A DNA stretch of 64,000 bases from Nitrosopumilales archaeon (lineage in GTDB: Archaea; Thermoproteota; Nitrososphaeria; Nitrososphaerales; Nitrosopumilaceae): positions 1 through 64,000 of the forward strand of contig JAEHKU010000004.1 of the NCBI GenBank assembly GCA_016838825.1. Direction: 5' to 3'. Positions 1 to 64,000 of this stretch are shown piece by piece. The position numbers were made by a program, and so were the translations under genes. Under the pieces are notes generated by a model. The model had not been told where the DNA came from. It made no database searches and worked only from the letters and a program-made list of their open reading frames with translations. Numbering within the stretch: the stretch's first letter is position 1; every line of letters begins with the position of its first letter.

Positions 1-214
1 TTCCAAGTTCTACAAAAAACTTGGCCAGTGTTTTTGCTTCTCTATTCTTTGGTGTTTTCCCAAGCGAGTCAGTGTACAGTTGATTTGGAATTAATTTTAG
101 AAATGTGTAAAGTAGATTTTTGTAACGTCGTTGAGTTGTAGGACTTCTAATAGAATCTAGAAATAATTGGTAAGGATCATTTCTTTTATTGACTTTATCT
201 AACGTAATTTCCAC
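1..214 (-). CDS. Tyrosine recombinase/integrase, N-terminal part (runs off the left edge)
   Basis: The reverse strand is open from inside the tRNA-Val gene to base 1. The translation contains NDPYQLFLDSIRSPTTQRRY, which resembles the N-terminal core-binding (SAM-like) domain of archaeal tyrosine recombinases; the catalytic domain would lie outside the window. The start is uncertain: a GTG at 214 is used here, but the frame stays open upstream to another GTG at 292 inside the tRNA. A gene starting right at a tRNA 3' end and reading away from it is the usual arrangement for an element integrated into that tRNA. Family assignment is by sequence resemblance only. Confidence 0.55.
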   Translation of the reverse strand, partial: MEITLDKVNKRNDPYQLFLDSIRSPTTQRRYKNLLYTFLKLIPNQLYTDSLGKTPKNREAKTLAKFFVELG

Positions 215-258
215 AATTTCTAGGCGTGCGCGTCCTATTTTAGTCCCAAGAAAGTATA

Positions 259-331
259 TGGGCCCACAGGGATTTGAACCCTGGATCTTCACCGTGTAAG
301 GGTGACGTCATAGCCACTGGACCATGGGCCC
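259..331 (-). tRNA. tRNA-Val (TAC)
   Basis: A complete 73-nt cloverleaf on the reverse strand. The acceptor stem is GGGCCCA paired with TGGGCCC with discriminator A. The anticodon stem TCACC/GGTGA encloses loop CTTACAC (anticodon TAC), and the T-arm is CAGGG TTCAAAT CCCTG. There is no encoded CCA and no intron. Its 3' end touches the integrase-like frame, making it a likely attachment site. Confidence 0.95.
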
Positions 332-482
332 AGCAGAATTCCGATTTAGAATCCATTTAAACTTTGAGCATTCTTGTGATAAAATGTAAAAAATTATAAT
401 CGTAATTTGAGTTAGTGTACTTCAATTGTAAGAATATCTGACCAATGCTTTATAGAAGGATTGCAATTGTTGTATCTAAGTC

Positions 483-1898
483 TTGGAAAATTTAGTGATT
501 GCCAAGTTCGGTGGAAGCGCAATCGGTGTAGATGGCGAATTTATTCCAATTATAATAAAACGAATGAATGAATTAAAAAAAGATTCAAAGATAATTGGAG
601 TTTTTTCGGCCCCACTGATTCTACAACATGGAAAGAAAAGATCACTTACTGACATAATTCTTGATCTTGGAAACAAAGCTGAAACTGGAGAAAATGTGAA
701 AATTGATTTAGTAAAAGAAACTTACGAGAAAATGCTACGTTTTGTTGACGATAAATACAAAGACGCATGTAAAGATACTATAGATTCATTCTTAGACAAA
801 TCTCTTCAGGCCTTAAGACATGCCTCTGAAAAAAAAGAGTTTGCTGATGTAGTAAGATCAAAGGCGCTTGCCTATTCTGGAGAAATTCTAATGTCACACA
901 TGATGAACTACATATTGAAAAGCAATGAAATCAAATCTGATGCAGTAGGATTCGATATCTGGCCAATAATTACTGATACGAACGTTGAATCGGCTAACTT
1001 TCTTCCTTCGCATTCTTTTCAAAAGGCTGAACCAATGGAGAATTTGCTAGAAAAAAATGATGTGCTGTTGATAGGGGGATTTATTGGAAAAACAATCGAT
1101 GGTCTTGAAACCACGTATGAAAGAGGGGGTTCAGATAGAACAGCTGCAGATTTAGGAATACTGTTAAACAAAAAATATGAACTAAAGATAGATTTTGAGA
1201 AGGATGGCTCAGTGGCTTCGGCTGATCCAAAAATCGTGAGTGATGGATTAGATGACATAAAAAAACTCTCTTACAACGAGGCACGAATGGCAGGAATGTT
1301 TGGAATGAAGATCCTTGATCCTATTGCAATTAAAGAAATTCTTGAAAATGGTGTGGACCTTCCTATAATTATAACAGACATGAATAACCCCAAAAAAATA
1401 ACTGTTATAGAAAGAAAACCTGAAAAAAATGATGGTAACCCTCTCAAGATTGTTACGGGAAAGAAAAATTGTGCAATCCTACGAATAGAAAGTTCTGCTT
1501 CACACAAGCTGTTTAATTCTCTTGCAAAGGAAAAAAGATATAGCGAATTTGTAGTATTGTCACCATTCATTAAAGATGACACTGAGTTTACAAGAATCTT
1601 ATTTTTAGATGCAGACTACATCAGGAGAAATGAAAGATATATTCTTTCTTTTGATTCCTTGGCATCAATTACTTACAACAGATGTGTCATTACATTGATT
1701 GGTGATGAAATGTGGAGGGTACAGAATATTGCTTCAAGATCAAGCTCAAAAATCGGTGAAGCTGGTTTGAACATTCTAAATATGGATGCGCAAGAGGAAA
1801 CCTCTAGAATAATAATTGTAATGGAAGATGTTAAAGATAATTTAGAAAAAGCAATTCGAGCAGTGCATTCAGAAAGACAAAAAATTAAAATTGTTTAG
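483..1898 (+). CDS. lysC: Aspartate kinase
   Basis: Phosphorylates aspartate in the first step of the lysine, threonine and methionine pathway. At 471 residues it has the family's usual length. The N-terminal KFGGSA motif (residues 8-13) is the ATP-binding signature of the amino-acid kinase fold, and ERGGSDRTA near residues 215-223 is the conserved substrate/nucleotide loop. The C-terminal third (about 320-471) looks like tandem ACT domains, so allosteric feedback is likely. The start is a TTG, placed so that the protein begins directly before the first beta strand. The gene stands alone, with tRNA-Val upstream in the opposite orientation. Confidence 0.92.
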   Translation: MENLVIAKFGGSAIGVDGEFIPIIIKRMNELKKDSKIIGVFSAPLILQHGKKRSLTDIILDLGNKAETGENVKIDLVKETYEKMLRFVDDKYKDACKDTIDSFLDKSLQALRHASEKKEFADVVRSKALAYSGEILMSHMMNYILKSNEIKSDAVGFDIWPIITDTNVESANFLPSHSFQKAEPMENLLEKNDVLLIGGFIGKTIDGLETTYERGGSDRTAADLGILLNKKYELKIDFEKDGSVASADPKIVSDGLDDIKKLSYNEARMAGMFGMKILDPIAIKEILENGVDLPIIITDMNNPKKITVIERKPEKNDGNPLKIVTGKKNCAILRIESSASHKLFNSLAKEKRYSEFVVLSPFIKDDTEFTRILFLDADYIRRNERYILSFDSLASITYNRCVITLIGDEMWRVQNIASRSSSKIGEAGLNILNMDAQEETSRIIIVMEDVKDNLEKAIRAVHSERQKIKIV

Positions 1899-1914
1899 TT
1901 GAAAAATTCAAAAG

Positions 1915-1995
1915 ATCATGCATTGGTCCCTAAAGGTCCCTACCAGTAGGAACCAAAGTGGGTTTATTCTTGGACCTAGTATCTAGAATCAGTCC
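1915..1995 (-). other. Possible small structured RNA or terminator between convergent genes
   Basis: This gap is richer in G and C than its surroundings. It holds a direct repeat GGTCCCTA (1925-1932 and 1935-1942). On the reverse strand a hairpin GGTTCC/GGGACC (1954-1949 with 1940-1935) forms with a G-U pair, whereas the forward strand would have an A-C mismatch. A TATA-like CTATATTATAG lies at 2026-2016 on the reverse strand, about 25 nt before a possible start near 1993. It could equally be a terminator for the flanking genes. Confidence 0.25.
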
Positions 1996-2062
1996 GGCGT
2001 TACCCAAAACACGCGCTATAATATAGTAGCATTTTACAGTATTTAGAGCTGATCTATATAGT

Positions 2063-2275
2063 CTACTGAGTAAACCCGCCTGTTACATACCAGATTAACA
2101 GAGCGGCTCCAATCAACACATACCACTTAAAATTTCTCCTATGCAAAAAAATTTTCTGTGAAGCTAGCTCCTCATCTCTTGTTATGGACGCACGAATTTT
2201 TTTCATCTCAAATCCTTGACCTACCAATCCAACTACCAATAATACAATTGCAATTGTAGCAAAAATCCATTCCAC
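2063..2275 (-). CDS. Small two-helix membrane protein, unknown function
   Basis: A 70-residue protein with a hydrophobic helix at residues 4-21, a charged middle (about 24-49, rich in K, R, D and E) and a second helix at 50-66 ending in a short polar tail. This suggests a small inner-membrane hairpin with a cytoplasmic basic loop. I do not recognise the family. It is divergent from the branched-chain aminotransferase gene, with only about 50-60 bases between the two starts, so they share one promoter region. Confidence 0.6.
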   Translation of the reverse strand: MEWIFATIAIVLLVVGLVGQGFEMKKIRASITRDEELASQKIFLHRRNFKWYVLIGAALLIWYVTGGFTQ

Positions 2276-2336
2276 ATTCTAATTTTAATAAACGATTTTT
2301 TAATTCTTTAAATTACGAGGATTCATGTTTTTTGCT

Positions 2337-3251
2337 ATGAAAGAGGTAGGGAAAATATGGATGAATGGAAAGCTTGTTCCCTTCAAGGATGCAAAAGTGC
2401 ACGTGTTAACTCATGCATTACATTATTCTACTGCAGTCTTCGAAGGTATTCGATGCTACAAAACTAGAAAAGGTTCTGCAATATTTCGTCTTTCTGAACA
2501 CGTAGACAGACTTTTCAAGTCAGCAGAACTGTATTCTATGAAAATACCATACTCCAAAAAGAAAATCTCTCAAGCAATTATAAAAACAACAAAGGCTAGT
2601 ACGCTAAAGGAGTGTTATATCAGACCTATAGCATATTATGGTTACAATGTACTTGGATTAACACCAACAAAAAATAAAATAGATGTGGCGATTGCATGTT
2701 GGGAATGGAAGACGGGAGAATCCAGAGCTGGACGAGTTAATGGAGCGAGGTGCAAAGTTTCCAAGTGGTTACGAATTGATTCCAGATCACAGCCCATGCT
2801 ATCAAAAGCAGCTTCAAACTATGCTAACGCAGTTCTAGCACGAATGGAGGCCCTTAACGGAGGCTACGATGAGGCTATAATGTTAAACTACAGGGGTGAT
2901 GTCGCTGAAGGAAGTGCAGAAAATATCTTCTTAGTAAAAAACAACAAAATATTCACACCACCTCTAAGCTCAGATATACTTCCTGGCATCACAAGAGATA
3001 GCGCAATAAAGATAGCAAAAAAAGAAGGTCTGGTTGTTAAAGAAAAAAAACTGAAAAGAAGAGACCTCTATGTTGCAGATGAAGTTTTTATGACTGGTAC
3101 AGCAGCAGAAGTCAAATCGGTAACGGAAATTGATAACAAAATCATCGGTAATGGTAAACCAGGGAAAATAACACGTAAACTACAAAAAGCATTCAAGGCA
3201 ACAACACTTGGAAAAGACAAGAAGTTTTCGAGGTGGCTTACTTATATCTAG
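2337..3251 (+). CDS. ilvE: Branched-chain amino acid aminotransferase
   Basis: Class IV PLP aminotransferase that transfers amino groups between branched-chain amino acids and 2-oxoglutarate. The fold signatures are GKIWMNGKLVPF near the N-terminus, THALHYSTAVFEGIR (residues about 25-39), the PLP lysine in MLSKAASNYAN (K157) and EGSAENIF near residue 194. The length of 304 residues is normal. An upstream in-frame ATG at 2325 would add MFFA; I prefer 2337 because a TATA-like TTTAAA at about 2308-2313 places a leaderless start there. Aminodeoxychorismate lyase or D-amino-acid transferase are less likely relatives. Confidence 0.9.
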   Translation: MKEVGKIWMNGKLVPFKDAKVHVLTHALHYSTAVFEGIRCYKTRKGSAIFRLSEHVDRLFKSAELYSMKIPYSKKKISQAIIKTTKASTLKECYIRPIAYYGYNVLGLTPTKNKIDVAIACWEWKTGESRAGRVNGARCKVSKWLRIDSRSQPMLSKAASNYANAVLARMEALNGGYDEAIMLNYRGDVAEGSAENIFLVKNNKIFTPPLSSDILPGITRDSAIKIAKKEGLVVKEKKLKRRDLYVADEVFMTGTAAEVKSVTEIDNKIIGNGKPGKITRKLQKAFKATTLGKDKKFSRWLTYI

Positions 3252-3305
3252 AACACTATTTTTACACAAATTTTCATTCGAATTTATTTCACATGGGATC
3301 TAAAA

Positions 3306-3449
3306 ATGCAGAATCCGGAGATCTGTTGGTTCTGTAAAAAAGGCCGACACGAAGAATGCATGAAAAAAATTCCAGTTAGTGGAAACACGGAAGGACCACA
3401 TGACTGTACGTTTGACACAAAACTAATTGATTGTAAATGTATTCACTAG
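3306..3449 (+). CDS. Small Cys-rich protein, 47 residues
   Basis: An ATG-started frame with six cysteines and three histidines in 47 codons: CWFC near residues 7-10, then HEEC, HDC and a terminal CKCIH. The spacing suggests a compact zinc-binding or iron-sulfur-like knuckle. It fills most of the gap between ilvE and tRNA-Lys and reads in the same direction as ilvE, about 54 bases behind it. Thaumarchaea carry many such short Cys-rich proteins, but I cannot assign a family. The dense Cys/His content argues against a random frame. Confidence 0.6.
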   Translation: MQNPEICWFCKKGRHEECMKKIPVSGNTEGPHDCTFDTKLIDCKCIH

Positions 3450-3464
3450 AGTATTGATAGATAG

Positions 3465-3538
3465 CGGGTCTAGAGGGATTCGAACCCTCGACAGCCGGAT
3501 TAAGAGTCCGGTGCTCTACCTGGCTGAGCCATAGACCC
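3465..3538 (-). tRNA. tRNA-Lys (CTT)
   Basis: A 74-nt cloverleaf on the reverse strand. The acceptor stem is GGGTCTA/TAGACCC with discriminator G, the anticodon stem CCGGA/TCCGG encloses loop CTCTTAA (anticodon CTT), and the T-arm is GAGGG TTCGAAT CCCTC. No intron and no encoded CCA. Confidence 0.95.
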
Positions 3539-3589
3539 GCAAAATAGCAAACAAGAGAGTCGTTATTTAAATTTGAGTTAAATAGAAAT

Positions 3590-4192
3590 TTACTTTTGAA
3601 CTTTAGTTTCGATTTGAGAATATTTTTCTAAGATTGCAGTCAAGACAGTCGAAACTGGTACATTGTTCATCTTTTCCTTTTCTACTAATAGTTTTTTGTA
3701 TGCATCTACAGTGATGTAAACTGGAATTGCAGCATTTCCTTCTAAAAGTCCTCTAACTTTGTAGAGAGCATTTTCCATTCCTCGTTGTGCACTCTTTGCA
3801 AATTTCACTTTATTTAAAATCCCACCAAGTGGTCCAAACGGCATCTTGTAGTTCACTGTCATAGTAATTTTTGTGAGATTGTCACCTAATGATTTGAATT
3901 CCGTTGTGATTTCCCACCTCTTAAATGGTCCTTTGATCATTTTTGCAGATATTCTCTCTTCTTTTTCAAATTCAGTTGTTTCACAATCCCATTCCAATCT
4001 TTTTCCATTAAAATCTCCAATAATCCTAAATGTAGTGCCGACTCCCATTCCTGCCTTTATATCCATTGGAATAACTGTCATTCCAACACCTGTCTCAGAA
4101 AACTGATCAGATACATGTTCAGGTCTTGCAAAGTATGTGAAAGCAGTTGATATTGGAGTCTTGATATCTATTGAGCTGCTAACAACGGTCAA
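3590..4192 (-). CDS. SRPBCC (START-like) family protein with extra C-terminal helix domain
   Basis: Residues 1-140 look like the helix-grip SRPBCC fold: an N-terminal strand (SSSIDIKTPISTAFTYFARP), alternating strands (TTFRIIGDFNGKRLEWDCE) and a long C-terminal helix with NKVKFAKSAQRGMENALYK. Such proteins bind hydrophobic ligands; some are cyclases or lipid carriers. Residues about 150-200 form a separate charged segment starting IPVYITVDAYKKLLVEKEK, which resembles a short ribbon-helix-helix-like or dimerisation unit. No catalytic residues can be named. The gene is divergent from the secreted protein at 4282 and may share its promoter region. Confidence 0.6.
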   Translation of the reverse strand: MTVVSSSIDIKTPISTAFTYFARPEHVSDQFSETGVGMTVIPMDIKAGMGVGTTFRIIGDFNGKRLEWDCETTEFEKEERISAKMIKGPFKRWEITTEFKSLGDNLTKITMTVNYKMPFGPLGGILNKVKFAKSAQRGMENALYKVRGLLEGNAAIPVYITVDAYKKLLVEKEKMNNVPVSTVLTAILEKYSQIETKVQK

Positions 4193-4281
4193 CGGTTGCT
4201 TGTTTTGAAAGTACAGATTTAAAGCTTTTGTCTATTTTCAAAAATTATTTCTGTTGTATTATATTAACCGAAAGCTAATTT

Positions 4282-4812
4282 ATGAAAATGATAAAATTTA
4301 CAAGTGCTTTTCTTTTCGTTTTCTTATTTTTTGGAACGAGCTTTATAACTTCTGATGCTAATGCACATGAGCTTTTCAATTCTTCAGAACTAGTTCTAGG
4401 AGACTACACTGTCCAAATCGCAACATTACCAGAAATACCAACAACGGGAGAAAAGTCTCAGATTCTACTCAGAGTATATGATCTAGAAGGAAATGAAGTT
4501 GATCATTTCGTTATGGGGATGAGAATTTTCTATAAGGATGTTCAGATTGATAGCATCCCTCCCGAGTCTTATAATGCCGGCCATTGGGAAATGGATTATG
4601 TTTTTGAAAATCCAGGAAATCACATCTTTAGAGTAGATCTTTACGATGCTGCAAAGGACGGAAGTACTCTGACTTACACCTTCAATCTTAGTACACTCAA
4701 TCCTTTTGGATACATATTCTTCTACAGTATTGCTGCAGGCTCTATCGGACTTGGTATAATATTTGCTTACGTTTACATTCCAAAGATATTAAAATCAAAA
4801 TCTAAATCTTAG
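4282..4812 (+). CDS. Exported, C-terminally anchored protein next to the oxidase operon
   Basis: 176 residues with an N-terminal signal peptide (KMIKFTSAFLFVFLFFG, cleavage probably near DANA-HE), an extracytoplasmic beta-rich domain (about 30-140) and one C-terminal helix (about 146-168) followed by a basic KSKSKS tail inside. The middle resembles small Ig-like/YtkA- or FixH-like domains found near terminal oxidases, with YNAGHWEMDY and a final strand pair FRVDLYDA. Its stop overlaps the stop of the heme A synthase gene by 11 bases, tail to tail. A role in oxidase maturation is inferred from position only. Confidence 0.5.
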   Translation: MKMIKFTSAFLFVFLFFGTSFITSDANAHELFNSSELVLGDYTVQIATLPEIPTTGEKSQILLRVYDLEGNEVDHFVMGMRIFYKDVQIDSIPPESYNAGHWEMDYVFENPGNHIFRVDLYDAAKDGSTLTYTFNLSTLNPFGYIFFYSIAAGSIGLGIIFAYVYIPKILKSKSKS

Positions 4813-5245
4813 CTTGTATTGCTTTTTTTCCTAGTCTAAAAGCAAATAAGGTCGTTAACAGAACCATCGCAAAGAGCAAGATTCCTATACCTAGATGAAC
4901 TGCAACAAGGACTGCATGAAGTTTTAGGTCAATAACTAATGCTCCTAGTGAGATTTGAGTAATTACAAAAATTGCTGCTAAGGTCCCCGTTATTTTTATT
5001 TTTTTATCAGAGCCTTTTGCTAACCAACTTCCAATTGCAGTTGCAACAATTAATGCTCCCGTAATTGCCGCCACAAATCTATGAATCCATTCGATTAGGT
5101 ATTTCTCAGTAGGAAATATCCCTGATGGGCACAAAGGCCAATCTGGGCAGGAAAGACCAAGACCTGCTGCAGATACATAACCTCCGATAAACATAAGAGA
5201 ATACAAAACTACAAGAGAAACTAACGACAGATATTTCAGAATCAA
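4802..5245 (-). CDS. ctaA: Heme A synthase, half-size (COX15/CtaA family)
   Basis: Oxidises heme O to heme A for the terminal oxidase. The 147 residues make about four membrane helices, half the eight of bacterial CtaA and like other archaeal short forms that would pair as dimers. Visible features are the extracellular Cys pair in CPDWPLC (residues about 33-39) and the heme-ligand region EWIHRFVAA (about 52-60), with a second His in LKLHAVLVAVH. It starts two bases after the cupredoxin gene stop, as the last gene of the oxidase operon, and overlaps the convergent exported-protein gene. Confidence 0.85.
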   Translation of the reverse strand: MILKYLSLVSLVVLYSLMFIGGYVSAAGLGLSCPDWPLCPSGIFPTEKYLIEWIHRFVAAITGALIVATAIGSWLAKGSDKKIKITGTLAAIFVITQISLGALVIDLKLHAVLVAVHLGIGILLFAMVLLTTLFAFRLGKKAIQAKI

Positions 5246-5247
5246 TA

Positions 5248-6219
5248 TTATTCTACTGTGAAACTACCTTGCATACCTTGTAGGGAATGGCCAGGAACAG
5301 TACATATGTAAAAGTACCTTCCTGGTGCGCCAGCTGTAAAGGTAACTTCACCTTCCTCTCCAGGTTTTAGTGGGTTAGAACCAGACCCTATTGCTGAATT
5401 CCAAACAACTGTGTTTGGATCTTCTGGGTCAATTACAACGCCAAAAGCATGAAATGATTTGCCAGCATTCACTGCTTTTATTGTTACAGTGTCGCCCGAG
5501 TTTACTTTAATTTCAGGGTTATTTCCTTCTTCACCTGGTAAAGCATTGAATGCCAGAGTCCTAAAATCATCGCTTTCAACAAAATCAAGTTCAAATGAGT
5601 GACTTACCCCAGTGGGAGCTGCTGCCTCAGCGGGCTTGGCAGCTTCACCAACAATGATCTTTCCTTCCATTCCTTGGTCTCTGTGGCCAGGAACTGTACA
5701 TATGTAATAATACGTCCCTGCTTCTGACGGAATAAAGGTAGATTGGCCACCTTCACCTGGCTTTAGTGGATTTGTTGCAGCTGCTATTTCAGTTCCCGGA
5801 ATTGGTTGATCAAAACCTTCCTCTGCTGCTGTTACTGAAAATGCATGAAATGATTTGCCGTCATTCACAACATCAAAAATTATTTTATCGCCCACATTAG
5901 CATGAATTTCAGGGTTATTGCCTTCTTCACCAGGTAATGCATTAAATGCTAATGTTCTGAAATCAGAAGACTCGATAAATTGTAATGAGACATTGAACTC
6001 TTGTCCTGTCATAACCGCAGGTGCTTTTGCTTGAGGTGCTGCTTGTGCAACTACGGCAGCTAGTTGTGAATTCCAATAATCACCCATTCCAAAGAAGATT
6101 ACACCTCCCACCAAACAAATTCCTAACATTATTGCCATCATCTTGGCTGTCCTTTCTGGACTGGTTCTGAAAATTGGTTCTTCTTGTTCTCCTATTTGAT
6201 GTTCTGTTTCTTGACTCAA
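5248..6219 (-). CDS. Membrane-anchored double cupredoxin (blue copper) protein
   Basis: Likely electron carrier or oxidase-bound copper subunit on the outer face of the membrane. After a cytoplasmic N-terminus and one helix (about 28-46) come two plastocyanin-like domains, about 75-192 and 205-323. Each has a complete type 1 copper set: an N-terminal His (SFHAF) and the C-terminal Cys-His-Met loop (YICTVPGHRDQGM in the first, YICTVPGHSLQGM in the second). The domains share RTLAFNALPGEEGNNPEI exactly, although their DNA differs at synonymous sites. It sits 10 bases after coxA in the same operon, so it probably supplies electrons to, or forms part of, the oxidase. Confidence 0.85.
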   Translation of the reverse strand: MSQETEHQIGEQEEPIFRTSPERTAKMMAIMLGICLVGGVIFFGMGDYWNSQLAAVVAQAAPQAKAPAVMTGQEFNVSLQFIESSDFRTLAFNALPGEEGNNPEIHANVGDKIIFDVVNDGKSFHAFSVTAAEEGFDQPIPGTEIAAATNPLKPGEGGQSTFIPSEAGTYYYICTVPGHRDQGMEGKIIVGEAAKPAEAAAPTGVSHSFELDFVESDDFRTLAFNALPGEEGNNPEIKVNSGDTVTIKAVNAGKSFHAFGVVIDPEDPNTVVWNSAIGSGSNPLKPGEEGEVTFTAGAPGRYFYICTVPGHSLQGMQGSFTVE

Positions 6220-6229
6220 AACAAATCAT

Positions 6230-7756
6230 CTAATGACGTGGATTCTTCCTCTGATATGGGTAATAGTACTTACCACCAAGTCCCCATGGATCGTCCATGT
6301 TAGCTGGTTTTCCTTTTGCAGAACTGTAAATCATATTATAAAGAAATATTGCCATGCTAGCACCCATTATCATTGCACCAACAGTGGCTATTTGGTTCAT
6401 TACTATCCATTCAGGTATTGCTGGATAATCGAAAACTCTTCTTGGCATACCATAAAGTCCTAGAACATGTTGCGTGAAAAAGACCATGACTGCTCCTACA
6501 AATGACAGGTAAAAGTGAATATCTGCAAGTTTCTCGTTGTACATCCTACCAGTGATATATGGAAATAGGTAATAGAAGAATGCTATAGAGCCAAAGGCAA
6601 TTGTACCCATCACAAACAAGTGGAAGTGACCAACGACCCAGTATGTGTCATGAGTTATGAAGTCTAGCGGCATTGCAGAGTTGACAACTCCTCCTGCGCC
6701 GGCTGCAAAGAACAAAGCGATTCCGCCTACTGACCACTTCATTGGTGCAGTAAACTTGATTCTTCCTCCCCACATTGTAGCAAGAAAATTAAATACATGC
6801 ATAGCAGATGCAGGGACAGCAGCTAGTGTTCCAATCATGAACACAGTTTTTACAGTAAAGGTCATTCCAGTAGCATACATGTGGTGAGCCCACGATGCAA
6901 AACTCACTATGGCAAGTAATACAAAAGCTATTACTCCTGAACTATGACTGAAAATTGGCTTTCTTGAAAATCGAGGAATGATTTCATACATCATGCCAAT
7001 TGCTGGTATGACAAGTACGTATACTTCAGGATGGAAAGTGAACCAGAACAAATGCTGATATGCAATAGGATCTCCTCCGACAGCAGGATTAAAGAAACCT
7101 GAGACTCCAAGTCTATCAGTAAGTAGCATCAATAGTGCAGCAGCAAATGTAGGAATAGCAACAAGAATTATCAAAGAAGAAGTAAAGATAGACCATACGA
7201 ACAACGGTAATTTGCTTAGTGGTAGATCAGGATGTTTGCATTTTAGAATTGTAACTATGAAGTTAATCGCTCCTAGAACTGATGAAACTCCAAGTATTTT
7301 GAGACCAAATATCCACATGTCTGCTGCTGGGGCTGGAGCACTAATGACAGAATATGGAGGATAGGCATACCAGGTAAAGTCAGCAAAGCCTAGCCATACC
7401 AAAGCAGCTGCTGGTGGAATCATCCAAAATGCTATTGCATTAAGTTTTGGATATGCCATGTCTTTGTATCTAACCATAATTGGTACAAGATAATTTCCTA
7501 CACCAGCTGCGAATGGTAGGATGAACAAAAATATTAAAGTCGTACCGTGAACCGTAAACATTCTATTAAACGTCATCGAGTCGGCAATGATCTGAGCGCC
7601 AGGGAAGAATAGTTCGGCCCTTATTGCAAGAGCTAATGTACCACCCAGAAAGAGAAACGCGATTGATGTGATCATGTATAAAAGTCCTATGTCAGTGTGA
7701 TGCGTTGAGAACATTATCACCCAGATAGGTCTAGGTTTATGCAGTTCTAGAACCAT
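6230..7756 (-). CDS. coxA: Heme-copper terminal oxidase subunit I
   Basis: Catalytic subunit reducing oxygen to water and pumping protons, with about 12 membrane helices in 508 residues. The metal ligands are visible: the low-spin heme His in TVHGTTLIF, the CuB His-Tyr pair in HPEVYVLVIPAIG, the CuB His pair in SWAHHMYATG, and the two heme ligands in VVGHFHLFVMG. The HPEVY tyrosine indicates an A-type (aa3-like) oxidase. The start matches the family N-terminus, a cytoplasmic segment followed by HHTDIGLLYMI. It lies between coxB and the double cupredoxin. Confidence 0.95.
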   Translation of the reverse strand: MVLELHKPRPIWVIMFSTHHTDIGLLYMITSIAFLFLGGTLALAIRAELFFPGAQIIADSMTFNRMFTVHGTTLIFLFILPFAAGVGNYLVPIMVRYKDMAYPKLNAIAFWMIPPAAALVWLGFADFTWYAYPPYSVISAPAPAADMWIFGLKILGVSSVLGAINFIVTILKCKHPDLPLSKLPLFVWSIFTSSLIILVAIPTFAAALLMLLTDRLGVSGFFNPAVGGDPIAYQHLFWFTFHPEVYVLVIPAIGMMYEIIPRFSRKPIFSHSSGVIAFVLLAIVSFASWAHHMYATGMTFTVKTVFMIGTLAAVPASAMHVFNFLATMWGGRIKFTAPMKWSVGGIALFFAAGAGGVVNSAMPLDFITHDTYWVVGHFHLFVMGTIAFGSIAFFYYLFPYITGRMYNEKLADIHFYLSFVGAVMVFFTQHVLGLYGMPRRVFDYPAIPEWIVMNQIATVGAMIMGASMAIFLYNMIYSSAKGKPANMDDPWGLGGKYYYPYQRKNPRH

Positions 7757-7804
7757 GGTGATACCTCCGTATGCTTAGATTTTTTCAAATTCAATGACGA
7801 CAAA

Positions 7805-8230
7805 TTATGCTTTCTCCACGTAAAGTTTTGCACGCATATTATAATGAAGAAGTCCACAATACTCTCTGCACTGCATTTCATATTCTCCTGCGTCTACTGG
7901 TACAAACCATATTGTATTGATCCTACCAGGTACTGCGTCCATCAATACAAGATAATCAGGAATGTTAAATGAATGAATTACGTCTTTTGAAGTAATCTCA
8001 AACTTGTATGGTACACCTTGCTTTAGATGAAGTTCGCCAATTTCTTTTGTTCCATCTTCATGCTCAAAAGACCAGAACCACTGCTGGGCTGTCACTGTAA
8101 TCAGTTCAGCGTCTTCCGGAATATGTTCCACTATTCTTTCTATGTTCCATGCTTCAGCCCCAACATATACTAGCAAAGCAACTACAACGCCAATGTATAC
8201 CCACTCAGGCCAATGTGAATGTTCACTCAT
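7805..8230 (-). CDS. coxB: Oxidase subunit II, CuA-domain half
   Basis: Carries the second helix (about 9-27) and the CuA domain of subunit II. The CuA ligands are present: His in DVIHSFN and the loop CREYCGLLHYNM with two Cys, His and Met. The start MSEHSHWPEW is chosen because its ATG overlaps the stop of the preceding gene in an ATGAGTGA arrangement, typical of translational coupling; an in-frame ATG at 8257 would lie deeper inside that gene. The usual first helix of CoxB is missing here and is supplied by the gene at 8223-8492, so subunit II appears to be made as two polypeptides. Confidence 0.88.
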   Translation of the reverse strand: MSEHSHWPEWVYIGVVVALLVYVGAEAWNIERIVEHIPEDAELITVTAQQWFWSFEHEDGTKEIGELHLKQGVPYKFEITSKDVIHSFNIPDYLVLMDAVPGRINTIWFVPVDAGEYEMQCREYCGLLHYNMRAKLYVEKA

Positions 8231-8492
8231 ATCTATCCAGTTCTCCGGTGCCTTCATACTTGGTCGGAGTTGCCTTTGGATTAGATTCCCTAAATCTAAT
8301 AACCAGCCAGATCATTGTTCCAGAAACTACTGCACCAATAGTAAAAGCAACTACCATCATTCTAAAAAAGAGATTCCAGATCTCAACTCTTCTATCCAAA
8401 TATTCGCCAACTTCAGCTCCAAAAGCCAAATTAACGGTAGGTAAAATTACCAAAATCATCAAAACCAAACTAAGACTACATACAGCTCGCAT
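8223..8492 (-). CDS. Oxidase subunit II, N-terminal transmembrane half
   Basis: 89 residues with a signal-like helix (about 1-25, ending near FGAEVG), a short outside stretch (YLDRRVEIWNLFF) and a second helix (about 41-64) followed by RFRESNP and TPTKYEGTGEL. This matches the first transmembrane hairpin of CoxB, where a helix is followed by a basic RFR segment and a Tyr-Glu-Gly turn before the second helix. It stops inside the start of the CuA-bearing gene (8-base overlap). It is the first gene of the oxidase operon. Confidence 0.72.
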   Translation of the reverse strand: MRAVCSLSLVLMILVILPTVNLAFGAEVGEYLDRRVEIWNLFFRMMVVAFTIGAVVSGTMIWLVIRFRESNPKATPTKYEGTGELDRYE

Positions 8493-8516
8493 GAGACTGC
8501 TCTGTCGTGTATTTTT

Positions 8517-8530
8517 TTCTATTTAATGGT
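8517..8530 (-). promoter_or_regulatory. Putative TATA box of the oxidase operon
   Basis: On the reverse strand CATTAAATAGAAAA lies about 27-35 bases upstream of the ATG at 8492, the right distance for a leaderless or short-leader archaeal transcript. It is placed by eye and not separable from other AT-rich runs nearby. Confidence 0.4.
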
Positions 8531-8549
8531 TTTGTAGAATTTCATTTAA

Positions 8550-9170
8550 TTATTCATGCTCGTATCTATCTGCGTCCATAGAGTTTATTGCAGAGATGGA
8601 AAATTTTCCATCTTCTTGTTTTATTATAGTAAGAGACGCATTTCTAATTATTAATCCGTATAAGGATTCTGGATTGAGATCCATGATGGTCGAGACCATA
8701 GCTTTGATTGGGTCCATATGTGTAACCAGTAGAATATTTTCACCATTGTATTTTTGGGAACAGTGATTAACTATATCTAAAACCCTTTTTTTTACATCAG
8801 AAAAAGTTTCGATTCCATTTTCTTTTATTATAGAATCTTCTTGATAGAATTTCAAAAATATATTACCATATCTTTTGAAAATTTCATCATAACCGATACC
8901 TGAAAAGCTCCCCATCTCTAATTCTGTAAGTCTTTCATCCACCTTATACTCAAGATTGAGCTCTTCTGCAACTACTCGCGCAGTATGCATTGCCCTCTCT
9001 ATAGGACTAGTGAAAATTGTCGATACTTTTAGTGGGTGTAAAAATTTTGCAATTCTCTCAGCTTGTATAATGCCAATTTTAGTGAGGGGCGCATCCCCAG
9101 TGCGTCCAGCTAAAATTCTTTCGGCATTGTTTGTAGCTTGAGCGTGTCTTAAAAATATAAGCAAAGACAA
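8550..9170 (-). CDS. Histidine phosphatase family protein (phosphoglycerate-mutase-like)
   Basis: 206 residues beginning with LIFLRHAQATNN, the RHG-type motif holding the catalytic phospho-histidine (H9 or nearby), followed by GRTGDAPLTKIG, which is typical of phosphatases and cofactor-dependent mutases. IFTSPIERAMHTA near residue 55 and VTHMDPIKAM near 150 give the second Arg and second His. Family members dephosphorylate sugar phosphates or cobalamin intermediates (CobC); the substrate cannot be told here. It stands between the oxidase operon and a divergent F420-dependent enzyme gene. Confidence 0.8.
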   Translation of the reverse strand: MSLLIFLRHAQATNNAERILAGRTGDAPLTKIGIIQAERIAKFLHPLKVSTIFTSPIERAMHTARVVAEELNLEYKVDERLTELEMGSFSGIGYDEIFKRYGNIFLKFYQEDSIIKENGIETFSDVKKRVLDIVNHCSQKYNGENILLVTHMDPIKAMVSTIMDLNPESLYGLIIRNASLTIIKQEDGKFSISAINSMDADRYEHE

Positions 9171-9223
9171 GAGTAAATCAGATCTTTAATAAAGACAATA
9201 AGAACATTCTCCAATTGACTCAA

Positions 9224-9895
9224 ATGAAAATAGGAATTGTTGGTGGAACCGGAGGAATGGGTAAAGGTTTTGCAATACGATGGTGTCAGAATCATCACGT
9301 TTTAATTGGTTCAAGAGATGCATCAAGAGCTTCAAACTCTGCATCAGAATATTCTAAAATTGCATCTGAAATATATGGTACAATAAATGGTACTATAACT
9401 GGTAACGATAATCAATCTATAGCAAAAGAAAGTGATGTATTGATTTTATCAATACAATATGAGAATGCCGATGCAACATGTTCTCAACTTCTTCCACTTG
9501 TAAAAGATGACTGCGTAGTTGTATCTCCTATAGTTCCAATGAAAAAAACTGAAGCAGGCTTTGAATTTATTCCAATCATTGAAAAGAAACCATATTCCTA
9601 TGAGATAGTTCAGAAATACATGAAAGACAAAACAAAACTTGTTTCTGCTTTTCATGTTATTTCAGAAAAAAAACTGGCAAATCCAGCTCTAAGTCTTGAT
9701 TGTGACATTTTTGTGTGTGGTGATGACCAAAATTCGGTTAGCGTGGTCAATGATTTAATTAGAGAAATTAAAGGTCTACGACCTATCTACTTGGGTCCAG
9801 GTTCTCTTTCCTACCTTGCAGAAATTACAACTCCACTTCTTCTAAATGCAATGATAAAAAACAAAATGAAGAATCCTGGAATCAAGCTAGTATAA
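9224..9895 (+). CDS. npdG: F420-dependent NADP oxidoreductase-like protein
   Basis: Probably moves hydride between coenzyme F420 and NADP. The N-terminus MKIGIVGGTGGMGKGFA is the Rossmann dinucleotide motif in the family's exact style, followed by HHVLIGSRD, where the Ser-Arg pair fits NADP preference. The C-terminal region (GPGSLSYLAEITTPLLLNAM) is the helical F420-side domain. The 223 residues fit the family. A TTG at 9215 would add three residues; the ATG directly before the first strand is preferred. Thaumarchaea are known to make F420, which supports the call. Confidence 0.82.
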   Translation: MKIGIVGGTGGMGKGFAIRWCQNHHVLIGSRDASRASNSASEYSKIASEIYGTINGTITGNDNQSIAKESDVLILSIQYENADATCSQLLPLVKDDCVVVSPIVPMKKTEAGFEFIPIIEKKPYSYEIVQKYMKDKTKLVSAFHVISEKKLANPALSLDCDIFVCGDDQNSVSVVNDLIREIKGLRPIYLGPGSLSYLAEITTPLLLNAMIKNKMKNPGIKLV

Positions 9896-9919
9896 GTACA
9901 AAGATAATTATGCAAATTT

Positions 9920-10159
9920 ATGAGGCGAGAGCTCAGCCGTGCCAAAAATTGGTATTCGGCAATGGGAATTTTATTCATTGTAGTAGGTTCAGTAACAATT
10001 ATTGAAACTTCGCTTATCTGGGGATTTGGCTTTGCAATAGATTTCATCTTGTCTCCAGAAATTAATAGGGAAAAAGTGTCTACGGGAATGATTTGTTTTG
10101 GTCTTTTTATGGTTTTCCTTGGATTTAGAAGAAGACATTATGAGGACACTAGATTTTAA
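9920..10159 (+). CDS. Small two-helix membrane protein, unknown function
   Basis: 79 residues: a basic N-terminus (MRRELSRAKNWYS), a helix at about 14-34, an exposed loop containing LSPEINREKVST, a second helix at about 54-68 and a basic tail FRRRHYEDTRF. The positive ends predict both termini inside. It begins 24 bases after the F420-related gene and may be co-transcribed. I do not recognise the family. Confidence 0.55.
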   Translation: MRRELSRAKNWYSAMGILFIVVGSVTIIETSLIWGFGFAIDFILSPEINREKVSTGMICFGLFMVFLGFRRRHYEDTRF

Positions 10160-10180
10160 AAAAATTATAACGTGTAAATG

Positions 10181-11353
10181 CTAGGCAACAAATTCTTCAA
10201 TTTTATCAAGAGCTCGTTCTAAAACACTAATTTCTGGTAAGAAAACTAGTCTAAAATAGTCACTTCCATATTTTTTGCCAAAGCCCGAACCATGAACTGT
10301 AAGAACTCCGGTTGTTTTCAAAAGCTCTATCACAAACTCTTTATCAGAAGCATATTTGTTATCTTCAATTTTTGGAAATGCATAAAAGGCACCCTTTGGG
10401 TTTGAACATCTTAGGCCCTTCATACCATCTAGTCTCTTTATGGTATAGTCACGTCGTTTTTTTAGCTCTCCCACATATTCTGAAATATAGTTTTGTGGTC
10501 CTCTAAGTGATTCCAAGGCTGCATGCTGTACTGGTAAATTAGCTGAAATTCTCACCCTCGCAAGTTGCGGTATACTTTGTCGTAATAGATCAAGCTTCTT
10601 ACAATTATTGAACGCGATATAACCAATACGCCAACCTGACATCAGATGTACTTTTGAAAAGCCATTTAACAAAATAATAGGCGAATCTCCAGAAACTTTA
10701 CCGATCCCTACAAATTCATCGTCAAAAACGATTTTTTCATATATCTCATCACATATGATGTAAAGATTATTTTCATTTGCAATTTCAACTAGAGTTTTCA
10801 GGTATTTTTCATCAAATAACACACCAGTAGGATTATTTGGATTGATAATACATATTGCAACAGTTTTTGAATTTATTTTTGATCTTATATCATCAATATC
10901 TGGTGTAGAATTATCTAGATTAACTGCAAACTCAACTGGCACTCCCCCGTAAAGTCTAACATATGATGCATAAGGAGGATAATATGGGCCTGGTAATAAC
11001 ACCTCATCGCCTTCCTCTACTAATGATGCCATAATCATATCAATGGCTTCAGAAACTCCATTTGTGATAAGCACGTCATCGTCGGAAACAGATAGACCTT
11101 TAGCACTTTCTTTTTCTGCAATAGCATGTCTTAACTCGGGTAGTCCTTCAGAAGATGTGTAATAGTTTTCTCCGTTTTTAATTGCAGTTATCATAGCTTC
11201 TTTGACGTTGTCAGGTGGTTGGAAACCGTACTGAACTGGATCACCAATGTTAAGATAAGTAATCGTCTTGCCTTCTTTAGCAACTTTTCTTGCATACAGT
11301 GCAATGTCTCTAATTGCATACTCTACACCAGTAACTCTTTTTGAAACTTTCAA
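10181..11353 (-). CDS. Class I/II PLP aminotransferase (aspartate/alanine type)
   Basis: A 390-residue fold type I aminotransferase. Family landmarks are YLNIGDPVQYGF near residue 34, YYTSSEGLPELRHAIA near 78, the PLP-contacting NPNNPTGVLF near 170, DEIYE near 203 and the Schiff-base lysine in NGFSKVHLMSGWRIGY near 233. The substrate arginine is probably in the FRLVFLP segment near the C-terminus. The sequence resembles the archaeal alanine/aspartate aminotransferase group. It is monocistronic, with tRNA-Arg upstream in the other direction. Confidence 0.85.
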   Translation of the reverse strand: MKVSKRVTGVEYAIRDIALYARKVAKEGKTITYLNIGDPVQYGFQPPDNVKEAMITAIKNGENYYTSSEGLPELRHAIAEKESAKGLSVSDDDVLITNGVSEAIDMIMASLVEEGDEVLLPGPYYPPYASYVRLYGGVPVEFAVNLDNSTPDIDDIRSKINSKTVAICIINPNNPTGVLFDEKYLKTLVEIANENNLYIICDEIYEKIVFDDEFVGIGKVSGDSPIILLNGFSKVHLMSGWRIGYIAFNNCKKLDLLRQSIPQLARVRISANLPVQHAALESLRGPQNYISEYVGELKKRRDYTIKRLDGMKGLRCSNPKGAFYAFPKIEDNKYASDKEFVIELLKTTGVLTVHGSGFGKKYGSDYFRLVFLPEISVLERALDKIEEFVA

Positions 11354-11395
11354 TACCCAGACACCTATTTAGGCATGTAAAATTCTTACTTGTTT

Positions 11396-11470
11396 GGACC
11401 CGTTGCATAGCCCGGACAGTGCGGGTGGCTTCGGACCACCAGGTCGAGGGTTCGAATCCCTCCGGGCCCT
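11396..11470 (+). tRNA. tRNA-Arg (TCG)
   Basis: 75-nt cloverleaf. The anticodon stem GGTGG/CCACC encloses CTTCGGA (anticodon TCG), the T-arm is GAGGG TTCGAAT CCCTC and the D-stem is GCAT/GTGC. The acceptor stem GGACCCG/CGGGCCC has one A-C mismatch at position 3-70, and the discriminator is T. No intron. Confidence 0.92.
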
Positions 11471-11518
11471 CTTTTCAGAACATAATCACGATACGTAAAG
11501 AGAAAAAGAATTAACTGT

Positions 11519-11779
11519 GTGATTAGAATACAAGTTGTAATGACGCCTGGTATTGGATTAATGAAAAGGAGACTTCAGAGTGAGAAAGATGCAATTCCAT
11601 TAGCAATCTCTGGAATAATTAAAAAATATGGTGTTGCTTCAAATGAAATAAAGACGTTGGAAACAAAATACGATGACGATGCAGGCGATTGGTATGTTGC
11701 TTTAGGATTTAAGAACAAAAAATCTATAGTAAAAATGGATTCTGTTCAAGGGACAATAACTGAAATTAAGGAAATCTAG
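11519..11779 (+). CDS. Small conserved-looking protein, unknown function
   Basis: 86 residues from a GTG start, mixed alpha/beta: a strand (IRIQVVMT), a helix (LMKRRLQSEKDAIPLAISGII), then strands WYVALGFKNKKSIVKMD and GTITEIKEI. The last two strands with a charged turn recall PepSY-like or ferredoxin-like folds, but this is only shape. It follows tRNA-Arg and its stop overlaps the convergent DUF59-PqqD gene by four bases. Function unknown. Confidence 0.55.
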   Translation: MIRIQVVMTPGIGLMKRRLQSEKDAIPLAISGIIKKYGVASNEIKTLETKYDDDAGDWYVALGFKNKKSIVKMDSVQGTITEIKEI

Positions 11780-12414
11780 TTAGAGCTTGCTTTAAAGTCA
11801 ACGTTTGGAGCTTCTGTCTGTGGAATAATAATTAGCCCACCATCTCGAAGTTGTTGAATAAGTTGCATAACCTCTTTTTCAACCTGCGATCTTTGTAGAC
11901 CAGTTTTTTCTGCAAATTTATCTACTAATTCAGTAATTTTTCGCTCTCCATTACATAATTGCCAAAAATCAATTATCGTTTGATTTACCATGAATCCCTG
12001 ATCATGATCATTTGCTAAAACCATTGATCCGTCTTCTTGTTTTACAATTTTTCCCACGCCCTGTGGCATTGCGGTTTCGTAATCTACTGGGGCAACAGTT
12101 TTTTGTTTACCTATGTTTAGCTTCTTTTTGGCTTCTTCAGACATTTTATCTGGTGTCCAAGGTGGATCCCACACAATTTCCACGTTAACATCATTGACTC
12201 CCGACACCTTGTTTACATAACGTTTCACATCACTTACTAAAGTCTCGTGTAAGGGACAGCCACGTGTAGTCATTGTCAGCTTGACATTAACTTTATTATC
12301 CTCAGTTATCTTTACACCATAAATCAATCCTAGATCCACAATATTGATTGGAACTTCAGGGTCCATGCACTGTTTTAAAGAATCCATTACTTGTTCCTGT
12401 GTTATGCTAGTCAT
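11776..12414 (-). CDS. DUF59/MIP18-like Fe-S assembly domain fused to a PqqD-like domain
   Basis: Residues 1-105 are a DUF59 (SufT/MIP18/PaaD-like) domain: PEVPINIVDLGLIYGV, TMTTRGCPLHETL with the conserved Cys, and VEIVWDPPWTPDKMSEEA. Proteins of this family help deliver Fe-S clusters. After a linker, residues about 118-205 resemble PqqD, the winged-helix peptide-binding fold: VLANDHDQGFMVNQT, IDFWQLCNGERKITELVDKF and LIQQLRDGGLIII. PqqD-type domains bind partner peptides in radical SAM systems, so this fusion may give an Fe-S carrier a docking module. That role is inference. Confidence 0.75.
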   Translation of the reverse strand: MTSITQEQVMDSLKQCMDPEVPINIVDLGLIYGVKITEDNKVNVKLTMTTRGCPLHETLVSDVKRYVNKVSGVNDVNVEIVWDPPWTPDKMSEEAKKKLNIGKQKTVAPVDYETAMPQGVGKIVKQEDGSMVLANDHDQGFMVNQTIIDFWQLCNGERKITELVDKFAEKTGLQRSQVEKEVMQLIQQLRDGGLIIIPQTEAPNVDFKASSN

Positions 12415-12447
12415 ATTTTCAAATCATCTTTACAATCAATAAAAACT

Positions 12448-13485
12448 TTACAAGCTAGAACCAAACAGTTTCTGGATTGATTCTTCATATGGCGGTCTAG
12501 CAACACCTGCTTCTGTTATAATCCCCGTTACAAGTTCAGGGGGTGTCATGTCAAATGCTGGATTTAATACATCAATATTATCAGGTGCTATTTTTTTATC
12601 TCCAATAGTAGTAACTTCACTTGCCTCCCGTTGTTCTATAATGACGTCATCTGGCTCACTTTTCATATCAAAAGTGGAGAGTGGAGCTGCTACATAGAAC
12701 GGTATTCCATGCTCCTTGGCCAAAAGTGCTATTTGATAAGTTCCAATTTTGTTAAAACCATGACCTGTTCGTAAAATTCTATCAGCTCCAACTATTACTT
12801 TTTTTACCAAGTCCTTAGCCATTGCATAGCCCACTGCAGTATCAGGAATTAAGCTTACATCAATTCCATCATGTTTTAGTTCAAATGCTGTTAGTCTAGA
12901 TCCTTGCATCACGGGTCTGGTTTCAGTAGCCAGTACTTTGACATGTTTACCAGATTCTTTAATAGCTCTAATAACTCCAAGAGCAGTACCGTATGCAACA
13001 GTTGCTAATGCGCCAGCATTACAATGAGTCATTACAGTATCATTATTATCAAACAATTCTACTCCATACTTTCCTATTTTCATGTTAGTTTCCACATCTT
13101 TATCAGCCATCTTTTTTGCTGTTTGAATAATCGAGTCTTTTATTTCAGAAACGTCATTACCTTTCCTGGCAACTTCCATTATTCTTTCCAATCCCCAAGC
13201 TAGGTTAACTGCGGTTGGTCTAGTTTCAAAAAGAACTTTTTTGGCTTTTTCCAAATCCTCAATTAACTCCTCGTTTGTAGTTGCTTTACTTTGTAGTGCT
13301 GCAAGCGCCATACCAAATGCACCTGATACACCTATAGCTGGTGCACCTCTAACAACTAGTGTTTTAATTGCGCGAGCCACGTCATTATAATCAGAATATT
13401 CTACAAATACGAGCTCATTAGGAAGTTTTGTCTGGTCTATCATTACTACAGAATTATTTTTCCATTCTAAGGTCTTTAATGTCAA
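12448..13485 (-). CDS. mtnA: eIF2B-alpha/MtnA-family sugar-phosphate isomerase
   Basis: 345 residues of the eIF2B-like aldose-ketose isomerase family. Key segments are RGAPAIGVSGAFGMALA near residue 47, RPTAVNLAWGLERI near 92, the catalytic-Cys region MTHCNAGALATVAYG near 154 and the Asp-bearing VGADRILRTGHGFNKIGTY near 237. The nearest function is 5-methylthioribose-1-phosphate isomerase of methionine salvage; the archaeal sister group includes ribose-1,5-bisphosphate isomerase, which cannot be excluded by eye. It lies 33 bases upstream of the DUF59-PqqD gene in the same direction. Confidence 0.82.
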   Translation of the reverse strand: MTLKTLEWKNNSVVMIDQTKLPNELVFVEYSDYNDVARAIKTLVVRGAPAIGVSGAFGMALAALQSKATTNEELIEDLEKAKKVLFETRPTAVNLAWGLERIMEVARKGNDVSEIKDSIIQTAKKMADKDVETNMKIGKYGVELFDNNDTVMTHCNAGALATVAYGTALGVIRAIKESGKHVKVLATETRPVMQGSRLTAFELKHDGIDVSLIPDTAVGYAMAKDLVKKVIVGADRILRTGHGFNKIGTYQIALLAKEHGIPFYVAAPLSTFDMKSEPDDVIIEQREASEVTTIGDKKIAPDNIDVLNPAFDMTPPELVTGIITEAGVARPPYEESIQKLFGSSL

Positions 13486-13513
13486 TTTATCTCCTGTAAA
13501 TCGTTTTTGTATT

Positions 13514-14266
13514 TCATACTATTTTTGCGTATGTGCTGTTTAGTTTTTTAATCAAACGAATAGTATCATTATTAATCAAATCTAGATTTGGAATTATACA
13601 ATGTCCACCTATTAAACCAGGAAACATTTTTGGTCTATTTCTTAAAAATTTCTGAATCTCTTCCGCAAAAGACCACATCTCATCATAATCAATTTTGTTC
13701 CGCTTTGCTATGATATTACTAACCTGTGCATACGTTATCAGCCATCCATAGTATGACGTATCAACTATGATTTTAGCAAACTCTAAAACTAAAGGTGTTG
13801 ACATTTTTTTTGCTTTTATTCCAGCTTTTTTCATTCTATTTTCATAGGTTTTACTTGCCCATTGCGATTTTGGTGCGCGGTGATAAACTGAATAGAATTT
13901 TGTATATCTTTTTAGATCTTTGATCATGCGCTTATGAACTCCTCTTGTTGCACTATAGAGTACTGGTATTGTCAGTTTTTTTTGCAGGTTTTCAGTTGAA
14001 TACGGTTTAACAGTACTATGAATTACAACCGCCTTAGGATTAAACATCTCAACTAGATCTATAACGGAATTCGCAAAGCCTTTGTTATAGGGAATACAAA
14101 TATGCAACAAATCCGTGGGAACAAACTTGTATTTTTTTAGTCTTTTCAAATTTACAAGTTTCTCATCAGTATCAAAACCAACTGTTGTGATACTTTTTGA
14201 AATTAATTTGGTTATAGGTAGACCGATCTCACCAAGTCCTACAATAACATCTTTTTTGTATATCAA
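13514..14266 (-). CDS. Nucleotide-sugar-dehydrogenase-like protein
   Basis: 250 residues. The N-terminus VIVGLGEIGLPITKLIS is a Rossmann NAD motif of the UDP-glucose/GDP-mannose dehydrogenase type. HSTVKPYSTENL near residue 95 corresponds to the conserved strand-4 region, and LIGGHCIIPNLDLI near 222 resembles the family's GGxCxPxD active loop, with the Cys present. It is much shorter than true UDP-sugar dehydrogenases (about 430), lacking the C-terminal UDP-binding domain, so the substrate is unclear. It opens the glycosyltransferase region and probably modifies a sugar or polyol intermediate. Confidence 0.65.
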   Translation of the reverse strand: MIYKKDVIVGLGEIGLPITKLISKSITTVGFDTDEKLVNLKRLKKYKFVPTDLLHICIPYNKGFANSVIDLVEMFNPKAVVIHSTVKPYSTENLQKKLTIPVLYSATRGVHKRMIKDLKRYTKFYSVYHRAPKSQWASKTYENRMKKAGIKAKKMSTPLVLEFAKIIVDTSYYGWLITYAQVSNIIAKRNKIDYDEMWSFAEEIQKFLRNRPKMFPGLIGGHCIIPNLDLINNDTIRLIKKLNSTYAKIV

Positions 14267-14349
14267 TCAAATTTCATTAAGATCTGATAAATAAATGTGC
14301 TATGTCAAGTACACTGATTCGTAGATAATTAAATTAAAGATAGAACTAG

Positions 14350-15219
14350 TCATTTTTTATTCAAATAAATTTCCAAGATTTTGCTTGATGCACTTTCCGG
14401 AAGTACATGAAATGCAGTATCTCGTACATGCCTACGAATTCTTACTTTCAGTGGTTTCTGTTTATTATACATCTTCAAGGCATCAAGATATTTTGTTTGT
14501 TGTTCATGTGAAAGAATTTTTAAAATATTCGATCTAATTGTTTTAGCATGTTTGAGGGCATCAGTCAATTTTTTCTTTGTTAACTGTTGTTCGTGGATAC
14601 GATATTTTGCCAGTTTTTGAGGAACAAGGTGTAACTTATACCCATAAACAAGACAACAACGAAGCCAAAATTCATAGTCTTCTTGATAACCAATTTTTTC
14701 ATCAAATAAACCACATTGATCAAAAATAGATTTATGGATAAGGCTAGTCGTTGCATTTCCATAGTAGTGATCTAATAATATAACATTCCTTGCGAAGTTT
14801 TCCAAGTCATTACAATTTTGTTCAACAAATTCACCTACAACATCGCTTGATTCATCAATCAATTCATAATTAGAATAAAAAATACAAGATTTTGCATCCT
14901 TGCCTAGTTTTTTTGTCTCATTAATTAGAACTTGAACTGCACTATTATCTAATATGTCATCAGCGCTTAGCCATTTGAACCACTGGCCGTCCATCGCCTC
15001 TATGCCAGTATTTAATGCAGTAGCTGTACCACCATTTTTCTTTTTTATAATTCTAATTTTTCTGGAATATTTCTCCAGAATTTCAAGAGAATTATCAGTA
15101 GAACCATCATCCACAGCTATAACTTCAATATTACGATAAGATTGTTCAATGGCAGATCTTATACATTCTTCCAGATATTTCTCTGCATTGTATACTGGAA
15201 TAATAATAGATATCTTCAC
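14350..15219 (-). CDS. Family 2 glycosyltransferase
   Basis: 289 residues of GT-A fold. The N-terminus IIIPVYNAEKYLEECIRSA, then VIAVDDGSTDNSLEIL, then WFKWLSADDILDNSAV near residue 87 with the Asp-Asp metal site, are the classic GT2 motifs. YQEDYEFWLRCCLVY near 180 provides the catalytic-base ED. There is no membrane helix, so it acts on a lipid-linked or protein acceptor from the cytoplasm. Its start overlaps the stop of the upstream membrane-protein gene by four bases, so the two are coupled. Confidence 0.9.
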   Translation of the reverse strand: MKISIIIPVYNAEKYLEECIRSAIEQSYRNIEVIAVDDGSTDNSLEILEKYSRKIRIIKKKNGGTATALNTGIEAMDGQWFKWLSADDILDNSAVQVLINETKKLGKDAKSCIFYSNYELIDESSDVVGEFVEQNCNDLENFARNVILLDHYYGNATTSLIHKSIFDQCGLFDEKIGYQEDYEFWLRCCLVYGYKLHLVPQKLAKYRIHEQQLTKKKLTDALKHAKTIRSNILKILSHEQQTKYLDALKMYNKQKPLKVRIRRHVRDTAFHVLPESASSKILEIYLNKK

Positions 15220-15698
15220 AGATCATCGAACCTCTTTGGAATAGGTAGACTTCCTCCCTTTGCTATCAAGTCAAGGTTCTGTTCAAGTTTTTCCAATTTT
15301 TTTGATTCATCTTCTGTGAGTTTTTGGACTGATATAGACTTGGTTCCAAGTTTTAGTAATTCAAGAAGTAGTGGAGCCATACATTCTTTTTGAATACCTG
15401 GAGTAAGCTTGTAGTTATAAGGATGCGATTCATGAGCAATTTCTGCCTCTGAAGCGTATGCGTGAGACTTTCTTATGTGCGCAAATCCCACCAACGTCAG
15501 CAGTGGAATTCCAATAATTGATGAAATTATTACGTAGCTTGAAAAACTTGAAAACAGAGGCTCAAAAAATGTATTGCTTTCAATCACAAGATAGTATGTG
15601 ATGGTAAACATATTAGCTACAGCAAGTATGAATGCAAAATATTGCGTGTAACCTGTTCGAAAATAAACCCATGAGCGAAATGGCAGTTTTTTTCTCAT
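15216..15698 (-). CDS. Two-helix membrane protein, paralogue A
   Basis: 160 residues from the ATG at 15698. A longer frame from 15743 exists, but the inner ATG follows the upstream stop by two bases (TGATATG) and gives a protein of exactly the neighbour's length with matching N-termini (MRKKLPFRSWVYFRTGY against MKTRRKVLGGFFYFRLGY). Helices lie at about 17-38 and 51-70, followed by a cytoplasmic region with HPYNYKLTPGIQKE and a charged helical tail. Family unknown. It is translationally coupled to both neighbours, which suggests it anchors or assists the adjacent glycosyltransferase. Confidence 0.7.
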   Translation of the reverse strand: MRKKLPFRSWVYFRTGYTQYFAFILAVANMFTITYYLVIESNTFFEPLFSSFSSYVIISSIIGIPLLTLVGFAHIRKSHAYASEAEIAHESHPYNYKLTPGIQKECMAPLLLELLKLGTKSISVQKLTEDESKKLEKLEQNLDLIAKGGSLPIPKRFDDL

Positions 15699-15699
15699 A

Positions 15700-16182
15700 T
15701 CAGAGTACACCCTTTGGAGGTTTTCCAACGTATCCCCCATCAATTAATTTAGAAAGTTCTTTTTCAAGATGTTTTATATTTTTAATTTCTTCTTCAGTTA
15801 ATTTCTCCCCCGTAGCCCTTTTTATGTTCAATCTAAGTATTGCAAGATATGCTGGACCATACACCTCCTTCTGATAACCTGGATCCAATTTGTAATTATA
15901 CGGCATAGCTTGTGCATACACAGCAGCTTCTGCAGAAAACGTTCCTACACGCTTAAAATGCAACCATCCGACGAAAGTAACAATTGGGATACCGATAATG
16001 ATAACCAATACTACATAACTTTCAAAGGAGGGAAAAACATTTTGAATTGTTGGAACATTTTGGATTGCAAGAAAATAACTTGTAGTCAAAATATTGATTA
16101 TGCCTATTACCATTGCAAGGTAAGTTGCATATCCCAATCTAAAATAAAAAAATCCCCCTAATACTTTTCTTCTAGTTTTCAA
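15700..16182 (-). CDS. Two-helix membrane protein, paralogue B
   Basis: 160 residues, the tandem copy of the next gene. It shares the N-terminal basic patch and FRLGYATYLA, two helices (about 19-38 and 51-70, each ending with the same IIGIP turn), the motif MPYNYKLDPGYQKEVYGP, and a C-terminal charged helix with EKLTEEEIKN. The conserved N-Y-K-L-x-P-G-x-Q-K-E block just after the second helix is probably the functional part. No known family recognised. The copies have diverged well beyond recent duplication. Confidence 0.7.
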   Translation of the reverse strand: MKTRRKVLGGFFYFRLGYATYLAMVIGIINILTTSYFLAIQNVPTIQNVFPSFESYVVLVIIIGIPIVTFVGWLHFKRVGTFSAEAAVYAQAMPYNYKLDPGYQKEVYGPAYLAILRLNIKRATGEKLTEEEIKNIKHLEKELSKLIDGGYVGKPPKGVL

Positions 16183-16278
16183 CGTCTAGTTTCTCAATGT
16201 TCGCAATTATATGTTTGATGTTAGGTTAGTTGAAAAAAATTGAACCTATTTAATGTCATTGATATCTCTCGATGTTAA

Positions 16279-17166
16279 TTGATTGTGGTTCTAAATGATC
16301 ACATAAGGGGAATAATATCCAATGAAGAAACATTATGGTCAGTATTGGAAAAAACATTGGATGATTGTGTGGGCATCAGTATAAATGAGCTTAAAGAACC
16401 ACTTGCTAACGCCCTAGATAGACTAAATCCAAGTTTAGTAATTCAAAATTCAATACTAGGAAAAATTTCTGATTACAAGACAATATCTTTCTTACAGGAC
16501 CCACTAATTGAAATGAAAAGACATTTTGATTCATTGACGTCTAATTTGAAGGAAAAAATTCGCCGTAGAGAAACCTATTCAGATAAAATAAGAAAACAAT
16601 TCGAGTCTTTCCAAAAGTCAATTAAGGTTACAAACTCGAACTATATATCAAACATGTACCAGAAAGCAGGAAAATTCAAGGTTATTCCAATGGGTGTGGA
16701 CCATAGTTTATTCAGACCACTTGATAAAAAAGAGATGCGTAGAAAATACAAGATCCCACTTGATAGAAAGGTGAATATTTTCGTAGGAAGCCAACATCCT
16801 GTAAAAGGATTAAATGAAATTCTAAAAATGATCCAAGATGATCCAAGTATTTTTTGGATTTTAATTTTAAAAGATTCAAAGATTGAAGCAGGACATAACT
16901 ACCTTATTTTTCAAAAAATCTCTCAAACTATCTTGGCAGAACTGTATAACTGTGCTGATACGTGTGTATCAAGAAGTATTACTGAAAGTTTTGGTCTTGC
17001 TGTGGTTGAGGCAATGTTCTGTGGAACTAAAATAGATGTGCCCAAGACAGGTATATTTTGGGACTGGGAGCCTGAAGGTAAAGACCCAAGAAAAGAGGCT
17101 TTTAGCTATGGGCTTGACAAAGATACATGGATGAAAAACTGGAAACAATTAGTAAACAGTTGCTAA
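16279..17166 (+). CDS. Family 4 glycosyltransferase, short N-terminal domain
   Basis: The C-terminal half is a GT-B donor domain: VIPMGVDHSLFRPLD near residue 137, a strand/helix with VGSQHPVKGLNEIL near 167, and the GT4 nucleotide-sugar motif SITESFGLAVVEAM near 234 with the two spaced Glu residues. At 295 residues it is shorter than typical GT4 enzymes (about 350-400), the shortfall being in the N-terminal acceptor domain. A TTG start is used and no earlier good start was found. It could be a naturally compact enzyme or one that has lost its N-terminus. Confidence 0.72.
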   Translation: MIVVLNDHIRGIISNEETLWSVLEKTLDDCVGISINELKEPLANALDRLNPSLVIQNSILGKISDYKTISFLQDPLIEMKRHFDSLTSNLKEKIRRRETYSDKIRKQFESFQKSIKVTNSNYISNMYQKAGKFKVIPMGVDHSLFRPLDKKEMRRKYKIPLDRKVNIFVGSQHPVKGLNEILKMIQDDPSIFWILILKDSKIEAGHNYLIFQKISQTILAELYNCADTCVSRSITESFGLAVVEAMFCGTKIDVPKTGIFWDWEPEGKDPRKEAFSYGLDKDTWMKNWKQLVNSC

Positions 17167-17213
17167 AAAACTGAGTTTTAAATTTCGTATAGTTCAATTC
17201 ATGTTATTCAATA

Positions 17214-18710
17214 TTAAGAATCAATTTCTCCTTCTTGTATATGATATACAATACTGTCAAAAACAGTATAGTGTTTAATTCCCATAGGAAGTAGCTTTTC
17301 ATAAAAGAAAATACGATCTCCAGGTGTTATGGTACTATCTTCTTCTGTTCGATTTCCAATAGGAAATCCTCCGCTTTTAATGAAAAGATCTTTGTGAATT
17401 GCACAAGGCATGAATAAACCACCGTCCTTTATTTCATGAGTTGATATTTTTTTTGCAAATCGTTGAAAGGCATCATCATCAAATTTTGAATAAGTCCTTC
17501 CAAAATTGTTTTCAATTCCATACTTGCCCGATCTAAGTTTACCAGATTCTACTAGCCTCGATGTGACAATACTATCTTCTCTGAGGTTTCTTACTAGATT
17601 ATCAAGCCACTTGTCAGAAAAAGCCATGTCTGAATTAACAAACACTATGATATCACCAGGTGCGTTAAATCCACCATAATTCCAAGCCCTATAAACTCGT
17701 TTAAGATAGTTTTCGTTAGGAATATTATTTCTATACAATAAATGTTGGATTTTTTTCTCACTTAGATGCTCCAGTAGTTCGTCAGTTGGATCATTAGCTA
17801 CAAAAAGAAAATCAATGTCTCTTCCTTTTCGACATGTATGTTTATTGAACGAACTTAAAACAAAATTTGCGTATCCTATTGATTTGTAGATTAGACAAAC
17901 AACCGTTATCTTCATTGTAGACAGAGGAAACCAGTCCTTTGAAAATTTCTTAAGTAGCAGATTTTTTTCGTCTTTTATTCTTTCAAGTGCCCACCCAGAT
18001 TGCCCAAGTGAAGCATATGTCGAATATTTTCTGTCAATTTCCTTGTTGTTAGAAAATCCATGATGGATGATCTTTATGTCAGTTCGTCTATCATTAACTA
18101 ATCCCAATGGATACTGTCGTAAATGAAGCCCCTCTTGAACATCAAACCTAAGATTGCCATTGTTTTTCCAAAGTTTTGTCTGCCAATTCTTATTCCAAAG
18201 TTCATCTACTCTGTACGCTTCTTTTCCTTTCCAAAGATTGTAGTAAAGAAATGAAAATGAATCAATTTCGTGTTCCTCACCATATTGACACAATGATCGT
18301 ATGCCACCCTGTTCTCCACTTCTGTCAAATATTTCATCAGGATCCAACGATACGATCCAATCTGGATCTAACGAAGCAGCCAATTCAAGTAATTTTTGTT
18401 TATGAGATAGTTCTTCCTTAAAATTATTAGGCATTTGTATTATGTGCTTCGTGTACTTTTTTGCAATTTTTACACTGTTATCAGAAGAATCATCATCACA
18501 CAAAACAATATCATTGCAAAATGCAGATAGGTGGTTAAGACATCTTTCAAGATTTCCATTTTTACCTTCATTAAAGCATTTCACAAAACCAAATAGTTTG
18601 ATTGAGTCAGTATTTCGTGTTGTTTTTTGTACCTCAGAAATATTAACACGCTTAAAGTCCTTATAGATCCCAAGACCCCTTTTTGCTAAATGTTTGATTC
18701 CCATATTCAA
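17214..18710 (-). CDS. Tandem double glycosyltransferase family 2 protein
   Basis: 498 residues with two GT2-like domains. The first (about 35-255) has KLFGFVKCFNEGKNG, IVLCDDDSSDNSVKIA and the DPDWIVSLDPDEIFD metal/acceptor segment. The second (about 268-490) has KITVVCLIYKSIGYANFV, DFLFVANDPTDELL and VFVNSDMAFSDKWLDN with a DxD-like Ser-Asp, ending in TPGDRIFFYEKLL. A two-domain protein could add two sugars in sequence. It converges on the GT4 gene at 16279 and is divergent from the radical SAM gene at 18763. Confidence 0.78.
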   Translation of the reverse strand: MNMGIKHLAKRGLGIYKDFKRVNISEVQKTTRNTDSIKLFGFVKCFNEGKNGNLERCLNHLSAFCNDIVLCDDDSSDNSVKIAKKYTKHIIQMPNNFKEELSHKQKLLELAASLDPDWIVSLDPDEIFDRSGEQGGIRSLCQYGEEHEIDSFSFLYYNLWKGKEAYRVDELWNKNWQTKLWKNNGNLRFDVQEGLHLRQYPLGLVNDRRTDIKIIHHGFSNNKEIDRKYSTYASLGQSGWALERIKDEKNLLLKKFSKDWFPLSTMKITVVCLIYKSIGYANFVLSSFNKHTCRKGRDIDFLFVANDPTDELLEHLSEKKIQHLLYRNNIPNENYLKRVYRAWNYGGFNAPGDIIVFVNSDMAFSDKWLDNLVRNLREDSIVTSRLVESGKLRSGKYGIENNFGRTYSKFDDDAFQRFAKKISTHEIKDGGLFMPCAIHKDLFIKSGGFPIGNRTEEDSTITPGDRIFFYEKLLPMGIKHYTVFDSIVYHIQEGEIDS

Positions 18711-18762
18711 GTTAAATTAATCTTCAAGTAGTAAATTTTTCGTAACGAAGATATGCTATAGA

Positions 18763-19908
18763 ATGAAAGGAAACATGTCCATGAACCCACATCCAATAGA
18801 ATACAGCGTATCAAAGGCCCTTTACCATACAGATAAGATAAAAGCACTCCAACAAGGACAACAAATTACCCCCACTGAAATACAAGTGGATCTCGAAGCA
18901 TATTGTAATGACAATTGTTCTTTTTGCTCATACAGAAAAGAAGATGGTTACAACAATAGAATGCTTGAACTAATTAATGCAAAGCCTGGAACAGCATATC
19001 ACGATGACAGACCAGTAGGCAAACCAAGTCCTGAGTCTAGAATCCCATTAGAATTTGCTGATAAATTTCCTGAACAAATGTTAGAAGCAGGAATTCCAGC
19101 AATTGAAATAACTGGTGGTGGTGAACCTACTCTTTGGGGTCGTTTTAATGATCTAGTTGAGAATCTAGGAAAGGCAGGATTGGAAATAGGATTAGTCACA
19201 AACGGTTCATTATTGACAGATCAAAGAATCAAACTGCTAACAAAATATTGCACATGGATTAGAATCTCAATGGACTCATCCAACCCAGAAACGCATAAGG
19301 AAATTCATAGAACAGCAAACTATGATTTTGATAGAAGATTAAATACCATCAAAAAACTTGCCCTTAGCAAGAGTGAAGAATTAATCCTTGGAATATCATT
19401 CATCGTGACACCAGATAATTATGATGATATAGAAAACTCTGCACGATTATTTGCATCCGTTGGAGTGAATCACATTAGATTCTCATGGATGTATGATAGA
19501 GAAGGGCATGCAGGATTAACACAAGAGCAAATAGATGGTTTAAAAAAACTACTTGATAAATTAATGGATGAACTTAACCGCGATGACTTTAGAATAATAT
19601 ACGAACATGGTAGAATAGAATCTTATTCAAAGCCAAACACCGATTTTAATACCTGTTATTATCAAAGGTTTGTCTGGGCAATAGGCGCAGACTGCAAGGT
19701 ATATCCATGTTGCATTCAAAAATATCACCCTGATTTCGCTTATGGAGACATTCGTGAAAAAACGCTGAAACAATTAGTAAATGATCTTAAAACAATATCC
19801 GCAATGAATAATCTTGACGTGACAAAATGCTATCCATGTTGGCTACGAAATAGAAACAAGGCTATTGCAAAGGCAGTAGAAAAACCAATGCATGTAAATT
19901 TTATTTAA
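18763..19908 (+). CDS. Radical SAM enzyme with SPASM-type C-terminus
   Basis: 381 residues. The 4Fe-4S motif C48-x3-C52-x2-C55 (CNDNCSFC) opens the partial TIM barrel; EITGGGEPTLWGRFN near residue 108 is the SAM-binding GGE motif, and GLVTNGSLL follows. The C-terminus has Cys in FNTCYYQRFVWAIGAD, KVYPCC and TKCYPCWLRNRN, a SPASM or twitch-like auxiliary cluster region. Such enzymes modify peptides or sugars. Its place among glycosyltransferases favours a surface-glycan or lipid substrate, but this is inference. Confidence 0.82.
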   Translation: MKGNMSMNPHPIEYSVSKALYHTDKIKALQQGQQITPTEIQVDLEAYCNDNCSFCSYRKEDGYNNRMLELINAKPGTAYHDDRPVGKPSPESRIPLEFADKFPEQMLEAGIPAIEITGGGEPTLWGRFNDLVENLGKAGLEIGLVTNGSLLTDQRIKLLTKYCTWIRISMDSSNPETHKEIHRTANYDFDRRLNTIKKLALSKSEELILGISFIVTPDNYDDIENSARLFASVGVNHIRFSWMYDREGHAGLTQEQIDGLKKLLDKLMDELNRDDFRIIYEHGRIESYSKPNTDFNTCYYQRFVWAIGADCKVYPCCIQKYHPDFAYGDIREKTLKQLVNDLKTISAMNNLDVTKCYPCWLRNRNKAIAKAVEKPMHVNFI

Positions 19909-19935
19909 TAGGAGAAATGGCTAAAATACAAAATC

Positions 19936-21027
19936 TCATATCCTTAAAACTTCCTTAGGTCTTAATTTTTCAAGGTATTGTATGAGTGAAATTTTGAACT
20001 TTTCCTTGCTAAAATTTTTGATATGGTTTAGCAGTTGTTTTGAAAGATAATCAAATTCGCCAGCTAGTGCTTTTTCTATTTTCTCCCTCGCCTGGCTAGG
20101 ATTATTCGGATCATATCTCAATTCTGGAAATGGAACTGTTTCCTGGTGCCCAGTATTATCAGGTACTATAGGTATACAACCCCCAGCTATACTTTCAACA
20201 ACTGAAATACCAAAGGTTTCAGGTGAGGTGTGAAAATAGACCTTACTTTGATTAATGTATCTTATCACTTGAGATCTTTCCACATTTTTCAGCAATACAA
20301 TGTTAGCACTTGACTGTTGACACTTCATTTTGAGTCGTTCAAAATAGATTTCGTTTGCCCTGGTCTTCGTATTACCAATAATGACATAGTTGGCATCAAT
20401 ATCTGTAGTAGTTTTAATGGCGAACTCGAGATTTTTTTCAGTCGAAAATCTTGAAACAGTGATCATATTCCTGTTCTTATTATTATCAATATGAAATTCG
20501 TTCAAATCTACTGGCGGATATATTATTGTGGAATTTTTACCAAATTGTTTTTTAATAGATTCACAAACGAACTTGGAGTTAGATATAAGATGGATGTTTT
20601 CATTTTTTATGTTGTTAAGAAATTTCCTCATCAACAAGTAATATGGTCTGTAATACCATGACCAGATGCCCTTGTATTTTGTACCACTCTTATTGACCTC
20701 ATTTTTAAAATCGTGATGACAATAAATGATAATTTGTTTATTATTTTCAGGGACAGCAAATCCACCAGATGTATGTAAAACTAGATTTGAATTTGTTTTC
20801 TTAGAAAGCTTGGATTCAAGATATCTTTGATATAACGCAAAAAAAGGCAGTTTGAACGGTAACAAGCGATGAACCTTAACACTATGATCAATTTCGATTG
20901 AAGGCTTTGAAACAGTATACAATTCTATGTTGAATTTGTGTTCAATCAAGGCTTCTAGTATTGCATTAAGGGTCCTTTCGGTTCCGCCACCACCGCCTAC
21001 GAAACCGTGTACAATTGATACTTTCAT
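19936..21027 (-). CDS. Family 4 glycosyltransferase
   Basis: 363 residues, GT-B fold. The N-terminus VSIVHGFVGGGGGTERTLNAI has the Gly-rich acceptor-side loop; the donor domain has IIYPPVDLNEFHI near residue 166, MITVSRFSTEKNLEFAIK near 190 and the signature TSPETFGISVVESIAGG near 273 with its paired Glu residues. The length is normal. Together with the neighbouring glycosyltransferases it likely builds a glycolipid headgroup or N-glycan. It ends 27 bases short of the convergent radical SAM gene and lies just downstream of the tetraether synthase homologue in the same direction. Confidence 0.88.
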   Translation of the reverse strand: MKVSIVHGFVGGGGGTERTLNAILEALIEHKFNIELYTVSKPSIEIDHSVKVHRLLPFKLPFFALYQRYLESKLSKKTNSNLVLHTSGGFAVPENNKQIIIYCHHDFKNEVNKSGTKYKGIWSWYYRPYYLLMRKFLNNIKNENIHLISNSKFVCESIKKQFGKNSTIIYPPVDLNEFHIDNNKNRNMITVSRFSTEKNLEFAIKTTTDIDANYVIIGNTKTRANEIYFERLKMKCQQSSANIVLLKNVERSQVIRYINQSKVYFHTSPETFGISVVESIAGGCIPIVPDNTGHQETVPFPELRYDPNNPSQAREKIEKALAGEFDYLSKQLLNHIKNFSKEKFKISLIQYLEKLRPKEVLRI

Positions 21028-21067
21028 TTAAAATGGAATTAAGCGTAGTTTCTTAAAATCTTATTAA

Positions 21068-22732
21068 TTATGTTAACGCTTGAGACGCCTCATGGAACAT
21101 CTGGCTCTTTGCACAACCAGCAGCGAGTTCATCACCAGCTCCACGTCGCATAAGACCTCTGTAAAGGCCATCTTCTAACTTAATACCCTCTCTTTCTTCC
21201 CATTCTTCTACAGTAATAGAGAATTTCTTTTGAATTCTATCTCTATACCATTCAGGAATAACGTTAAACGCACAGAATGGAATTATTCTAAGATCTGGAG
21301 TAACATAGTGAATATCACATCTTTGTAGTCTTTCAAGATCTTCATTGTATTTGTCTTGGAAGTGCATCATTCCCAAGAACAGTCCTTTTACATGCCACGA
21401 ACCAATAGAATCAAATGATCTTTTCATCAATATGTTTCCAAACATCTTTGCAAGATCAAGACCAGCTGGCTGCTTCTTCTTATCAACAAAACTAGAAAGC
21501 TTTCTAACTACTTCAAGCATTGTAAAGTACTTGTTTTTACCTGAGCGAATCTCTTCTGATTTATCTTCAAATAATTCAAGCATTCCTTGTATGTCACAGA
21601 ATTTAGTCAAAGGTACAAATTTCTTGGTTTCTTCATCTTCGAAAACATATGTACCTGCACCACATGCAAAATGAATTGACAACTCGTATTTTGGCTTACT
21701 TGAAAATGCTTCAATAACGTTTGTCAGTGGCATACAACTAGGAACAGGGAACCAATCATCAACTGTAACTTCACCATTTGTCTGTTCCTCAATTCTTTGA
21801 ATACAATCTGGAATTGTAATTCTATATTTTTCACGTTCTTTCTTGCCCATTCTACCAGTAAGAGAAACAGGTTGAAAGTTTACGGCATGAACAATATCCA
21901 TGTTCTTTTGAGCATATCTGATAATACCACCTAGCTCGTGGTCATTAATTGATTTGATAACTGTTGGAACAAAAACTACTGTACTTCCTATTTTTCTACA
22001 GCTATCAAGCGCATAAGGAATTTCCCAATGGTTCTTGGGGTTTGTTCTAGCAGTTACACCATCAAAACTTAGATAAAGATTGTTTACACCTGCAAGTCTT
22101 ACTTCCCGAGCTGCTTCTGGGTCCATGGCATGTCTAATTCCATTTGTGTTCATTTGAATATGGTCTACACCCTCTTCCTTCATAATTTTGATAACATCAA
22201 CGATATCTTCTCTCAGCATTGGTTCTCCACCTGTAATCTGCATCGAGTTACCTGGAATTGGTCTTTCTGCTCTTAGAGTCTTCATCATTGCTCTTACTTG
22301 ATCCAAAGAAGGCTCATACATGTACGCCCCTTCTAGACCCTTCTTAACATAAAAGAAGCAATACCAACAAGTAAGATCACATCTGTTTGTAACAATCATG
22401 TTTGCAAGACCACTATGGGATAAGTGATTCGAACAAAGACCACAGTTATTTGGACATGAACATTTTTCAATCATTACGTTTGGAGCATGAGCACCTTTTC
22501 CGTCAGTCCAGTACGTGCTAAACTTCTTGTACATCTCATAGGAGCCAAAGTAGAGCTCTTCACATTCACCATGAGTTGGACAGATTTTTGTCATGAAGAC
22601 TTTGCCGTCTCGTTCAAATACTTCAGCATCTAAAATCATGTTACACTCAGGACAAATACTTTGAGTAAATCTAATAGTAGCTTTCTTTCCTATAGTCTTA
22701 GTACTCTGATTAGATAATTGAATTAGTTCCAT
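21068..22732 (-). CDS. tes: Tetraether lipid synthase homologue (Tes-type radical SAM)
   Basis: Joins the phytanyl tails of two archaeols to form membrane-spanning tetraether (GDGT) lipids. The 554 residues follow the MJ0619/Tes layout: an N-terminal Cys-rich module with SICPEC (C27, C30), ICPTHGECEELYFG and CSCPNNCGLC (C91-C100), then the radical SAM motif C118-x3-C122-x2-C125 in CDLTCWYCFFY, and QITGGEPMLRED near residue 165. More Cys in HFACGAG, TKFCDIQG and FCAFN fit auxiliary clusters. GDGT lipids are universal in thaumarchaea, which supports the call. The promoter is divergent from the TrmB regulator. Confidence 0.85.
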   Translation of the reverse strand: MELIQLSNQSTKTIGKKATIRFTQSICPECNMILDAEVFERDGKVFMTKICPTHGECEELYFGSYEMYKKFSTYWTDGKGAHAPNVMIEKCSCPNNCGLCSNHLSHSGLANMIVTNRCDLTCWYCFFYVKKGLEGAYMYEPSLDQVRAMMKTLRAERPIPGNSMQITGGEPMLREDIVDVIKIMKEEGVDHIQMNTNGIRHAMDPEAAREVRLAGVNNLYLSFDGVTARTNPKNHWEIPYALDSCRKIGSTVVFVPTVIKSINDHELGGIIRYAQKNMDIVHAVNFQPVSLTGRMGKKEREKYRITIPDCIQRIEEQTNGEVTVDDWFPVPSCMPLTNVIEAFSSKPKYELSIHFACGAGTYVFEDEETKKFVPLTKFCDIQGMLELFEDKSEEIRSGKNKYFTMLEVVRKLSSFVDKKKQPAGLDLAKMFGNILMKRSFDSIGSWHVKGLFLGMMHFQDKYNEDLERLQRCDIHYVTPDLRIIPFCAFNVIPEWYRDRIQKKFSITVEEWEEREGIKLEDGLYRGLMRRGAGDELAAGCAKSQMFHEASQALT

Positions 22733-22763
22733 TTGCCTTTCTTGATCGAATCTTCTGAAAGCG

Positions 22764-22773
22764 CTATTTAAGA
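22764..22773 (-). promoter_or_regulatory. TATA box of the tetraether synthase gene
   Basis: Reverse strand TCTTAAATAG lies about 32 bases upstream of the ATG at 22732, fitting an archaeal TATA element with a very short leader. Confidence 0.45.
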
Positions 22774-22818
22774 TGATTCCCCTTAGACACCTGATGTTTT
22801 TGGGAGATGTAGACGTGC

Positions 22819-22831
22819 TTTAGATATATAT
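22819..22831 (+). promoter_or_regulatory. TATA box of the TrmB-family gene
   Basis: TTTAGATATATAT lies about 23-35 bases before the ATG at 22854, as expected for a leaderless archaeal transcript. An SD-like GGAG at 22837-22840 precedes a dead-end ATG and is probably incidental. Confidence 0.5.
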
Positions 22832-22853
22832 CGAAAGGAGATGAAAATAGCAA

Positions 22854-23627
22854 ATGAGTTTCTCAGACAAGACAAGAAAGGCTCTTGAAAAGTTAGGTCT
22901 AACAAGTTATGAAATAAGGACATATACTGCACTTTTAAAAAGTGGAAAAATAAATGCCTCAGATCTTAGCCAGAAATCTGGTGTTCCTTATTCGAAAATA
23001 TACGAAGTGCTTGGCTCACTTGAGGAAAAAGGCTGGATTGGTTCTGATGATTTAAGGCCAACAGAGTATTTTGCAAAGTCTCCAGCATCTGCAATCGAAA
23101 CAACTAAGCAACGAAAAGAAACCGAATTCAAAAATAATGAGAGTATTATTGTAAATGAACTCATACCGATTTATGAAAAAAGTGGTACAAGTGAAAGACC
23201 GGAAATTTGGGTTCTTTCAGGTGTTACAAATATTGCTTCTAAAATTCTTGAACTGGTAGACTCGTGCAAAAATGAAGTGATGATAGCTGTACCAAAAATT
23301 GCAGAAATTTTGCTTACAGAATCGTTACCAAGACTCAGACAATTACATGATAAAGGTGTTGACATAACCATATTAGTATCAGAGGATGTGGACAAAGAGG
23401 CTACAAAAACATTGTCAAGATTAGCAACTGTTAAGATGAAGAAAGGACTTTTTGGCGGTGGTATTATTGCAGACAAACGGCATGTTGTGATATTATTGGG
23501 CTCCGAAGTAAGCAAAACAAACTCTGAAGAAGCTGTTGCAATTTGGGCAGATCATGCAGGTCTTGCTGCATTCGCAAGAGAATATTTTGAATATTTATTA
23601 AAAGATTCTAAGAATGTAAAAGTGTAA
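22854..23627 (+). CDS. TrmB family transcriptional regulator
   Basis: 257 residues. The N-terminal winged helix has KALEKLGLTSYEIRTYTALL and SGVPYSKIYEVLGSLEEKGW, the hallmark of TrmB proteins. The C-terminal part (about 105-257) resembles the sugar/PLD-like sensing domain, with ILELVDSCKNEVMIAVP and LPRLRQLHDKGVDITILV. The effector is unknown. It is divergent from the tetraether synthase homologue across about 120 bases with facing TATA boxes and could regulate it. The next gene, a second regulator, starts within about 25 bases. Confidence 0.85.
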   Translation: MSFSDKTRKALEKLGLTSYEIRTYTALLKSGKINASDLSQKSGVPYSKIYEVLGSLEEKGWIGSDDLRPTEYFAKSPASAIETTKQRKETEFKNNESIIVNELIPIYEKSGTSERPEIWVLSGVTNIASKILELVDSCKNEVMIAVPKIAEILLTESLPRLRQLHDKGVDITILVSEDVDKEATKTLSRLATVKMKKGLFGGGIIADKRHVVILLGSEVSKTNSEEAVAIWADHAGLAAFAREYFEYLLKDSKNVKV

Positions 23628-23652
23628 GGTCGAAATGTAATTGAAAGAAGAA

Positions 23653-24078
23653 ATGCTTTTTGTAGGAACTGCTGAAGCAGAACATGTTGAAATGTATATT
23701 AAAGCAATTTGGTTGATAAGAGAAAAAAAAGAAGATATAAAAATTAGCACGATATCTAGAGTTCTTAAAATTAGACAACCAAGCGTAGTTCAGATGTTAA
23801 AAAAATTAAACGTGAGAAAACTAGTTAATTACAGTAAGGCAATTGTATCTTTAACACCACTGGGTGAAGAGATCGGTTCCAAGATGATGCGTAACAGTAG
23901 ATTACTAGAAGTTCTTATGAATGATGCATTAAAAGTCGAAATAGATGAGGAAATGGTGTGTGGTATAGAACATCACATGAAGGATCATTTTACTAACGCC
24001 CTTTGTACTATGCTAAATCATCCCCGAGAATGTCCTCACAATTATAAAATACCACGAGGGTCATGTTGTGATAATTAA
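23653..24078 (+). CDS. DtxR/MntR-type metal-responsive regulator
   Basis: About 141 residues. EHVEMYIKAIWLIREKK and the helix-turn-helix with SRVLKIRQPSVVQMLKKL, followed by YSKAIVSLTPLGEEIG, is the DtxR/MntR DNA-binding domain. The dimerisation/metal domain has MVCGIEHHMKDHFTNAL, with the usual Cys-Glu-His-His-type metal ligands, and an unusual Cys-rich tail (RECPHNYKIPRGSCCDN). It lacks the SH3-like third domain, as in MntR. A TTG at 23641 would add four residues. A metal-dependent repressor of Mn or Fe uptake is the likely role; no target is visible here. Confidence 0.82.
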   Translation: MLFVGTAEAEHVEMYIKAIWLIREKKEDIKISTISRVLKIRQPSVVQMLKKLNVRKLVNYSKAIVSLTPLGEEIGSKMMRNSRLLEVLMNDALKVEIDEEMVCGIEHHMKDHFTNALCTMLNHPRECPHNYKIPRGSCCDN

Positions 24079-24117
24079 GCAGAACATGTTATATCAGAAT
24101 AATCCTTTCGAAAAATC

Positions 24118-24246
24118 ATGACGTGTTTTTGTGGATGTGAGAAGTACATTCGTAACTCAAATGGATTTAAGATAGGATGCGTAAAATGTGGTCACGGTTC
24201 ACAAAATCACGAAGAGAGTTTCAGACACAAACCTGCCAACGTATAA
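24118..24246 (+). CDS. Small zinc-ribbon-like protein, 42 residues
   Basis: An ATG frame with CFCGC near residues 3-7 and CVKCGHG near 22-28, a pattern close to a zinc ribbon of two Cys pairs about 16 residues apart, then a His-rich tail (NHEESFRHK). It lies 39 bases after the metal regulator in the same direction. The Cys pairing and the G after the last Cys argue for a real gene, though the protein is too short to classify. Confidence 0.5.
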   Translation: MTCFCGCEKYIRNSNGFKIGCVKCGHGSQNHEESFRHKPANV

Positions 24247-24276
24247 CGAAATTACAGTAAAGATGAATACTCAGGT

Positions 24277-24337
24277 GCAGGCTCAGAACTCAAGATCCCT
24301 ATCATCAAATCAGAGGGATTTGGTCATCAACGCCTGC
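24277..24337 (-). ncRNA. C/D box sRNA (2'-O-methylation guide)
   Basis: Reading the reverse strand from 24337: a terminal stem GCAGGC pairs perfectly with GCCTGC at the other end (24332-24337 with 24277-24282). Inside it are C box TTGATGA, a 10-nt spacer CCAAATCCCT, D' box CTGA, then C' box TGATGA, a 15-nt spacer TAGGGATCTTGAGTT, and D box CTGA. This is the full archaeal C-D'-C'-D layout in 61 nt. The guides should pair with 5'-AGGGAUUUGG (D') and 5'-AACUCAAGAUCC (D); I could not name the RNA target. A TATA-like stretch lies about 20-30 bases upstream. Confidence 0.8.
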
Positions 24338-24360
24338 ATGGTTTAATCTTAATTCAGCTT

Positions 24361-24377
24361 TATTGAATTTTTCAATA
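24361..24377. promoter_or_regulatory. Perfect short palindrome, possible operator
   Basis: TATTGAA-TTT-TTCAATA is a 7-base perfect inverted repeat between the divergent C/D sRNA and the unknown gene at 24412. It overlaps the region expected to hold both promoters. It could be an operator or simply AT-rich symmetry. Confidence 0.3.
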
Positions 24378-24411
24378 AACTTGATATGAGGCAGAGGAGT
24401 AAAATTTTCAA

Positions 24412-24834
24412 ATGGTATCAATAGAAACCCCATGCCCACTCGAAAGTTTTAGAAAGTTTGTCATCTATAGTACCTGCAGTTCTTTCATACCAAGAAGTTA
24501 CTTTGAGGATTACGAAGTATTTCCAGAAAGGGAAGAAGGTCTCGGTTCTATTTATGTAGAAGCAGCAGATAAAGTGACTCTCAAAAAAATTCGCGAGATA
24601 ACCTTTGTAAATGCAATAGATGTGCTTGGAATTATTTATTCCTCTAAAAGTGGAAATACACACCTAAAATGGCGTCAGATCAGAAGGCTTAACGGCAAAG
24701 TAACAGGTGAATCTTCTTCAAATAGCTTAGTAAACTTGGCAGAAGGTGGTGTGATAACCACAGAATGGGTTCAAAATTACGTAAAAAAAATGAACGAAAA
24801 AAAACAAACTAATGTTGAACAATTAACAAGTTAA
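24412..24834 (+). CDS. Protein of unknown function, 140 residues
   Basis: An alpha/beta protein without membrane helices. Visible segments are ESFRKFVIYSTCSSFIPRSYFEDYEVF, a strand-helix stretch SIYVEAADKVTLKKIREI, IDVLGIIYSSKSGNTHLKW and a polar tail. The ATG start gives Pro-Cys-Pro near the N-terminus. I do not recognise it. It precedes the pelota gene by 40 bases in the same direction and may be co-transcribed. Confidence 0.6.
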   Translation: MVSIETPCPLESFRKFVIYSTCSSFIPRSYFEDYEVFPEREEGLGSIYVEAADKVTLKKIREITFVNAIDVLGIIYSSKSGNTHLKWRQIRRLNGKVTGESSSNSLVNLAEGGVITTEWVQNYVKKMNEKKQTNVEQLTS

Positions 24835-24874
24835 ATACACTCATTTTTTCTTGTGATAAAAAAAGGTCCACTTT

Positions 24875-25927
24875 ATGATACTAAAATTCATTGACAAAAA
24901 TTCATGTTCGTTTGTACCTGAAGAGTCTGATGATTTGCTAACATTACGTCGTGTCATCAACAAAGATGATGTAATTGTATCAAAAACCACACGTTTGGTT
25001 AAGCTAGAAAAAGCTCGTCTAAGGCCTGACAAAGGAGAGAGAGTTAAAATTCAAATTGCATTAAATGTGGAAAGAATTTCGCTCGATAATGCTGTAGATA
25101 GATTGAAAGTTCATGGAACCATACTCGACTCTAACAATGAACTTGTAACAAAAGGAACTCATCATTCTTTATTATTAAAAATTGGTGATGCTTTTACTTT
25201 AAGTAAAAAACAATGGACAACTTTACAGAAAAATCTAATACACAAAAAGAAGGAAGAGGTAGGGTTCCTTTTGATTGCAATAGATACGAATGAATGCGGT
25301 ATAGGTAGACTCGAAGGAACACATTTGAAGATCTTGCCTAACATTTATTCAGGTTCCAGTGGAAAACAGTACAAAACCAATTTTAATATTAAAATATTTT
25401 TTGATGATATTTTAATACCTTGTTCCAGCATAATACAAAAAAAAGATGAGATTGTAATTTTTGGTCCCGGTGAGACAAAAAAAAGACTTTGGAACCATTT
25501 TAGTCAAGCTGAAATTGGTAAAAATCATAAAATACAGACAGTTGATGGTATTGACTCTGGAGGAGAGGATGGGATTTACATATTTACAAAATCTGAGTCT
25601 ATGAAAGAGATAATGACAGAAAGCAAATTAGCAAAAGTTTCGAAAATTGTTGATGAAATTATGCTAAGGGCTAACAAAAAAAGTAAAAAATTTACTATGG
25701 GATTTGATGAAACTGTATTTGCAAATAATATGGGAGCAATAGACTCTCTTTTATTTTCTGATAAAGTATTTGAGGTTCAAGAGGAGGATAGAGTTATCAA
25801 TTTTCTGAATAGTGTAGAAAATAAAGGTGCTAAAATTTTTGGAGTGGATTCAACTACGGATGCTGGACTTCAAGTATCATCCCTTGGAGGTATAGTTTCA
25901 CTTTTGAGGTTTGCAGTCACTAACTAG
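24875..25927 (+). CDS. pelA: mRNA surveillance protein pelota (aPelota/Dom34)
   Basis: Rescues stalled ribosomes together with aEF1A and ABCE1. The 350 residues fit the archaeal family. The N-terminal Sm-like domain is seen in FVPEESDDLLTLRRVINKDD, TTRLVKLEKARLRPDKGERVKIQI and VHGTILD; the central RNase-H-like domain has LIAIDTNECGIGRL; the C-terminal L7Ae-like domain has GAKIFGVDSTTDAGLQV and ends in GIVSLLRF. Its 3' end overlaps the convergent CutA gene by eight bases. Confidence 0.93.
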   Translation: MILKFIDKNSCSFVPEESDDLLTLRRVINKDDVIVSKTTRLVKLEKARLRPDKGERVKIQIALNVERISLDNAVDRLKVHGTILDSNNELVTKGTHHSLLLKIGDAFTLSKKQWTTLQKNLIHKKKEEVGFLLIAIDTNECGIGRLEGTHLKILPNIYSGSSGKQYKTNFNIKIFFDDILIPCSSIIQKKDEIVIFGPGETKKRLWNHFSQAEIGKNHKIQTVDGIDSGGEDGIYIFTKSESMKEIMTESKLAKVSKIVDEIMLRANKKSKKFTMGFDETVFANNMGAIDSLLFSDKVFEVQEEDRVINFLNSVENKGAKIFGVDSTTDAGLQVSSLGGIVSLLRFAVTN

Positions 25928-26231
25928 TAGAATCTATTAACCACTTCAAGTATGATTTATTGAGCGAACTAATTTCAATTTCTACAATTTCTGGAACTTC
26001 ATATGGATGATCATTTCTAATTTCTCTTTTTAGTTGATTTTTATTTTTACTAGTTGTCTTGAATAGTACCAAAAATTCATTATCGTTTTCAATTTTACCT
26101 TTCCAAGTATAGACCGATGAGATTTTCATAAAATTAACACAAGCAGCAAGTTGTTTTTTAATTACTATTTGAGAAATTTTACGAACAGATTTTTTGTCAG
26201 GATATGTGGACATGATTATCACGGGTTTCAT
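25920..26231 (-). CDS. cutA: CutA family protein
   Basis: 103 residues with the trimeric ferredoxin-like CutA pattern: VIIMSTYPDKKSVRKISQ, then KKQLAACVNF with the conserved Cys-Val-Asn, SVYTWKGKIENDNEFLVLFKT, and HPYEVPEIVEIEI. The family is linked to divalent metal tolerance, though its biochemical role is unsettled. It converges on pelota. Confidence 0.93.
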   Translation of the reverse strand: MKPVIIMSTYPDKKSVRKISQIVIKKQLAACVNFMKISSVYTWKGKIENDNEFLVLFKTTSKNKNQLKREIRNDHPYEVPEIVEIEISSLNKSYLKWLIDSTS

Positions 26232-26275
26232 ACTAACCGATTATATTTGACTGACTAAAAAAAGTAATAATTACT

Positions 26276-27484
26276 TTGGCTTTGGCTCTTGATTTTATTA
26301 CTGAGAACTCAATAATTTATGTTCTAATTATATGGGTAATAATTGTTCTAGTGGCAAAGGGTTTGAAACTAGACAAACATGGTTTTGAAATAAAGCCCTA
26401 TAGTTTGACTTACAAAAATTATGGTGTCCAAGTTATATTAACAAGACTTTTGGGTAAAACAAAAAGAGCAACTAAAGTATTTTCGGACCTTAGTGTGGTA
26501 GCGGGTTTTGCAATGATGGGCTTTGCCTTTTGGTTTCTAATATCAAATATTGTGAATTTTTTTGTAAAGCCTGAATCTTTTGCTGAGGTAACAATCTTGA
26601 TACCTGGAGTAACGATCCAATCTGCCTCTAGCCTCACATACTTTCTGCTAGTAGTACCAATAGTACTAGTCGTTCATGAAGGAGCACATGGAATTGTAGC
26701 CACATTAGAAAAGATAAAGATCAAGACTGGGGGATTTGCTATCTTCATAGCATTATTTGCAGGCTTTGTAGAGCCTGATGAGGAAGAATTTTCCAAAGCA
26801 AAAAAAATTTCGCGATTACGAGTCATAGGTGCTGGTGCAACTTCAAATGTTCTTTTTTCATTTGTAATAGCTGCCCTTTTGATTTTTCATCCTGCATTTG
26901 CATTAATACTACCAGATCAGATACGTCCTTTTTTCTATGATGAACCTATAGGCGTTCCAATTTTTTCTGTGATGGAAGGTAGCGGTGCAGAACAGGCTGG
27001 CTTACTTAAAGAGGATCTCATAACGACAGTAAATGGCGTGTCTATACTTTTACCCCAAGATTTCAATAAAGTGAAATTAAAGCCCGGAGAAACTGCAATG
27101 GTTTCGATCTTAAGAGATGGTGAAACACTTGAGATGTCTGTCCTAGTCACTCCTTCACCTGAAGATCCAGAGAGAGGATTGTTAGGAATTACAAGAGGAG
27201 CTTTTCCATCATACCAACCTGCTGTTCCATATTACATACCATGGAATCAAGAGGTGTTCATGTTTTTACTTTGGTTATGGATGTTATCATTTTTTATAGG
27301 AATATTCAACATGCTTCCACTACCAATTCTTGATGGAGGCAAATTCATTCATACTATTATTGACAAGAAGGCATCAGAAAAAACAATAAACGGCATTATG
27401 TGGTCTATTTACGCCTTTACACTCGCAATATTCATTCTAAATATTGCTCTCTCTGCAATGAAGTCAGGATTTATTACGATTTAA
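26276..27484 (+). CDS. Site-2 protease family (M50) membrane metalloprotease with PDZ domain
   Basis: 402 residues with about five or six membrane helices. The zinc site is HEGAHG (HExxH) near residue 135 and the third-ligand Asp in PLPILDGGKF near 346. Between them lies a PDZ-like domain (about 220-300) with GVPIFSVMEGSGAEQAGLLKEDLI and ILRDGETLEMSV. This is the intramembrane protease group that cuts regulatory membrane proteins. The start is a TTG immediately before a hydrophobic segment; the gene stands alone after CutA. Confidence 0.9.
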   Translation: MALALDFITENSIIYVLIIWVIIVLVAKGLKLDKHGFEIKPYSLTYKNYGVQVILTRLLGKTKRATKVFSDLSVVAGFAMMGFAFWFLISNIVNFFVKPESFAEVTILIPGVTIQSASSLTYFLLVVPIVLVVHEGAHGIVATLEKIKIKTGGFAIFIALFAGFVEPDEEEFSKAKKISRLRVIGAGATSNVLFSFVIAALLIFHPAFALILPDQIRPFFYDEPIGVPIFSVMEGSGAEQAGLLKEDLITTVNGVSILLPQDFNKVKLKPGETAMVSILRDGETLEMSVLVTPSPEDPERGLLGITRGAFPSYQPAVPYYIPWNQEVFMFLLWLWMLSFFIGIFNMLPLPILDGGKFIHTIIDKKASEKTINGIMWSIYAFTLAIFILNIALSAMKSGFITI

Positions 27485-27540
27485 GACAGTTTGGTTTCAA
27501 TTTCGTATATGGTTAAATTTAGGCAGAAAAAATAATCAGT

Positions 27541-28467
27541 GTGAACTGCAGTAAGTGTAACAATAATGCAGTATTCTCTAGAAAATATTCTGGAGAAAGT
27601 CTCTGCTCTGATTGTTTTTCAAGTTCTATACTACAAAAGACAGCCAAAGCAATATCAAAATTCAATATGATTGTAAGAGGAGATCTAGTTTGTGCTGCAG
27701 TTTCAGGAGGAAAAGACTCTCTCTCTTTGTTACATGTATTAAAAAAAATGTCAGAATCTCATAATTTTAGACTGAAAGCAATAACCATAGATGAAGGGAT
27801 TCCGGGATACCGAGAAGAAGCATTGAAAATAGTGTCTGATTTTTGCACCAAACTTGGTGTTGAGTATAAGGTATTTCAATACAAAGAATTGTTCGATCTT
27901 ACTTTAGAAGAGTCACTTGAGGTGAGAGCGAACGAAAAAATCTCATCATGTTCTATATGTGGTACATTGAGAAGAAGGGCCATGGACTACGGGGCAAAAG
28001 AAATTGGCGCAGACGTCATAGCAACAGGTCATAATTTAGATGATACCCTCCAGACTTTCATCATAAATACACTGTCTGGAGACTATAACAAGATAGGATG
28101 GATGTATCCCCAAGCCTTAACGGCCACACCAAGAAAGATAAAACCATTTTGCGAAATTTACGAAAACGAGATTGTCTTTTATGCATTTACAAATGGAATT
28201 CCCTTCCAATCTGAACCATGTCCTCATATGTCAGAGGGAATTCGAACTGAGATTCGTGATTTCTTGAATAATTTAGAAAATAATCATAGCGGCGTCAAAA
28301 ATAGCATGAATAGATCTATCTATAAAATATCTCAAATAATCAAGAATTCAGACTATAAACAAAAGAGAATTTGTTTAACATGCGGTAATGAATGCACTGG
28401 AGAAATATGCTCAGTGTGTGGGCTGCTTCTAAAACTAAAACAAAAGAAATCCCAAATGTGTAAATAA
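27541..28467 (+). CDS. ncsA: tRNA 2-thiolation enzyme (NcsA/TtuA-like, CTU1 family)
   Basis: 308 residues, adenylating and thiolating tRNA uridines. The N-terminal zinc knuckle has CSKC and LCSDC; the PP-loop is AAVSGGKDSLSLLH near residue 56; catalytic Cys regions are SSCSICGTLRRRAMDY near 137 and EPCPHM near 226; and a C-terminal zinc finger is CLTCGNECTGEICSVC. The GTG start gives the first zinc knuckle intact. It is followed directly by the SRP RNA gene on the same strand. Confidence 0.9.
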   Translation: MNCSKCNNNAVFSRKYSGESLCSDCFSSSILQKTAKAISKFNMIVRGDLVCAAVSGGKDSLSLLHVLKKMSESHNFRLKAITIDEGIPGYREEALKIVSDFCTKLGVEYKVFQYKELFDLTLEESLEVRANEKISSCSICGTLRRRAMDYGAKEIGADVIATGHNLDDTLQTFIINTLSGDYNKIGWMYPQALTATPRKIKPFCEIYENEIVFYAFTNGIPFQSEPCPHMSEGIRTEIRDFLNNLENNHSGVKNSMNRSIYKISQIIKNSDYKQKRICLTCGNECTGEICSVCGLLLKLKQKKSQMCK

Positions 28468-28487
28468 GATTTTGTTATAGTAAACTC

Positions 28488-28805
28488 GGTAGTAGGTAGG
28501 ATCAGGGCGTTAGCCGTGCCCTACATCTGAAACCGGCTATATGCAGAGATTAGTAACCACTGGGTAAATCTCTAGATGGGTAATACCCGCTTGACTTGCG
28601 GAAATGAAATCACGCCGAATCGGGTGGATGCAGGACTAAGGTTATCCGAAGGGATGATTCGAAGACCGAACCGCTGAAAGGGATAAGGTCCGGGAGGGAG
28701 CAATCCTAAGGTGGAACACCCACGCTAGTTCGTCAACGTGGCGGATCTTGCTTGACTTGAAATGGGATTATTCGTCTAGACTGGAACTAGTGGGGCTACT
28801 ACTAA
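28488..28805 (+). ncRNA. ffs: Signal recognition particle RNA (archaeal 7S RNA)
   Basis: About 318 nt of higher GC. The Alu domain is seen in GGGCG-TTAGCCG-TGCCC followed by CTGAAACCGGC. The SRP54-binding helix 8 has CCGGGAGGGAGCAATCC with a GNRA loop (GGGA), followed by TAAGGTGGAAC. The ends pair: GTAGTAG near 28489 with CTACTAC near 28796. Size and order match archaeal SRP RNA. The exact ends are estimated to within a few bases. Confidence 0.88.
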
Positions 28806-28830
28806 ATATTCAATGATGAATTATCTAATA

Positions 28831-29160
28831 ATGGATAAATTGATTTCTTCAGGACAAAAAAATTATGAAGATTTCAAAAAGAAATTGACATCATCTATCA
28901 TTCCATTACTTGACATTATCAGGAGTTATTGTTTATCATTAGGAACTGACGTCATCGAGGATGTAAGAATGCATAGAATAGTGTTTTGTAAATCTTTTTC
29001 ATTTAGATTCTTTGCTGACATTGAACCACAAAATGATTCACTCATTATTAAGATGTATTTTGGTAGAAAAAAACCTCAAAAAATAATTAAATTAAAAGCT
29101 AATGAAAATATGGATAAAGTAAAAAATCTGCTTTATGAGGCCTATAATTCAATTCACTGA
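28831..29160 (+). CDS. Protein of unknown function, 109 residues
   Basis: A small alpha/beta protein with MDKLISSGQKNYEDFKKKL, an amphipathic helix ending RSYCLSLGTDVIED, then strands RIVFCKSFSFRFFADIE and LIIKMYFGRKKPQKII. The pattern resembles small DUF5655-like proteins of uncertain role. An ATG at 28813 would add six residues but lies almost against the SRP RNA end; the inner ATG is preferred. Converges with acylphosphatase (7-base overlap). Confidence 0.5.
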   Translation: MDKLISSGQKNYEDFKKKLTSSIIPLLDIIRSYCLSLGTDVIEDVRMHRIVFCKSFSFRFFADIEPQNDSLIIKMYFGRKKPQKIIKLKANENMDKVKNLLYEAYNSIH

Positions 29161-29435
29161 TACAAAACTTCAAACTTTGAAAATTCACCTTTGTAATTCT
29201 CATTTATAATTTCTAGATCTTCAACTCGTGCATTTGCAGGTCCTGCATGACACCATTCAACTATCGCACTTACCGCAGCATCATCACCTTCAACTACTGC
29301 TTCAACTCTACCACTTGACAAGTTCCTAACCCATCCAGTAGCATTACTCTTTTTTGCTATTACCTTCATAGCTTGACGAAAAAAAACACCCTGAACTTTA
29401 CCTTTTATGAGAAGTCGAATTCTTTGATTTCCCAT
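29154..29435 (-). CDS. acyP: Acylphosphatase
   Basis: 93 residues hydrolysing acyl phosphates. The active loop KGKVQGVFFRQ (Arg) near residue 11 and the catalytic Asn in GWVRNLSSGRVEAVVEG near 38 are both intact. The length is normal. Next to uL2 in the same direction but separated by about 54 bases. Confidence 0.94.
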   Translation of the reverse strand: MGNQRIRLLIKGKVQGVFFRQAMKVIAKKSNATGWVRNLSSGRVEAVVEGDDAAVSAIVEWCHAGPANARVEDLEIINENYKGEFSKFEVLYQ

Positions 29436-29489
29436 TTAATAGAAATGTATTGTGGCATTATTAATCAGTTTTGGGAAATTGTATTGTGT

Positions 29490-30227
29490 TTAGGAAAACT
29501 TTCGCTCTTTGAGTCGTGCTCTACCAGTTTTTCTTGCAGCAATACTTCCAACCTTGGCTCCAGGAGGAGCATCTCTTGATACAGTAGAACTTTGACCAAC
29601 ATGTTGATGTCTTCCTCCACCATGTGGATGGACATAAGCTGCTTGTGCAACTCCTCTAACAATTGGATAAATTCTGCCTTTCGTTCTAAATCTTCTCCAC
29701 TTGTTACCAGCTGTCATAAATGGTCTTTCACCAACTCCTCCTCCAGCTAGAGTTCCTATCATAGCTCTATTTTTGGGGTTTAAAGTTGTGAATTTCCCAG
29801 ATGGAAGCTTGATTGTGACATTTTTAGGATTATGTGAAAAAACAGTTGCTGATGTACCTGCAGACTTGACTAGAGATCCACCATCACCATAGTTTTTCTC
29901 CAAGTTACAAACTATCGTTCCATCCGGAATATTTTGGATACTGATAACATTTCCAGCTGAAATTTCTGATTTAAGTCCAAAATGTACTTTTGATCCTACC
30001 TTAGATCCAAGAGTAGCAGGATAAAGAAAAATTAAACCGTTATCAAATCTAACTTTTGCAAGCGGTGCGTCTCGGCCCGATTCATGAACTAAATCAATAA
30101 TTTCACCATCGTGTTGTTCCGTGAGATCAAAAGAAGGGTATTTGGCAGGAACCAACTTGCCAGTAGAGGCTGCTCTAAATTGCATGCCACCTCGCCCACG
30201 TCTTCTAACTAACGGTCTCTTACCCAA
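29490..30227 (-). CDS. rpl2: Ribosomal protein uL2
   Basis: 245 residues of archaeal large-subunit protein L2. The N-terminus GKRPLVRRRGRGG, the middle IQNIPDGTIVCNLEKNYGDGG, and the peptidyl-transferase-proximal HPHGGGRHQHVG near residue 198 are diagnostic. It is not part of an S10-type ribosomal operon here: its neighbours are acylphosphatase and the divergent Cdc48 gene. Confidence 0.96.
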   Translation of the reverse strand: MGKRPLVRRRGRGGMQFRAASTGKLVPAKYPSFDLTEQHDGEIIDLVHESGRDAPLAKVRFDNGLIFLYPATLGSKVGSKVHFGLKSEISAGNVISIQNIPDGTIVCNLEKNYGDGGSLVKSAGTSATVFSHNPKNVTIKLPSGKFTTLNPKNRAMIGTLAGGGVGERPFMTAGNKWRRFRTKGRIYPIVRGVAQAAYVHPHGGGRHQHVGQSSTVSRDAPPGAKVGSIAARKTGRARLKERKFS

Positions 30228-30296
30228 ATCAGAAATGGCTCTCTTTGCTTCAGATTTTAAGTTTGTGATCCGATTGCGTTAGATCAAAACTGCCAA

Positions 30297-30310
30297 AGAT
30301 ATAAAAAATA
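30297..30310 (+). promoter_or_regulatory. TATA box of the Cdc48 gene
   Basis: AAGATATAAAAAATAG-like sequence 20-33 bases before the ATG at 30330, consistent with a leaderless transcript. Confidence 0.5.
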
Positions 30311-30329
30311 GTCTTCGAACCTTCAATGT

Positions 30330-32525
30330 ATGAGCCAGAATGTCCTTTCGCTCAAGGTACTTGAAGCGTACACACGTGATGTAGGAAGAGGCGTAGCAAG
30401 AATTGATTATGATTCTATGGATACATTAAACGCATCAACGGGAGATGTTATAGAAATTAAAGGCAAAAGAAGAACTGTTGCAAAATGCTTACCTCTCTAT
30501 CCATCTGATGAAGGAAAAGGAATTATCAGAATTGATGGACTTGGTAGAAATAATGCTGGTATAGCAATTGGCGATACAATTGCTGTCAGGAAAATCAAAG
30601 CAGCTGCAGCAGAAAAAATAACCGTTGCACCACTAGAAGCTATACCCCCAATAGATGAAAGATATCTAGCAGATGCTTTAGAGAGTGTTCCTTTAATTAA
30701 AGGTGATAATGTTATGGTTCCGTATTTTGGTGGAAGGCTTACCTTCCAAGTCATAGGTGTAACACCTGCAGCTGACGCTGTACTTGTAACTCAGAAAACT
30801 GTATTCCATATTGCAGAAAAAGGTGAAACTCTACGTGGGGTTCCACAGGTAACTTATGAAGATATTGGAGGTTTATCTGATGAAATAAAAAAAGTTAGAG
30901 AAATGATTGAACTACCATTAAGACACCCTGAGATTTTTGAAAAACTTGGAATTGAAGCCCCAAAAGGTGTACTGCTTTACGGACCACCAGGTACTGGAAA
31001 AACTTTGCTAGCAAAGGCTGTTGCAAATGAAAGCAATGCCCATTTCATTAGCATATCTGGTCCTGAAATAATGAGCAAGTTCTATGGCGAAAGTGAAGCT
31101 AGACTCAGAGAAATTTTCAAAGAAGCAAGGGAAAAATCGCCATCTATAGTATTTATTGATGAAATTGATTCCATAGCACCAAAGAGAGAAGAAGTTACTG
31201 GAGAAGTTGAAAGACGTGTAGTTTCACAAATGCTTTCTCTTATGGATGGCTTGGAAGCAAGAGGTAAAGTAATAATCATTGCTGCAACAAACAGACCAAA
31301 TGCACTTGATCCAGCTTTGCGAAGACCTGGAAGGTTTGACAGAGAAATAGAGATTAAAGTGCCTGATAAAAAAGGTCGCCTTGACATTCTACTAATTCAT
31401 TCAAGAAATATGCCATTAGCAGATGATGTAAAATTAGAGAAAATTTCTGCAGTAAGTCACGGTTATGTAGGGGCCGACTTGGAATATCTGTGTAAAGAGA
31501 GTGCAATGAAATGCTTGAGGAGATTATTACCAGAACTTAATATGGAAGATGAAAAACTTTCACCAGAAACGCTGGACAAACTTATTGTAAACGGAGATGA
31601 TTTTACCCATGCGCTAAGAGAAGTTACTCCTTCTGGAATGCGTGAAGTCTTCATTGAAAATCCTGATGTAAAATGGGATGATGTTGGTGGTTTAGTGGAA
31701 ATTAAGCGTGAGCTTAGAGAAGCAGTAGAGTGGCCGATGAAATACCCTTCCTTGTATAGTAGTCTTGGACATAAAATGCCGCATGGTATCTTGCTTCATG
31801 GGCCAAGTGGAACTGGAAAGACACTCCTAGCAAAAGCAGTAGCAACGGAAAGTGAAGCGAATTTTGTTTCAGTAAGAGGGCCCGAGCTTCTTTCAAAGTG
31901 GGTTGGTGAATCTGAAAGAGGAATACGAGAGATTTTCCGAAGAGCTAGACAATCTTCACCTTGTGTGATATTCTTTGATGAAATTGATTCTATTGCTCCT
32001 GTAAGAGGAATAGGTGGAGAATCAGCTGTGACAGAAAGAGTAGTAAGTCAACTACTCACTGAATTGGATGGAATGCAATCTATGCATGGCGTAATTGTTC
32101 TTGGGGCTACTAATAGAGCAGATATGATAGACCCAGCGTTGTTGAGGCCTGGTAGGTTTGATAAAGTAATAATGGTACCAATGCCTGATAAGGAAAGTAG
32201 AATACAAATATTAAAAATTAATTCAAAAGACATTCCTATCAACATTGACAAGACAAAATCTAATGAACCGAATTTCGTTGATCTTAGCAGAGTTGCTGAG
32301 TTGACAGATGGCCTAAGTGGTGCAGATGTTGGTGCAGTAGCAAATACTGCTGTTTCTATAGTTATTCATGAAATTGTGGATACAAATCCCGATCCTAAGG
32401 ATGTTGAAAGAAAGGCAAAAGAAGCAACAGTTACCATGAAACACTTCGAAGAAGCAGTTAAGAAATTAAAAGCGCAAAAGGACATAAAGATCGGCCAAAA
32501 AGTGACTGTTCCCTACTACAGGTAA
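30330..32525 (+). CDS. cdc48: Cdc48/VCP-type AAA+ ATPase
   Basis: 731 residues unfolding proteins for the proteasome or other partners. After the N-domain (about 1-170; double-psi barrel with [19 protein letters not shown]), D1 has Walker A GPPGTGKT near residue 215, Walker [16 protein letters not shown] near 275 and the GRFDREIEI arginine-finger region. D2 has GPSGTGKT near 491 (Ser in place of the second Pro) and [15 protein letters not shown] near 548. A hydrophobic-aromatic C-terminus ends YYR, as in archaeal Cdc48 proteins that dock to the 20S proteasome. It heads a run with gatD and gatE, spaced about 32 bases apart. Confidence 0.95.
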
Positions 32526-32558
32526 TTTTAATAAAATAACCTACTCTATTCCTTCTGA

Positions 32559-33851
32559 ATGTCAAATTACCCTGGATACAGAGGAGAGTCTCTTACTTTT
32601 CTCAAAAAACATAATGTCGTAGTAGGCGACTCTGTCAAAGTTTCTTCAGACTCTGGTTACATGGGGATATTGATGCCTCGGTATGAATACAGTGATGACA
32701 ACCATATTGTCTTGAAGCTGGAAAATGGATACAATATTGGACTAAAGATAGAAAACATAAAAAAAATTGAAGGTATAACTTCAAACAGTATGAAAGAAGA
32801 GAAAGAAATTACAAAACCTCAAATCAATTCAAACTTGCCTAGAATTCTACTCATTTCAACAGGAGGTACGATTGCAAGTAAAATAGATTATAGAACAGGT
32901 GGCGTCAAACCAATGCTTACTGCGGATGAATTAAACACTGCTGTTCCAGAACTAATCAAAATAGCTAATATTGAGACGGAAGTTCTCTTTTCAGAACCTT
33001 CAGAAGACTTACTGCCGGAACACTGGAATAAAATAGCAAAAAAATTGGATTCGTACGCTACTTCAGATTATAAAGGAATTATCATTGCTCATGGAACTGA
33101 TACTATGCATTACACTACGGCAGCACTTTCTTTTGCCTTATCAGGATTTCCGATTCCCATAGTATTGGTTGGTTCACAACGATCTTCTGATAGACCATCT
33201 TCTGATGCTGCCCTAAACTTAATTGCTGCAGCAAGGTTCATTGTTGAATGTGCAGAAAGAGGAATCTACATCGTTATGCATAACAATACAAGTGATGATG
33301 ATGTTGCTTGTCACTTAGGAACACGTGTTCGAAAAAATCATACAAGCAAAAGAGATGCATTTCAGACTATAGGCGGACCTCCCGCCTTTTTAGTAAAGAA
33401 CGAAACGATTATGAGAAATTTTACAGGAGCCTATTTCAAAACAAAGGAATACACTCCTAGAATAAATTGGGAAACTCGTGTAGCATTAATCAAATACTAT
33501 CCTGGTCTTGATCCTAAAATAATCGATTATTTCTTAGAGTCAGGATATCGAGCCATTATCTTTGAAGGAACAGGGCTAGGACATGTGGGAAAAGTAATGT
33601 ATGAACATGTTGGAAAAGCAAAGAAGAAAGGACTTTTTTTGGGAATGACTTCTCAATGTATAGATGGAGCAGTCCGCATGACAGTATATGAAAGCGGTAG
33701 AGATCTATTGAATTTAGGTGTAGTTCCTCTATCAAATATGATCTCCGAAACAGCGTTAGTAAAGGCGATGTGGGCACTAGCAAATACTAAAAACATTGAC
33801 GAGATGGAAAAGTTGATGAAACAAAATATTGCTTCAGAGTACTCTGATTAA
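32559..33851 (+). CDS. gatD: Glu-tRNA(Gln) amidotransferase subunit D
   Basis: Asparaginase-like subunit releasing ammonia from glutamine or asparagine for the archaeal GatDE pathway. The 430 residues begin with a small barrel (about 1-75), then the asparaginase motifs LLISTGGTIASKIDYRTGG near residue 100 (catalytic Thr) and IIAHGTDTMHYTTAAL near 177 (second Thr-Asp). It is directly followed by gatE, its obligatory partner. Confidence 0.96.
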   Translation: MSNYPGYRGESLTFLKKHNVVVGDSVKVSSDSGYMGILMPRYEYSDDNHIVLKLENGYNIGLKIENIKKIEGITSNSMKEEKEITKPQINSNLPRILLISTGGTIASKIDYRTGGVKPMLTADELNTAVPELIKIANIETEVLFSEPSEDLLPEHWNKIAKKLDSYATSDYKGIIIAHGTDTMHYTTAALSFALSGFPIPIVLVGSQRSSDRPSSDAALNLIAAARFIVECAERGIYIVMHNNTSDDDVACHLGTRVRKNHTSKRDAFQTIGGPPAFLVKNETIMRNFTGAYFKTKEYTPRINWETRVALIKYYPGLDPKIIDYFLESGYRAIIFEGTGLGHVGKVMYEHVGKAKKKGLFLGMTSQCIDGAVRMTVYESGRDLLNLGVVPLSNMISETALVKAMWALANTKNIDEMEKLMKQNIASEYSD

Positions 33852-33883
33852 CCTTTAAAACAAATTGTAAAGATAGAACAAAA

Positions 33884-35791
33884 GTGTCTAAACTAAATTT
33901 TGATGAAATTGGGTTAAGGGTTGGGCTAGAGATACATCAGCAGCTTTCAACAAAAACTAAATTATTTTGCAATTGTTCTCCACACGAATCAGAGAATTTT
34001 CCAATCAAATTCACTCGTAAATTGAGGTTAACAAAGAGTGAATTAGGCAAATATGATCCAGCTGCAGTCTTTGAGAAAAGCAAATCTAAAACGATCGAAT
34101 ACTATGCAAATCCTTCTAGTAGTTGCCTAGTTGAACAAGATGAAGAGCCACCACATGAAGTTAACAAGGAAGCAAAAGAAATTGCATTAATTATAGCATC
34201 AACACTAGAATCAACCATTTTTAGTGAATTATACATGATGCGAAAGATCGTAATAGATGGTTCTAACACCTCAGGATTTCAAAGAACAATGCTAGTCTCT
34301 CTGGGTGGGCATTTAAAAGTAGATGGAAAGAAAATCGGAGTTCAATCTGTGTGTTTGGAAGAAGACGCTGCAAAACTTCTCAATGACAATGAAAGCACTA
34401 GAAGCTACAGTTTAGATAGACTTGGTATCCCACTAGTTGAAATTGCATTAGAACCAGTCTCTGGTAGACCACATGAAATTAAGAATATCGCGCTAACACT
34501 AGGTCGGCTTTTACGAGCTTCAAAAAGAGTGGCAAGAGGAATAGGGACTATCAGGCAAGATGTTAATGTATCCATCAGTGGGGGTGGGATAATTGAGGTA
34601 AAAGGAGTACAGAAACTCGAACAACTTGAAAAAGTCATTGATTATGAAGCAAAAAGACAACATGGTATGATGATAATATCAAACAAGCTAAAGAACCTAA
34701 AATTAGAAAAAATAACTGAAGAAAATAGTGTTCGGGATGTTACGCAAATTTTCAAAAACTGTAGCTCAAAAATTATTCAAGAAGCACTCAAAAAAGGTGC
34801 GATTGTTAAAGCCATCAGAGTAAGAAAATTTGCAGGTATATTTTGTTTTGAGCCATATCCAGGAATAAGATTAGGTAAAGAACTTGGTGAGCTTGTAAGG
34901 TTTTTTGGAATTGGGGGAATATTTCATTCCGATGAACTTCCGAATTTTGGAATTACCGATACCGAAGTTCAAGGAATTAAAGAAAAGTTGGACCTAAGGC
35001 AAGAGGATGGATTTTTGATTATTGCTGGCGATAATAGCAGAATCAATGTTGCAATTTCCTCTTTAATAAAAAGAATTGAGGCTGCAAAGTTGGGTGTTCC
35101 TTCTGAGACTAGAGCTGCTACACTCACTGGTGAAACTGTATTCCTACGACCAAGACCTGGAGCTTCAAGAATGTATCCTGAAACGGATATTCCTCCAGTA
35201 GGTGTTTCTTCTAAAGAATTACTAGAAGCTCAAAAAAATATTCCAAAATCATGGGATGAAACGTTATCAGAATTACAAAACAAGTATCAATTGAATAGTC
35301 AGCTTACAGAACAAATCTTTGATTCAGATTATTTAGATTTATTCGAAAAAATTTGTAATGATACCAAAGTATCACCAAATTTTGTAACTTCAATTCTTTG
35401 CAGTACTATTACTAACCTAGAGCGACAGGGTTTAGATGGAGCATTGTTAAGAAATGAAGAAATTTACAAATCATTTAGGTTTCTGGCTGATAACAAACTC
35501 ACAAAAGAATCAATAGAAATTATATTTGAGAGAATTATGTCGGGAAAAGTTTCTAGTATAGAAGAAGCTATTGAAAAAATGGATATTACTTCAATTAGTT
35601 TAGAAGAGTTGGATAAAATATTATCCGAAATTGTGAAAAATAATGAATCAGTAATTAAGGAACATGGTACTAGATCTATTAGTATACTAATGGGTAATGC
35701 GATGAAAACATTGCGTGGGAAAGTTGCAGGTCAGAAAATCAGTAATATTTTAGAGAAAAAAATACAAGAAGTGCTAAAATCAAAAAATTAA
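33884..35791 (+). CDS. gatE: Glu-tRNA(Gln) amidotransferase subunit E
   Basis: Kinase/amidase subunit that converts Glu-tRNA(Gln) into Gln-tRNA(Gln). The 635 residues start GLRVGLEIHQQLSTKTKLFCNC, the GatB/E cradle, continue with the Cys-bearing metal site and GNTSGFQRT-type segment (here DGSNTSGFQRTMLVSLGG), and carry the extra AspRS-like insertion typical of GatE (RPGASRMYPETDIPPV near residue 425), ending in the YqeY-like tail. A GTG start is used. Together with tRNA-Gln elsewhere in the window this shows Gln is charged through misacylated Glu-tRNA. Confidence 0.95.
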   Translation: MSKLNFDEIGLRVGLEIHQQLSTKTKLFCNCSPHESENFPIKFTRKLRLTKSELGKYDPAAVFEKSKSKTIEYYANPSSSCLVEQDEEPPHEVNKEAKEIALIIASTLESTIFSELYMMRKIVIDGSNTSGFQRTMLVSLGGHLKVDGKKIGVQSVCLEEDAAKLLNDNESTRSYSLDRLGIPLVEIALEPVSGRPHEIKNIALTLGRLLRASKRVARGIGTIRQDVNVSISGGGIIEVKGVQKLEQLEKVIDYEAKRQHGMMIISNKLKNLKLEKITEENSVRDVTQIFKNCSSKIIQEALKKGAIVKAIRVRKFAGIFCFEPYPGIRLGKELGELVRFFGIGGIFHSDELPNFGITDTEVQGIKEKLDLRQEDGFLIIAGDNSRINVAISSLIKRIEAAKLGVPSETRAATLTGETVFLRPRPGASRMYPETDIPPVGVSSKELLEAQKNIPKSWDETLSELQNKYQLNSQLTEQIFDSDYLDLFEKICNDTKVSPNFVTSILCSTITNLERQGLDGALLRNEEIYKSFRFLADNKLTKESIEIIFERIMSGKVSSIEEAIEKMDITSISLEELDKILSEIVKNNESVIKEHGTRSISILMGNAMKTLRGKVAGQKISNILEKKIQEVLKSKN

Positions 35792-35835
35792 ATATTTTTT
35801 CTCTATACCGTTCTATAGTTAGGCTCTCAAGTCTA

Positions 35836-36087
35836 TTACAGTTTGCGTAGTTTTTTGCCTCTACCAGCACTAACGTAATATCCTTTAGTGTCTGCCGTCT
35901 TGGTTTCCTTTATGTCACTCGCCTTTGTACTTCGGGTTCCACGACCACCAACAAGTCTAAAGTCTGCTGCTTTCTTCAATCTTTCTTGCTGAAGTTTTTT
36001 GTAGTTAGCACCAGCCCAGTTCTGGTCTTTGAGTTCTTCATCTCTAACTTTAGTACCTCGACCACTAACTCTTCTAACTTTTACCAT
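35836..36087 (-). CDS. Small basic protein with repeated GRG motifs
   Basis: 83 residues rich in Lys and Arg. The motif appears three times, SGRGTKVRDEE, GGRGTRSTKAS and SAGRGKKLRKL, separated by a charged helical stretch (NYKKLQQERLKKAADF) and by KETKTADTKGYYV. The composition suggests RNA or ribosome binding, but I cannot match it to a ribosomal protein. It lies between gatE (convergent) and tRNA-Leu, reading the same way as the tRNA, about 60 bases downstream of it. Confidence 0.6.
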   Translation of the reverse strand: MVKVRRVSGRGTKVRDEELKDQNWAGANYKKLQQERLKKAADFRLVGGRGTRSTKASDIKETKTADTKGYYVSAGRGKKLRKL

Positions 36088-36150
36088 AGAGTGGGTTGCA
36101 ATATACTATACTTTAAGGTTGTCCATTTATCGTTTCCAAGATTCCAGAAA

Positions 36151-36235
36151 TGCGGGAAGTGGGATTTGAACCCACGAACTCCTAAGAGATAAGGATCTGA
36201 ACCTTACGCCGTTGGCCAGGCTAGGCGACCCCCGC
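36151..36235 (-). tRNA. tRNA-Leu (CAG)
   Basis: 85-nt class II tRNA with a long variable arm. The acceptor is GCGGGGG/TTCCCGC with discriminator A (the last two pairs are G-U), the anticodon stem TAAGG/CCTTA encloses loop TTCAGAT (anticodon CAG), and the T-arm is GTGGG TTCAAAT CCCAC. No intron. Confidence 0.94.
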
Positions 36236-36326
36236 AACGAAAGAAATCAAGCTTCTTGAATAAGTATTTTTATTGATAAAAAACGAATGAAAAAATACAT
36301 ATTTTAAATTACAATTCCTTAGTTGA

Positions 36327-36497
36327 TTGAAATTTAAAGAAATATACTGTCACAATTGCAAAAAAGTTTTAGGACGATATAACGAAAAATATTTTCCTGA
36401 TGTCAAGATTGCGGAATTGATAAAATCAAATTATGCATCACACATACGCGATGGTCATGAGATAACAATAAAACTTGTAGGAAAGAAAAAATCATAA
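36327..36497 (+). CDS. Small protein with a CxxC knuckle, 56 residues
   Basis: A TTG-started frame: MKFKEIYCHNCKKVLGRYNE, with C8-x2-C11, then a central helix (DVKIAELIKSNYASHIRDG) and a final strand HEITIKLVG followed by KKKS. A TATA-like CATATTTTAAATT lies about 25 bases upstream, consistent with a leaderless start at this TTG. Its layout (one zinc-knuckle half plus His residues) recalls small thaumarchaeal zinc-finger proteins; no function can be given. Confidence 0.55.
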   Translation: MKFKEIYCHNCKKVLGRYNEKYFPDVKIAELIKSNYASHIRDGHEITIKLVGKKKS

Positions 36498-36530
36498 TGC
36501 TTGATTCATTAATCTAATTTGTTAAAATTC

Positions 36531-37115
36531 TTAATTTTGGTGATCTGCAATAGATTTCAATAAAGGAATAGAATCTTTTAGTCTATCAATTCTTTTTGCA
36601 TGAGGATCATTAAATCTAAGATTCCATGGTTGATTGTATATTATTATATTCTTACTAGCACCAACAATTTCTTTTGCATTTATTGGAGAATCATCAATAA
36701 AGACGTCATAATCAAGATTTGCTTTCTCCGGTCCTTCAGGCACTTGTACATATTCTGAGTAATGAATATTCTTGGATCTGAGCCAGTTTTTTACATAGTG
36801 ATTAGTTGACTTTTCTCTAGCAGTTACTATGTCAACTGACCCAATCTTTGACATTTCATCGATATCTAGTGATAACTGTGATTCTGTTGGAGGAATTATT
36901 TCCCAATTTTTCCAGCAGTTAGATAATTCTTCAAAAAAATTGAATTGTTCTATACGGGATCTCTTCCAAAAATCCCACTCAACTATTTCTGATTTTATAA
37001 TAGGTGTTCTTATCTTATTATTATAAGAAATCCATGTTTCAATAACGTCAGCTAGAACACCATCTACATCAAGACCTATTTTTATTTTTCTGGATGAAGT
37101 ATTTTCAGTTTTCAA
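36531..37115 (-). CDS. HAD-family phosphatase, 5'-nucleotidase (NT5C)-like
   Basis: 194 residues. The catalytic DxDG motif is [11 protein letters not shown] near residue 15, motif [13 protein letters not shown] near 101, and the C-terminal acidic motif [12 protein letters not shown] near 136. The small all-helical cap ([16 protein letters not shown]) matches the deoxyribonucleotidase-like NT5C group. It overlaps the end of dnaJ by 11 bases and so is the last gene of the chaperone operon. Confidence 0.75.
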
Positions 37116-38199
37116 AGGAATCTCTAAATTCTTCTAAAATCTTTTTTTGAAGTTTACTAAGCTTAGTAGGTATGTTTACAACAAGTCTCACGTATTGATC
37201 ACCTCGTCCACGACTTCCTTGACGAGGAAGACCCTTACCCTTTAGTTTTATTATTGTGTTAGGTTGAGAGCCTGGCTGAACAGATATTCTTTCTGTGCTC
37301 TCAAGAGTAAGAACTTGAATTGTTGTACCAAGCGCAGCATCAACTACTGAGATGTTTTCGTCATAAAACAAATCTACACCATCTCGCTTAAACTTTGGAT
37401 GTAGTTGAACTCTAATTCTAACGATAAGATCACCATTTACTCCGTTATCGACAGACTCTCCTTCCCCGGCAATTGTATAATCGCCATTATCAACACCAGC
37501 TGGAATATCAAAAGTTAGATGCCTTGTGCCCTTTCGCTTTCCTCTTCCCTTACATCTACTGCACGGTTTTTCTATTATCTTTCCTTGTCCACGACATGTG
37601 TTACATGGTTGAACGGTAACAAAAGTTGAAAATCCCAAACGGCGCGTGGATCTTACTTGACCTTGTCCATTACAAACATTACAATTCACTACTGATGTGC
37701 CTGGTGCAGAGCCAGAACCGTTACAAGTATCGCAATCTACATTTTTTTGAATATCAATTTCTTCACGTTTTCCCTTGAGAACATCCTCAAGTGTGATAGT
37801 AGTCTCATGAATTAGATCCGCGCCTCTTTGCCTGCCAAAACCTCCGAATCCACCGAATCCGCTTTTACTAAAAATTGCTTCAAATATGGAATCAAAACCA
37901 CCACCAGACCCACTAAAGATGTCTTCAAAGTTGACACGAGCACCACGAAATATATCTTCTGTACTGTACCTTCCATCTACACCAGCATGACCATATTGAT
38001 CATAGATTTTTCTTTTTTCTGGATCAGAAAGAACTGCGTATGCTTCCGAAATTTCCTTAAAATGTTCTGGTGCTTCAGAGGACTTGTTCCTATCAGGATG
38101 AAATTTTAGTGCTAGCTTCCTGTATTGTGATTTTATTTCATCAAGTAATGCACTCTTTGATACACCAAGAACTTCATAGTAATCTCGCTTTGCGCTCAT
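37105..38199 (-). CDS. dnaJ: Chaperone DnaJ
   Basis: 364 residues of type A Hsp40. The J domain includes the HPD motif in [11 protein letters not shown] near residue 35, then a Gly/Phe-rich linker ([11 protein letters not shown]), four zinc-binding repeats ([32 protein letters not shown]) and the C-terminal substrate domains. It stimulates the ATPase of DnaK, whose gene lies 42 bases upstream. In archaea this set was acquired from bacteria. Confidence 0.97.
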
Positions 38200-38241
38200 A
38201 TTTTTTGCAGTTATTATTTATTTTTGCAGTATAAATCAGAC

Positions 38242-40122
38242 TCAATTACTGTTTTTCTTATCCTGATCCTTGTTCTGATTTGTACCTTGCTTCTCCGCAG
38301 ATGTTTTTTGTTCTGTAGTTGAACCCGATTGCGAGCCCGCTCCCGCATCTTGATTTGCACCTGGTGTAGGTGTCACATTTTTGTAAAGTTCAGTTGAAAT
38401 TTCATTAACAATATTTTTTAATGCATCAAGTTTAGTTTTTATCTCAGTAGAACCTTTGTCAAGGACTTCCTTTAATTCTTTCATGGCATCAGTAATTTTG
38501 ATTCCTTGTTCTTGGGTGATTTTGTCTTTCAAGTCTTGGTTTACAAGCTTCTCAACTGTATAGATATAACTCTCTGCTTCGTTTTTTAATTCAACCTCTT
38601 CTCTCTTCTTTTTATCTTCCTCAGCAAATTTCTCTGCATCTTGTTTCAGTTTTTCAATTTCATCCTTTGAAAGTTTGAGACTTGCTTCTATTGTGATTTT
38701 TGCCTCCTTTTTAGTAGCCAGATCCGTTGCGCCTACGTTGATAATTCCATTTGCATCAATATCAAATTTCACTTCGATTTGTGGAACACCTCTTGGTGCA
38801 GGGAGAATTCCAGTTAGATTAAAACTCCCAAGTGATACATTATCAGCAGCCATTGGTCTTTCACCCTGAACAACGTGTATAGTAACAGCAGTCTGGTTGT
38901 CAGCTGCAGTTGTAAAGACTTTGGTTTTTGACGTTGGAATCGTTGTATTTCTTTGTATTAGAGATTCGCGAACACCGCCCAATACTTCTACACCTAGTGT
39001 AAGTGGTGTAACATCAAGAAGTACAATGTCGCTAGTTACATCTCCAGCTATTATTCCTGCTTGAATTGCAGCCCCAATCGCAACTGCCTCCATCGGATCA
39101 ACACCAGATTCTGACTCCTTACCTATAACAGAAGCCAAGAATTTTTTTACAAGCGGCATTCTTGTAGGTCCTCCCACCATTACAATTTTGTTAATGTCCG
39201 AAGGTGAAATCTTTGCATCTTCAAGGGCCTTAGTAACAGACGGTCTGCATTTTTCCACTATGGGGTTAATGAGTTCTTCCAGTTTTGCTCTAGTAAGTCT
39301 TAATTCCAAATTTTTTGGACCAGATTGATCTTGATAAATGAACGGAAGATTGATGTCAGTTTCCATTATTGATGATAGCTCTATCTTTGCTTTTTCTGCT
39401 GCTTCTCTAATTCTAGACATTGCAGTTTTATCAGTAGAGAGATCTGTGCCGTGTTTCTTTTTGAATTCGTCTAAAATGTAATCCATAATTATATTATCCA
39501 TATCAGTGCCACCCAGCTGTGTATCTCCTGATGTACTCATAACTTCGAATACACCTCCACCTAATTCCATTATAGTAACATCAAGTGTACCACCACCAAA
39601 ATCAAATACCAAAATTTTCATTTCCTCTTTAGATCTATCTAAACCAAATGCAAGTGAAGCTGCAGTAGGTTCGTTAATTATTCTTACAACATCTAGTCCA
39701 GCCACTGTTCCAGCATCTTTGGTGGCCTGTCTTTGATTATCATCAAAATAAGCCGGTACAGTGATAACAGCTTTTTCTATTTTTTCTCCAACAAATGCTT
39801 CTGTATCTTTTTTTATTTTTTGAAGTATAAACGCAGAGATCTGCTGCGGTTTGTACTCTTTTCCATTCAGTTTAAAAATATGATCAGATCCCATCTTTCT
39901 TTTAAAAGCTATAACAGTACCTGTTGGATTTGTTACTGCTTGCCTCCTTGCTGGTTCACCTACTAGAAGATCCCCATCTTTCGAGAATGCAACGACGGAT
40001 GGAAATGCTTTGCCTCCAACTGTTGCACCTTCGGCTGCAGGAACAATTGTTGGCTTCCCACCCAGCACTACAGCTGCAGCAGAATTACTTGTACCTAAAT
40101 CTATACCCATAATCTTAGCCAT
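38242..40122 (-). CDS. dnaK: Chaperone DnaK (Hsp70)
   Basis: 626 residues. The ATPase domain starts [16 protein letters not shown], with [12 protein letters not shown] near residue 180 and [10 protein letters not shown] near 325; the substrate domain carries [16 protein letters not shown] and the lid is a coiled segment from about 490. The C-terminal tail is a Gly/Gln/Ser/Thr-rich low-complexity stretch (about 595-626) rather than the usual EEVD-type end. Its start overlaps the grpE stop by eight bases, so the two are coupled. Confidence 0.97.
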
Positions 40123-40684
40123 TTTTATCTACTACTTCCTTTGAGGTATTTGGTTTTTTCGAAATTTCAACTAAACTAGGTCTCAATATTCTATCACTTA
40201 ATTTATACCCCTTCCTAATTTCATTTGTTATCGTACCATCATCAAGAAGTGGATCTTCTTTTACTGAAATGGCTTCATGTATGGTCGGATCAAAAATTTC
40301 GCCCAATGCTACGATGGGAGTTACTTCATGTTCTAAAAGCAGAGCATTCATATTTTTTATAATTGCTTCAAGTCCTTCTACGTTGATTTTCTGCTTTGCT
40401 AAAACATCTTTTCCTCTAATGAAATCATCATAAATTGTCAAAAACTTTAGCATAAGCTTATCCACTTGAGAATTTACGTTTGTTTCAATATCAATACTAG
40501 TCCTTTTTTTCAAGTTATCAAAATCAGCAAGTGAGCGTTTTAGCTTTTCTTCACATGATTTGACATTATTTTTTTCATTTTCAAGCTGTTCCTTTAATTC
40601 AGCAATAGTAGGATCATCGATCTTCCCTACTCTAGCACTCTCTTCCTTGGATGCCTTAATAGACTCATCAGTTTCTTCAGACAA
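40115..40684 (-). CDS. grpE: Nucleotide exchange factor GrpE
   Basis: 189 residues: a long N-terminal coiled coil ([20 protein letters not shown] to about residue 75) and the C-terminal beta wing with [15 protein letters not shown] and [20 protein letters not shown], the GrpE signature. It speeds ADP release from DnaK. First chaperone gene of the operon, directly behind the Rossmann-like gene at 40723. Confidence 0.94.
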
Positions 40685-40722
40685 ATCGAGATGGTTTGAG
40701 AATAAGTCTTATTTTATTTTTC

Positions 40723-41859
40723 TTAAATTATCTCACACAGTGGGTTAGTTTTTATCATTATGAGATCTTCACCTTTCCCCTTTTTACTTAGATTATCGTA
40801 ATCAAATTTTGAACATAGAACAAGAATTGTAGTTTTATCGTTATGGAAAAGATCTGGTGAAGGGCCCTGAGCTGTTTCAACATCGCTTATGTAATCACGT
40901 AATCTCGTTACAATTGAATTTAACATATCAGCTCTGTCCCCTCGCATTTCATATGGATCTAATGTCCATGCCAGCACAACCTTTGTTCTGCTAGCTTTAA
41001 GGTCATTTTTCTTTAGTGTGGAACGAATTTCATCTACAAGTCGTTTTACATATCCATCAATTCCCTTTAAACTGCCATTAATAAGGTACATAGGTGTAGT
41101 TGCGCCTTCAAATGAAGATCCAAGTGATCGTAGATCGTATAATCCGTTAATCATATCATCGAGGAAAAGATTTTTAAATTCATCTCTAATCAGTCCATCT
41201 CTTGTGACTTCATCCTGAGCAAATTTGCATACCTCGAGTATACTACACAATCCTGAAAATTGTGACAGAATGTTAATTGCATGAAAAAGTTCAGACGAAG
41301 AAACTGGTACAACACTTTTTTCTTTTTTACCAGTAGAAAGAAGATTGATTAATTTAGGATCTTTTTTGCTATTAAAAGCACCTATTTCTTCGGGAGCTTG
41401 ATTTTTTGTTTTCAAAGGATAGTAAAAGTATGAAATAGATTTGCCTACTTCAAGACCAGTTACATGCTCTAAAAGAGAAATATTTTCGTTATTCCCACCG
41501 ATCCCTGTGGGAAGATTGTAAATTACTGAACTGCCCTTCTCCAAGTATTGAGTGGCATCCTTGAATTTAGAACGAACTTCCATTTTTGCATCATCTCCAG
41601 TTTTTCGTATTCTAGGAGTAAAAAATAGATACTTAGAACGCGCAATTGCTACGTCAATTGGTTCAAGGGCAAGTAATGGTTCGTCTTCTTTTAGAGATGC
41701 TACATTAGGATACGTTTTTGCAATATCTGGCTTTAGAGAAATTGCCATATGTGCAGATTCATCTATAATGAATACTTCAGCATTTTTGATCGCCATCTGA
41801 CAAGCAAGTGCGTAACCCTCTGAGCTAAGACCATACACAGCCACTTTAGGTCCTTTCAT
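40723..41859 (-). CDS. Rossmann-fold protein upstream of the chaperone operon, unknown substrate
   Basis: 378 residues. The N-terminus VAVYGLSSEGYALACQMAIK resembles the NAD-binding fold of nucleotide-sugar dehydrogenases (Gly-x-Ser-x-x-Gly here instead of GxGxxG), followed by FIIDESAHMA. A later helical region (about 190-245) is dehydrogenase-like, and the end (KVVLAWTLDPYEMRGD, then TILVLCSKFDYDN) is unusual. No catalytic Cys loop is evident. It ends 38 bases before grpE on the same strand, so it may be part of that transcript. Its function is unknown. Confidence 0.55.
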   Translation of the reverse strand: MKGPKVAVYGLSSEGYALACQMAIKNAEVFIIDESAHMAISLKPDIAKTYPNVASLKEDEPLLALEPIDVAIARSKYLFFTPRIRKTGDDAKMEVRSKFKDATQYLEKGSSVIYNLPTGIGGNNENISLLEHVTGLEVGKSISYFYYPLKTKNQAPEEIGAFNSKKDPKLINLLSTGKKEKSVVPVSSSELFHAINILSQFSGLCSILEVCKFAQDEVTRDGLIRDEFKNLFLDDMINGLYDLRSLGSSFEGATTPMYLINGSLKGIDGYVKRLVDEIRSTLKKNDLKASRTKVVLAWTLDPYEMRGDRADMLNSIVTRLRDYISDVETAQGPSPDLFHNDKTTILVLCSKFDYDNLSKKGKGEDLIMIKTNPLCEII

Positions 41860-41923
41860 ATGATGCAGTTTGAGACTAAGGCTAAGAAAAACTTTTACAA
41901 CTTGAAAATTCTATCCAGAATGC

Positions 41924-42961
41924 TTGAAAATTTGGATTGATTTGCTTACTCCAAAACAACTTCTTTTTTTTGAATCGATGATAAATCGATTGCGTAAACA
42001 TAACAAAATTCTTTGTACCTCACGAAACTATAGAGAAGTTAAAAAGCTTGCAGAAATTAGAAAAATGAAGCTCAAATTTGTTGGAAAACATGGTGGTGCA
42101 GACAAATTTGATAAATTACATGCAAGCATCAAAAGATTGAGTTTACTTTCAGAAATAATAGAAAATTTTGATCCTGATATAACTATTAGTTTTTGCTCTC
42201 CTGAAGCAACTAGAATTTCCTATGGACTTGGGATCAAACATATAGCTTTTTCAGATTCGCCCCATGCCAAAGCGGTGATGACCCTTTCAATACCTTTTAT
42301 TGAAAAGCTATTGAAACCATGGATTATACCAAACAGAGAATTTACAAGGTATGGTATTACAAAGAAAAATATTCTATCCTACAAAGCTATAGATGCAGCA
42401 TTAATTGTAAAACACAAACCAAAAACTAACTATCGTATTAATTTCTCTTTGAAAGATGCTAAAACTATACTAATCAGAACTGATGAATCAGACGCTGCAT
42501 ATTTTTCTCAAAAAAACAATCGTCTCATTCCGATCATTGATAAAATTCTACGTGAATTTAAAGAATACAACATCATAGTCTTATGTAGATATAATTGGCA
42601 AATACGGGAGCTCAGAAAGAAGTTTGGTAGAAAAGTTGTGTTGGATAAAGTGATTGATGGTGAAGTATTACTAAACCAGACTGACTTTTTTGTTGGAGGT
42701 GGAGGAACAATGACAGCACAAGCCGCCTTGATGGGAATTCCGACCATCTCCTATAATTCTGTACCAAATCATATTGAAAGATACCTTGTTAGAAAAAAAC
42801 TTGTGAAAAGAGAAACAAATCCAAGAAAAATTGTTGTGTATATCAGAAAGAAACTCAATGAGAAAGATATTGAATCTAAAAAGAGAGCGCGTCAAATATT
42901 GAATTCAATGGAAGATCCTTTTCCGAAACTTGTTAAAGTCATCAAATCCATTACAAAATAA
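41924..42961 (+). CDS. DUF354 family protein (GT-B-like)
   Basis: 345 residues beginning KIWIDLLTPKQLLFFESM, the typical DUF354 N-terminus, with DPDITISFCSPEATR near residue 85 and a C-terminal GT-B-like half containing DFFVGGGGTMTAQAALMGIP near 250 and SVPNHIERYLVRKKL. Family members are suspected glycosyltransferases, related in fold to UDP-GlcNAc 2-epimerase. A TTG start is used. Divergent from the Rossmann gene at 40723. Confidence 0.78.
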   Translation: MKIWIDLLTPKQLLFFESMINRLRKHNKILCTSRNYREVKKLAEIRKMKLKFVGKHGGADKFDKLHASIKRLSLLSEIIENFDPDITISFCSPEATRISYGLGIKHIAFSDSPHAKAVMTLSIPFIEKLLKPWIIPNREFTRYGITKKNILSYKAIDAALIVKHKPKTNYRINFSLKDAKTILIRTDESDAAYFSQKNNRLIPIIDKILREFKEYNIIVLCRYNWQIRELRKKFGRKVVLDKVIDGEVLLNQTDFFVGGGGTMTAQAALMGIPTISYNSVPNHIERYLVRKKLVKRETNPRKIVVYIRKKLNEKDIESKKRARQILNSMEDPFPKLVKVIKSITK

Positions 42962-43048
42962 TAGACTAGTTTTAAATGAAGAAAAAACTGATTTCTAAAT
43001 TACGTGAATAACATTATAAAGGAACTGAAATAAAATTCATCGCCCGGC

Positions 43049-43137
43049 AGCCCGGTAGAGAAAAAATCACCGAATGTAGCGGTCAAGCATGGGGGCCTTT
43101 GGAGCCCTTGACCCCAGTTCGAATCTGGGCCGGGCTA
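43049..43137 (+). tRNA. tRNA-Gln (TTG) with a 16-nt noncanonical intron in the D-arm
   Basis: Mature acceptor AGCCCGG/CCGGGCT with discriminator A; anticodon stem GGGGC/GCCCT around CTTTGGA (anticodon TTG); T-arm CCCAG TTCGAAT CTGGG. Between positions 10 and 11 lies an insertion at 43059-43074 (AGAAAAAATCACCGAA). It folds as a bulge-helix-bulge: central helix CGGT/ACCG, 5' bulge AGA, 3' bulge AAT, cuts AG^A and AA^T. Splicing gives CGGTAG-TGTAGCGG, the standard D-arm. Confidence 0.93.
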
Positions 43138-43172
43138 CTTTGTTTTGATGATTTAATTGAATTATGTGATTG

Positions 43173-43943
43173 TTACAAATCTAATTTTGTAAGAAGCTTA
43201 GTGGCAATTACAAACGAAATCAATGCCATTACAACAAGTACGGTCATCTCCATTAATACAAAATTATTGAAAGTGCCAAAAATTCCTGCTCTAATAACAT
43301 CAACGAGGTATGTGAGTGGATTAAGATAAAATGCTGTGGAAAGTGGCTCAGGGACCCCAGCTACGGGATAAAATGCTGTACTAACAAATGCAAAAAACAA
43401 AAATACTGTGTTTATTATTACATTGAAGCCTTCACTTGATTTCAATCTAGTCGATATTATTGAGGCAATAGAACCAAATAGTATAGAACCTACAACTGCA
43501 GCGAAAACCAAAATTGGAATAGTAAAAATATTAAATTCTACAAATTCGAAAAAAAGTGGATATCCTACCAAGACTATAAGAGTAGCACTAATCAGACCAA
43601 CTATGCCAATTGTGTAAATATTGCCTAGAATGTAATTAGATCTAGTAAATGGCCCAACAAGAATTTGCTCAAACATTCCGTGTCGTCTATCATTCCAAAT
43701 TATTATGCCAGATACAAGTGTACTATTCATTATATTGAATCCGATCATACCAGAAGCCAAGTATGCTGGATAATTCATGTTACTATTTCCGAATGGTACA
43801 AAATCTATTAGGGCAGAATAAGCAAATCCAGCAACAAAAATGTAAATTAGTGGAAAAATAACTTGCCATAATAGATAACCTGGATTAATAGAAATAGTGA
43901 GATTTCTAATTACTAGTCTAACTATTGGATGCATCGGATTCAT
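43173..43943 (-). CDS. ABC-2 type transporter permease
   Basis: 256 residues with about six membrane helices. Segments such as NPGYLLWQVIFPLIYIFVAG, the ABC-2 motif region WNDRRHGMFEQILVGPFTRS near residue 84 and NPLTYLVDVIRAGIFG near 212 are characteristic. It pairs with the ATPase encoded directly upstream (26-base overlap). This DrrB-like exporter could move lipids, drugs or polysaccharides; the cargo is not evident. Confidence 0.9.
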   Translation of the reverse strand: MNPMHPIVRLVIRNLTISINPGYLLWQVIFPLIYIFVAGFAYSALIDFVPFGNSNMNYPAYLASGMIGFNIMNSTLVSGIIIWNDRRHGMFEQILVGPFTRSNYILGNIYTIGIVGLISATLIVLVGYPLFFEFVEFNIFTIPILVFAAVVGSILFGSIASIISTRLKSSEGFNVIINTVFLFFAFVSTAFYPVAGVPEPLSTAFYLNPLTYLVDVIRAGIFGTFNNFVLMEMTVLVVMALISFVIATKLLTKLDL

Positions 43944-44859
43944 TCACCATTGATAGAAATATTTCCTCGAGGTTGGTTGGGTTTGTTGATAACTCTTCTA
44001 TAACCACATTATTTTCATTGAGTATTTGGAGAATTTGCAGAAGAATTGTTTCTGAATTTCCTGAACGAATAGTTATGTTTGTTCCAGAATTGAAGTCAAT
44101 ATGACAATCTTGTATATTTTCTAAAAGTTTTAAAAGTTCAGGCTTGGGTTCTTGAATGCGAATTTTTATAGTTTTTTCACGTCCAAATCTATTTTTCAAC
44201 TCTTCAGGAGAATCCACAGCCAAAATCTTCCCCTTGTTTATTATTGCAATCTCATCACAGAGATATTCTGCTTCCGATAATACATGGGTAGTAAAAAATA
44301 TGGTTAGACCAACTTTTACTCTATTTTTAAGAAAGTCCAATAAGCTTCTCCTTGCCTTAGGATCTAATCCAGCGGTTGGTTCATCTAGAAACAAAAGTTT
44401 CATATCATGCATAAATTCTCGCGCTACCTGAACTCTACGTCTTTGACCTATCGACAAATCCTCATTCTTTATTTTTCGTATTTCTTCCAAATTAAATGAT
44501 GAAAGAAGTTCCTCAACTCTATCCTTTCTTGTTTTATGATCTACATCCCACATCATTCCATACTTTTCTAATGCTTTTTCTACAGTAAGAGTAGGTTCAT
44601 AGCTTGGCTGCTGAAAAACAACTCCAATTTTTTTCCTTGTTTCAAGTGGATTTGCAATCGCATCAATCCCTAGGACGTTAATAGAGCCACTAGTTGGAGG
44701 AATAAGGGTTGTAAGAAGTTTGATGGTAGTGGATTTCCCAGCGCCATTTGGTCCCAAGAATCCAAAAACTTCACCATACTTAACAGAGAGATCTATTCCA
44801 TTAACTGCAATCAGCGATCCATATGACTTGTGAAGCGAATTTGCCTTTATACAATACAT
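43918..44859 (-). CDS. ABC transporter ATP-binding protein (DrrA-like)
   Basis: 313 residues. Walker A GPNGAGKST near residue 37, signature LSIGQRRRVQVAREF near 135, Walker B LLFLDEPTAGLDPKAR near 154 and switch His in FFTTHVLSEAE near 188. The extra C-terminal domain (about 225-313) is typical of the DrrA/CcmA exporter group. It energises the permease encoded just after it. Confidence 0.94.
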   Translation of the reverse strand: MYCIKANSLHKSYGSLIAVNGIDLSVKYGEVFGFLGPNGAGKSTTIKLLTTLIPPTSGSINVLGIDAIANPLETRKKIGVVFQQPSYEPTLTVEKALEKYGMMWDVDHKTRKDRVEELLSSFNLEEIRKIKNEDLSIGQRRRVQVAREFMHDMKLLFLDEPTAGLDPKARRSLLDFLKNRVKVGLTIFFTTHVLSEAEYLCDEIAIINKGKILAVDSPEELKNRFGREKTIKIRIQEPKPELLKLLENIQDCHIDFNSGTNITIRSGNSETILLQILQILNENNVVIEELSTNPTNLEEIFLSMVNESDASNS

Positions 44860-44932
44860 CTAGAAGTTCTTTTTGTGCCTTCCTAATTTAGTTAATGAAA
44901 TTTTTATTAATTCATGCTTACATGGTAAGAAC

Positions 44933-46333
44933 ATGTCAACTGAATTTGAATCACTCTTAAGCACACTTCTTGAACAAAAACCCGATCTTTCCCGTTCAAC
45001 AGTAAACGAAATGATTCAACAAAAAAAAGAAAAGATTGGAGCTGGTTACCTTACTGATCAAGGTGCATTATTTCTAATCGCTTCAGATCTAGGTATTTCA
45101 CTTAGTGAACCTTTACGGGTAGAGATGAAGCTAAAAGACTTGTACGTTGGTGCGAAAGAGATTACATTACAAACTAGAGTAATGAGTTTGTCTCCACCAA
45201 AACAGTTCTTACGAAAGGATGGTTCACAGCTAGTACTACGAAATATGATAGTGTACGACTCTGATTCCAGGGCAAGTGTAAAACTTTGGGAAGAAAATGC
45301 TAGTTTACCATCACTAGAAAAGCTAAAACCTGGTGATCTGATCAAGATTATAAAAGCATACGTAAAATCTGATCTGCGGGGAAATCCCACCATAAATATT
45401 GGTTCAGGTGCAACTATAGAAAAAAGTGAGTCGGAAAGCGATATTCCCTCTATTGATTCCATAACTACGGACGTAAGTTCACTAAAAGAGGATCAACATA
45501 ATTTAGTAGTTTCTGGGCTAATTGATGGCTCCATTAGATATTCAGAATTTACTACGTTTCGGGGTCAGCCAGGAAAGGCCTTACACCTCAGATTAAAAGG
45601 ACAAGATAAAAATTCCATAAGAGTTGTGCTGTGGGGTAAAGATGAGTCCTCTATCCCAAAGATGATTGTACCTGGGGCAAAAAGTAGACTGATAGGTGTC
45701 AGAACAAAGATTGGAAAACAAGGTCTAGAAATTCATGGAGATGAAAGTACATTTATTGAGATAGAAGGAGAGGATGAAATAAAATCTATTATTATTAGAA
45801 TTTTATCCATAACAAAGAATGAACAAGGAACAACACTGATTTTGGCTGTTGACAAAAATAAAAAATTATTCAACATTAAAGATTCATCTGATGTTACCAA
45901 AAATTTGAAAACTGGAGAAACAATAGAATGCATGCCTTCCAAAGTGTATGGGAATTCTATTTCTCTTGAAAGTAATTCATATCTAAAAAAAATTGATGGT
46001 GAAAATCTTCCTTCTGTTTCAGATCTACGAACAAAAATACGTGAAATAAAACCCAGTAATAGTCCATACTGCATTGAAGCAATTGTACTAAAACTTCCTG
46101 AAAGAAAAGAGGTACAAACTCGAACTGGGGAATCTGTTGCTTTGTCACAAATCTTAATAGAAGACGATACAGGTCAAATTTGGTTAAAAGGGTGGAGGAA
46201 CCAAGCTAGGATGATTGACACGTGTTCTTTAGGTGAAATAATTTCAATAGGAGGCGTTACTGCCAAAGTTGGTTTAGAAGGGAAAGTTGAGTTAACTTTG
46301 TCTCCATTTTCTGTAATAACAAAGAAAAATTAA
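44933..46333 (+). CDS. RPA-like single-stranded DNA-binding protein (OB folds)
   Basis: About 466 residues from the ATG at 44933; the frame opens at 44873, but that extension (CLPNLVNEIF and on) is not family-like, whereas MSTEFESLLSTLLEQKPDLS is the usual N-terminal helix. Several OB-fold units follow, with RVMSLSPPKQFLRKDGS near residue 80, KPGDLIKIIKAYVKSDLRGNP near 138, FRGQPGKALHLRLKG near 210 and the last one near 370-460 (VQTRTGESVALSQILIEDDTG). It coats ssDNA in replication and repair. Its stop overlaps the convergent helicase gene by four bases. Confidence 0.85.
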   Translation: MSTEFESLLSTLLEQKPDLSRSTVNEMIQQKKEKIGAGYLTDQGALFLIASDLGISLSEPLRVEMKLKDLYVGAKEITLQTRVMSLSPPKQFLRKDGSQLVLRNMIVYDSDSRASVKLWEENASLPSLEKLKPGDLIKIIKAYVKSDLRGNPTINIGSGATIEKSESESDIPSIDSITTDVSSLKEDQHNLVVSGLIDGSIRYSEFTTFRGQPGKALHLRLKGQDKNSIRVVLWGKDESSIPKMIVPGAKSRLIGVRTKIGKQGLEIHGDESTFIEIEGEDEIKSIIIRILSITKNEQGTTLILAVDKNKKLFNIKDSSDVTKNLKTGETIECMPSKVYGNSISLESNSYLKKIDGENLPSVSDLRTKIREIKPSNSPYCIEAIVLKLPERKEVQTRTGESVALSQILIEDDTGQIWLKGWRNQARMIDTCSLGEIISIGGVTAKVGLEGKVELTLSPFSVITKKN

Positions 46334-49083
46334 GTGTCCCAGAATCCTCTAGTTGCAACATATAGTTTTTCTGCTTGATAGATTTGTTTAAGGAGATTCT
46401 CTTCGTCAACCATATTTCTAAGAATTCGAGCCGCTGTATCTGCTCCTACTCCGTATCCTGAAAGAACAGTAAGAGCAAGGCCCCCAAAGTTTTCTAAAAG
46501 CGATGATACCTTCCATGCACGAGTAAAGCGGTGGTTTTCTTCAGAAGAAATTTTTTTCCCCATACGTTTCTTCTGTACTATCTTCATTAAATCATAATCT
46601 GAGTTGAAAGTAGCTGTAACTTGTCTGGCTCTGCAATGAGGACAAATTAGTTTATCTTTGAATTCCTTTGTTTCAATCAATTTCTGCCACTTCCCACATC
46701 TCAAGCACAATAGACGATGTTTTGTTTTTGATAATCTAGTCTTAACTAGATCTAAAATTCCTTTATCGATATTTGCCGGTGTGGAATAATATTTTGTTGT
46801 GCGATCAAGTAAGGGTTCTGCTAGCTTAGAAAATTTTTCAACTTCTATCCACTCGAACCCTATTGCTTTTTCTTTTATTTTCTTCAAAATCACGCTTGTA
46901 TTTTCTAGATCATACTTGTCATGAAAAAGTTCACGTAGTGCTTCTTTCACAATAGTGGTATTGGAATATTTTTCATAGAGAAATCTTGCTGATTTCTTAT
47001 CATAAATACTACTTCTACCAACTATTCCAAATTTTTTTGCAACACACCATGTGCGCCAATTCAGGTTGTATGTTCCACCTAATGAGGCAGAAACCACGTT
47101 GCTCAAATCATATTGATCCTGCAATATGTCAATTACAATTCCTTTAGAAATTCTTCCCTTGCTTGACAGAACTATTCTATAGGCATCAGATCTAGAGTCC
47201 ACAAGATACCCTGTTCTTGCTGAAATCATTGAAGATAGGATCGTAGAAAGAGTGGAGTTTATCTTCGTACCAAAACAGCAATGTATCACTACTATGTTCT
47301 GATTTTTTACTGATTCTGCAACAATTGTGTTATGATTTGGGATACTTAGTAGTTTTAGACTGTCAATTAATTTATTCATAACAGAAAAGGAACCTGTTTT
47401 TACTTTAGATCTTAACAATCCAACTTTTTTCGCTGTCTTGTAATCTACTGGAATATTTTCACCTTCCCAATATGGGATCGTGATACCACCCAAACGAACT
47501 GGCTCAACATTAACTTTAAGCGATGTTTCATCTACGTTCAAAATTTTCCACTGCATTCCTCTTAATACGAAAACATTTCCGGACTCTCCAAAATCACCTA
47601 CAAATCGTTGGTCTAGACTTCCGATTATTTTATTGCTAACGACATCAACTACCTTGAATTTCAAAACATCAGGTATCGTGGAAAGATTTTCAAAATAGTA
47701 TTTGAATGCTCTTACTTTTTTACTGAAAACCATTTCTTTCCTATTAAAATATAGAATTGAATTTGAATTCAAAATTTCTAGTACTCCAATTAGATCCTCT
47801 AATGGTAAGTTTCTAAACGGAAATGCCTGTTTAATTATTTCTTGAGCCTGTTTTACACTAACTTTTCCAAGTTGCATATTAAGTCCTACTAAATGATGTG
47901 CAAGCACATCAAGTGAAAGGTCATGAATCTTCTGGTCTTCTATTGACTTCTCTCTTACCCTAAGTAGTATTGCTTTTGCTTCAAACTCATCATCAGCACT
48001 GTTTGTTACTAAAAGTCCTTTAGCTGATAATTCTCTATTATGTCTACTTCTTCCTATTCTTTGAATTAATTTTGAAACTTGCCTAGGTGAACCATAGTGT
48101 ATAACGAGATCAACTGAACCAATATCTAGACCGAGTTCAAGTGAAGATGTACATACTACAATCCCAGCTTTTCCTTTCCTGAGAGTTTCTTCTGTTTCTT
48201 CCCTTACTTGTTGAGAAAGGGAACCATGATGTAGTTCTATATTTAACTCTGATTTTTCTCTTAACATTGATGTAATAAACTCTGATTCTCCTCGGGTATT
48301 TGTAAAAAATAGCACAGTTGATTTTGGATAATTTTTTGAAACATATTCTATTACAAATTTTACTACATCAGATATTGTTCCATTCACATATTCTATATCA
48401 ACATCATACTTTCTTACAGAATTATCTTGAATAATTTTACATTTTCTTTTTGTACCAACCATAAACTTGGCAGCTTCTCTTTTATTTCCTACTGTTGCAG
48501 ATAATCCAACTCTTGTTATGTTAATTTTTGAATTAATCTGTAATCTCTCTAGGCTAACTGATAATTGCGCACCGCGTTCATTACCCACAAGTTCATGAAC
48601 CTCATCTACTATTATCCACTCTAGCTCTGAGAGTGATTCGAGTACACGTTGCTGAGCAAGTAGTATAACCAAAGTTTCTGGTGTTGTTATCAGTACATCA
48701 GGTGGTGAATTAGTGATCCTTTTTCTAGCTGATTGAGATGTATCACCGTGTCTTATCGCTATTGAAAGATTTTCTTTTTCTGCATAACGAATAATTCTCC
48801 TAAACACATCACGATTTAGCGCACGTAGAGGTGTGATGTACAGTGCTTTTATTTTACCTACTTTTTTGGACTTGGCGAGTAATGTAAAGATGGGAATTAC
48901 TGTTGCCTCGGTTTTTCCAGAACCTGTAGGTGCTATTAGAAGACAGTCTTTTTTTTGATAAATAATAGGAATTGCTTTTTTTTGAATTTCCGTAAGTTTT
49001 TCGAAACCTAGGGAACGAAATTTCTGTTTTAGAAAAGAACTATGCAGAAGATTTCTGGTTAAGTCTAATTCTAGCTCGCTCAT
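46330..49083 (-). CDS. lhr: Lhr-type DEAD/DEAH helicase
   Basis: About 917 residues from MSELELDLTR at 49083; an upstream ATG at 49098 adds five. Motifs: Q-motif-like FRSLGFEKLTEIQKKAIP, Walker A LLIAPTGSGKTEAT near residue 53, DEVHELVGNERGAQL near 160, and SRHNRE with LIQRIGRSRH near 340. A winged helix and beta region follows, and near the C-terminus a zinc ribbon (CLRCGKWQKL and CPHCRARQ) that many Lhr proteins lack. It is a 3'-5' helicase involved in repair or RNA metabolism. Confidence 0.9.
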   Translation of the reverse strand: MSELELDLTRNLLHSSFLKQKFRSLGFEKLTEIQKKAIPIIYQKKDCLLIAPTGSGKTEATVIPIFTLLAKSKKVGKIKALYITPLRALNRDVFRRIIRYAEKENLSIAIRHGDTSQSARKRITNSPPDVLITTPETLVILLAQQRVLESLSELEWIIVDEVHELVGNERGAQLSVSLERLQINSKINITRVGLSATVGNKREAAKFMVGTKRKCKIIQDNSVRKYDVDIEYVNGTISDVVKFVIEYVSKNYPKSTVLFFTNTRGESEFITSMLREKSELNIELHHGSLSQQVREETEETLRKGKAGIVVCTSSLELGLDIGSVDLVIHYGSPRQVSKLIQRIGRSRHNRELSAKGLLVTNSADDEFEAKAILLRVREKSIEDQKIHDLSLDVLAHHLVGLNMQLGKVSVKQAQEIIKQAFPFRNLPLEDLIGVLEILNSNSILYFNRKEMVFSKKVRAFKYYFENLSTIPDVLKFKVVDVVSNKIIGSLDQRFVGDFGESGNVFVLRGMQWKILNVDETSLKVNVEPVRLGGITIPYWEGENIPVDYKTAKKVGLLRSKVKTGSFSVMNKLIDSLKLLSIPNHNTIVAESVKNQNIVVIHCCFGTKINSTLSTILSSMISARTGYLVDSRSDAYRIVLSSKGRISKGIVIDILQDQYDLSNVVSASLGGTYNLNWRTWCVAKKFGIVGRSSIYDKKSARFLYEKYSNTTIVKEALRELFHDKYDLENTSVILKKIKEKAIGFEWIEVEKFSKLAEPLLDRTTKYYSTPANIDKGILDLVKTRLSKTKHRLLCLRCGKWQKLIETKEFKDKLICPHCRARQVTATFNSDYDLMKIVQKKRMGKKISSEENHRFTRAWKVSSLLENFGGLALTVLSGYGVGADTAARILRNMVDEENLLKQIYQAEKLYVATRGFWDT

Positions 49084-49159
49084 ATACCATAACACCAACT
49101 AGTCCAAGTGCAAATAAAATTACAACAATCATTGGAATGTAATCAAATATTCCTGTCAT
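49040..49159 (-). CDS. Putative 39-residue single-helix membrane peptide
   Basis: Starts MTGIFDYIPMIVVILFALGL, one hydrophobic helix (about 8-26), then a basic tail VYERARIRLNQKSSA. It lies between the RadB-like gene and the helicase and overlaps the helicase start by 44 bases in another frame. A complete helix with a positively charged inside end favours coding, but the frame is short. Confidence 0.4.
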   Translation of the reverse strand: MTGIFDYIPMIVVILFALGLVGVMVYERARIRLNQKSSA

Positions 49160-49191
49160 AATCGCAGTACATTTCTCGAGTGATAAATAGC

Positions 49192-49848
49192 TTAAGAGTA
49201 ATCAAAAATGCCATCTGGTCTTATGACAAAAAATATCCTCTCAGCTGGACAAAAGGGTGAAAAAACTTGTGCTGCATTTTTACTACCCACTTTAGAAAGA
49301 TAAATTTTTTGGTGAGTGAACATGCCAATAGACCTTTCAAGATTTTCCTTCTCAGCAAAGTTTGAACTTCTAACTACGTTCGTGACGATTATTGGTATTT
49401 TCTTCTTAATTGCTGTAAGAACAAGATTATGCATATATTTCATAAATAAAATGTGTTTTCTCAATGACTGTGATTCCTTTGAAAATTCAAACGAAAACAA
49501 ATCAGTTACGTCATCTATCACTAGTAATGATATGTCGTTGATTACAGTGATTTTTTCAACTAATTTCACTTGTTCTATTATATTTGTCGCTCTAGCGACT
49601 GTCACATTTTCCAATAATGAAGAGCTTTCGTTTTTAGCTTTGATTAATTCAAGCATTCGTTCAGGTCTAAAGTCGCCTTTTGTATCTTGATAAAAAATTT
49701 TTCCATTATTGATCAACGAATTTACGCAAATTTGCATAGCAAGTTGCGTTTTCCCAATACCACCTCGTCCGAAAATATCTGTTATAATTCCTCTTCTAAT
49801 TCCTCCGCCAAGGATTTCATTTAGTTTGTTAATCCCTGTATTGATCAA
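49192..49848 (-). CDS. RadB-like RecA-family ATPase
   Basis: 218 residues. TGINKLNEILGGGIRRGIITDIFG, then Walker A GRGGIGKT near residue 29, and Walker B ISLLVIDDVTDLF near 108, with the RecA-core C-terminal strands. It lacks the N-terminal helix-hairpin-helix domain of RadA, as in RadB, a recombination mediator. In thaumarchaea such genes are RadA paralogues; the exact role is not evident. Divergent from the LSm gene. Confidence 0.78.
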   Translation of the reverse strand: MINTGINKLNEILGGGIRRGIITDIFGRGGIGKTQLAMQICVNSLINNGKIFYQDTKGDFRPERMLELIKAKNESSSLLENVTVARATNIIEQVKLVEKITVINDISLLVIDDVTDLFSFEFSKESQSLRKHILFMKYMHNLVLTAIKKKIPIIVTNVVRSSNFAEKENLERSIGMFTHQKIYLSKVGSKNAAQVFSPFCPAERIFFVIRPDGIFDYS

Positions 49849-49890
49849 AGTAAATAATTAAGATACGAACATGAATTAAAATTAGATTGA

Positions 49891-50187
49891 ATGGGCAAGG
49901 CTTTTATTTCCCACATCATGGAAAGCAGACCAAGTGGAAAATATTTGTCACAAACTCCTCCTAAACGCCCGCTAACAATGCTGCAAAAAAATACTAAGAA
50001 AAATGTTACAGTTAGACTGAAAAATGAGATTGAGTACAAAGGAAAAATGGACAACGTTGATTCGTATATGAACTTGATTATGACTGATGCAGAAGAACTA
50101 AAAGATGGCAAAGTAGTGGCAAATTATGGAAAAGTCATTTTGAGAGGAAATAATGTCCTATTTATAAAACTAGAAAACGAATTATAG
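49891..50187 (+). CDS. LSm/Sm-like RNA-binding protein
   Basis: 98 residues. The Sm domain runs from about residue 28: RPLTMLQKNTKKNVTVRLKN, KGKMDNVDSYMNLIMTDAEE (Sm1, with the Asp-x-x-Met-Asn RNA-binding loop) and YGKVILRGNNVLFI (Sm2). The first 27 residues are an unusual extension (GKAFISHIMESRPSGKYLSQ); an alternative ATG at 49918 would shorten it. It ends 15 bases before metK. Confidence 0.88.
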   Translation: MGKAFISHIMESRPSGKYLSQTPPKRPLTMLQKNTKKNVTVRLKNEIEYKGKMDNVDSYMNLIMTDAEELKDGKVVANYGKVILRGNNVLFIKLENEL

Positions 50188-50202
50188 TTAATTGCTTTTA
50201 TA

Positions 50203-51360
50203 ATGGAAAAAAATTATTTATTTACTTCAGAATCTGTAACGGAAGGACACCCCGACAAGGTTTGTGATCAAATATCTGATGCTATTTTAGATGAATACCT
50301 GAGGATAGATCCTAATTCCAGAGTTGCTGTTGAAACCATGACCACTACTGGAATGGTAGTGGTAGCAGGTGAAGTCACTTCAACAGCAAAATTAGATGTC
50401 CAAGATATTGTAAGAAAAACATTAAGGGAAATAGGATACGATGATCCTGCTTTAGGATTTGATGCAGATTCTTGCAGCGTACTAGTGTCCATACATTCTC
50501 AGAGTCCTGATATTTCACGAGGAATTTCAGGTGGAGAAAATGGTGACCAAGGAGCAGGAGATCAAGGATTGATGTTTGGATACGCAACAAATGAGACTGA
50601 AAGTCTGATGCCTCTACCAATTTTGCTTGCACATCGGCTGACAAAAAAACTGGCTGATGTAAGAAAGAGTAAGGAGCTATCATGGATAAGACCTGATGGA
50701 AAGTCACAAGTTACAGTAGAATATGAAAATGGAAGCCCAAAAAAGATTGAAACTATAGTAATTTCAACTCAACATATTCCAGATGTTTCCAACGAAAAGA
50801 TAACTAATGAGATTGTTGATAAAGTGATAAAACCAGGCTGTGAAAATCTCTGGAGCGATAAAATAAAAATTCATGTTAACCCAACAGGAAGATTCGTAAT
50901 TGGCGGTCCTCCAGGAGATGCAGGTCTCACTGGAAGAAAAATAATTGTTGATACTTATGGTGGAATGGGAAGACATGGTGGTGGAGCCTTTTCTGGAAAA
51001 GATCCTTCGAAAGTAGATAGATCTGGTTGTTATATGTGTAGGTATATAGCAAAGAATATTGTTTCCGCAGGATTAGCTGATAGATGTGAGGTTAATGTTG
51101 CTTATGCCATTGGAGTAGCTGAACCCGTTTCACTGATGGTTAACACATTTGGTACGTCCAAGATTCCTGAGGAAGACATTGAAAATTTGGTTAGGAAACA
51201 TTTTGACATGAGACCAGCTGCTATAATTTCACATCTTGATTTGAAAAGACCGATTTACAGAAAAACAGCAGCTTATGGGCACTTTGGTAGAAACGAACCT
51301 GAATTTTTATGGGAAAGAACTGACAAATCAGAGATATTAAGAAAAGGTGCTGGTCTTTAA
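50203..51360 (+). CDS. metK: S-adenosylmethionine synthetase, bacterial/eukaryotic type
   Basis: 385 residues making SAM from ATP and methionine. [20 protein letters not shown] at the N-terminus, [18 protein letters not shown] near residue 120, and [17 protein letters not shown] near 260 are the classical MetK motifs. Most archaea instead use a distant MAT family, so this is the bacterial-type enzyme. Neighbouring radical SAM enzymes and methyltransferases need its product. Confidence 0.94.
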
Positions 51361-52209
51361 GGCCTTTTTATAGGTCTTAAATTTAACATGTGAAATTTTC
51401 TTCAAGACTTTAGGATCACCAATAAAATCGCCCACTAGAATATTCAAATCATCGACTCCGATCTGACTATCTAGATTATTCAAAGCTTGATGATAAGCCT
51501 CCTCGAAACTAATTTTCTTTATAGAAACCTTTCTTCCTTGAAGGAAATTTTGTATGAACGACAAATATGTTATGATTTGAGGACCTACGAGGTCAATAAT
51601 TTTGTATGAAAACTTTTTGTCTGTTAATGATTGAAAGATTACCTCAACAACATCATCTATGAATATAGGTTGTAGATGATATTTTCCTGACCCATAAATT
51701 GTAATTACACCCTTCTTATACTGTTCTGAAATTGTTCTTGTTAAAGGATCATTTCTGCCTATTATGTAGGAAGCTCTAAAGATTGTGTAATCCAAACCAG
51801 AGTTAATAATTTCTTGTTCAGCTCTGAATTTTGATATAAAATATCCAAAAGTTGTATCTTTGTTCACTCCTAGTCCACTGATGAAAATTATTTTTTTTAT
51901 TCGTACCTCTTTACAAAGCATTATAGCCTTTTTTGTTAGATTCACATTAACTTCATCATAACTTGAATGAGTTGTTTGTCTTCCTATTCCAATTAAATGA
52001 ACAAAGGCATTACAACCTTTCAACTTAGATGAAAGATGTTTTTCATCTAAATTTTTAGAAATAATTATCATGCCTGATTTTATTTTTTTTCTTTTACGAA
52101 CAATTTGAAGAGTATCTAATCCTTTTGCTACTAATAGATGACTAAGATTTCTTCCTACAAAACCATTAGCACCTGTTACAGCCACTTTTAGTCTTTTTAG
52201 ATTGGTCAT
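51337..52209 (-). CDS. NAD(P)-dependent SDR/epimerase-like protein (NDUFA9-like)
   Basis: 290 residues. [18 protein letters not shown] near the start is the extended-SDR dinucleotide motif; [20 protein letters not shown] near 70 and [21 protein letters not shown] near 108 give Ser and YxxxK. The C-terminal part is like complex I NDUFA9-type or nucleoside-sugar epimerase-like proteins, which bind NADPH structurally. Substrate unclear. Its 3' end overlaps metK by 24 bases, tail to tail. Confidence 0.75.
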
Positions 52210-52227
52210 GAATAGAATAATGCCGAC

Positions 52228-52258
52228 AAATTAATTTTAAGTATACTTTAATTAATTT
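52228..52258. promoter_or_regulatory. Near-perfect AT-rich palindrome between divergent promoters
   Basis: About 31 bases, arms AAATTAATT and AATTAATTT around TAAGTATACTT, centred on GTATAC at 52241-52246. It lies between the divergent SDR and J-domain genes and could serve as an operator for both, or be the two TATA regions themselves. Confidence 0.35.
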
Positions 52259-52262
52259 AAGA

Positions 52263-52706
52263 TTGAATTCATCAGAATGTTATGGAATTTTAGGTATAGG
52301 AAAAAATGCATCTTTAAAGGAGATAAAACAAGCATACAGGCAACTTTCACTAAAGTATCATCCTGATCGAAATAGAAATGAGCTGGATGGTTTAAAATTT
52401 AAAGAAATAACAGAAGCATACCAGATTCTCAGAAAGGAGAAGAAAAAAGAACACAAACCAAGAAAGGACGTAGAATCAGCTCATGCAGAATTTTGGAAAT
52501 ATTATGAAAAAATAATGGAGGACGAATTTCGATTTTATAACAAAACTAATTTTAGTAATTATTCCAGTCCATTTGGAGCTAATAGTTTTCAAGATCAACA
52601 TTCAAATGTAGCAAAAAAAATTTCACACAAAATAACGCATCTTATACTATATGTGGGACTCTCATTAATGGCAATTTGGATTATTCTTTCAGAACTCTTC
52701 AAGTAA
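52263..52706 (+). CDS. Membrane-anchored J-domain protein
   Basis: 147 residues. An N-terminal J domain (residues 3-60) with [20 protein letters not shown] and the catalytic HPD in [11 protein letters not shown], then a charged linker ([12 protein letters not shown]), then a polar stretch and a C-terminal helix (about 123-143). It would recruit DnaK to the inner membrane face. A TTG start leads directly into the J domain. It is separate from the main dnaJ operon. Confidence 0.8.
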
Positions 52707-52749
52707 AAGGTTTGAATAGGATTATTACATAACATGTTCAATCTTTCTT

Positions 52750-53844
52750 GTGGAGTTTAACCCAAAACCAAGAGATAAACTGCGTACTGGTTTTACCACA
52801 GGAACATGTGCATCTGCTGCATCAGTAGCTGCACTTTTAGCAATTATGCATCAAAAAAAAATTGAATCAGTTGATGTTATACTACCAAAACGTTCAAAAA
52901 TTAACATAAAAATTGCAAGCTGTCAATTCAGTAATAAGACTGCAAGATGTTCTGTTATAAAAGACGCAGGTGATGATCCAGATGTTACTCATGGTGCTGA
53001 AATATTCGTTGATCTCACTCTTACTGACAAAGCAGACAGTATAGAAATAGATGGTGGAGAAGGAGTTGGAAGAATAACAAAACCCGGTCTTGGATTAGAA
53101 ATTGGTGCTGCAGCAATTAATCCAGTACCAAAAAAAATGATAAAAGGAAATGTTTCACAAATCGCAAAAGACCTTCTAAATAAAAAAGGCATTAAAATTA
53201 TAATTTCAGTTCCAAAAGGAAAGGAACTGGCAGTAAAAACTGATAATCCAAGACTTGGAATTATTGATGGTATTTCAATTTTAGGAACTTCGGGAATTGT
53301 AATCCCATACTCAACTGCATCATTTGCAGCTTCAATAAGGCAAGCGTTAGATGTTACTGTTGCAATGAAAGATGATTCGGTTGTTCTTACAACTGGTGGA
53401 AGAAGTGAAGACTATTCAAGAAATATCATAACTCTGCCTGAGCACTGTTTTATACAGATGGGGGATTTTTCAGGATATGCAATTGAACAATGTACTAAAA
53501 AGAAGATCAAGAAGGCCTACGTAATAGGTTTTATTGGCAAATTCTCAAAGATTGCAACTGGTGTAAAACAAACTCACGTCAAAGGTTCAAAGGTTGACAT
53601 GAATTTTCTTGCAAAAATTGCTCAGAAATATAATGCAGATAAAAATACTATAGAAAAAATCAAGAATGCTAATACAGCTAGACACGTATTAGAAATTGTA
53701 TCAGAAAACAAATTGGAAAAATTTTTCGATGGAATATGTTCTGAAGTATACAAACACCTACGAGATCAATCAGAAATGAAGGTTGAAATTGATGCAATCA
53801 TGTTTGATTTTGATGGAAATGTTATAGGAAGACATTCACAATAG
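52750..53844 (+). CDS. cbiD: Cobalt-precorrin-5B C1-methyltransferase
   Basis: 364 residues of the anaerobic cobalamin pathway. RTGFTTGTCASAASVAAL near residue 12, IKDAGDDPDVTHGAEI near 74 and GEGVGRITKPGLGLEIGAAAINP near 104 are CbiD hallmarks. It transfers methyl from SAM to C1. First gene of the cbiD-G-X-C run; a GTG start is used. Confidence 0.95.
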   Translation: MEFNPKPRDKLRTGFTTGTCASAASVAALLAIMHQKKIESVDVILPKRSKINIKIASCQFSNKTARCSVIKDAGDDPDVTHGAEIFVDLTLTDKADSIEIDGGEGVGRITKPGLGLEIGAAAINPVPKKMIKGNVSQIAKDLLNKKGIKIIISVPKGKELAVKTDNPRLGIIDGISILGTSGIVIPYSTASFAASIRQALDVTVAMKDDSVVLTTGGRSEDYSRNIITLPEHCFIQMGDFSGYAIEQCTKKKIKKAYVIGFIGKFSKIATGVKQTHVKGSKVDMNFLAKIAQKYNADKNTIEKIKNANTARHVLEIVSENKLEKFFDGICSEVYKHLRDQSEMKVEIDAIMFDFDGNVIGRHSQ

Positions 53845-53879
53845 AGAGAGATTTTATTAAACCTGAAACATTCTGTTGC

Positions 53880-54935
53880 ATGGAAAAAGTTTCCGTTATT
53901 GCAATTACAAAGAAAGGAATACAGATTGCCCTATCATTAAAAAAATTGTTTTCAAATTGGAGCGTCTATGCGCCTTCAAAATTTTCTAATAATAGTCAAG
54001 AGGTGAAATGGTTTACTGAACCAACTTCAATAACACTAGGTAAGCTTTTCAAGTCAAATGACGCATTAGTATGTATATTTTCCTTAGGAGCAGTTGTAAG
54101 GCTAATTATCCCCTACATAAAAGACAAGAAAACAGATCCTGCTGTAATTGTTATTGATGATGCTGCAAAGTTTGTTATCAGTGCTCTTTCTGGCCACCTC
54201 GGAGGTGCCAATAAGCTAACTGAGGAAATTGCAAGAGGATTAAGTGCAGTTCCAGTGATTACTACAGCAGCAGACGTAAACAAAACAATTGCAGTTGATC
54301 TTCTTGGTAGAGAATTCGGTTGGAAGATAGATGATGATGGCACTGTAACCAAGGTCAGTGCTTTCATGGTTAATGAAGAAAAAATAGGCGTCTATCAAGA
54401 TGCTGGCGAAAAAAATTGGTGGGCGAAGGAACTTCCAAAAAATGTTAAACTATATGATACCGTAGAAGAGCTCAGAAATTCACAATGTGTTGGATATCTT
54501 ATAATTTCTGATGTACTAATAGATGACGAAAAAACTAAAAACGCAGTAGTTTATAGACCTCTAACCTTAGTGGTTGGTGTTGGTTTGCATGGTGACACTA
54601 CAAAAGAAAAAATTAAAGAAAGTTTAGATTCGTGCTTTAAAAAATTCAAACTGAGTACGAAATCTATTGCAAGATTTTCTAGTATTAAGAAGACGGTAGA
54701 AGTTAAAGGGTTTAAAGAGCTTTCAGAAGAAATGGGTATTCCAATCGAATATTATGACAAAGAAGATCTTGCGAATATCAATATACCAAATCCTTCTAAA
54801 ACTGTTCAAAATTTTGAAGGAATTCCTAGTGTTTCAGAAGCTTCTGCAATGAAAAGTTCAGGAGGAAAACTTGTAGTTGAAAAACAAAAATTTCCTCCGG
54901 ATCTTACTATTGCAATTGCGAGGATTATAAGATGA
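53880..54935 (+). CDS. cbiG: Cobalt-precorrin-5A hydrolase
   Basis: 351 residues, opening the delta-lactone and releasing acetaldehyde. The N-terminal CbiG domain has VSVIAITKKGIQIAL-like lead-in and CIFSLGAVVRLIIPYIKDKKTDP and the core VISALSGHLGGANKLTEEIA near residue 101; the C-terminal domain has LVVGVGLHGDTTKEKI and MKSSGGKLVVEKQKFPPDLT. Its stop overlaps cbiX by four bases. Confidence 0.93.
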   Translation: MEKVSVIAITKKGIQIALSLKKLFSNWSVYAPSKFSNNSQEVKWFTEPTSITLGKLFKSNDALVCIFSLGAVVRLIIPYIKDKKTDPAVIVIDDAAKFVISALSGHLGGANKLTEEIARGLSAVPVITTAADVNKTIAVDLLGREFGWKIDDDGTVTKVSAFMVNEEKIGVYQDAGEKNWWAKELPKNVKLYDTVEELRNSQCVGYLIISDVLIDDEKTKNAVVYRPLTLVVGVGLHGDTTKEKIKESLDSCFKKFKLSTKSIARFSSIKKTVEVKGFKELSEEMGIPIEYYDKEDLANINIPNPSKTVQNFEGIPSVSEASAMKSSGGKLVVEKQKFPPDLTIAIARIIR

Positions 54936-55678
54936 AAAGGGGATTATTAATAATAGATAGAGGAAGTAGGGAAAAAGAAGTACAAAATGAACTTGGCTAC
55001 ATTTGCGATAAAGTCAAGATTAAAGGAAATTATTATTTTTCAGATTACTGCTTTTTGGAGGTAATCCCTCCTTTCATAGAAGAGGGGGTTGAGAAATGTC
55101 TCAGACAAGGAATTGATGCCCTTACTATAGTACCCTATTTTCTTTACCATGGAAAGAAAATCAAGGCAGCTGTGACTACTGCTATGAAACTACAGTTGAA
55201 AACAGAAGTAAAATTTACAGTTTCGAAACCAATGAGCTTACATAAATCAATGACAGAGCTTGTTGATAAAAGAATAGGAGATGTACTCTCTAAAAATAAA
55301 ATACTCTTACCAAAAAAACAAATTGACATTTTAGTTATTGGTCATGGCAGCAAAGATCCAAATGCACAAATTGCTATCAAGTATATTGTAGACGGTCTTA
55401 GTTCCAAGTATAGAAACATTAGTCACTGTTTTTTGGAAATTGAAGAACCCAATATTCAACAAGGGATTGATAATTGTGCTAGAAATCATCCACAAGTATT
55501 GATTGCTGTCCTATATTTTTTACATGAAGGTGCACATGTAAAGAGAGATATTTTTGAGGAACTTAATCCTGCCATCAAGAAAGCAAATTTAAAAAATGTT
55601 TTCGTGACAAAGCACTTAGGTACTGATGAAAAAATGATTGATCTAGTTTTAGAAAGGGCAAAAGAAGTGGAAAATTGA
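54932..55678 (+). CDS. cbiX: Sirohydrochlorin cobaltochelatase-like protein, two CbiX domains
   Basis: 248 residues in two CbiX halves. The first (about 1-120) begins LLIIDRGSREKEVQNEL, with Arg where the catalytic His usually sits, yet keeps YFLYHGKKIKAA. The second (about 128-248) begins LVIGHGSKDPNAQIAI and has YFLHEGAHVKRDI, with His residues intact. It inserts cobalt into sirohydrochlorin. The asymmetry suggests that only the second half is fully catalytic. Overlaps cbiG and cbiC by four bases each. Confidence 0.88.
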   Translation: MKRGLLIIDRGSREKEVQNELGYICDKVKIKGNYYFSDYCFLEVIPPFIEEGVEKCLRQGIDALTIVPYFLYHGKKIKAAVTTAMKLQLKTEVKFTVSKPMSLHKSMTELVDKRIGDVLSKNKILLPKKQIDILVIGHGSKDPNAQIAIKYIVDGLSSKYRNISHCFLEIEEPNIQQGIDNCARNHPQVLIAVLYFLHEGAHVKRDIFEELNPAIKKANLKNVFVTKHLGTDEKMIDLVLERAKEVEN

Positions 55679-56310
55679 TCACTGAAAAAGGACAGTCAAT
55701 AGAAGAAAAAAGCATGAAGATAATAGAAGATGAGATTGGAGATCATCCCTATAACCACTATGAGTGGCAAATCGTCAGAAGGGTGATTCATGCAACAGCT
55801 GATTTTGATTTTGCGCGAAAAAATATGATAATCTTTCACAAAATGGCGATAAAAAGTGGAATAGAGTCGCTAAAAAATGGGTGTAATATAGTTGTAGACG
55901 TAAATGGTGTAATTGGAGGACTCAACAAACAAAATCTCAGGGATTTTGGTAATGAAGTTATTTGTAATATATCAGATCCTGAGATAGGAAAACAAGCCAA
56001 GGAATTCAATAAGACGCGTGCACAGATATCAATGCGTATGGCCGCGTCACAAATGAGCCAAGGGTTGATAGTAATAGGTAACTCTCCAACAGCTCTTCTT
56101 GAGGTTATACAAATGATAAAGGAAAAGAAAACAAATCCAGCTCTCATTATTGGAGTACCAGTTGGTTTTGTATCTGCACAAGAATCCAAAGAACAGCTAC
56201 AAGCTCTTGATCTACCTTACATTACAAATAAAGGTCGAAAAGGTGGAAGCCCTTGTGCATCTGCAACAGTCAATGCACTCTTTAAAATATTAAAAAATTC
56301 ATCTTTGTAG
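55675..56310 (+). CDS. cbiC: Precorrin-8X/cobalt-precorrin-8 methylmutase
   Basis: 211 residues. HPYNHYEWQIVRRVIHATADF near residue 22 holds the catalytic His of the methyl-shift reaction; VDVNGVIGGLN near 77, GNSPTALLEVIQMI near 139 and RKGGSPCASATVNALF near 188 are family motifs. A TTG start overlapping the cbiX stop by four bases is used. Last gene of the cbi run. Confidence 0.95.
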   Translation: MITEKGQSIEEKSMKIIEDEIGDHPYNHYEWQIVRRVIHATADFDFARKNMIIFHKMAIKSGIESLKNGCNIVVDVNGVIGGLNKQNLRDFGNEVICNISDPEIGKQAKEFNKTRAQISMRMAASQMSQGLIVIGNSPTALLEVIQMIKEKKTNPALIIGVPVGFVSAQESKEQLQALDLPYITNKGRKGGSPCASATVNALFKILKNSSL

Positions 56311-56359
56311 TGTTGATGCAAATTGTACTTGCTTAACTTAATCGAGTTTACTTTGAATC

Positions 56360-56926
56360 CTATTCACGTTGTCTACTTGTATGTCGAGGTGTTTCTGGAT
56401 CAGTTCCTTCATTAGCATGCATATGTCTGATAAACTGTTCAAAATTTCCTTCATCGAATAATTGCCATCCAAATTTGTAAACATCAAGATCATAAGAACG
56501 ATAGTCCTCAATTATATCCCCAAACCAAGTTCTATAGAGGTCCGCCTCTCTGTTAGCCTGCTCTACGGTATTAAAGAACTTCAGTTCGATCCAATCTATG
56601 TTACCATTTGATCGTGCAGAGAAATCACAGAATGGTGCTTCAGTGAGGTATCTTTTCATATCATCTAATCTCTCTACAAAGTTCTTTGGGGAAGCAAGCT
56701 TAACTGTAACAAGACGTGGAACTCCCATGTTGACTTTTTGCATATCCAAGATAGGAGTATATCCCAAAATCACTTTGTTACGTTCCAGTCTAGCAATCCG
56801 TTTTCCAATTCCTCGCTCTGAAATTCTTATTTCTTTATCAGCTAATTTTTTTACAATGTTCCTTGCTGACTCTCGCCCATTGAGAATAAGGATATTTAGA
56901 ATCTCCTTATCAAGGTCATCGATCAT
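56360..56926 (-). CDS. Lrp/AsnC family transcriptional regulator
   Basis: 188 residues. A winged helix (DDLDKEILNILILNGRESA, then ISERGIGKRIARLERN) followed by an Asp-rich RAM-type ligand domain (about 70-150: VPRLVTVKLASPKNFVER and IDWIELKFFNTVE), and an extra polar tail ending TPRHTSRQRE. It ends 49 bases from cbiC on the opposite strand and diverges from the KaiC-like gene, with inverted repeats between. Confidence 0.85.
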   Translation of the reverse strand: MIDDLDKEILNILILNGRESARNIVKKLADKEIRISERGIGKRIARLERNKVILGYTPILDMQKVNMGVPRLVTVKLASPKNFVERLDDMKRYLTEAPFCDFSARSNGNIDWIELKFFNTVEQANREADLYRTWFGDIIEDYRSYDLDVYKFGWQLFDEGNFEQFIRHMHANEGTDPETPRHTSRQRE

Positions 56927-56962
56927 ATTTTCAGATTAAATGCTTGTTTTCTATGCATAAAG

Positions 56963-57021
56963 GTTCAAAAAATGAACTTAACATGTCAAAATATTCACGT
57001 ATTGAACTATCAATGGTTCAA
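56963..57021. promoter_or_regulatory. Pair of GTTCA/TGAAC inverted repeats, candidate Lrp operator
   Basis: GTTCA-AAAAA-TGAAC at 56963-56977 and TTGAAC-TATCAATG-GTTCAA at 57002-57021 share the half-site GTTCA in the 145-base region between the divergent Lrp gene and the KaiC-like gene. The first lies about 40 bases before the Lrp start and the second about 50 bases before the KaiC-like start, beside its TATA-like CTTATACTTTAT (57036-57047). Confidence 0.45.
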
Positions 57022-57071
57022 AAGTTGAGCCCAATTCTTATACTTTATCGATATGGCTATCTTAGAGAAAA

Positions 57072-57887
57072 ATGACTACACAAAAAGAAAATCACCTATT
57101 CGGACAGCAACGAAGGGAAACCCTATTGGAACAACCAACAGGAATGGCATTACAACAACAAAATGGGGTTGTAATTCCGACTGGTATTCCTGGCTTTGAT
57201 GAAAGCATAGGACAGGGTTTGCCTGCTGGAAACCTGTATCTAGTTTCAGGCTCAATTGATAGTACTTCTCACTTACTTGTTCAACAGATTTTGTACAATA
57301 GAATAATCTCAAAACAAAAGGTAGCTTACTACACAGTTGAAAATTCTAGTACTGATGTTATCAAGGATATGGATCTTTTCGGTATGAATATTCAGAAATA
57401 TGTAGATGAAGGCTCTTGGAAATTCATGCGATTAATACCACCTAAAACGAAAAAGGTTATGGATTCACTTTCAGAAATTCCAATGGAACAAAGAATTGAT
57501 CTCGATGAAACATTTACATCTCTTATGAATAATTTTCATGACACAGTAAAAGATGGAGCTAGTACCGCACTACATTTACCAAGCCTAGTACGAAACTTCT
57601 CTCTTGACGAAATCCGAAACTTACTATTGTACATGACTGGAACGATTAGAACGTTTGGTGGTATTCATTTTCTGATGTTAACAGAAGGAGCACATGAACA
57701 AAATGTAGCTGTTACTATTAAGGATGGAGTAGATTCTGTCTTTGACATTTCATCGACGACACGTGGTAAAGAAGTTGAAAGCTCTCTATATATTCAAAAA
57801 ATAAGAGGCGTGTTACCAAAAATGAGAACAATTAAACTTACACAACGTAAGGACGGACTTGCTACAGAAACAATTAGAAGGGTGTAG
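57072..57887 (+). CDS. KaiC/RecA-like protein lacking a Walker A motif
   Basis: 271 residues. IPTGIPGFDESIGQGLPAGNLYLVSG near residues 36-61 is the lead-in found in KaiC, RadA and GvpD proteins, but the P-loop position reads SGSIDSTSH with no GKT/GKS. The rest follows the fold: KVAYYTVENSSTDVIKDM near 89, then a Walker-B-like strand in GGIHFLMLTEGAHE and a C-terminal strand. ATP binding is therefore doubtful; it may be a regulatory partner of another KaiC-like protein. Divergent from the Lrp gene. Confidence 0.7.
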   Translation: MTTQKENHLFGQQRRETLLEQPTGMALQQQNGVVIPTGIPGFDESIGQGLPAGNLYLVSGSIDSTSHLLVQQILYNRIISKQKVAYYTVENSSTDVIKDMDLFGMNIQKYVDEGSWKFMRLIPPKTKKVMDSLSEIPMEQRIDLDETFTSLMNNFHDTVKDGASTALHLPSLVRNFSLDEIRNLLLYMTGTIRTFGGIHFLMLTEGAHEQNVAVTIKDGVDSVFDISSTTRGKEVESSLYIQKIRGVLPKMRTIKLTQRKDGLATETIRRV

Positions 57888-57945
57888 AGAAATTTGTTAA
57901 CATTCGTACAACTTACATTACTTTTTCAAAACCCTCAAGCAATTA

Positions 57946-58013
57946 TTAGTTTTCTCATACAAACTTCTAATTTGTTTGTTAGTTAGAACATCTAATTTAG
58001 AAGCGAAAACTAA
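57946..58013. repeat. Nested inverted repeat between convergent genes
   Basis: An outer perfect 9-base inverted repeat TTAGTTTTC (57946-57954) and GAAAACTAA (58005-58013) encloses an inner 7-base one, CTTCTAA (57964-57970) and TTAGAAG (57997-58003). It lies just beyond the KaiC-like stop and next to the cbiA stop, so it may be a bidirectional terminator or a small structured RNA. Confidence 0.4.
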
Positions 58014-58014
58014 C

Positions 58015-59370
58015 TCATTTACGTGAATTTCTAATGCATTTTTGAACTAATTGTTCTGCAAAAGTGGACCTTGCAAAATGTAAATGCATGTATGAAGCAA
58101 GAACATTATATTCAATCAATCCATCCTTATTGTCTTTTATACCCCGACCGAGAGAAAGTTTGTAAGCAAATTTAGAATCTTTTGATAAGCAATCAAGTTC
58201 TGAGTAATGAAATTCATGTCCTTGAATTGTTTTACCTTTTCTTGAAATAATACTATCATTTGTTGTCTGTGCTCTTGTATAATTTAACGTAAGCATTTTT
58301 TTCATTTTAGTTTCAACATCGAAAAGTCCAACCATTTTGAATTTCTTTGAATCCTGTCCAATTGATTTTGTAAGATACATCAATCCTCCACATTCAGCAT
58401 AGATTGGAATACTTTTCTCTGCTAGTTTTAGAATATTTTTTTTCATAACTTTGTTCCTTGCTAATTGTCCGCCTAAAATCTCTGGGAATCCACCTCCCAA
58501 GTAGAGTCCATCACATAATGGAATTTTAGAATCAGACAATGGACTGAAAAATTTGATTTTCGCGCCATACCTCCTTAATGCATTGAGATTATCTGGATAA
58601 TAGAAGTTGAAAGAATTATCTAATGCTACTGCAATTGTAGTTTTTTGTTTGATGGAACGTTGACTTGAAACACGTGAAAGTTGAGAAGTGTTCAAACCAA
58701 TTCGTATTATCTTATTAATGTCAAGAAATTCTGCTATTATCCGTGCCAATTTTTTTATCTTTAGTTGAAGTACTTTTTGTTCTTCTATTGGTATTAGACC
58801 TAAATGTCGTGACTCGAGATTAAATTTTAAATCATAAGGTACTGTTCCAATAATTGGAAGCTTTAATGCTTTTAATGCGTCTTTACATATTTCTTCATGT
58901 TTTTTACTGCCTATTTTATTCAAAATAATGCCAGCAATTCTGGAATTTTTCTGAAATTTAGTAAATCCTAAAGCCGTTGCAGCTATTGATCTTGCTGATT
59001 TACCTGCATCCATAACAAGTAGTACAGGAGTTTTTAGTAGATTTGCTATGTGAAAAGTACTTGAAAAATTAGATTTTCCAGAGAATCCATCGTAAAATCC
59101 CATGACACCTTCAATCACAGAAAAACATGAAGTGTTATTTCTAACAAAACTACTTAGAACTTCCTTTTCACCCATTAACCAAGGATCCAAATTTCTTGTC
59201 TCTTTTGTAGCTACTGCAGAAAGATAACTAGGATCTATGTAATCAGGTCCTACTTTGAATGGTTGTACACTGTGACCTGCTTTTCTTATACCATGAATTA
59301 TTGCAGCAGTAATTGATGTCTTACCTACTCCACTGGTTATTCCAGCTATAATGATTCGTGGAATTTTCAT
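58015..59370 (-). CDS. cbiA: Cobyrinate a,c-diamide synthase
   Basis: 451 residues, amidating cobyrinate side chains with glutamine. The N-terminal ATP domain starts IIIAGITSGVGKTSITAAI with the P-loop and has KVGPDYIDPSYLSA near residue 40; the C-terminal glutaminase domain has LYLGGGFPEILGGQLARN near 290 and the catalytic Cys in YAECGGLMYL near 325. The His in YNVLASYMHLHFA near the C-terminus completes the triad. Divergent from the adenosyltransferase gene. Confidence 0.95.
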   Translation of the reverse strand: MKIPRIIIAGITSGVGKTSITAAIIHGIRKAGHSVQPFKVGPDYIDPSYLSAVATKETRNLDPWLMGEKEVLSSFVRNNTSCFSVIEGVMGFYDGFSGKSNFSSTFHIANLLKTPVLLVMDAGKSARSIAATALGFTKFQKNSRIAGIILNKIGSKKHEEICKDALKALKLPIIGTVPYDLKFNLESRHLGLIPIEEQKVLQLKIKKLARIIAEFLDINKIIRIGLNTSQLSRVSSQRSIKQKTTIAVALDNSFNFYYPDNLNALRRYGAKIKFFSPLSDSKIPLCDGLYLGGGFPEILGGQLARNKVMKKNILKLAEKSIPIYAECGGLMYLTKSIGQDSKKFKMVGLFDVETKMKKMLTLNYTRAQTTNDSIISRKGKTIQGHEFHYSELDCLSKDSKFAYKLSLGRGIKDNKDGLIEYNVLASYMHLHFARSTFAEQLVQKCIRNSRK

Positions 59371-59470
59371 TTAAATCAATATAATGATTTTTTATTTAAA
59401 TGGATTCATAATGAGTAACACAAAATCTATACTAGTAAATGCACTTACCTAGCTATGAGATGCGTAAAAA

Positions 59471-60001
59471 ATGGAAAATGGTCTAATTATTGTGTATACT
59501 GGTAATGGTAAAGGAAAAACTACTGCTGCGCTTGGTTTAGTTTTAAGAGCAGTTGGGTATGGCTACAAAGTTTCTATGATCCAGTTTATCAAAGGTTCTT
59601 GGCACTACGGAGAAATGAATTCATCAAAGAGGCTTGAACCCGAGTTTGAACTAACTGCTGTCGGTAAAGGTTTTGTTGGAATAATTGATGATAAAAGTCC
59701 AAGATCTGAACATAAAAAAATGGCAAAAGAAGCTTTGCTATTATCTGTCGAAAAAATTCTATCAAAAAAATATGATATAATAATACTTGATGAGATTAAC
59801 TATGCAATTAATTTAGGCCTAATCGAGTTAAGTGAGGTTTTAAAGTTGTTGGATAAAAAACCTATCAATTTGAATTTGGTTTTAACGGGGAATTATGCTA
59901 AAAAAGAAATCATAGAAAGGGCGGATATAGTAACTGAGATGAAGGAGATAAAACATCCCTTCAAGCAAGGACAAAAAGCAAAAAAAGGAATAGATTTCTA
60001 A
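59471..60001 (+). CDS. cobO: ATP:corrinoid adenosyltransferase (CobA/CobO/BtuR type)
   Basis: 176 residues, attaching the adenosyl group to cobalt. Walker A YTGNGKGKTTAALGLVLRA near residue 8, then MIQFIKGSWHYGEM and the Walker-B-like IIILDEINYAINLGL near 98, and an ENYAKK-like VLTGNYAKKEII near 137, are family motifs. It begins the rightward transcript that continues with aIF2-alpha 38 bases on. Confidence 0.94.
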   Translation: MENGLIIVYTGNGKGKTTAALGLVLRAVGYGYKVSMIQFIKGSWHYGEMNSSKRLEPEFELTAVGKGFVGIIDDKSPRSEHKKMAKEALLLSVEKILSKKYDIIILDEINYAINLGLIELSEVLKLLDKKPINLNLVLTGNYAKKEIIERADIVTEMKEIKHPFKQGQKAKKGIDF

Positions 60002-60039
60002 TCAGCAACATTAAATTACGCACCAAAAATTTTGAGTCT

Positions 60040-60840
60040 ATGTCTACAGAAATTCAAGAGTTACCAGAAATAGGTGAGATTGTTATTGCAACTATTACTA
60101 AAATTATGGATCATGGTGTGTATGTTAATCTTGATGAATATGACGGTGCACAAGGATTTTTACACATATCAGAAGTTGCCCCTGGCTGGATCCGTAATGT
60201 AGGAAAGTTCGTCCGTACTGGAGAAAAGAAAGTTCTTCTAGTAAAAAAAGTAAATCCTACAAGATCAGAGATAGATCTTTCATTAAAACAAGTTTCTAGG
60301 GATCAAAGAAAGAAAAAATTATTACAAGTGAAACGAACTGAGAAAGGCAAAACACTTCTTGATAATGTAAAAACAAAGGCTAACCTTTCATCAAAAGAGA
60401 TCAATGATTTGGAGGAAGAACTTTACAACAAATTTGATTCTGTTTATGATGCTTTTTCTGATATTGCTATAAAAGGAATTTTGGTTTTGAATGATCTCAA
60501 ATTATCGAAAAAGATACTTTCAGCTATAGAAGAAATCAGTTCCAAGATCAAAATTCCTCACGTAGAGATTCGGGGAATGTTAGAAATTACTAATCCTAGG
60601 TCCACGGGATTAGATATTATTAAAAAAACATTACTTGATGTTTCAAAGGAAGATGAGAATACTAATATCAAAATATCCTACATCGGTGCCCCGAAATATA
60701 GACTGCATATTTCGGCTCAAACTTTCAAAGAAGCAGAAAAAGCCTTGAAACCAACTCTCTCTAAAATCCAAGGAGCAATAGAAAAAAAAGATGGTACATT
60801 CAAATTCACTCGAGAAGAATCTAAAAAATCTCGTGTGTGA
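60040..60840 (+). CDS. Translation initiation factor aIF2 subunit alpha
   Basis: 266 residues. An N-terminal S1 domain (about 10-85: GEIVIATITKIMDHGVYVNL and GFLHISEVAPGWIRNVGK), a central helical domain (NDLEEELYNKFDSVYDAFSD near 125) and a C-terminal alpha/beta domain (NTNIKISYIGAPKYRLHI). It binds initiator tRNA with the gamma subunit. Followed at 5 bases by nop10, a pairing common in archaea. Confidence 0.95.
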   Translation: MSTEIQELPEIGEIVIATITKIMDHGVYVNLDEYDGAQGFLHISEVAPGWIRNVGKFVRTGEKKVLLVKKVNPTRSEIDLSLKQVSRDQRKKKLLQVKRTEKGKTLLDNVKTKANLSSKEINDLEEELYNKFDSVYDAFSDIAIKGILVLNDLKLSKKILSAIEEISSKIKIPHVEIRGMLEITNPRSTGLDIIKKTLLDVSKEDENTNIKISYIGAPKYRLHISAQTFKEAEKALKPTLSKIQGAIEKKDGTFKFTREESKKSRV

Positions 60841-60845
60841 TAGAT

Positions 60846-61001
60846 TTGAGATTTCAGATTCGAAAATGTATTGTGTGCAAGAGATTTACCTTAAAAGATA
60901 ACTGTCCCAATTGTGGAAAGAAAACTAAAATGGTACACCCTGCTAAATTTTCTCCTGATGATAAATATGTAAGATATAGACTTTCTGATCGATATAACTA
61001 A
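60846..61001 (+). CDS. nop10: H/ACA ribonucleoprotein component Nop10
   Basis: 51 residues from a TTG start. MRFQIRKCIVCKRFTLKDNC has the first Cys pair, then CPNCGKKTKMVHPAKFSPDDKY, where the two CxxC knuckles bind zinc, and the tail YRLSDRYN. The length and the HPAKFSPDDKY segment are diagnostic. Cbf5 partner for pseudouridylation. Confidence 0.92.
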   Translation: MRFQIRKCIVCKRFTLKDNCPNCGKKTKMVHPAKFSPDDKYVRYRLSDRYN

Positions 61002-61032
61002 GTGACTCTAAATCATATTAAATTTCTATTTT

Positions 61033-63693
61033 TCATGAATTCTTAATCATAACTTTTGTAACAATTGAGGCTTCACTATCAATAGGCTGATCTAGAGCGT
61101 TAGTTTCCAAGGAAGCAATTTTGTCCACAACGTCTTGACCTGATATCACTTCACCAAATATTGTGTATTGGCCATCTAACCATGGCGCATCATCTAGCAT
61201 TATGAAGAACTGTGATCCTGCACTATTAATGTCAGGGCCACGAGCCATAGATACAATGTATTTTTTATGTTGCAGATTGCTAAATTCTTGTGTTATTGTG
61301 TAACCTGGATCACCAGTACCCCACGTATCACGTGAACCCGTGATCGTGTTTGGATCTCCGCCTTGAATAACAAAACCAGGAACTATTCGGTGGAATAATG
61401 TTCCATCAAAAAATCCAGATTCTGTAAGTTCCTTAAAGTTAGCAACAGTTCGAGGTGCTACATCATCCTTGAAAGCAATTTCTATATCACCAAAGACTGT
61501 TGTTAAAACTGCTGTTTCCCCACTTGGTTTGAAATTTGTTTTTTCAATAGACAATTCATAATCATGATTAACTTCGTAAATCAGGACGCCAGAAATTATA
61601 CCAGCATCATTTCTGTTAATGCTTGGTGATTCATAAGCTAGTTTTAAGGGACCATCTCCCGTCGAAAAATATTTGATATCTTTTACATAAACCGGTTCAA
61701 AACCTGGTAGGAAAACATTTGTTTCTAACTCAGATATCTCATCTAAATAGAAAACTGGAGTGAAAGGAATCATTTTCCCTGCTAGTGTATTCTCCCAAAA
61801 GTAGTCATTTGGGTAATAGTCTTCATGAAGGTATTGTAGAGTGTTTTCTCCAGATATTCGAATAATCCAAAACATTTTGCTCTCCTCTCCACCACCTCCT
61901 AGGAAATAAAGTGGTTCTTCACCTACGTCTGTAATTCTTTGACCTACTACATATATCAGAACATAGTCCGCCTCTAGATCTTGTAGAATCTTCCAGGCTT
62001 CACTTTCATTACTCACAAACATTTTTGCAAGTTGTTCAATTCTTTCTGTAAATAGTGTAGAGTTATCAGCCAGAGTTGTTCTTTCGCCGATTGTTGTTAT
62101 CCAGTAGCCATAATCCCACCATGAAGCTATTATTGCATCCTCAGGCGTATTATTTTTTATCCAATCTAATGCTACAAACCAGTCATCAGAAGCAAAATCA
62201 AAATTTGAGCCTCCATGAAGGATCGTAGGCGGTGCTTTTACAAAGTCAAGCAAGTTAGCGTTAACTGGAAAAACTGTTGGCAGCAAAAGTAGTATAATTA
62301 TCACTACCACATAAGAAATTTTATTTAGAGCTCTTGGGAGTTTCAGAACTTTTTTGTCCTTGATTAAACTATTTCCTAACATTTCAGAAGTTAAAATGGC
62401 CAAGCCAACTGATGAAAGAATGATTATACCAATAGATGAAAATAATTCCAATCGAGCGAAAGCAGAGCTAGCGTAAACCCCAACCAATCCTATAATTAAT
62501 GCAAAGACCATCATCTCATTTTTAATATGAACTGGTAACTTGCCCTTTTGATTATCCGTTGACCTTCTGAAAATAAACCAAACTCCAAGACCTGCAAAGA
62601 GAAGTAATACAGGCGTAGTTGTAAAAGTCTGTGCAACTGTTAGTGTAAGATGCTCTGCAACTGAAGCCGTAAGAACATCCTCTGTAGTTAAGAATGGATT
62701 TATTGCGTTAAGGTATCGAAATGTTGGTAATGTTAAGACGTTCGATGCAAGTAGTGCAATGGTTCCAATAATGGATATACTTAGGAATCCCAAACCATTA
62801 CGAATCCAAGTTTTTTCATTCTTGCTGAATTTGCGAATAATTGTCAGAATTACTAAAAATATTGTAGGTCCAAATAACCCAAAACCTCCAAATCCAACAA
62901 TAAAATCTATCCCAGGTCTCTCAAATGCTAATAAAGTAGTAAAGATTGTGACAACAAATAATGGCACAGCCCAAATCAGAAAATTGTGATCTTTTCTGAG
63001 GAAAGGAAGTGCTACAATAAACAAGCCTATTGGAATTACAAAGAATTGGTTTCCTCCCCATGCTGATAATCCAAAAGTCATGAAAACTCCTGCGGCAACT
63101 AATTTTGCAAAAGCAACCTTATGATTATCTGATTTCAGTCCGCTCAGAAATAGGTAAAGTGCTAAAAGTGAATAAAAAAGGCCAACTGGTTCTGATTTGA
63201 ACCAACCTATTGTACCCCTGATAATTAATGGTAGTGAGAGTGCAAAAAAAAGCGAGGCGAAAAGACCGGCGGTGGTACCACCCATAACACGAACAAGAGC
63301 AAATATAATTACAACAGTAAGTGAGGCAAAAATAACTGGAAGGATAATAGTAAAGTCATAAAGACTAGTTCCAAGACCGAAAATTTGGTACAAGAATGCT
63401 GCTGTAACATGTAACATGACCTGCGAAGTAGCTGATATGTTTCTGCCCCAAGGATACCAGCTCATATCGTCATGCCATTCTAGGTATTCATCTAAACCGT
63501 TTTCTACGAGAAATTCGGTAGCTCTATAATTAAAAAAAGGATCAAACTCGTTTAATTCAAAGCCATAATCGCCTGCTTGTGATCTAATTAGAGCTGACAT
63601 TGAAAAGGAGAGAGTAAGAATACCAATTATGAGCAGATGGTGCAAACGAAAATCAAAACTATAGACTGTGAATAATTTAGAATTAGAAACCAA
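61033..63693 (-). CDS. aglB: Oligosaccharyltransferase AglB (STT3) fused to a cyclophilin
   Basis: 886 residues in one frame. The N-terminal part has about 12 membrane helices and the extracellular loop with ELNEFDPFFNYRATEF (DxD-like metal site) near residue 42; the catalytic-domain motif WWDYG occurs near 522 in IASWWDYGYWITT. It transfers a lipid-linked glycan to Asn. From about residue 725 (61033-61521) follows a full cyclophilin: TLFHRIVPGFVIQGGDP, SAGSQFFIML and APWLDGQYTIFGEV, with the catalytic Arg and Phe present. This domain would sit outside the membrane. Confidence 0.9.
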   Translation of the reverse strand: MVSNSKLFTVYSFDFRLHHLLIIGILTLSFSMSALIRSQAGDYGFELNEFDPFFNYRATEFLVENGLDEYLEWHDDMSWYPWGRNISATSQVMLHVTAAFLYQIFGLGTSLYDFTIILPVIFASLTVVIIFALVRVMGGTTAGLFASLFFALSLPLIIRGTIGWFKSEPVGLFYSLLALYLFLSGLKSDNHKVAFAKLVAAGVFMTFGLSAWGGNQFFVIPIGLFIVALPFLRKDHNFLIWAVPLFVVTIFTTLLAFERPGIDFIVGFGGFGLFGPTIFLVILTIIRKFSKNEKTWIRNGLGFLSISIIGTIALLASNVLTLPTFRYLNAINPFLTTEDVLTASVAEHLTLTVAQTFTTTPVLLLFAGLGVWFIFRRSTDNQKGKLPVHIKNEMMVFALIIGLVGVYASSAFARLELFSSIGIIILSSVGLAILTSEMLGNSLIKDKKVLKLPRALNKISYVVVIIILLLLPTVFPVNANLLDFVKAPPTILHGGSNFDFASDDWFVALDWIKNNTPEDAIIASWWDYGYWITTIGERTTLADNSTLFTERIEQLAKMFVSNESEAWKILQDLEADYVLIYVVGQRITDVGEEPLYFLGGGGEESKMFWIIRISGENTLQYLHEDYYPNDYFWENTLAGKMIPFTPVFYLDEISELETNVFLPGFEPVYVKDIKYFSTGDGPLKLAYESPSINRNDAGIISGVLIYEVNHDYELSIEKTNFKPSGETAVLTTVFGDIEIAFKDDVAPRTVANFKELTESGFFDGTLFHRIVPGFVIQGGDPNTITGSRDTWGTGDPGYTITQEFSNLQHKKYIVSMARGPDINSAGSQFFIMLDDAPWLDGQYTIFGEVISGQDVVDKIASLETNALDQPIDSEASIVTKVMIKNS

Positions 63694-63722
63694 TCTTATT
63701 TTACGCCTATATACTTGATTTA

Positions 63723-64000
63723 TTACTCTTTTGTAAGAATTTCCACGTCGCAGGAATTAACTAGATTCCTGAATTTCTTTGCATCTTGTTCTGTTCCAAC
63801 TATAGTACCATAATGCATTGGGATTGCTAGTTTAGGTTTAATTTTTTCTGTCGCCATAGCTGCTTCGTTTGCTGTCATTACATATGTACCGCTCACAGGC
63901 ACAAACAGAACATCTGGTTTGAGATCTGTCATTGGAGGAATTAAATCAGAATCTCCAGTGTGATAAAATGATGTACCATCAATACTAACTATGAAACCTA
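63723..64000 (-). CDS. Metallo-beta-lactamase-fold hydrolase, C-terminal part (runs off the right edge)
   Basis: The visible 92 residues belong to the C-terminal half of an MBL-fold hydrolase of the UPF0173 type: YHTGDSDLIPPM (metal-ligand Asp) near the edge, then VLFVPVSGTYVMTANEAA and KLAIPMHYGTIVGTEQDA, which holds the last His ligand, followed by a short tail EILTKE. The first metal motif (HxHxDH) lies outside the window. Ends 29 bases from the AglB start on the same strand. Confidence 0.8.
   Translation of the reverse strand, partial: GFIVSIDGTSFYHTGDSDLIPPMTDLKPDVLFVPVSGTYVMTANEAAMATEKIKPKLAIPMHYGTIVGTEQDAKKFRNLVNSCDVEILTKE

What the first reader, a model, noticed from the sequence alone, without database searches (positions are those of the whole stretch)
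43049..43137. 16-nt bulge-helix-bulge intron in the D-arm of tRNA-Gln(TTG)
The D-arm is interrupted at position 10/11 by 16 bases that form CGGT/ACCG with three-base bulges AGA and AAT. Cutting at the usual bulge sites restores a standard tRNA-Gln. Noncanonical positions of this kind need a broad-specificity splicing endonuclease, and so short an intron is unusual.
Basis: seen in the sequence. Interest (0 to 1): 0.7.

Follow-up and report, generated by a model that had tools for sequence, protein, structure and literature searches.

The report
tRNA intron with spare acceptor strand
A tiny intron in an archaeal glutamine tRNA gene is real, and throughout its lineage it travels with a short copy of the tRNA's own first bases placed just upstream; that copy probably stands in for the real strand while the intron is cut out, an arrangement I found no earlier description of.

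Summary
The intron is real. tRNA-Gln(TTG) at 43049-43137 (+) carries 16 nt (43059-43074) between positions 10 and 11. Intronless relatives match the predicted spliced product, and no second tRNA-Gln(TTG) was found in the assembly. The intron itself is an ordinary archaeal BHB intron, and 15-20 nt is the usual length for it.

The BHB central helix (CGGU:ACCG) uses tRNA positions 5-8, so it competes with the acceptor stem. Just upstream, at 43042-43047, lies a copy of acceptor positions 2-7 (GCCCGG), able to pair with the 3' acceptor strand. In Nitrososphaeria this leader copy accompanies 47 of 48 tRNA-Gln genes with the intron and 4 of 68 without. It also occurs in all 19 genes found across the phylum by a pattern that did not ask for it. 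Leader, acceptor and intron changed together in one genus. In folding models the mean probability of the BHB helix is 0.62 with the native leader, 0.02 without it and 0.11 with leaders from intronless genes.

Best explanation: the leader is a surrogate acceptor strand that frees the real one for splicing, so the intron leaves before the leader. No RNA evidence was available.

The parts
43015..43020 (+). TATA-like promoter element (TATAAA, followed by GG at 43021-43022)
   Evidence: In family f1 the GG of this element lies 26-30 nt before tRNA position 1 in intron-containing genes and 22-26 nt in intronless genes. Promoter role inferred.
43042..43047 (+). Leader copy of acceptor positions 2-7 (GCCCGG): proposed surrogate acceptor strand pairing with 43130-43135
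   Evidence: Present in 47/48 intron-containing and 4/68 intronless orthologues; in all 19 phylum-wide genes found without asking for it; paired with the 3' strand in the unconstrained fold of this precursor.
43049..43058 (+). Exon 1 of tRNA-Gln(TTG), positions 1-10 (AGCCCGGTAG)
   Evidence: same in intronless relatives.
43053..43056 (+). 5' strand of BHB central helix (CGGU, tRNA positions 5-8)
   Evidence: 4 bp in all 56 distinct relatives, 100% of cells paired.
43059..43074 (+). Intron, 16 nt, between positions 10 and 11
   Evidence: intron-containing and intronless relatives.
43060..43068 (+). Inner intron hairpin GA-AAAAA-TC (2 bp here; 3 or more in most relatives)
   Evidence: Compensatory changes at all three counted pairs.
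43069..43072 (+). 3' strand of BHB central helix (ACCG; RCCG in relatives, GCGG in genus g35)
43075..43137 (+). Exon 2 of tRNA-Gln(TTG), positions 11-73; CCA not encoded
43130..43136 (+). 3' acceptor strand CCGGGCT, pairing either with exon 1 (mature) or with the leader copy (precursor)

Best explanation
This is a genuine tRNA-Gln(UUG) gene with an archaeal BHB intron at 10/11 whose 5' leader carries a spare copy of the acceptor's 5' strand. In the precursor the leader GCCCGG pairs with the 3' acceptor strand CCGGGC. That leaves the real 5' strand free, and its CGGU (positions 5-8) pairs with the intron's ACCG to form the bulge-helix-bulge. The two-subunit splicing endonuclease cuts in both bulges (AG^A and AA^T) and the exons are ligated. 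With the intron gone, the real 5' strand displaces the leader, the normal acceptor and D stems form, and RNase P removes the leader. Shown: sequence, co-occurrence, pairing capacity and its conservation, thermodynamic effect of the leader in silico, presence of endonuclease genes. Inferred: actual splicing, the strand exchange, and that splicing precedes 5' trimming.
For: (1) Co-occurrence: objective rule (6/6 pairs, at least 5 Watson-Crick, within 25 nt upstream) met in 47/48 intron-containing and 4/68 intronless genes, Fisher p 1e-26 without correction for kinship; shuffled leaders meet it 1.4% of the time. On an EF-2 tree six supported independent pairs differ in intron state; the leader follows in five, never opposes, and does not differ in one (sign test p 0.0625; tree). 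(2) Of genes found by a pattern that does not include the leader, in 398 genomes of the phylum, all 19 have the copy, including genes with a 10-14 nt spacer. (3) Among 56 distinct genes leader positions 2-7 pair in 99.7% of cells, while adjacent position 1 varies freely; 11 of the 12 departures from the acceptor sequence are C-to-U, which keep pairing as G-U. (4) In genus g35 the acceptor is AGCCCCG and the leader AGCCCCG, with intron GCGG instead of RCCG. (5) The unconstrained minimum-energy fold of the window's precursor is this conformer; without leader it is not. Mean probability of the BHB central helix over 47 genes: 0.62 native leader, 0.02 no leader, 0.13 scrambled, 0.11 leaders of intronless genes. 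(6) In family f1 the TATA-like element lies about 4 nt further upstream in intron-containing genes. (7) Other tRNAs of this genome, including tRNA-Gln(CTG) with introns elsewhere, show no such copy on inspection, nor do the other tRNAs found in a Bathyarchaeota genome.
Against: No RNA data. Only one clear two-sided compensatory event in the leader helix (genus g35). G006 has a degraded copy (5 of 6) yet keeps the intron. In some genes (e.g. L048, L078, L083) the model does not favour the BHB conformer even with the leader. After splicing the model often still prefers leader pairing (mean 0.54 against 0.38), so the return step is not explained by secondary structure alone. The predicted start site is close to the copy, so a start downstream of 43042 would truncate it. 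The outer BHB helix is weak, so the motif is of the relaxed kind. In Methanopyrus 5' trimming precedes intron removal (PMC3695527), the opposite of what is proposed.
Confidence: 0.75

Rival explanations
1. Ordinary noncanonical intron; the upstream copy has no role in splicing and is a promoter or initiator element, or a sequence kept by descent.
For: A TATA-like element sits at the right distance for initiation at or near the copy. All intron-containing genes may descend from one ancestor.
Against: Intronless orthologues with the same kind of promoter lack the copy. The copy changes with the acceptor in g35 and keeps pairing with the 3' strand almost only through C-to-U changes. It also lies further upstream in Bathyarchaeia-like genes and G117, where its position relative to a start site must differ.
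Confidence: 0.13
2. The leader copy is the real 5' acceptor strand and the second copy belongs to an intron.
For: Excision between the direct repeats would give nearly the same product.
Against: Leader base 1 is C or U in 24 of 56 genes and could not pair with U72; leaders with G-U pairs would give a weaker mature stem; the leader lies at variable distance (0-13 nt) while the second copy is always followed by T[A/G]G.
Confidence: 0.03
3. The leader helix blocks premature RNase P cleavage or otherwise times 5' processing, with BHB formation a side effect.
For: In bacteria, leader pairing that extends the acceptor stem inhibits a step of RNase P binding (abstract of PMC9433436); the model keeps much leader pairing after splicing.
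Against: Why intronless orthologues do not need it is unexplained unless it serves splicing. The two roles are compatible.
Confidence: 0.07
4. The gene is a pseudogene or the 16 nt is retained in the mature tRNA.
For: ARAGORN does not call the gene.
Against: Conserved gene in many genera; no second tRNA-Gln(TTG) found; spliced form equals intronless orthologues.
Confidence: 0.02

Closest known systems
Noncanonical BHB introns of archaeal tRNAs (Crenarchaeota, Thaumarchaeota; tRNAscan-SE 2.0 survey PMC8450103, review PMC4090602)
   Same: Short intron away from 37/38, 3-nt bulges around a 4-bp helix, two-subunit endonuclease lineage.
   Different: Those accounts describe exon-intron pairing; none of the passages I could read mentions a 5' leader copy of the acceptor strand.
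Split (trans-spliced) tRNA genes of Nanoarchaeum and others (PMC4090602, PMC3218864)
   Same: Sequence outside the mature tRNA pairs so that a BHB can form for the same endonuclease.
   Different: Here there is one transcript in cis; the leader pairs with the 3' acceptor strand, not with the other exon's trailer, and is not part of the BHB.
Bacterial pre-tRNAs whose 5' leader pairs with the 3' end (RNase P study PMC9433436, abstract only)
   Same: Leader extends or alters pairing at the acceptor end.
   Different: No intron and no replacement of the 5' acceptor strand.

Membership tests
Archaeal BHB tRNA intron | 4-bp central helix flanked by two 3-nt bulges on opposite strands | tested here: met
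   central helix paired in 100% of cells over 56 genes.
Archaeal BHB tRNA intron | Inner helix in the intron supported by covariation | tested here: met
   All three counted pairs show two-sided changes; only 2 bp in the window.
Archaeal BHB tRNA intron | Outer helix (strict hBHBh' form) | tested here: not met
   No stable outer helix in folds. Relaxed forms without one helix (hBH, HBh') are accepted in this family (PMC4090602), so membership stands in the relaxed form only.
Archaeal BHB tRNA intron | Removal restores a standard tRNA | tested here: met
   Product matches intronless orthologues.
Archaeal BHB tRNA intron | Genome encodes the splicing endonuclease, two-subunit type | tested here: met
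   Two PF01974/PF02778 proteins. One aligns to solved tRNA-splicing endonucleases with Y, H and K conserved; the other lacks the His.
Archaeal BHB tRNA intron | Cleaved in vivo at the bulges | not testable with these tools
   No RNA data held.
Split or permuted tRNA | Exons on separate transcripts or in reversed order | tested here: not met
   Both exons in order within 89 nt.

The most novel reading that the evidence does not exclude
The 5' leader of these tRNA-Gln genes is a dedicated surrogate acceptor strand: a strand-exchange switch, kept across Nitrososphaeria and Bathyarchaeia-like genomes, that makes intron removal possible and obliges splicing to precede RNase P trimming, the reverse of the order reported in Methanopyrus.
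Probability: 0.6. Interest if true: 0.78.

Novelty: new variant of a known kind. Interest (0 to 1): 0.66.

Why it matters
Introns in the body of a tRNA disrupt the fold that the processing enzymes read, and how such precursors present a BHB without losing the acceptor stem is seldom addressed. A leader that replaces the borrowed strand is a simple answer, gives a tRNA 5' leader a function in splicing, predicts a processing order, and can be used to recognise acceptor-competing introns in other genomes. It is testable with a short in vitro transcript and a recombinant two-subunit endonuclease.

Tried and rejected
Pseudogene or second gene copy: none found. Leader as the true 5' end: rejected on base 1 and spacing. 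Leader pairing with the real acceptor 5' strand (CCGG is self-complementary): rejected because the g35 leader and acceptor, both AGCCCCG, cannot pair that way. Leader pairing with the intron: would explain only CGG, not conserved positions 2-4. A second search for other acceptor variants in the phylum gave no further compensatory case and one chance hit. A generic TATA scorer gave no clear signal; an aligned TATA-GG element did. One gene (L106) was misparsed by script and corrected by hand. Seven literature searches found no description of such a leader copy; subscription papers and GtRNAdb were not readable.

Full report
WHAT IS THERE. The window lies in a 1.12-Mb, 68-contig archaeal genome. 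Relatives that share the gene belong to Nitrososphaeria (named matches include Nitrosocaldus schleperae, Nitrosothermus koennekii, a Nitrosotalea and a Cenarchaeum bin). At 43049-43137 (+) is a tRNA-Gln(TTG): exon 1 AGCCCGGTAG, a 16-nt insert AGAAAAAATCACCGAA, exon 2 TGTAGCGG...GGGCTA. ARAGORN misses it and Rfam matches only positions 9-63. Of 40 Rfam tRNA hits in the assembly no other is Gln(TTG); L069 is tRNA-Gln(CTG), miscalled Leu by ARAGORN, with introns elsewhere.

THE INTRON IS REAL. In 151 genomes of relatives the orthologue was recovered widely. Of 116 parsed genes, 48 carry an intron at the same point and 68 are intronless, most reading AGCCCGGTAG directly into TGTAG (one of the 48, L106, was misparsed and corrected by eye). 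Among 56 distinct intron-containing genes the length is 15-59 nt, mostly 15-20. Central helix pairs form in all; the inner intron helix shows two-sided changes at all three counted pairs. Two tRNA-intron endonuclease proteins are encoded: one aligns closely with solved archaeal enzymes and keeps Y, H and K, the other lacks the His.

THE OVERLOOKED FEATURE. The BHB central helix uses tRNA positions 5-8, of which 5-7 belong to the acceptor stem, so the two structures exclude each other. One nucleotide before the tRNA lies GCCCGG (43042-43047), a copy of acceptor positions 2-7. By a fixed rule it is present in 47/48 intron-containing genes and 4/68 intronless ones; shuffled leaders meet the rule in 1.4% of draws. 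The exceptions are G006 (5 of 6 pairs) and four intronless genes: two in a family with GC-rich leaders and two with one G-U pair at a different spacing.

INDEPENDENCE. On an EF-2 tree of 36 genomes the intron state changes at least seven times, six forced by well-supported branches. Six independent pairs were available: the leader goes the same way in five, never the other way, and does not differ in one (G006 against its intronless neighbour G015, whose leader GTTCGA may be a relic). The sign test alone is p 0.06, so kinship-corrected support is suggestive rather than decisive; within genus g38 one species has both features and the other neither. The first run of this test had the leader state set equal to the intron state and should not be used as evidence.

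WIDER RANGE. A genome-collection pattern that requires the leader gave 46 contigs, including five labelled Bathyarchaeota. A pattern that does not require it, over 398 genomes of the phylum, gave 19 genes in 14 genomes, all with the copy, at spacings up to about 14 nt, for both Gln anticodons.

PAIRING. Leader positions 2-7 pair with the 3' acceptor strand in 99.7% of cells over 56 genes; position 1, next to them, is A 25, C 15, T 9, G 7. Eleven of twelve differences from the acceptor are C-to-U, which keep the pair. In genus g35 acceptor, leader and intron changed together (AGCCCCG, AGCCCCG, GCGG). That case also excludes leader pairing with the acceptor's own 5' strand. It is a single event, so covariation evidence for the leader helix is thin by count. 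The counts were made on composites joined from the relevant pieces of each gene, not on full-length alignments, and the leader piece was chosen as the best-pairing 6-mer within 25 nt, so the 99.7% is partly selected; the intronless and shuffled controls show how little that choice alone gives.

FOLDING. The unconstrained fold of 43035-43137 is the surrogate conformer; without leader the acceptor pairs with itself and the BHB is lost. For the window the BHB costs 4.7 kcal/mol without leader and is favoured by 6.8 with it. Over 47 genes the mean probability of the central helix is 0.62 with native leader, 0.02 without, 0.13 scrambled, 0.11 with leaders from intronless genes. A few genes do not follow, and in spliced RNA the leader still competes, so displacement must be helped by the tRNA tertiary fold, modification or RNase P; this is not shown.

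TRANSCRIPT. In family f1 the GG of a TATA-like element lies at -26 to -30 in intron-containing genes and -22 to -26 in intronless ones, as expected if the transcript must include the copy. The predicted start is within a few bases of it; without 5'-end data it cannot be excluded that the copy is partly untranscribed.

PROCESSING ORDER. The model requires intron removal before leader removal. In Methanopyrus the reported order is the reverse (PMC3695527), which makes this a sharp test.

VERDICT. Ordinary intron, unusual leader. I found no earlier description in the papers I could search. I rate it a new variant of a known kind: a BHB intron with a surrogate acceptor strand, confidence 0.75.

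Noticed in passing
L069 (G000:C50:2165-2267): tRNA-Gln(CTG) of the same genome appears to carry introns at other points, is miscalled tRNA-Leu(aag) by ARAGORN, and has no leader copy.
   Followed up: partly
L157-L160, L164, L170, L171 (families f7, f12, f14): These tRNA-Gln genes carry a second short intron near positions 25/26 besides the 10/11 intron.
   Followed up: no
L092 (G015) against L078 (G006): Intronless G015 has leader GTTCGA next to acceptor AGCCCGA, possibly a relic of the copy; its EF-2 neighbour G006 keeps the intron with a degraded copy.
   Followed up: partly
L161 (G105, family f16): tRNA-Gln with a different insertion in the D loop and none at 10/11.
   Followed up: no
L021 and L030 (G000:C36:9873-9966 and C15:632-725): Two tRNA-Val(CAC) genes with nearly identical introns, both within about 700 bases of contig ends; may be two copies or an assembly or strain artefact.
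   Followed up: no
L208/L289 and L290 (G495, CP070749.1): Rfam finds only 24 tRNA hits in this Bathyarchaeota chromosome, many with long introns; two of them are tRNA-Gln genes with the 10/11 intron.
   Followed up: partly

Follow-up and report, generated by a model that had tools for sequence, protein, structure and literature searches.

An STT3/AglB oligosaccharyltransferase with a C-terminal cyclophilin domain in AOA

One gene in the window (the whole stretch of DNA analysed here, 64,000 nucleotides from a Nitrosopumilales archaeon) reads as an STT3/AglB oligosaccharyltransferase that runs on into a cyclophilin, which raises the question of whether the two halves truly belong to one protein and what a prolyl isomerase would do on the enzyme of N-glycosylation. 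We traced the gene to 61033..63693 on the minus strand, where it encodes 886 amino acids from a TTG start within a frame of 907 amino acids from stop to stop without interruption. An earlier note on this DNA had placed both proteins on one frame at these coordinates, and the unbroken reading bears this out, with no frameshift at the junction (about 61521), which by the note's own terms would have refuted it. The window protein matches Pfam STT3 (PF02516) at residues 47-380 (E 9e-26) and the AglB core at residues 518-580, the latter with 26.9 bits, slightly below the 27-bit cut-off. A nearly full-length match to Pro_isomerase (PF00160) follows at residues 730-872 (E 1.3e-44). Among solved sequences, STT3A/STT3 come closest to residues 1-630, and cyclophilins to residues 724-878.

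The protein consists of four consecutive parts, all encoded on the minus strand. The STT3 membrane part (residues 1-485; 62239..63693), delimited by Pfam, model helices and hydropathy, has 13 predicted transmembrane helices and contains the EFDPFFNYR motif with the first-loop Asp (residues 49-57; 63523-63549) and the SVAEH motif (residues 344-348; 62650-62664). The extracytoplasmic C-terminal STT3 domain (residues 486-712; 61558..62238), defined by Pfam, the alignment and the model, holds the WWDYG motif (residues 525-529; 62107-62121) and the DK-like GGGGEESKMFWI (61864-61899), with EESK and K606. A short linker of low confidence in the model (residues 713-725; 61519..61557) leads to the complete cyclophilin domain (residues 726-886; 61033..61518), on which Pfam, the model, Foldseek and the alignment agree. 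Its motif HRIVPGFVIQGGD (residues 768-780; 61354-61392) includes the codon of the catalytic Arg769 at 61387-61389.

The AlphaFold2 model, built on an alignment of 72 sequences from relatives, has a mean pLDDT of 89.4 and a pTM of 0.78 and shows two well-formed domains with a low-confidence or disordered joint at residues 716-723. Its 13 long membrane helices end near residue 474, and the C-terminal STT3 domain holds strands at residues 577-708. The earlier note had contrasted the cyclophilin with the beta-rich end usual in AglB; that contrast falls away, since the strands are present and precede the cyclophilin, which is added after them and does not substitute for the STT3 C-terminus. Foldseek aligns the model with human STT3A over 727 columns (E 6e-30) and with Archaeoglobus fulgidus AglB (E 5e-19), and also with many solved cyclophilins at target TM-scores of ~0.8-0.9, with an rmsd of 1.2-2 Å for many. 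Hydropathy analysis of the window protein found no hydrophobic segment beyond about residue 485, and therefore the cyclophilin should lie on the same side of the membrane as the WWDYG domain. In STT3/AglB proteins, the side of the WWDYG domain is the outside. On this known topology, the cyclophilin is predicted to sit on the outer face of the membrane.

The GT-C fold, the PF02516 match and the 13 transmembrane helices, as seen by Pfam, the model and Foldseek, place the first half among the STT3/AglB/PglB oligosaccharyltransferases, as do the acidic residues of EL1 and EL5 (SVxEH) and the DK/MI-type motif. Across 72 aligned relatives, WWDYG (W525-G529), E347, H348 and K606 are invariant and D51 is nearly so. 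Thus the full STT3/AglB with WWDYG described earlier is present, and with its catalytic motifs intact it is a predicted transferase of lipid-linked glycans to N-x-S/T sites. The second half has the cyclophilin fold (PF00160 at 730-872; Foldseek), and the equivalents of Arg55, Phe60, Gln63 and Phe113 of human CypA are R, F, Q and F, in agreement with the complete domain, catalytic Arg and Phe included, that the earlier note had read. Among the fused copies in the alignment, the Arg55 equivalent is kept in 64/64, Phe60 in 63/64, Gln63 in 63/64, Gln111 in 64/64 and Phe113 in 62/64; two divergent long-branch copies have one change each (Phe60 to Tyr in L170, Gln63 to His in L206). The window protein has Tyr at the position of human His126, a feature it shares with almost every other archaeal copy sampled. 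The fused cyclophilin is predicted to be a catalytically competent prolyl isomerase. In the fused relatives, the mean pairwise identity is 59% for the cyclophilin half versus 54% for the STT3 half, and the identities of the two halves correlate (r = 0.86), while the linker, with its many T, S, N and P residues, varies between 15 and 101 amino acids. Judged by these identities, the cyclophilin tail is constrained at least as much as the transferase.

We collected 80 related loci from contigs of the genomes of GTDB species, and further ones from whole genomes. The architecture that the earlier note proposed to seek among archaeal STT3s recurs, with both halves in frame, at about 60 distinct loci in independent assemblies of ammonia-oxidizing archaea (AOA); close relatives are fused rather than carrying the two parts as separate genes. 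The lengths of the STT3 frames are bimodal (~700-825 versus 889-986 amino acids) in agreement with the clades across 101 genomes sampled from the class, where the few exceptions are frames cut by contig ends, and 33 additional genomes show the same split. Fused genera among the AOA include Nitrosotalea, Nitrosotenuis, Nitrososphaera and Nitrosocosmicus. A tree of STT3 with 135 rows places every fused gene in a single AOA clade (SH-aLRT 99). The fusion is found there in two small families, nearly all Nitrososphaeraceae, and the Nitrosotalea-like (Nitrosotaleaceae), Nitrosotenuis-like and window lineages; unfused AOA comprise a 52-row Nitrosopumilus/Nitrosarchaeum clade and smaller groups such as Nitrosopelagicus and Cenarchaeum. 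The tree needs eight changes between the fused and unfused states in all. Because STT3 is unfused in the outgroup families of the order and class, the most likely history, as read from these sequences, is one gain of the fusion in the AOA ancestor followed by several losses, the most notable of them in the marine Nitrosopumilus/Nitrosarchaeum clade, in which the gene without the tail often occupies the same syntenic locus.

Gene order agrees with one gain and several losses. The genes for aIF2-gamma, upstream, and aIF2-alpha, downstream and convergent, flank 21 fused and 14 unfused STT3 loci (L208 and L211 are examples), and aIF2-gamma alone flanks a further 8 fused genes, including those of Nitrososphaeraceae, and 4 unfused ones; 10 unfused STT3 genes lie at other loci. 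A gene for an MBL-fold protein adjoins STT3 in 29/40 fused cases versus 1/49 unfused cases. This contrast could suggest that the unfused STT3 is a separate, relocated paralog, which is ruled out, as the same aIF2-gamma and aIF2-alpha genes flank both kinds. At the shared locus a PEBP-like gene replaces the MBL-fold gene, so many of the unfused STT3s are orthologues at the same locus minus the tail.

Several observations accompany this distribution. In the window, the fusion shares its strand with an MBL-fold hydrolase gene (63723-64000) that is 30 bases upstream of it; another lies at L214:4727-5383, and many AOA keep such a gene beside the fused STT3, others having the PEBP-like gene instead. 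A Nitrosopolaris-like STT3 (L077) retains a tail rich in S, T and N that resembles the linker of the fusions but has no cyclophilin, and looks like a recent loss of that domain. Four genomes of family f2, genus g21 (G067, G077, G080 and G099), with a completeness of 97-99%, have no detectable STT3 and no cyclophilin, and the two may have been lost together. One contig labelled as a Chitinophagaceae bacterium (L047) carries a Nitrosarchaeum-like STT3 with archaeal neighbours and is a misbinned record.

Other cyclophilins occur in these archaea on various supports. Most Nitrosopumilaceae have a small cyclophilin of about 160 amino acids, probably cytosolic, on a separate branch of the tree. The exported cyclophilins of unfused AOA are mostly ~500-600 amino acids long, with a signal peptide, the cyclophilin, a PsbP-like domain and an apparent C-terminal membrane segment; those of ~510 amino acids in Nitrosopumilaceae (L087, L090, L185-L193 and others) show a conserved CLIATAAYGSE (CFI-type) box and a C-terminal hydrophobic segment. 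Two genomes of genus g8 (G142 and G037), both with unfused STT3, encode exported frames of ~920-990 amino acids (L174:2650-5613 and L175; 923 codons in G037) that combine a cyclophilin with a glucose/sorbosone dehydrogenase and a DsbA-like thioredoxin; these frames are not STT3 fusions. In genus g22, three exported proteins of ~450-484 amino acids (L133, L143 and L190) end in a cyclophilin that is closest to the STT3-fused one of the same genus, which suggests that the fused domain was copied out into exported proteins. Outside the AOA, membrane-anchored frames of ~600 amino acids in family f42 of the same phylum (L215, L216 and L217) end in a cyclophilin and read like an extracytoplasmic fusion of an ABC solute-binding-protein-like domain with it. 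No cyclophilin frame longer than 700 amino acids was found outside this order among 300 genomes across the phylum Thermoproteota.

The best explanation of the fusion, which we hold with slightly better than even confidence, is an active prolyl isomerase or chaperone tethered outside at the oligosaccharyltransferase and acting on exported proteins. Held at the outer membrane face as the C-terminus of the AglB/STT3 chain, the cyclophilin would, by way of its flexible linker, reach exported polypeptides, for example S-layer proteins and multicopper oxidases, while these emerge from the Sec channel and move past the transferase. It would speed prolyl isomerisation or keep the chain unfolded, N-x-S/T sites would be glycosylated in that unfolded state, and the protein would then fold, so that the fusion would amount to a folding factor built into the enzyme of N-glycosylation. 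The position expected for the cyclophilin, outside and thus on the side of the transferase's active site, makes it plausible that isomerisation is coupled to glycosylation in this way. In the marine sister clade the fusion is absent and the exported cyclophilin is a separate protein; physical coupling would thus not be essential and would be dispensable over evolution. In a stronger form, which is possible though doubtful, prolyl isomerisation by the tethered cyclophilin would directly govern both the choice of N-x-S/T sites for modification by AglB and how the glycosylated S-layer assembles, all in a single polypeptide.

A folding-related enzyme is built into the eukaryotic OST as well. Its thioredoxin subunits OST3/OST6 (TUSC3/MAGT1) tune the folding of acceptor sites; they are oxidoreductases on a separate subunit, whereas in the window protein the added domain is a prolyl isomerase and belongs to the catalytic polypeptide itself. 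Compared with A. fulgidus AglB (3wak/7e9s), human STT3A (6s7o, 9n9j) and yeast STT3, the window protein has the same fold over ~720 columns and shares WWDYG, SVxEH, the first-loop Asp and the DK-like motif, but the chains in the list of PDB matches end after their own C-terminal domain and none has a cyclophilin. With PF00160 cyclophilins it shares the complete domain and the catalytic Arg, Phe and Gln, and it differs from them in that the domain is covalently placed at the C-terminus of a 13-helix membrane glycosyltransferase. NmPin of Nitrosopumilus maritimus, a parvulin at the membrane surface for which S-layer protein has been proposed as a substrate (PMC4922055), is likewise an extracytoplasmic, membrane-associated prolyl isomerase of AOA, but it is small, held by a lysine patch and has no link to the OST.

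The main rival, and a serious one because unfused lineages carry the same domain on other anchors, is that STT3 merely serves as a membrane anchor or export vehicle for a cyclophilin of general folding, the linkage having no mechanistic role. A separate exported cyclophilin is present in 23/23 unfused AOA genomes sampled (in one, G103, the frame is interrupted by a stop) versus 10/26 fused ones, and in outgroup families of the order, cyclophilins are preceded by one membrane helix at the N-terminus (L088, L123, L176 and L180). Fused cyclophilins alone are rejected as a clade (AU p = 0.006), but fused and exported cyclophilins together are compatible with one (AU p = 0.61), and therefore the domain has been copied or moved between anchors; in genus g22, a separate cyclophilin is the nearest to the fused one. 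However, the contrast of 23/23 with 10/26 (Fisher p 1.7e-6) is phylogenetically confounded and tree-independent pairs give it no support, so that the association is descriptive only, and we dropped complementarity of the fusion and the separate cyclophilin as a proof. Against the anchor alone also stand the ten fused genomes that keep the tail despite a second exported cyclophilin as an available anchor, and the retention of the fusion, in most cases at one syntenic locus, as the AOA radiated. In several high-completeness Nitrososphaeraceae genomes (G072, G082, G115, G189 and G201), the fused copy is the sole cyclophilin. On balance, we consider a mere anchor a possible explanation, well short of an even chance.

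The tail could also dock without catalysis, binding a peptide to position a substrate or a partner (Sec, S-layer) near the transferase. FKBP11, found at the human Sec61-OST-A translocon, apparently serves as an adaptor whose catalytic site is buried (PMC12804085); catalysis is thus no prerequisite for a PPIase to stand at the OST. FKBP11 resembles the cyclophilin tail in placing a prolyl-isomerase fold beside the catalytic subunit on the lumenal side; it is a separate, FKBP-type protein, whereas the window has a cyclophilin within the OST chain. The altered residues of L170 and L206 would fit docking, but a catalytic set that is nearly invariant, with Arg in 64/64 copies, is what one would expect of an active enzyme and makes this reading improbable. 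As for an assembly error or frameshift that merged two adjacent genes, the separate overlapping frames of STT3 and cyclophilin at one locus alone (L021), probably themselves a sequencing frameshift, weigh almost nothing against about 60 independent in-frame loci and STT3 lengths that track the clades, and we regard it as ruled out.

Published glycosylation data touch on the preferred reading, an active isomerase tethered at the transferase. Glycoproteomics found the S-layer and multicopper oxidases of Nitrososphaera viennensis to be N-glycosylated and its AglB (NVIE_RS12080) readily detected, and in Nitrosopumilus piranensis, whose genus is unfused, saw no glycosylation, with AglB scarce (PMC12153357). 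The AglB of N. viennensis is probably fused, judging from its relatives. The contrast between glycosylated and non-glycosylated goes with the split between fused and unfused, in these two species only.

The STT3/AglB and cyclophilin halves are each well known, and their covalent combination is apparently undescribed, as we found no published account of an STT3-cyclophilin fusion in the open-access literature searched. A survey of archaeal PPIases, curated from 122 to 106 sequences, mentioned cyclophilins with several domains, the cyclophilin domain being N-terminal (PMC8530231), and over-long sequences were dropped from a phylogeny of STT3 (PMC4973528). Filters of this kind would tend to hide the fusion, and we infer that they did.

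In eukaryotes, N-glycosylation and folding compete and cooperate through loosely attached accessory subunits. With the transferase and a prolyl isomerase encoded together in one gene that is widespread in AOA, archaea of global importance, the link becomes testable in one protein. Soil and freshwater AOA, with the fusion, versus marine AOA, without it, offer a natural comparison, in which S-layer glycosylation apparently differs too (PMC12153357). If the coupling is true, one polypeptide would do what eukaryotes approach with separate subunits of the OST and the translocon.
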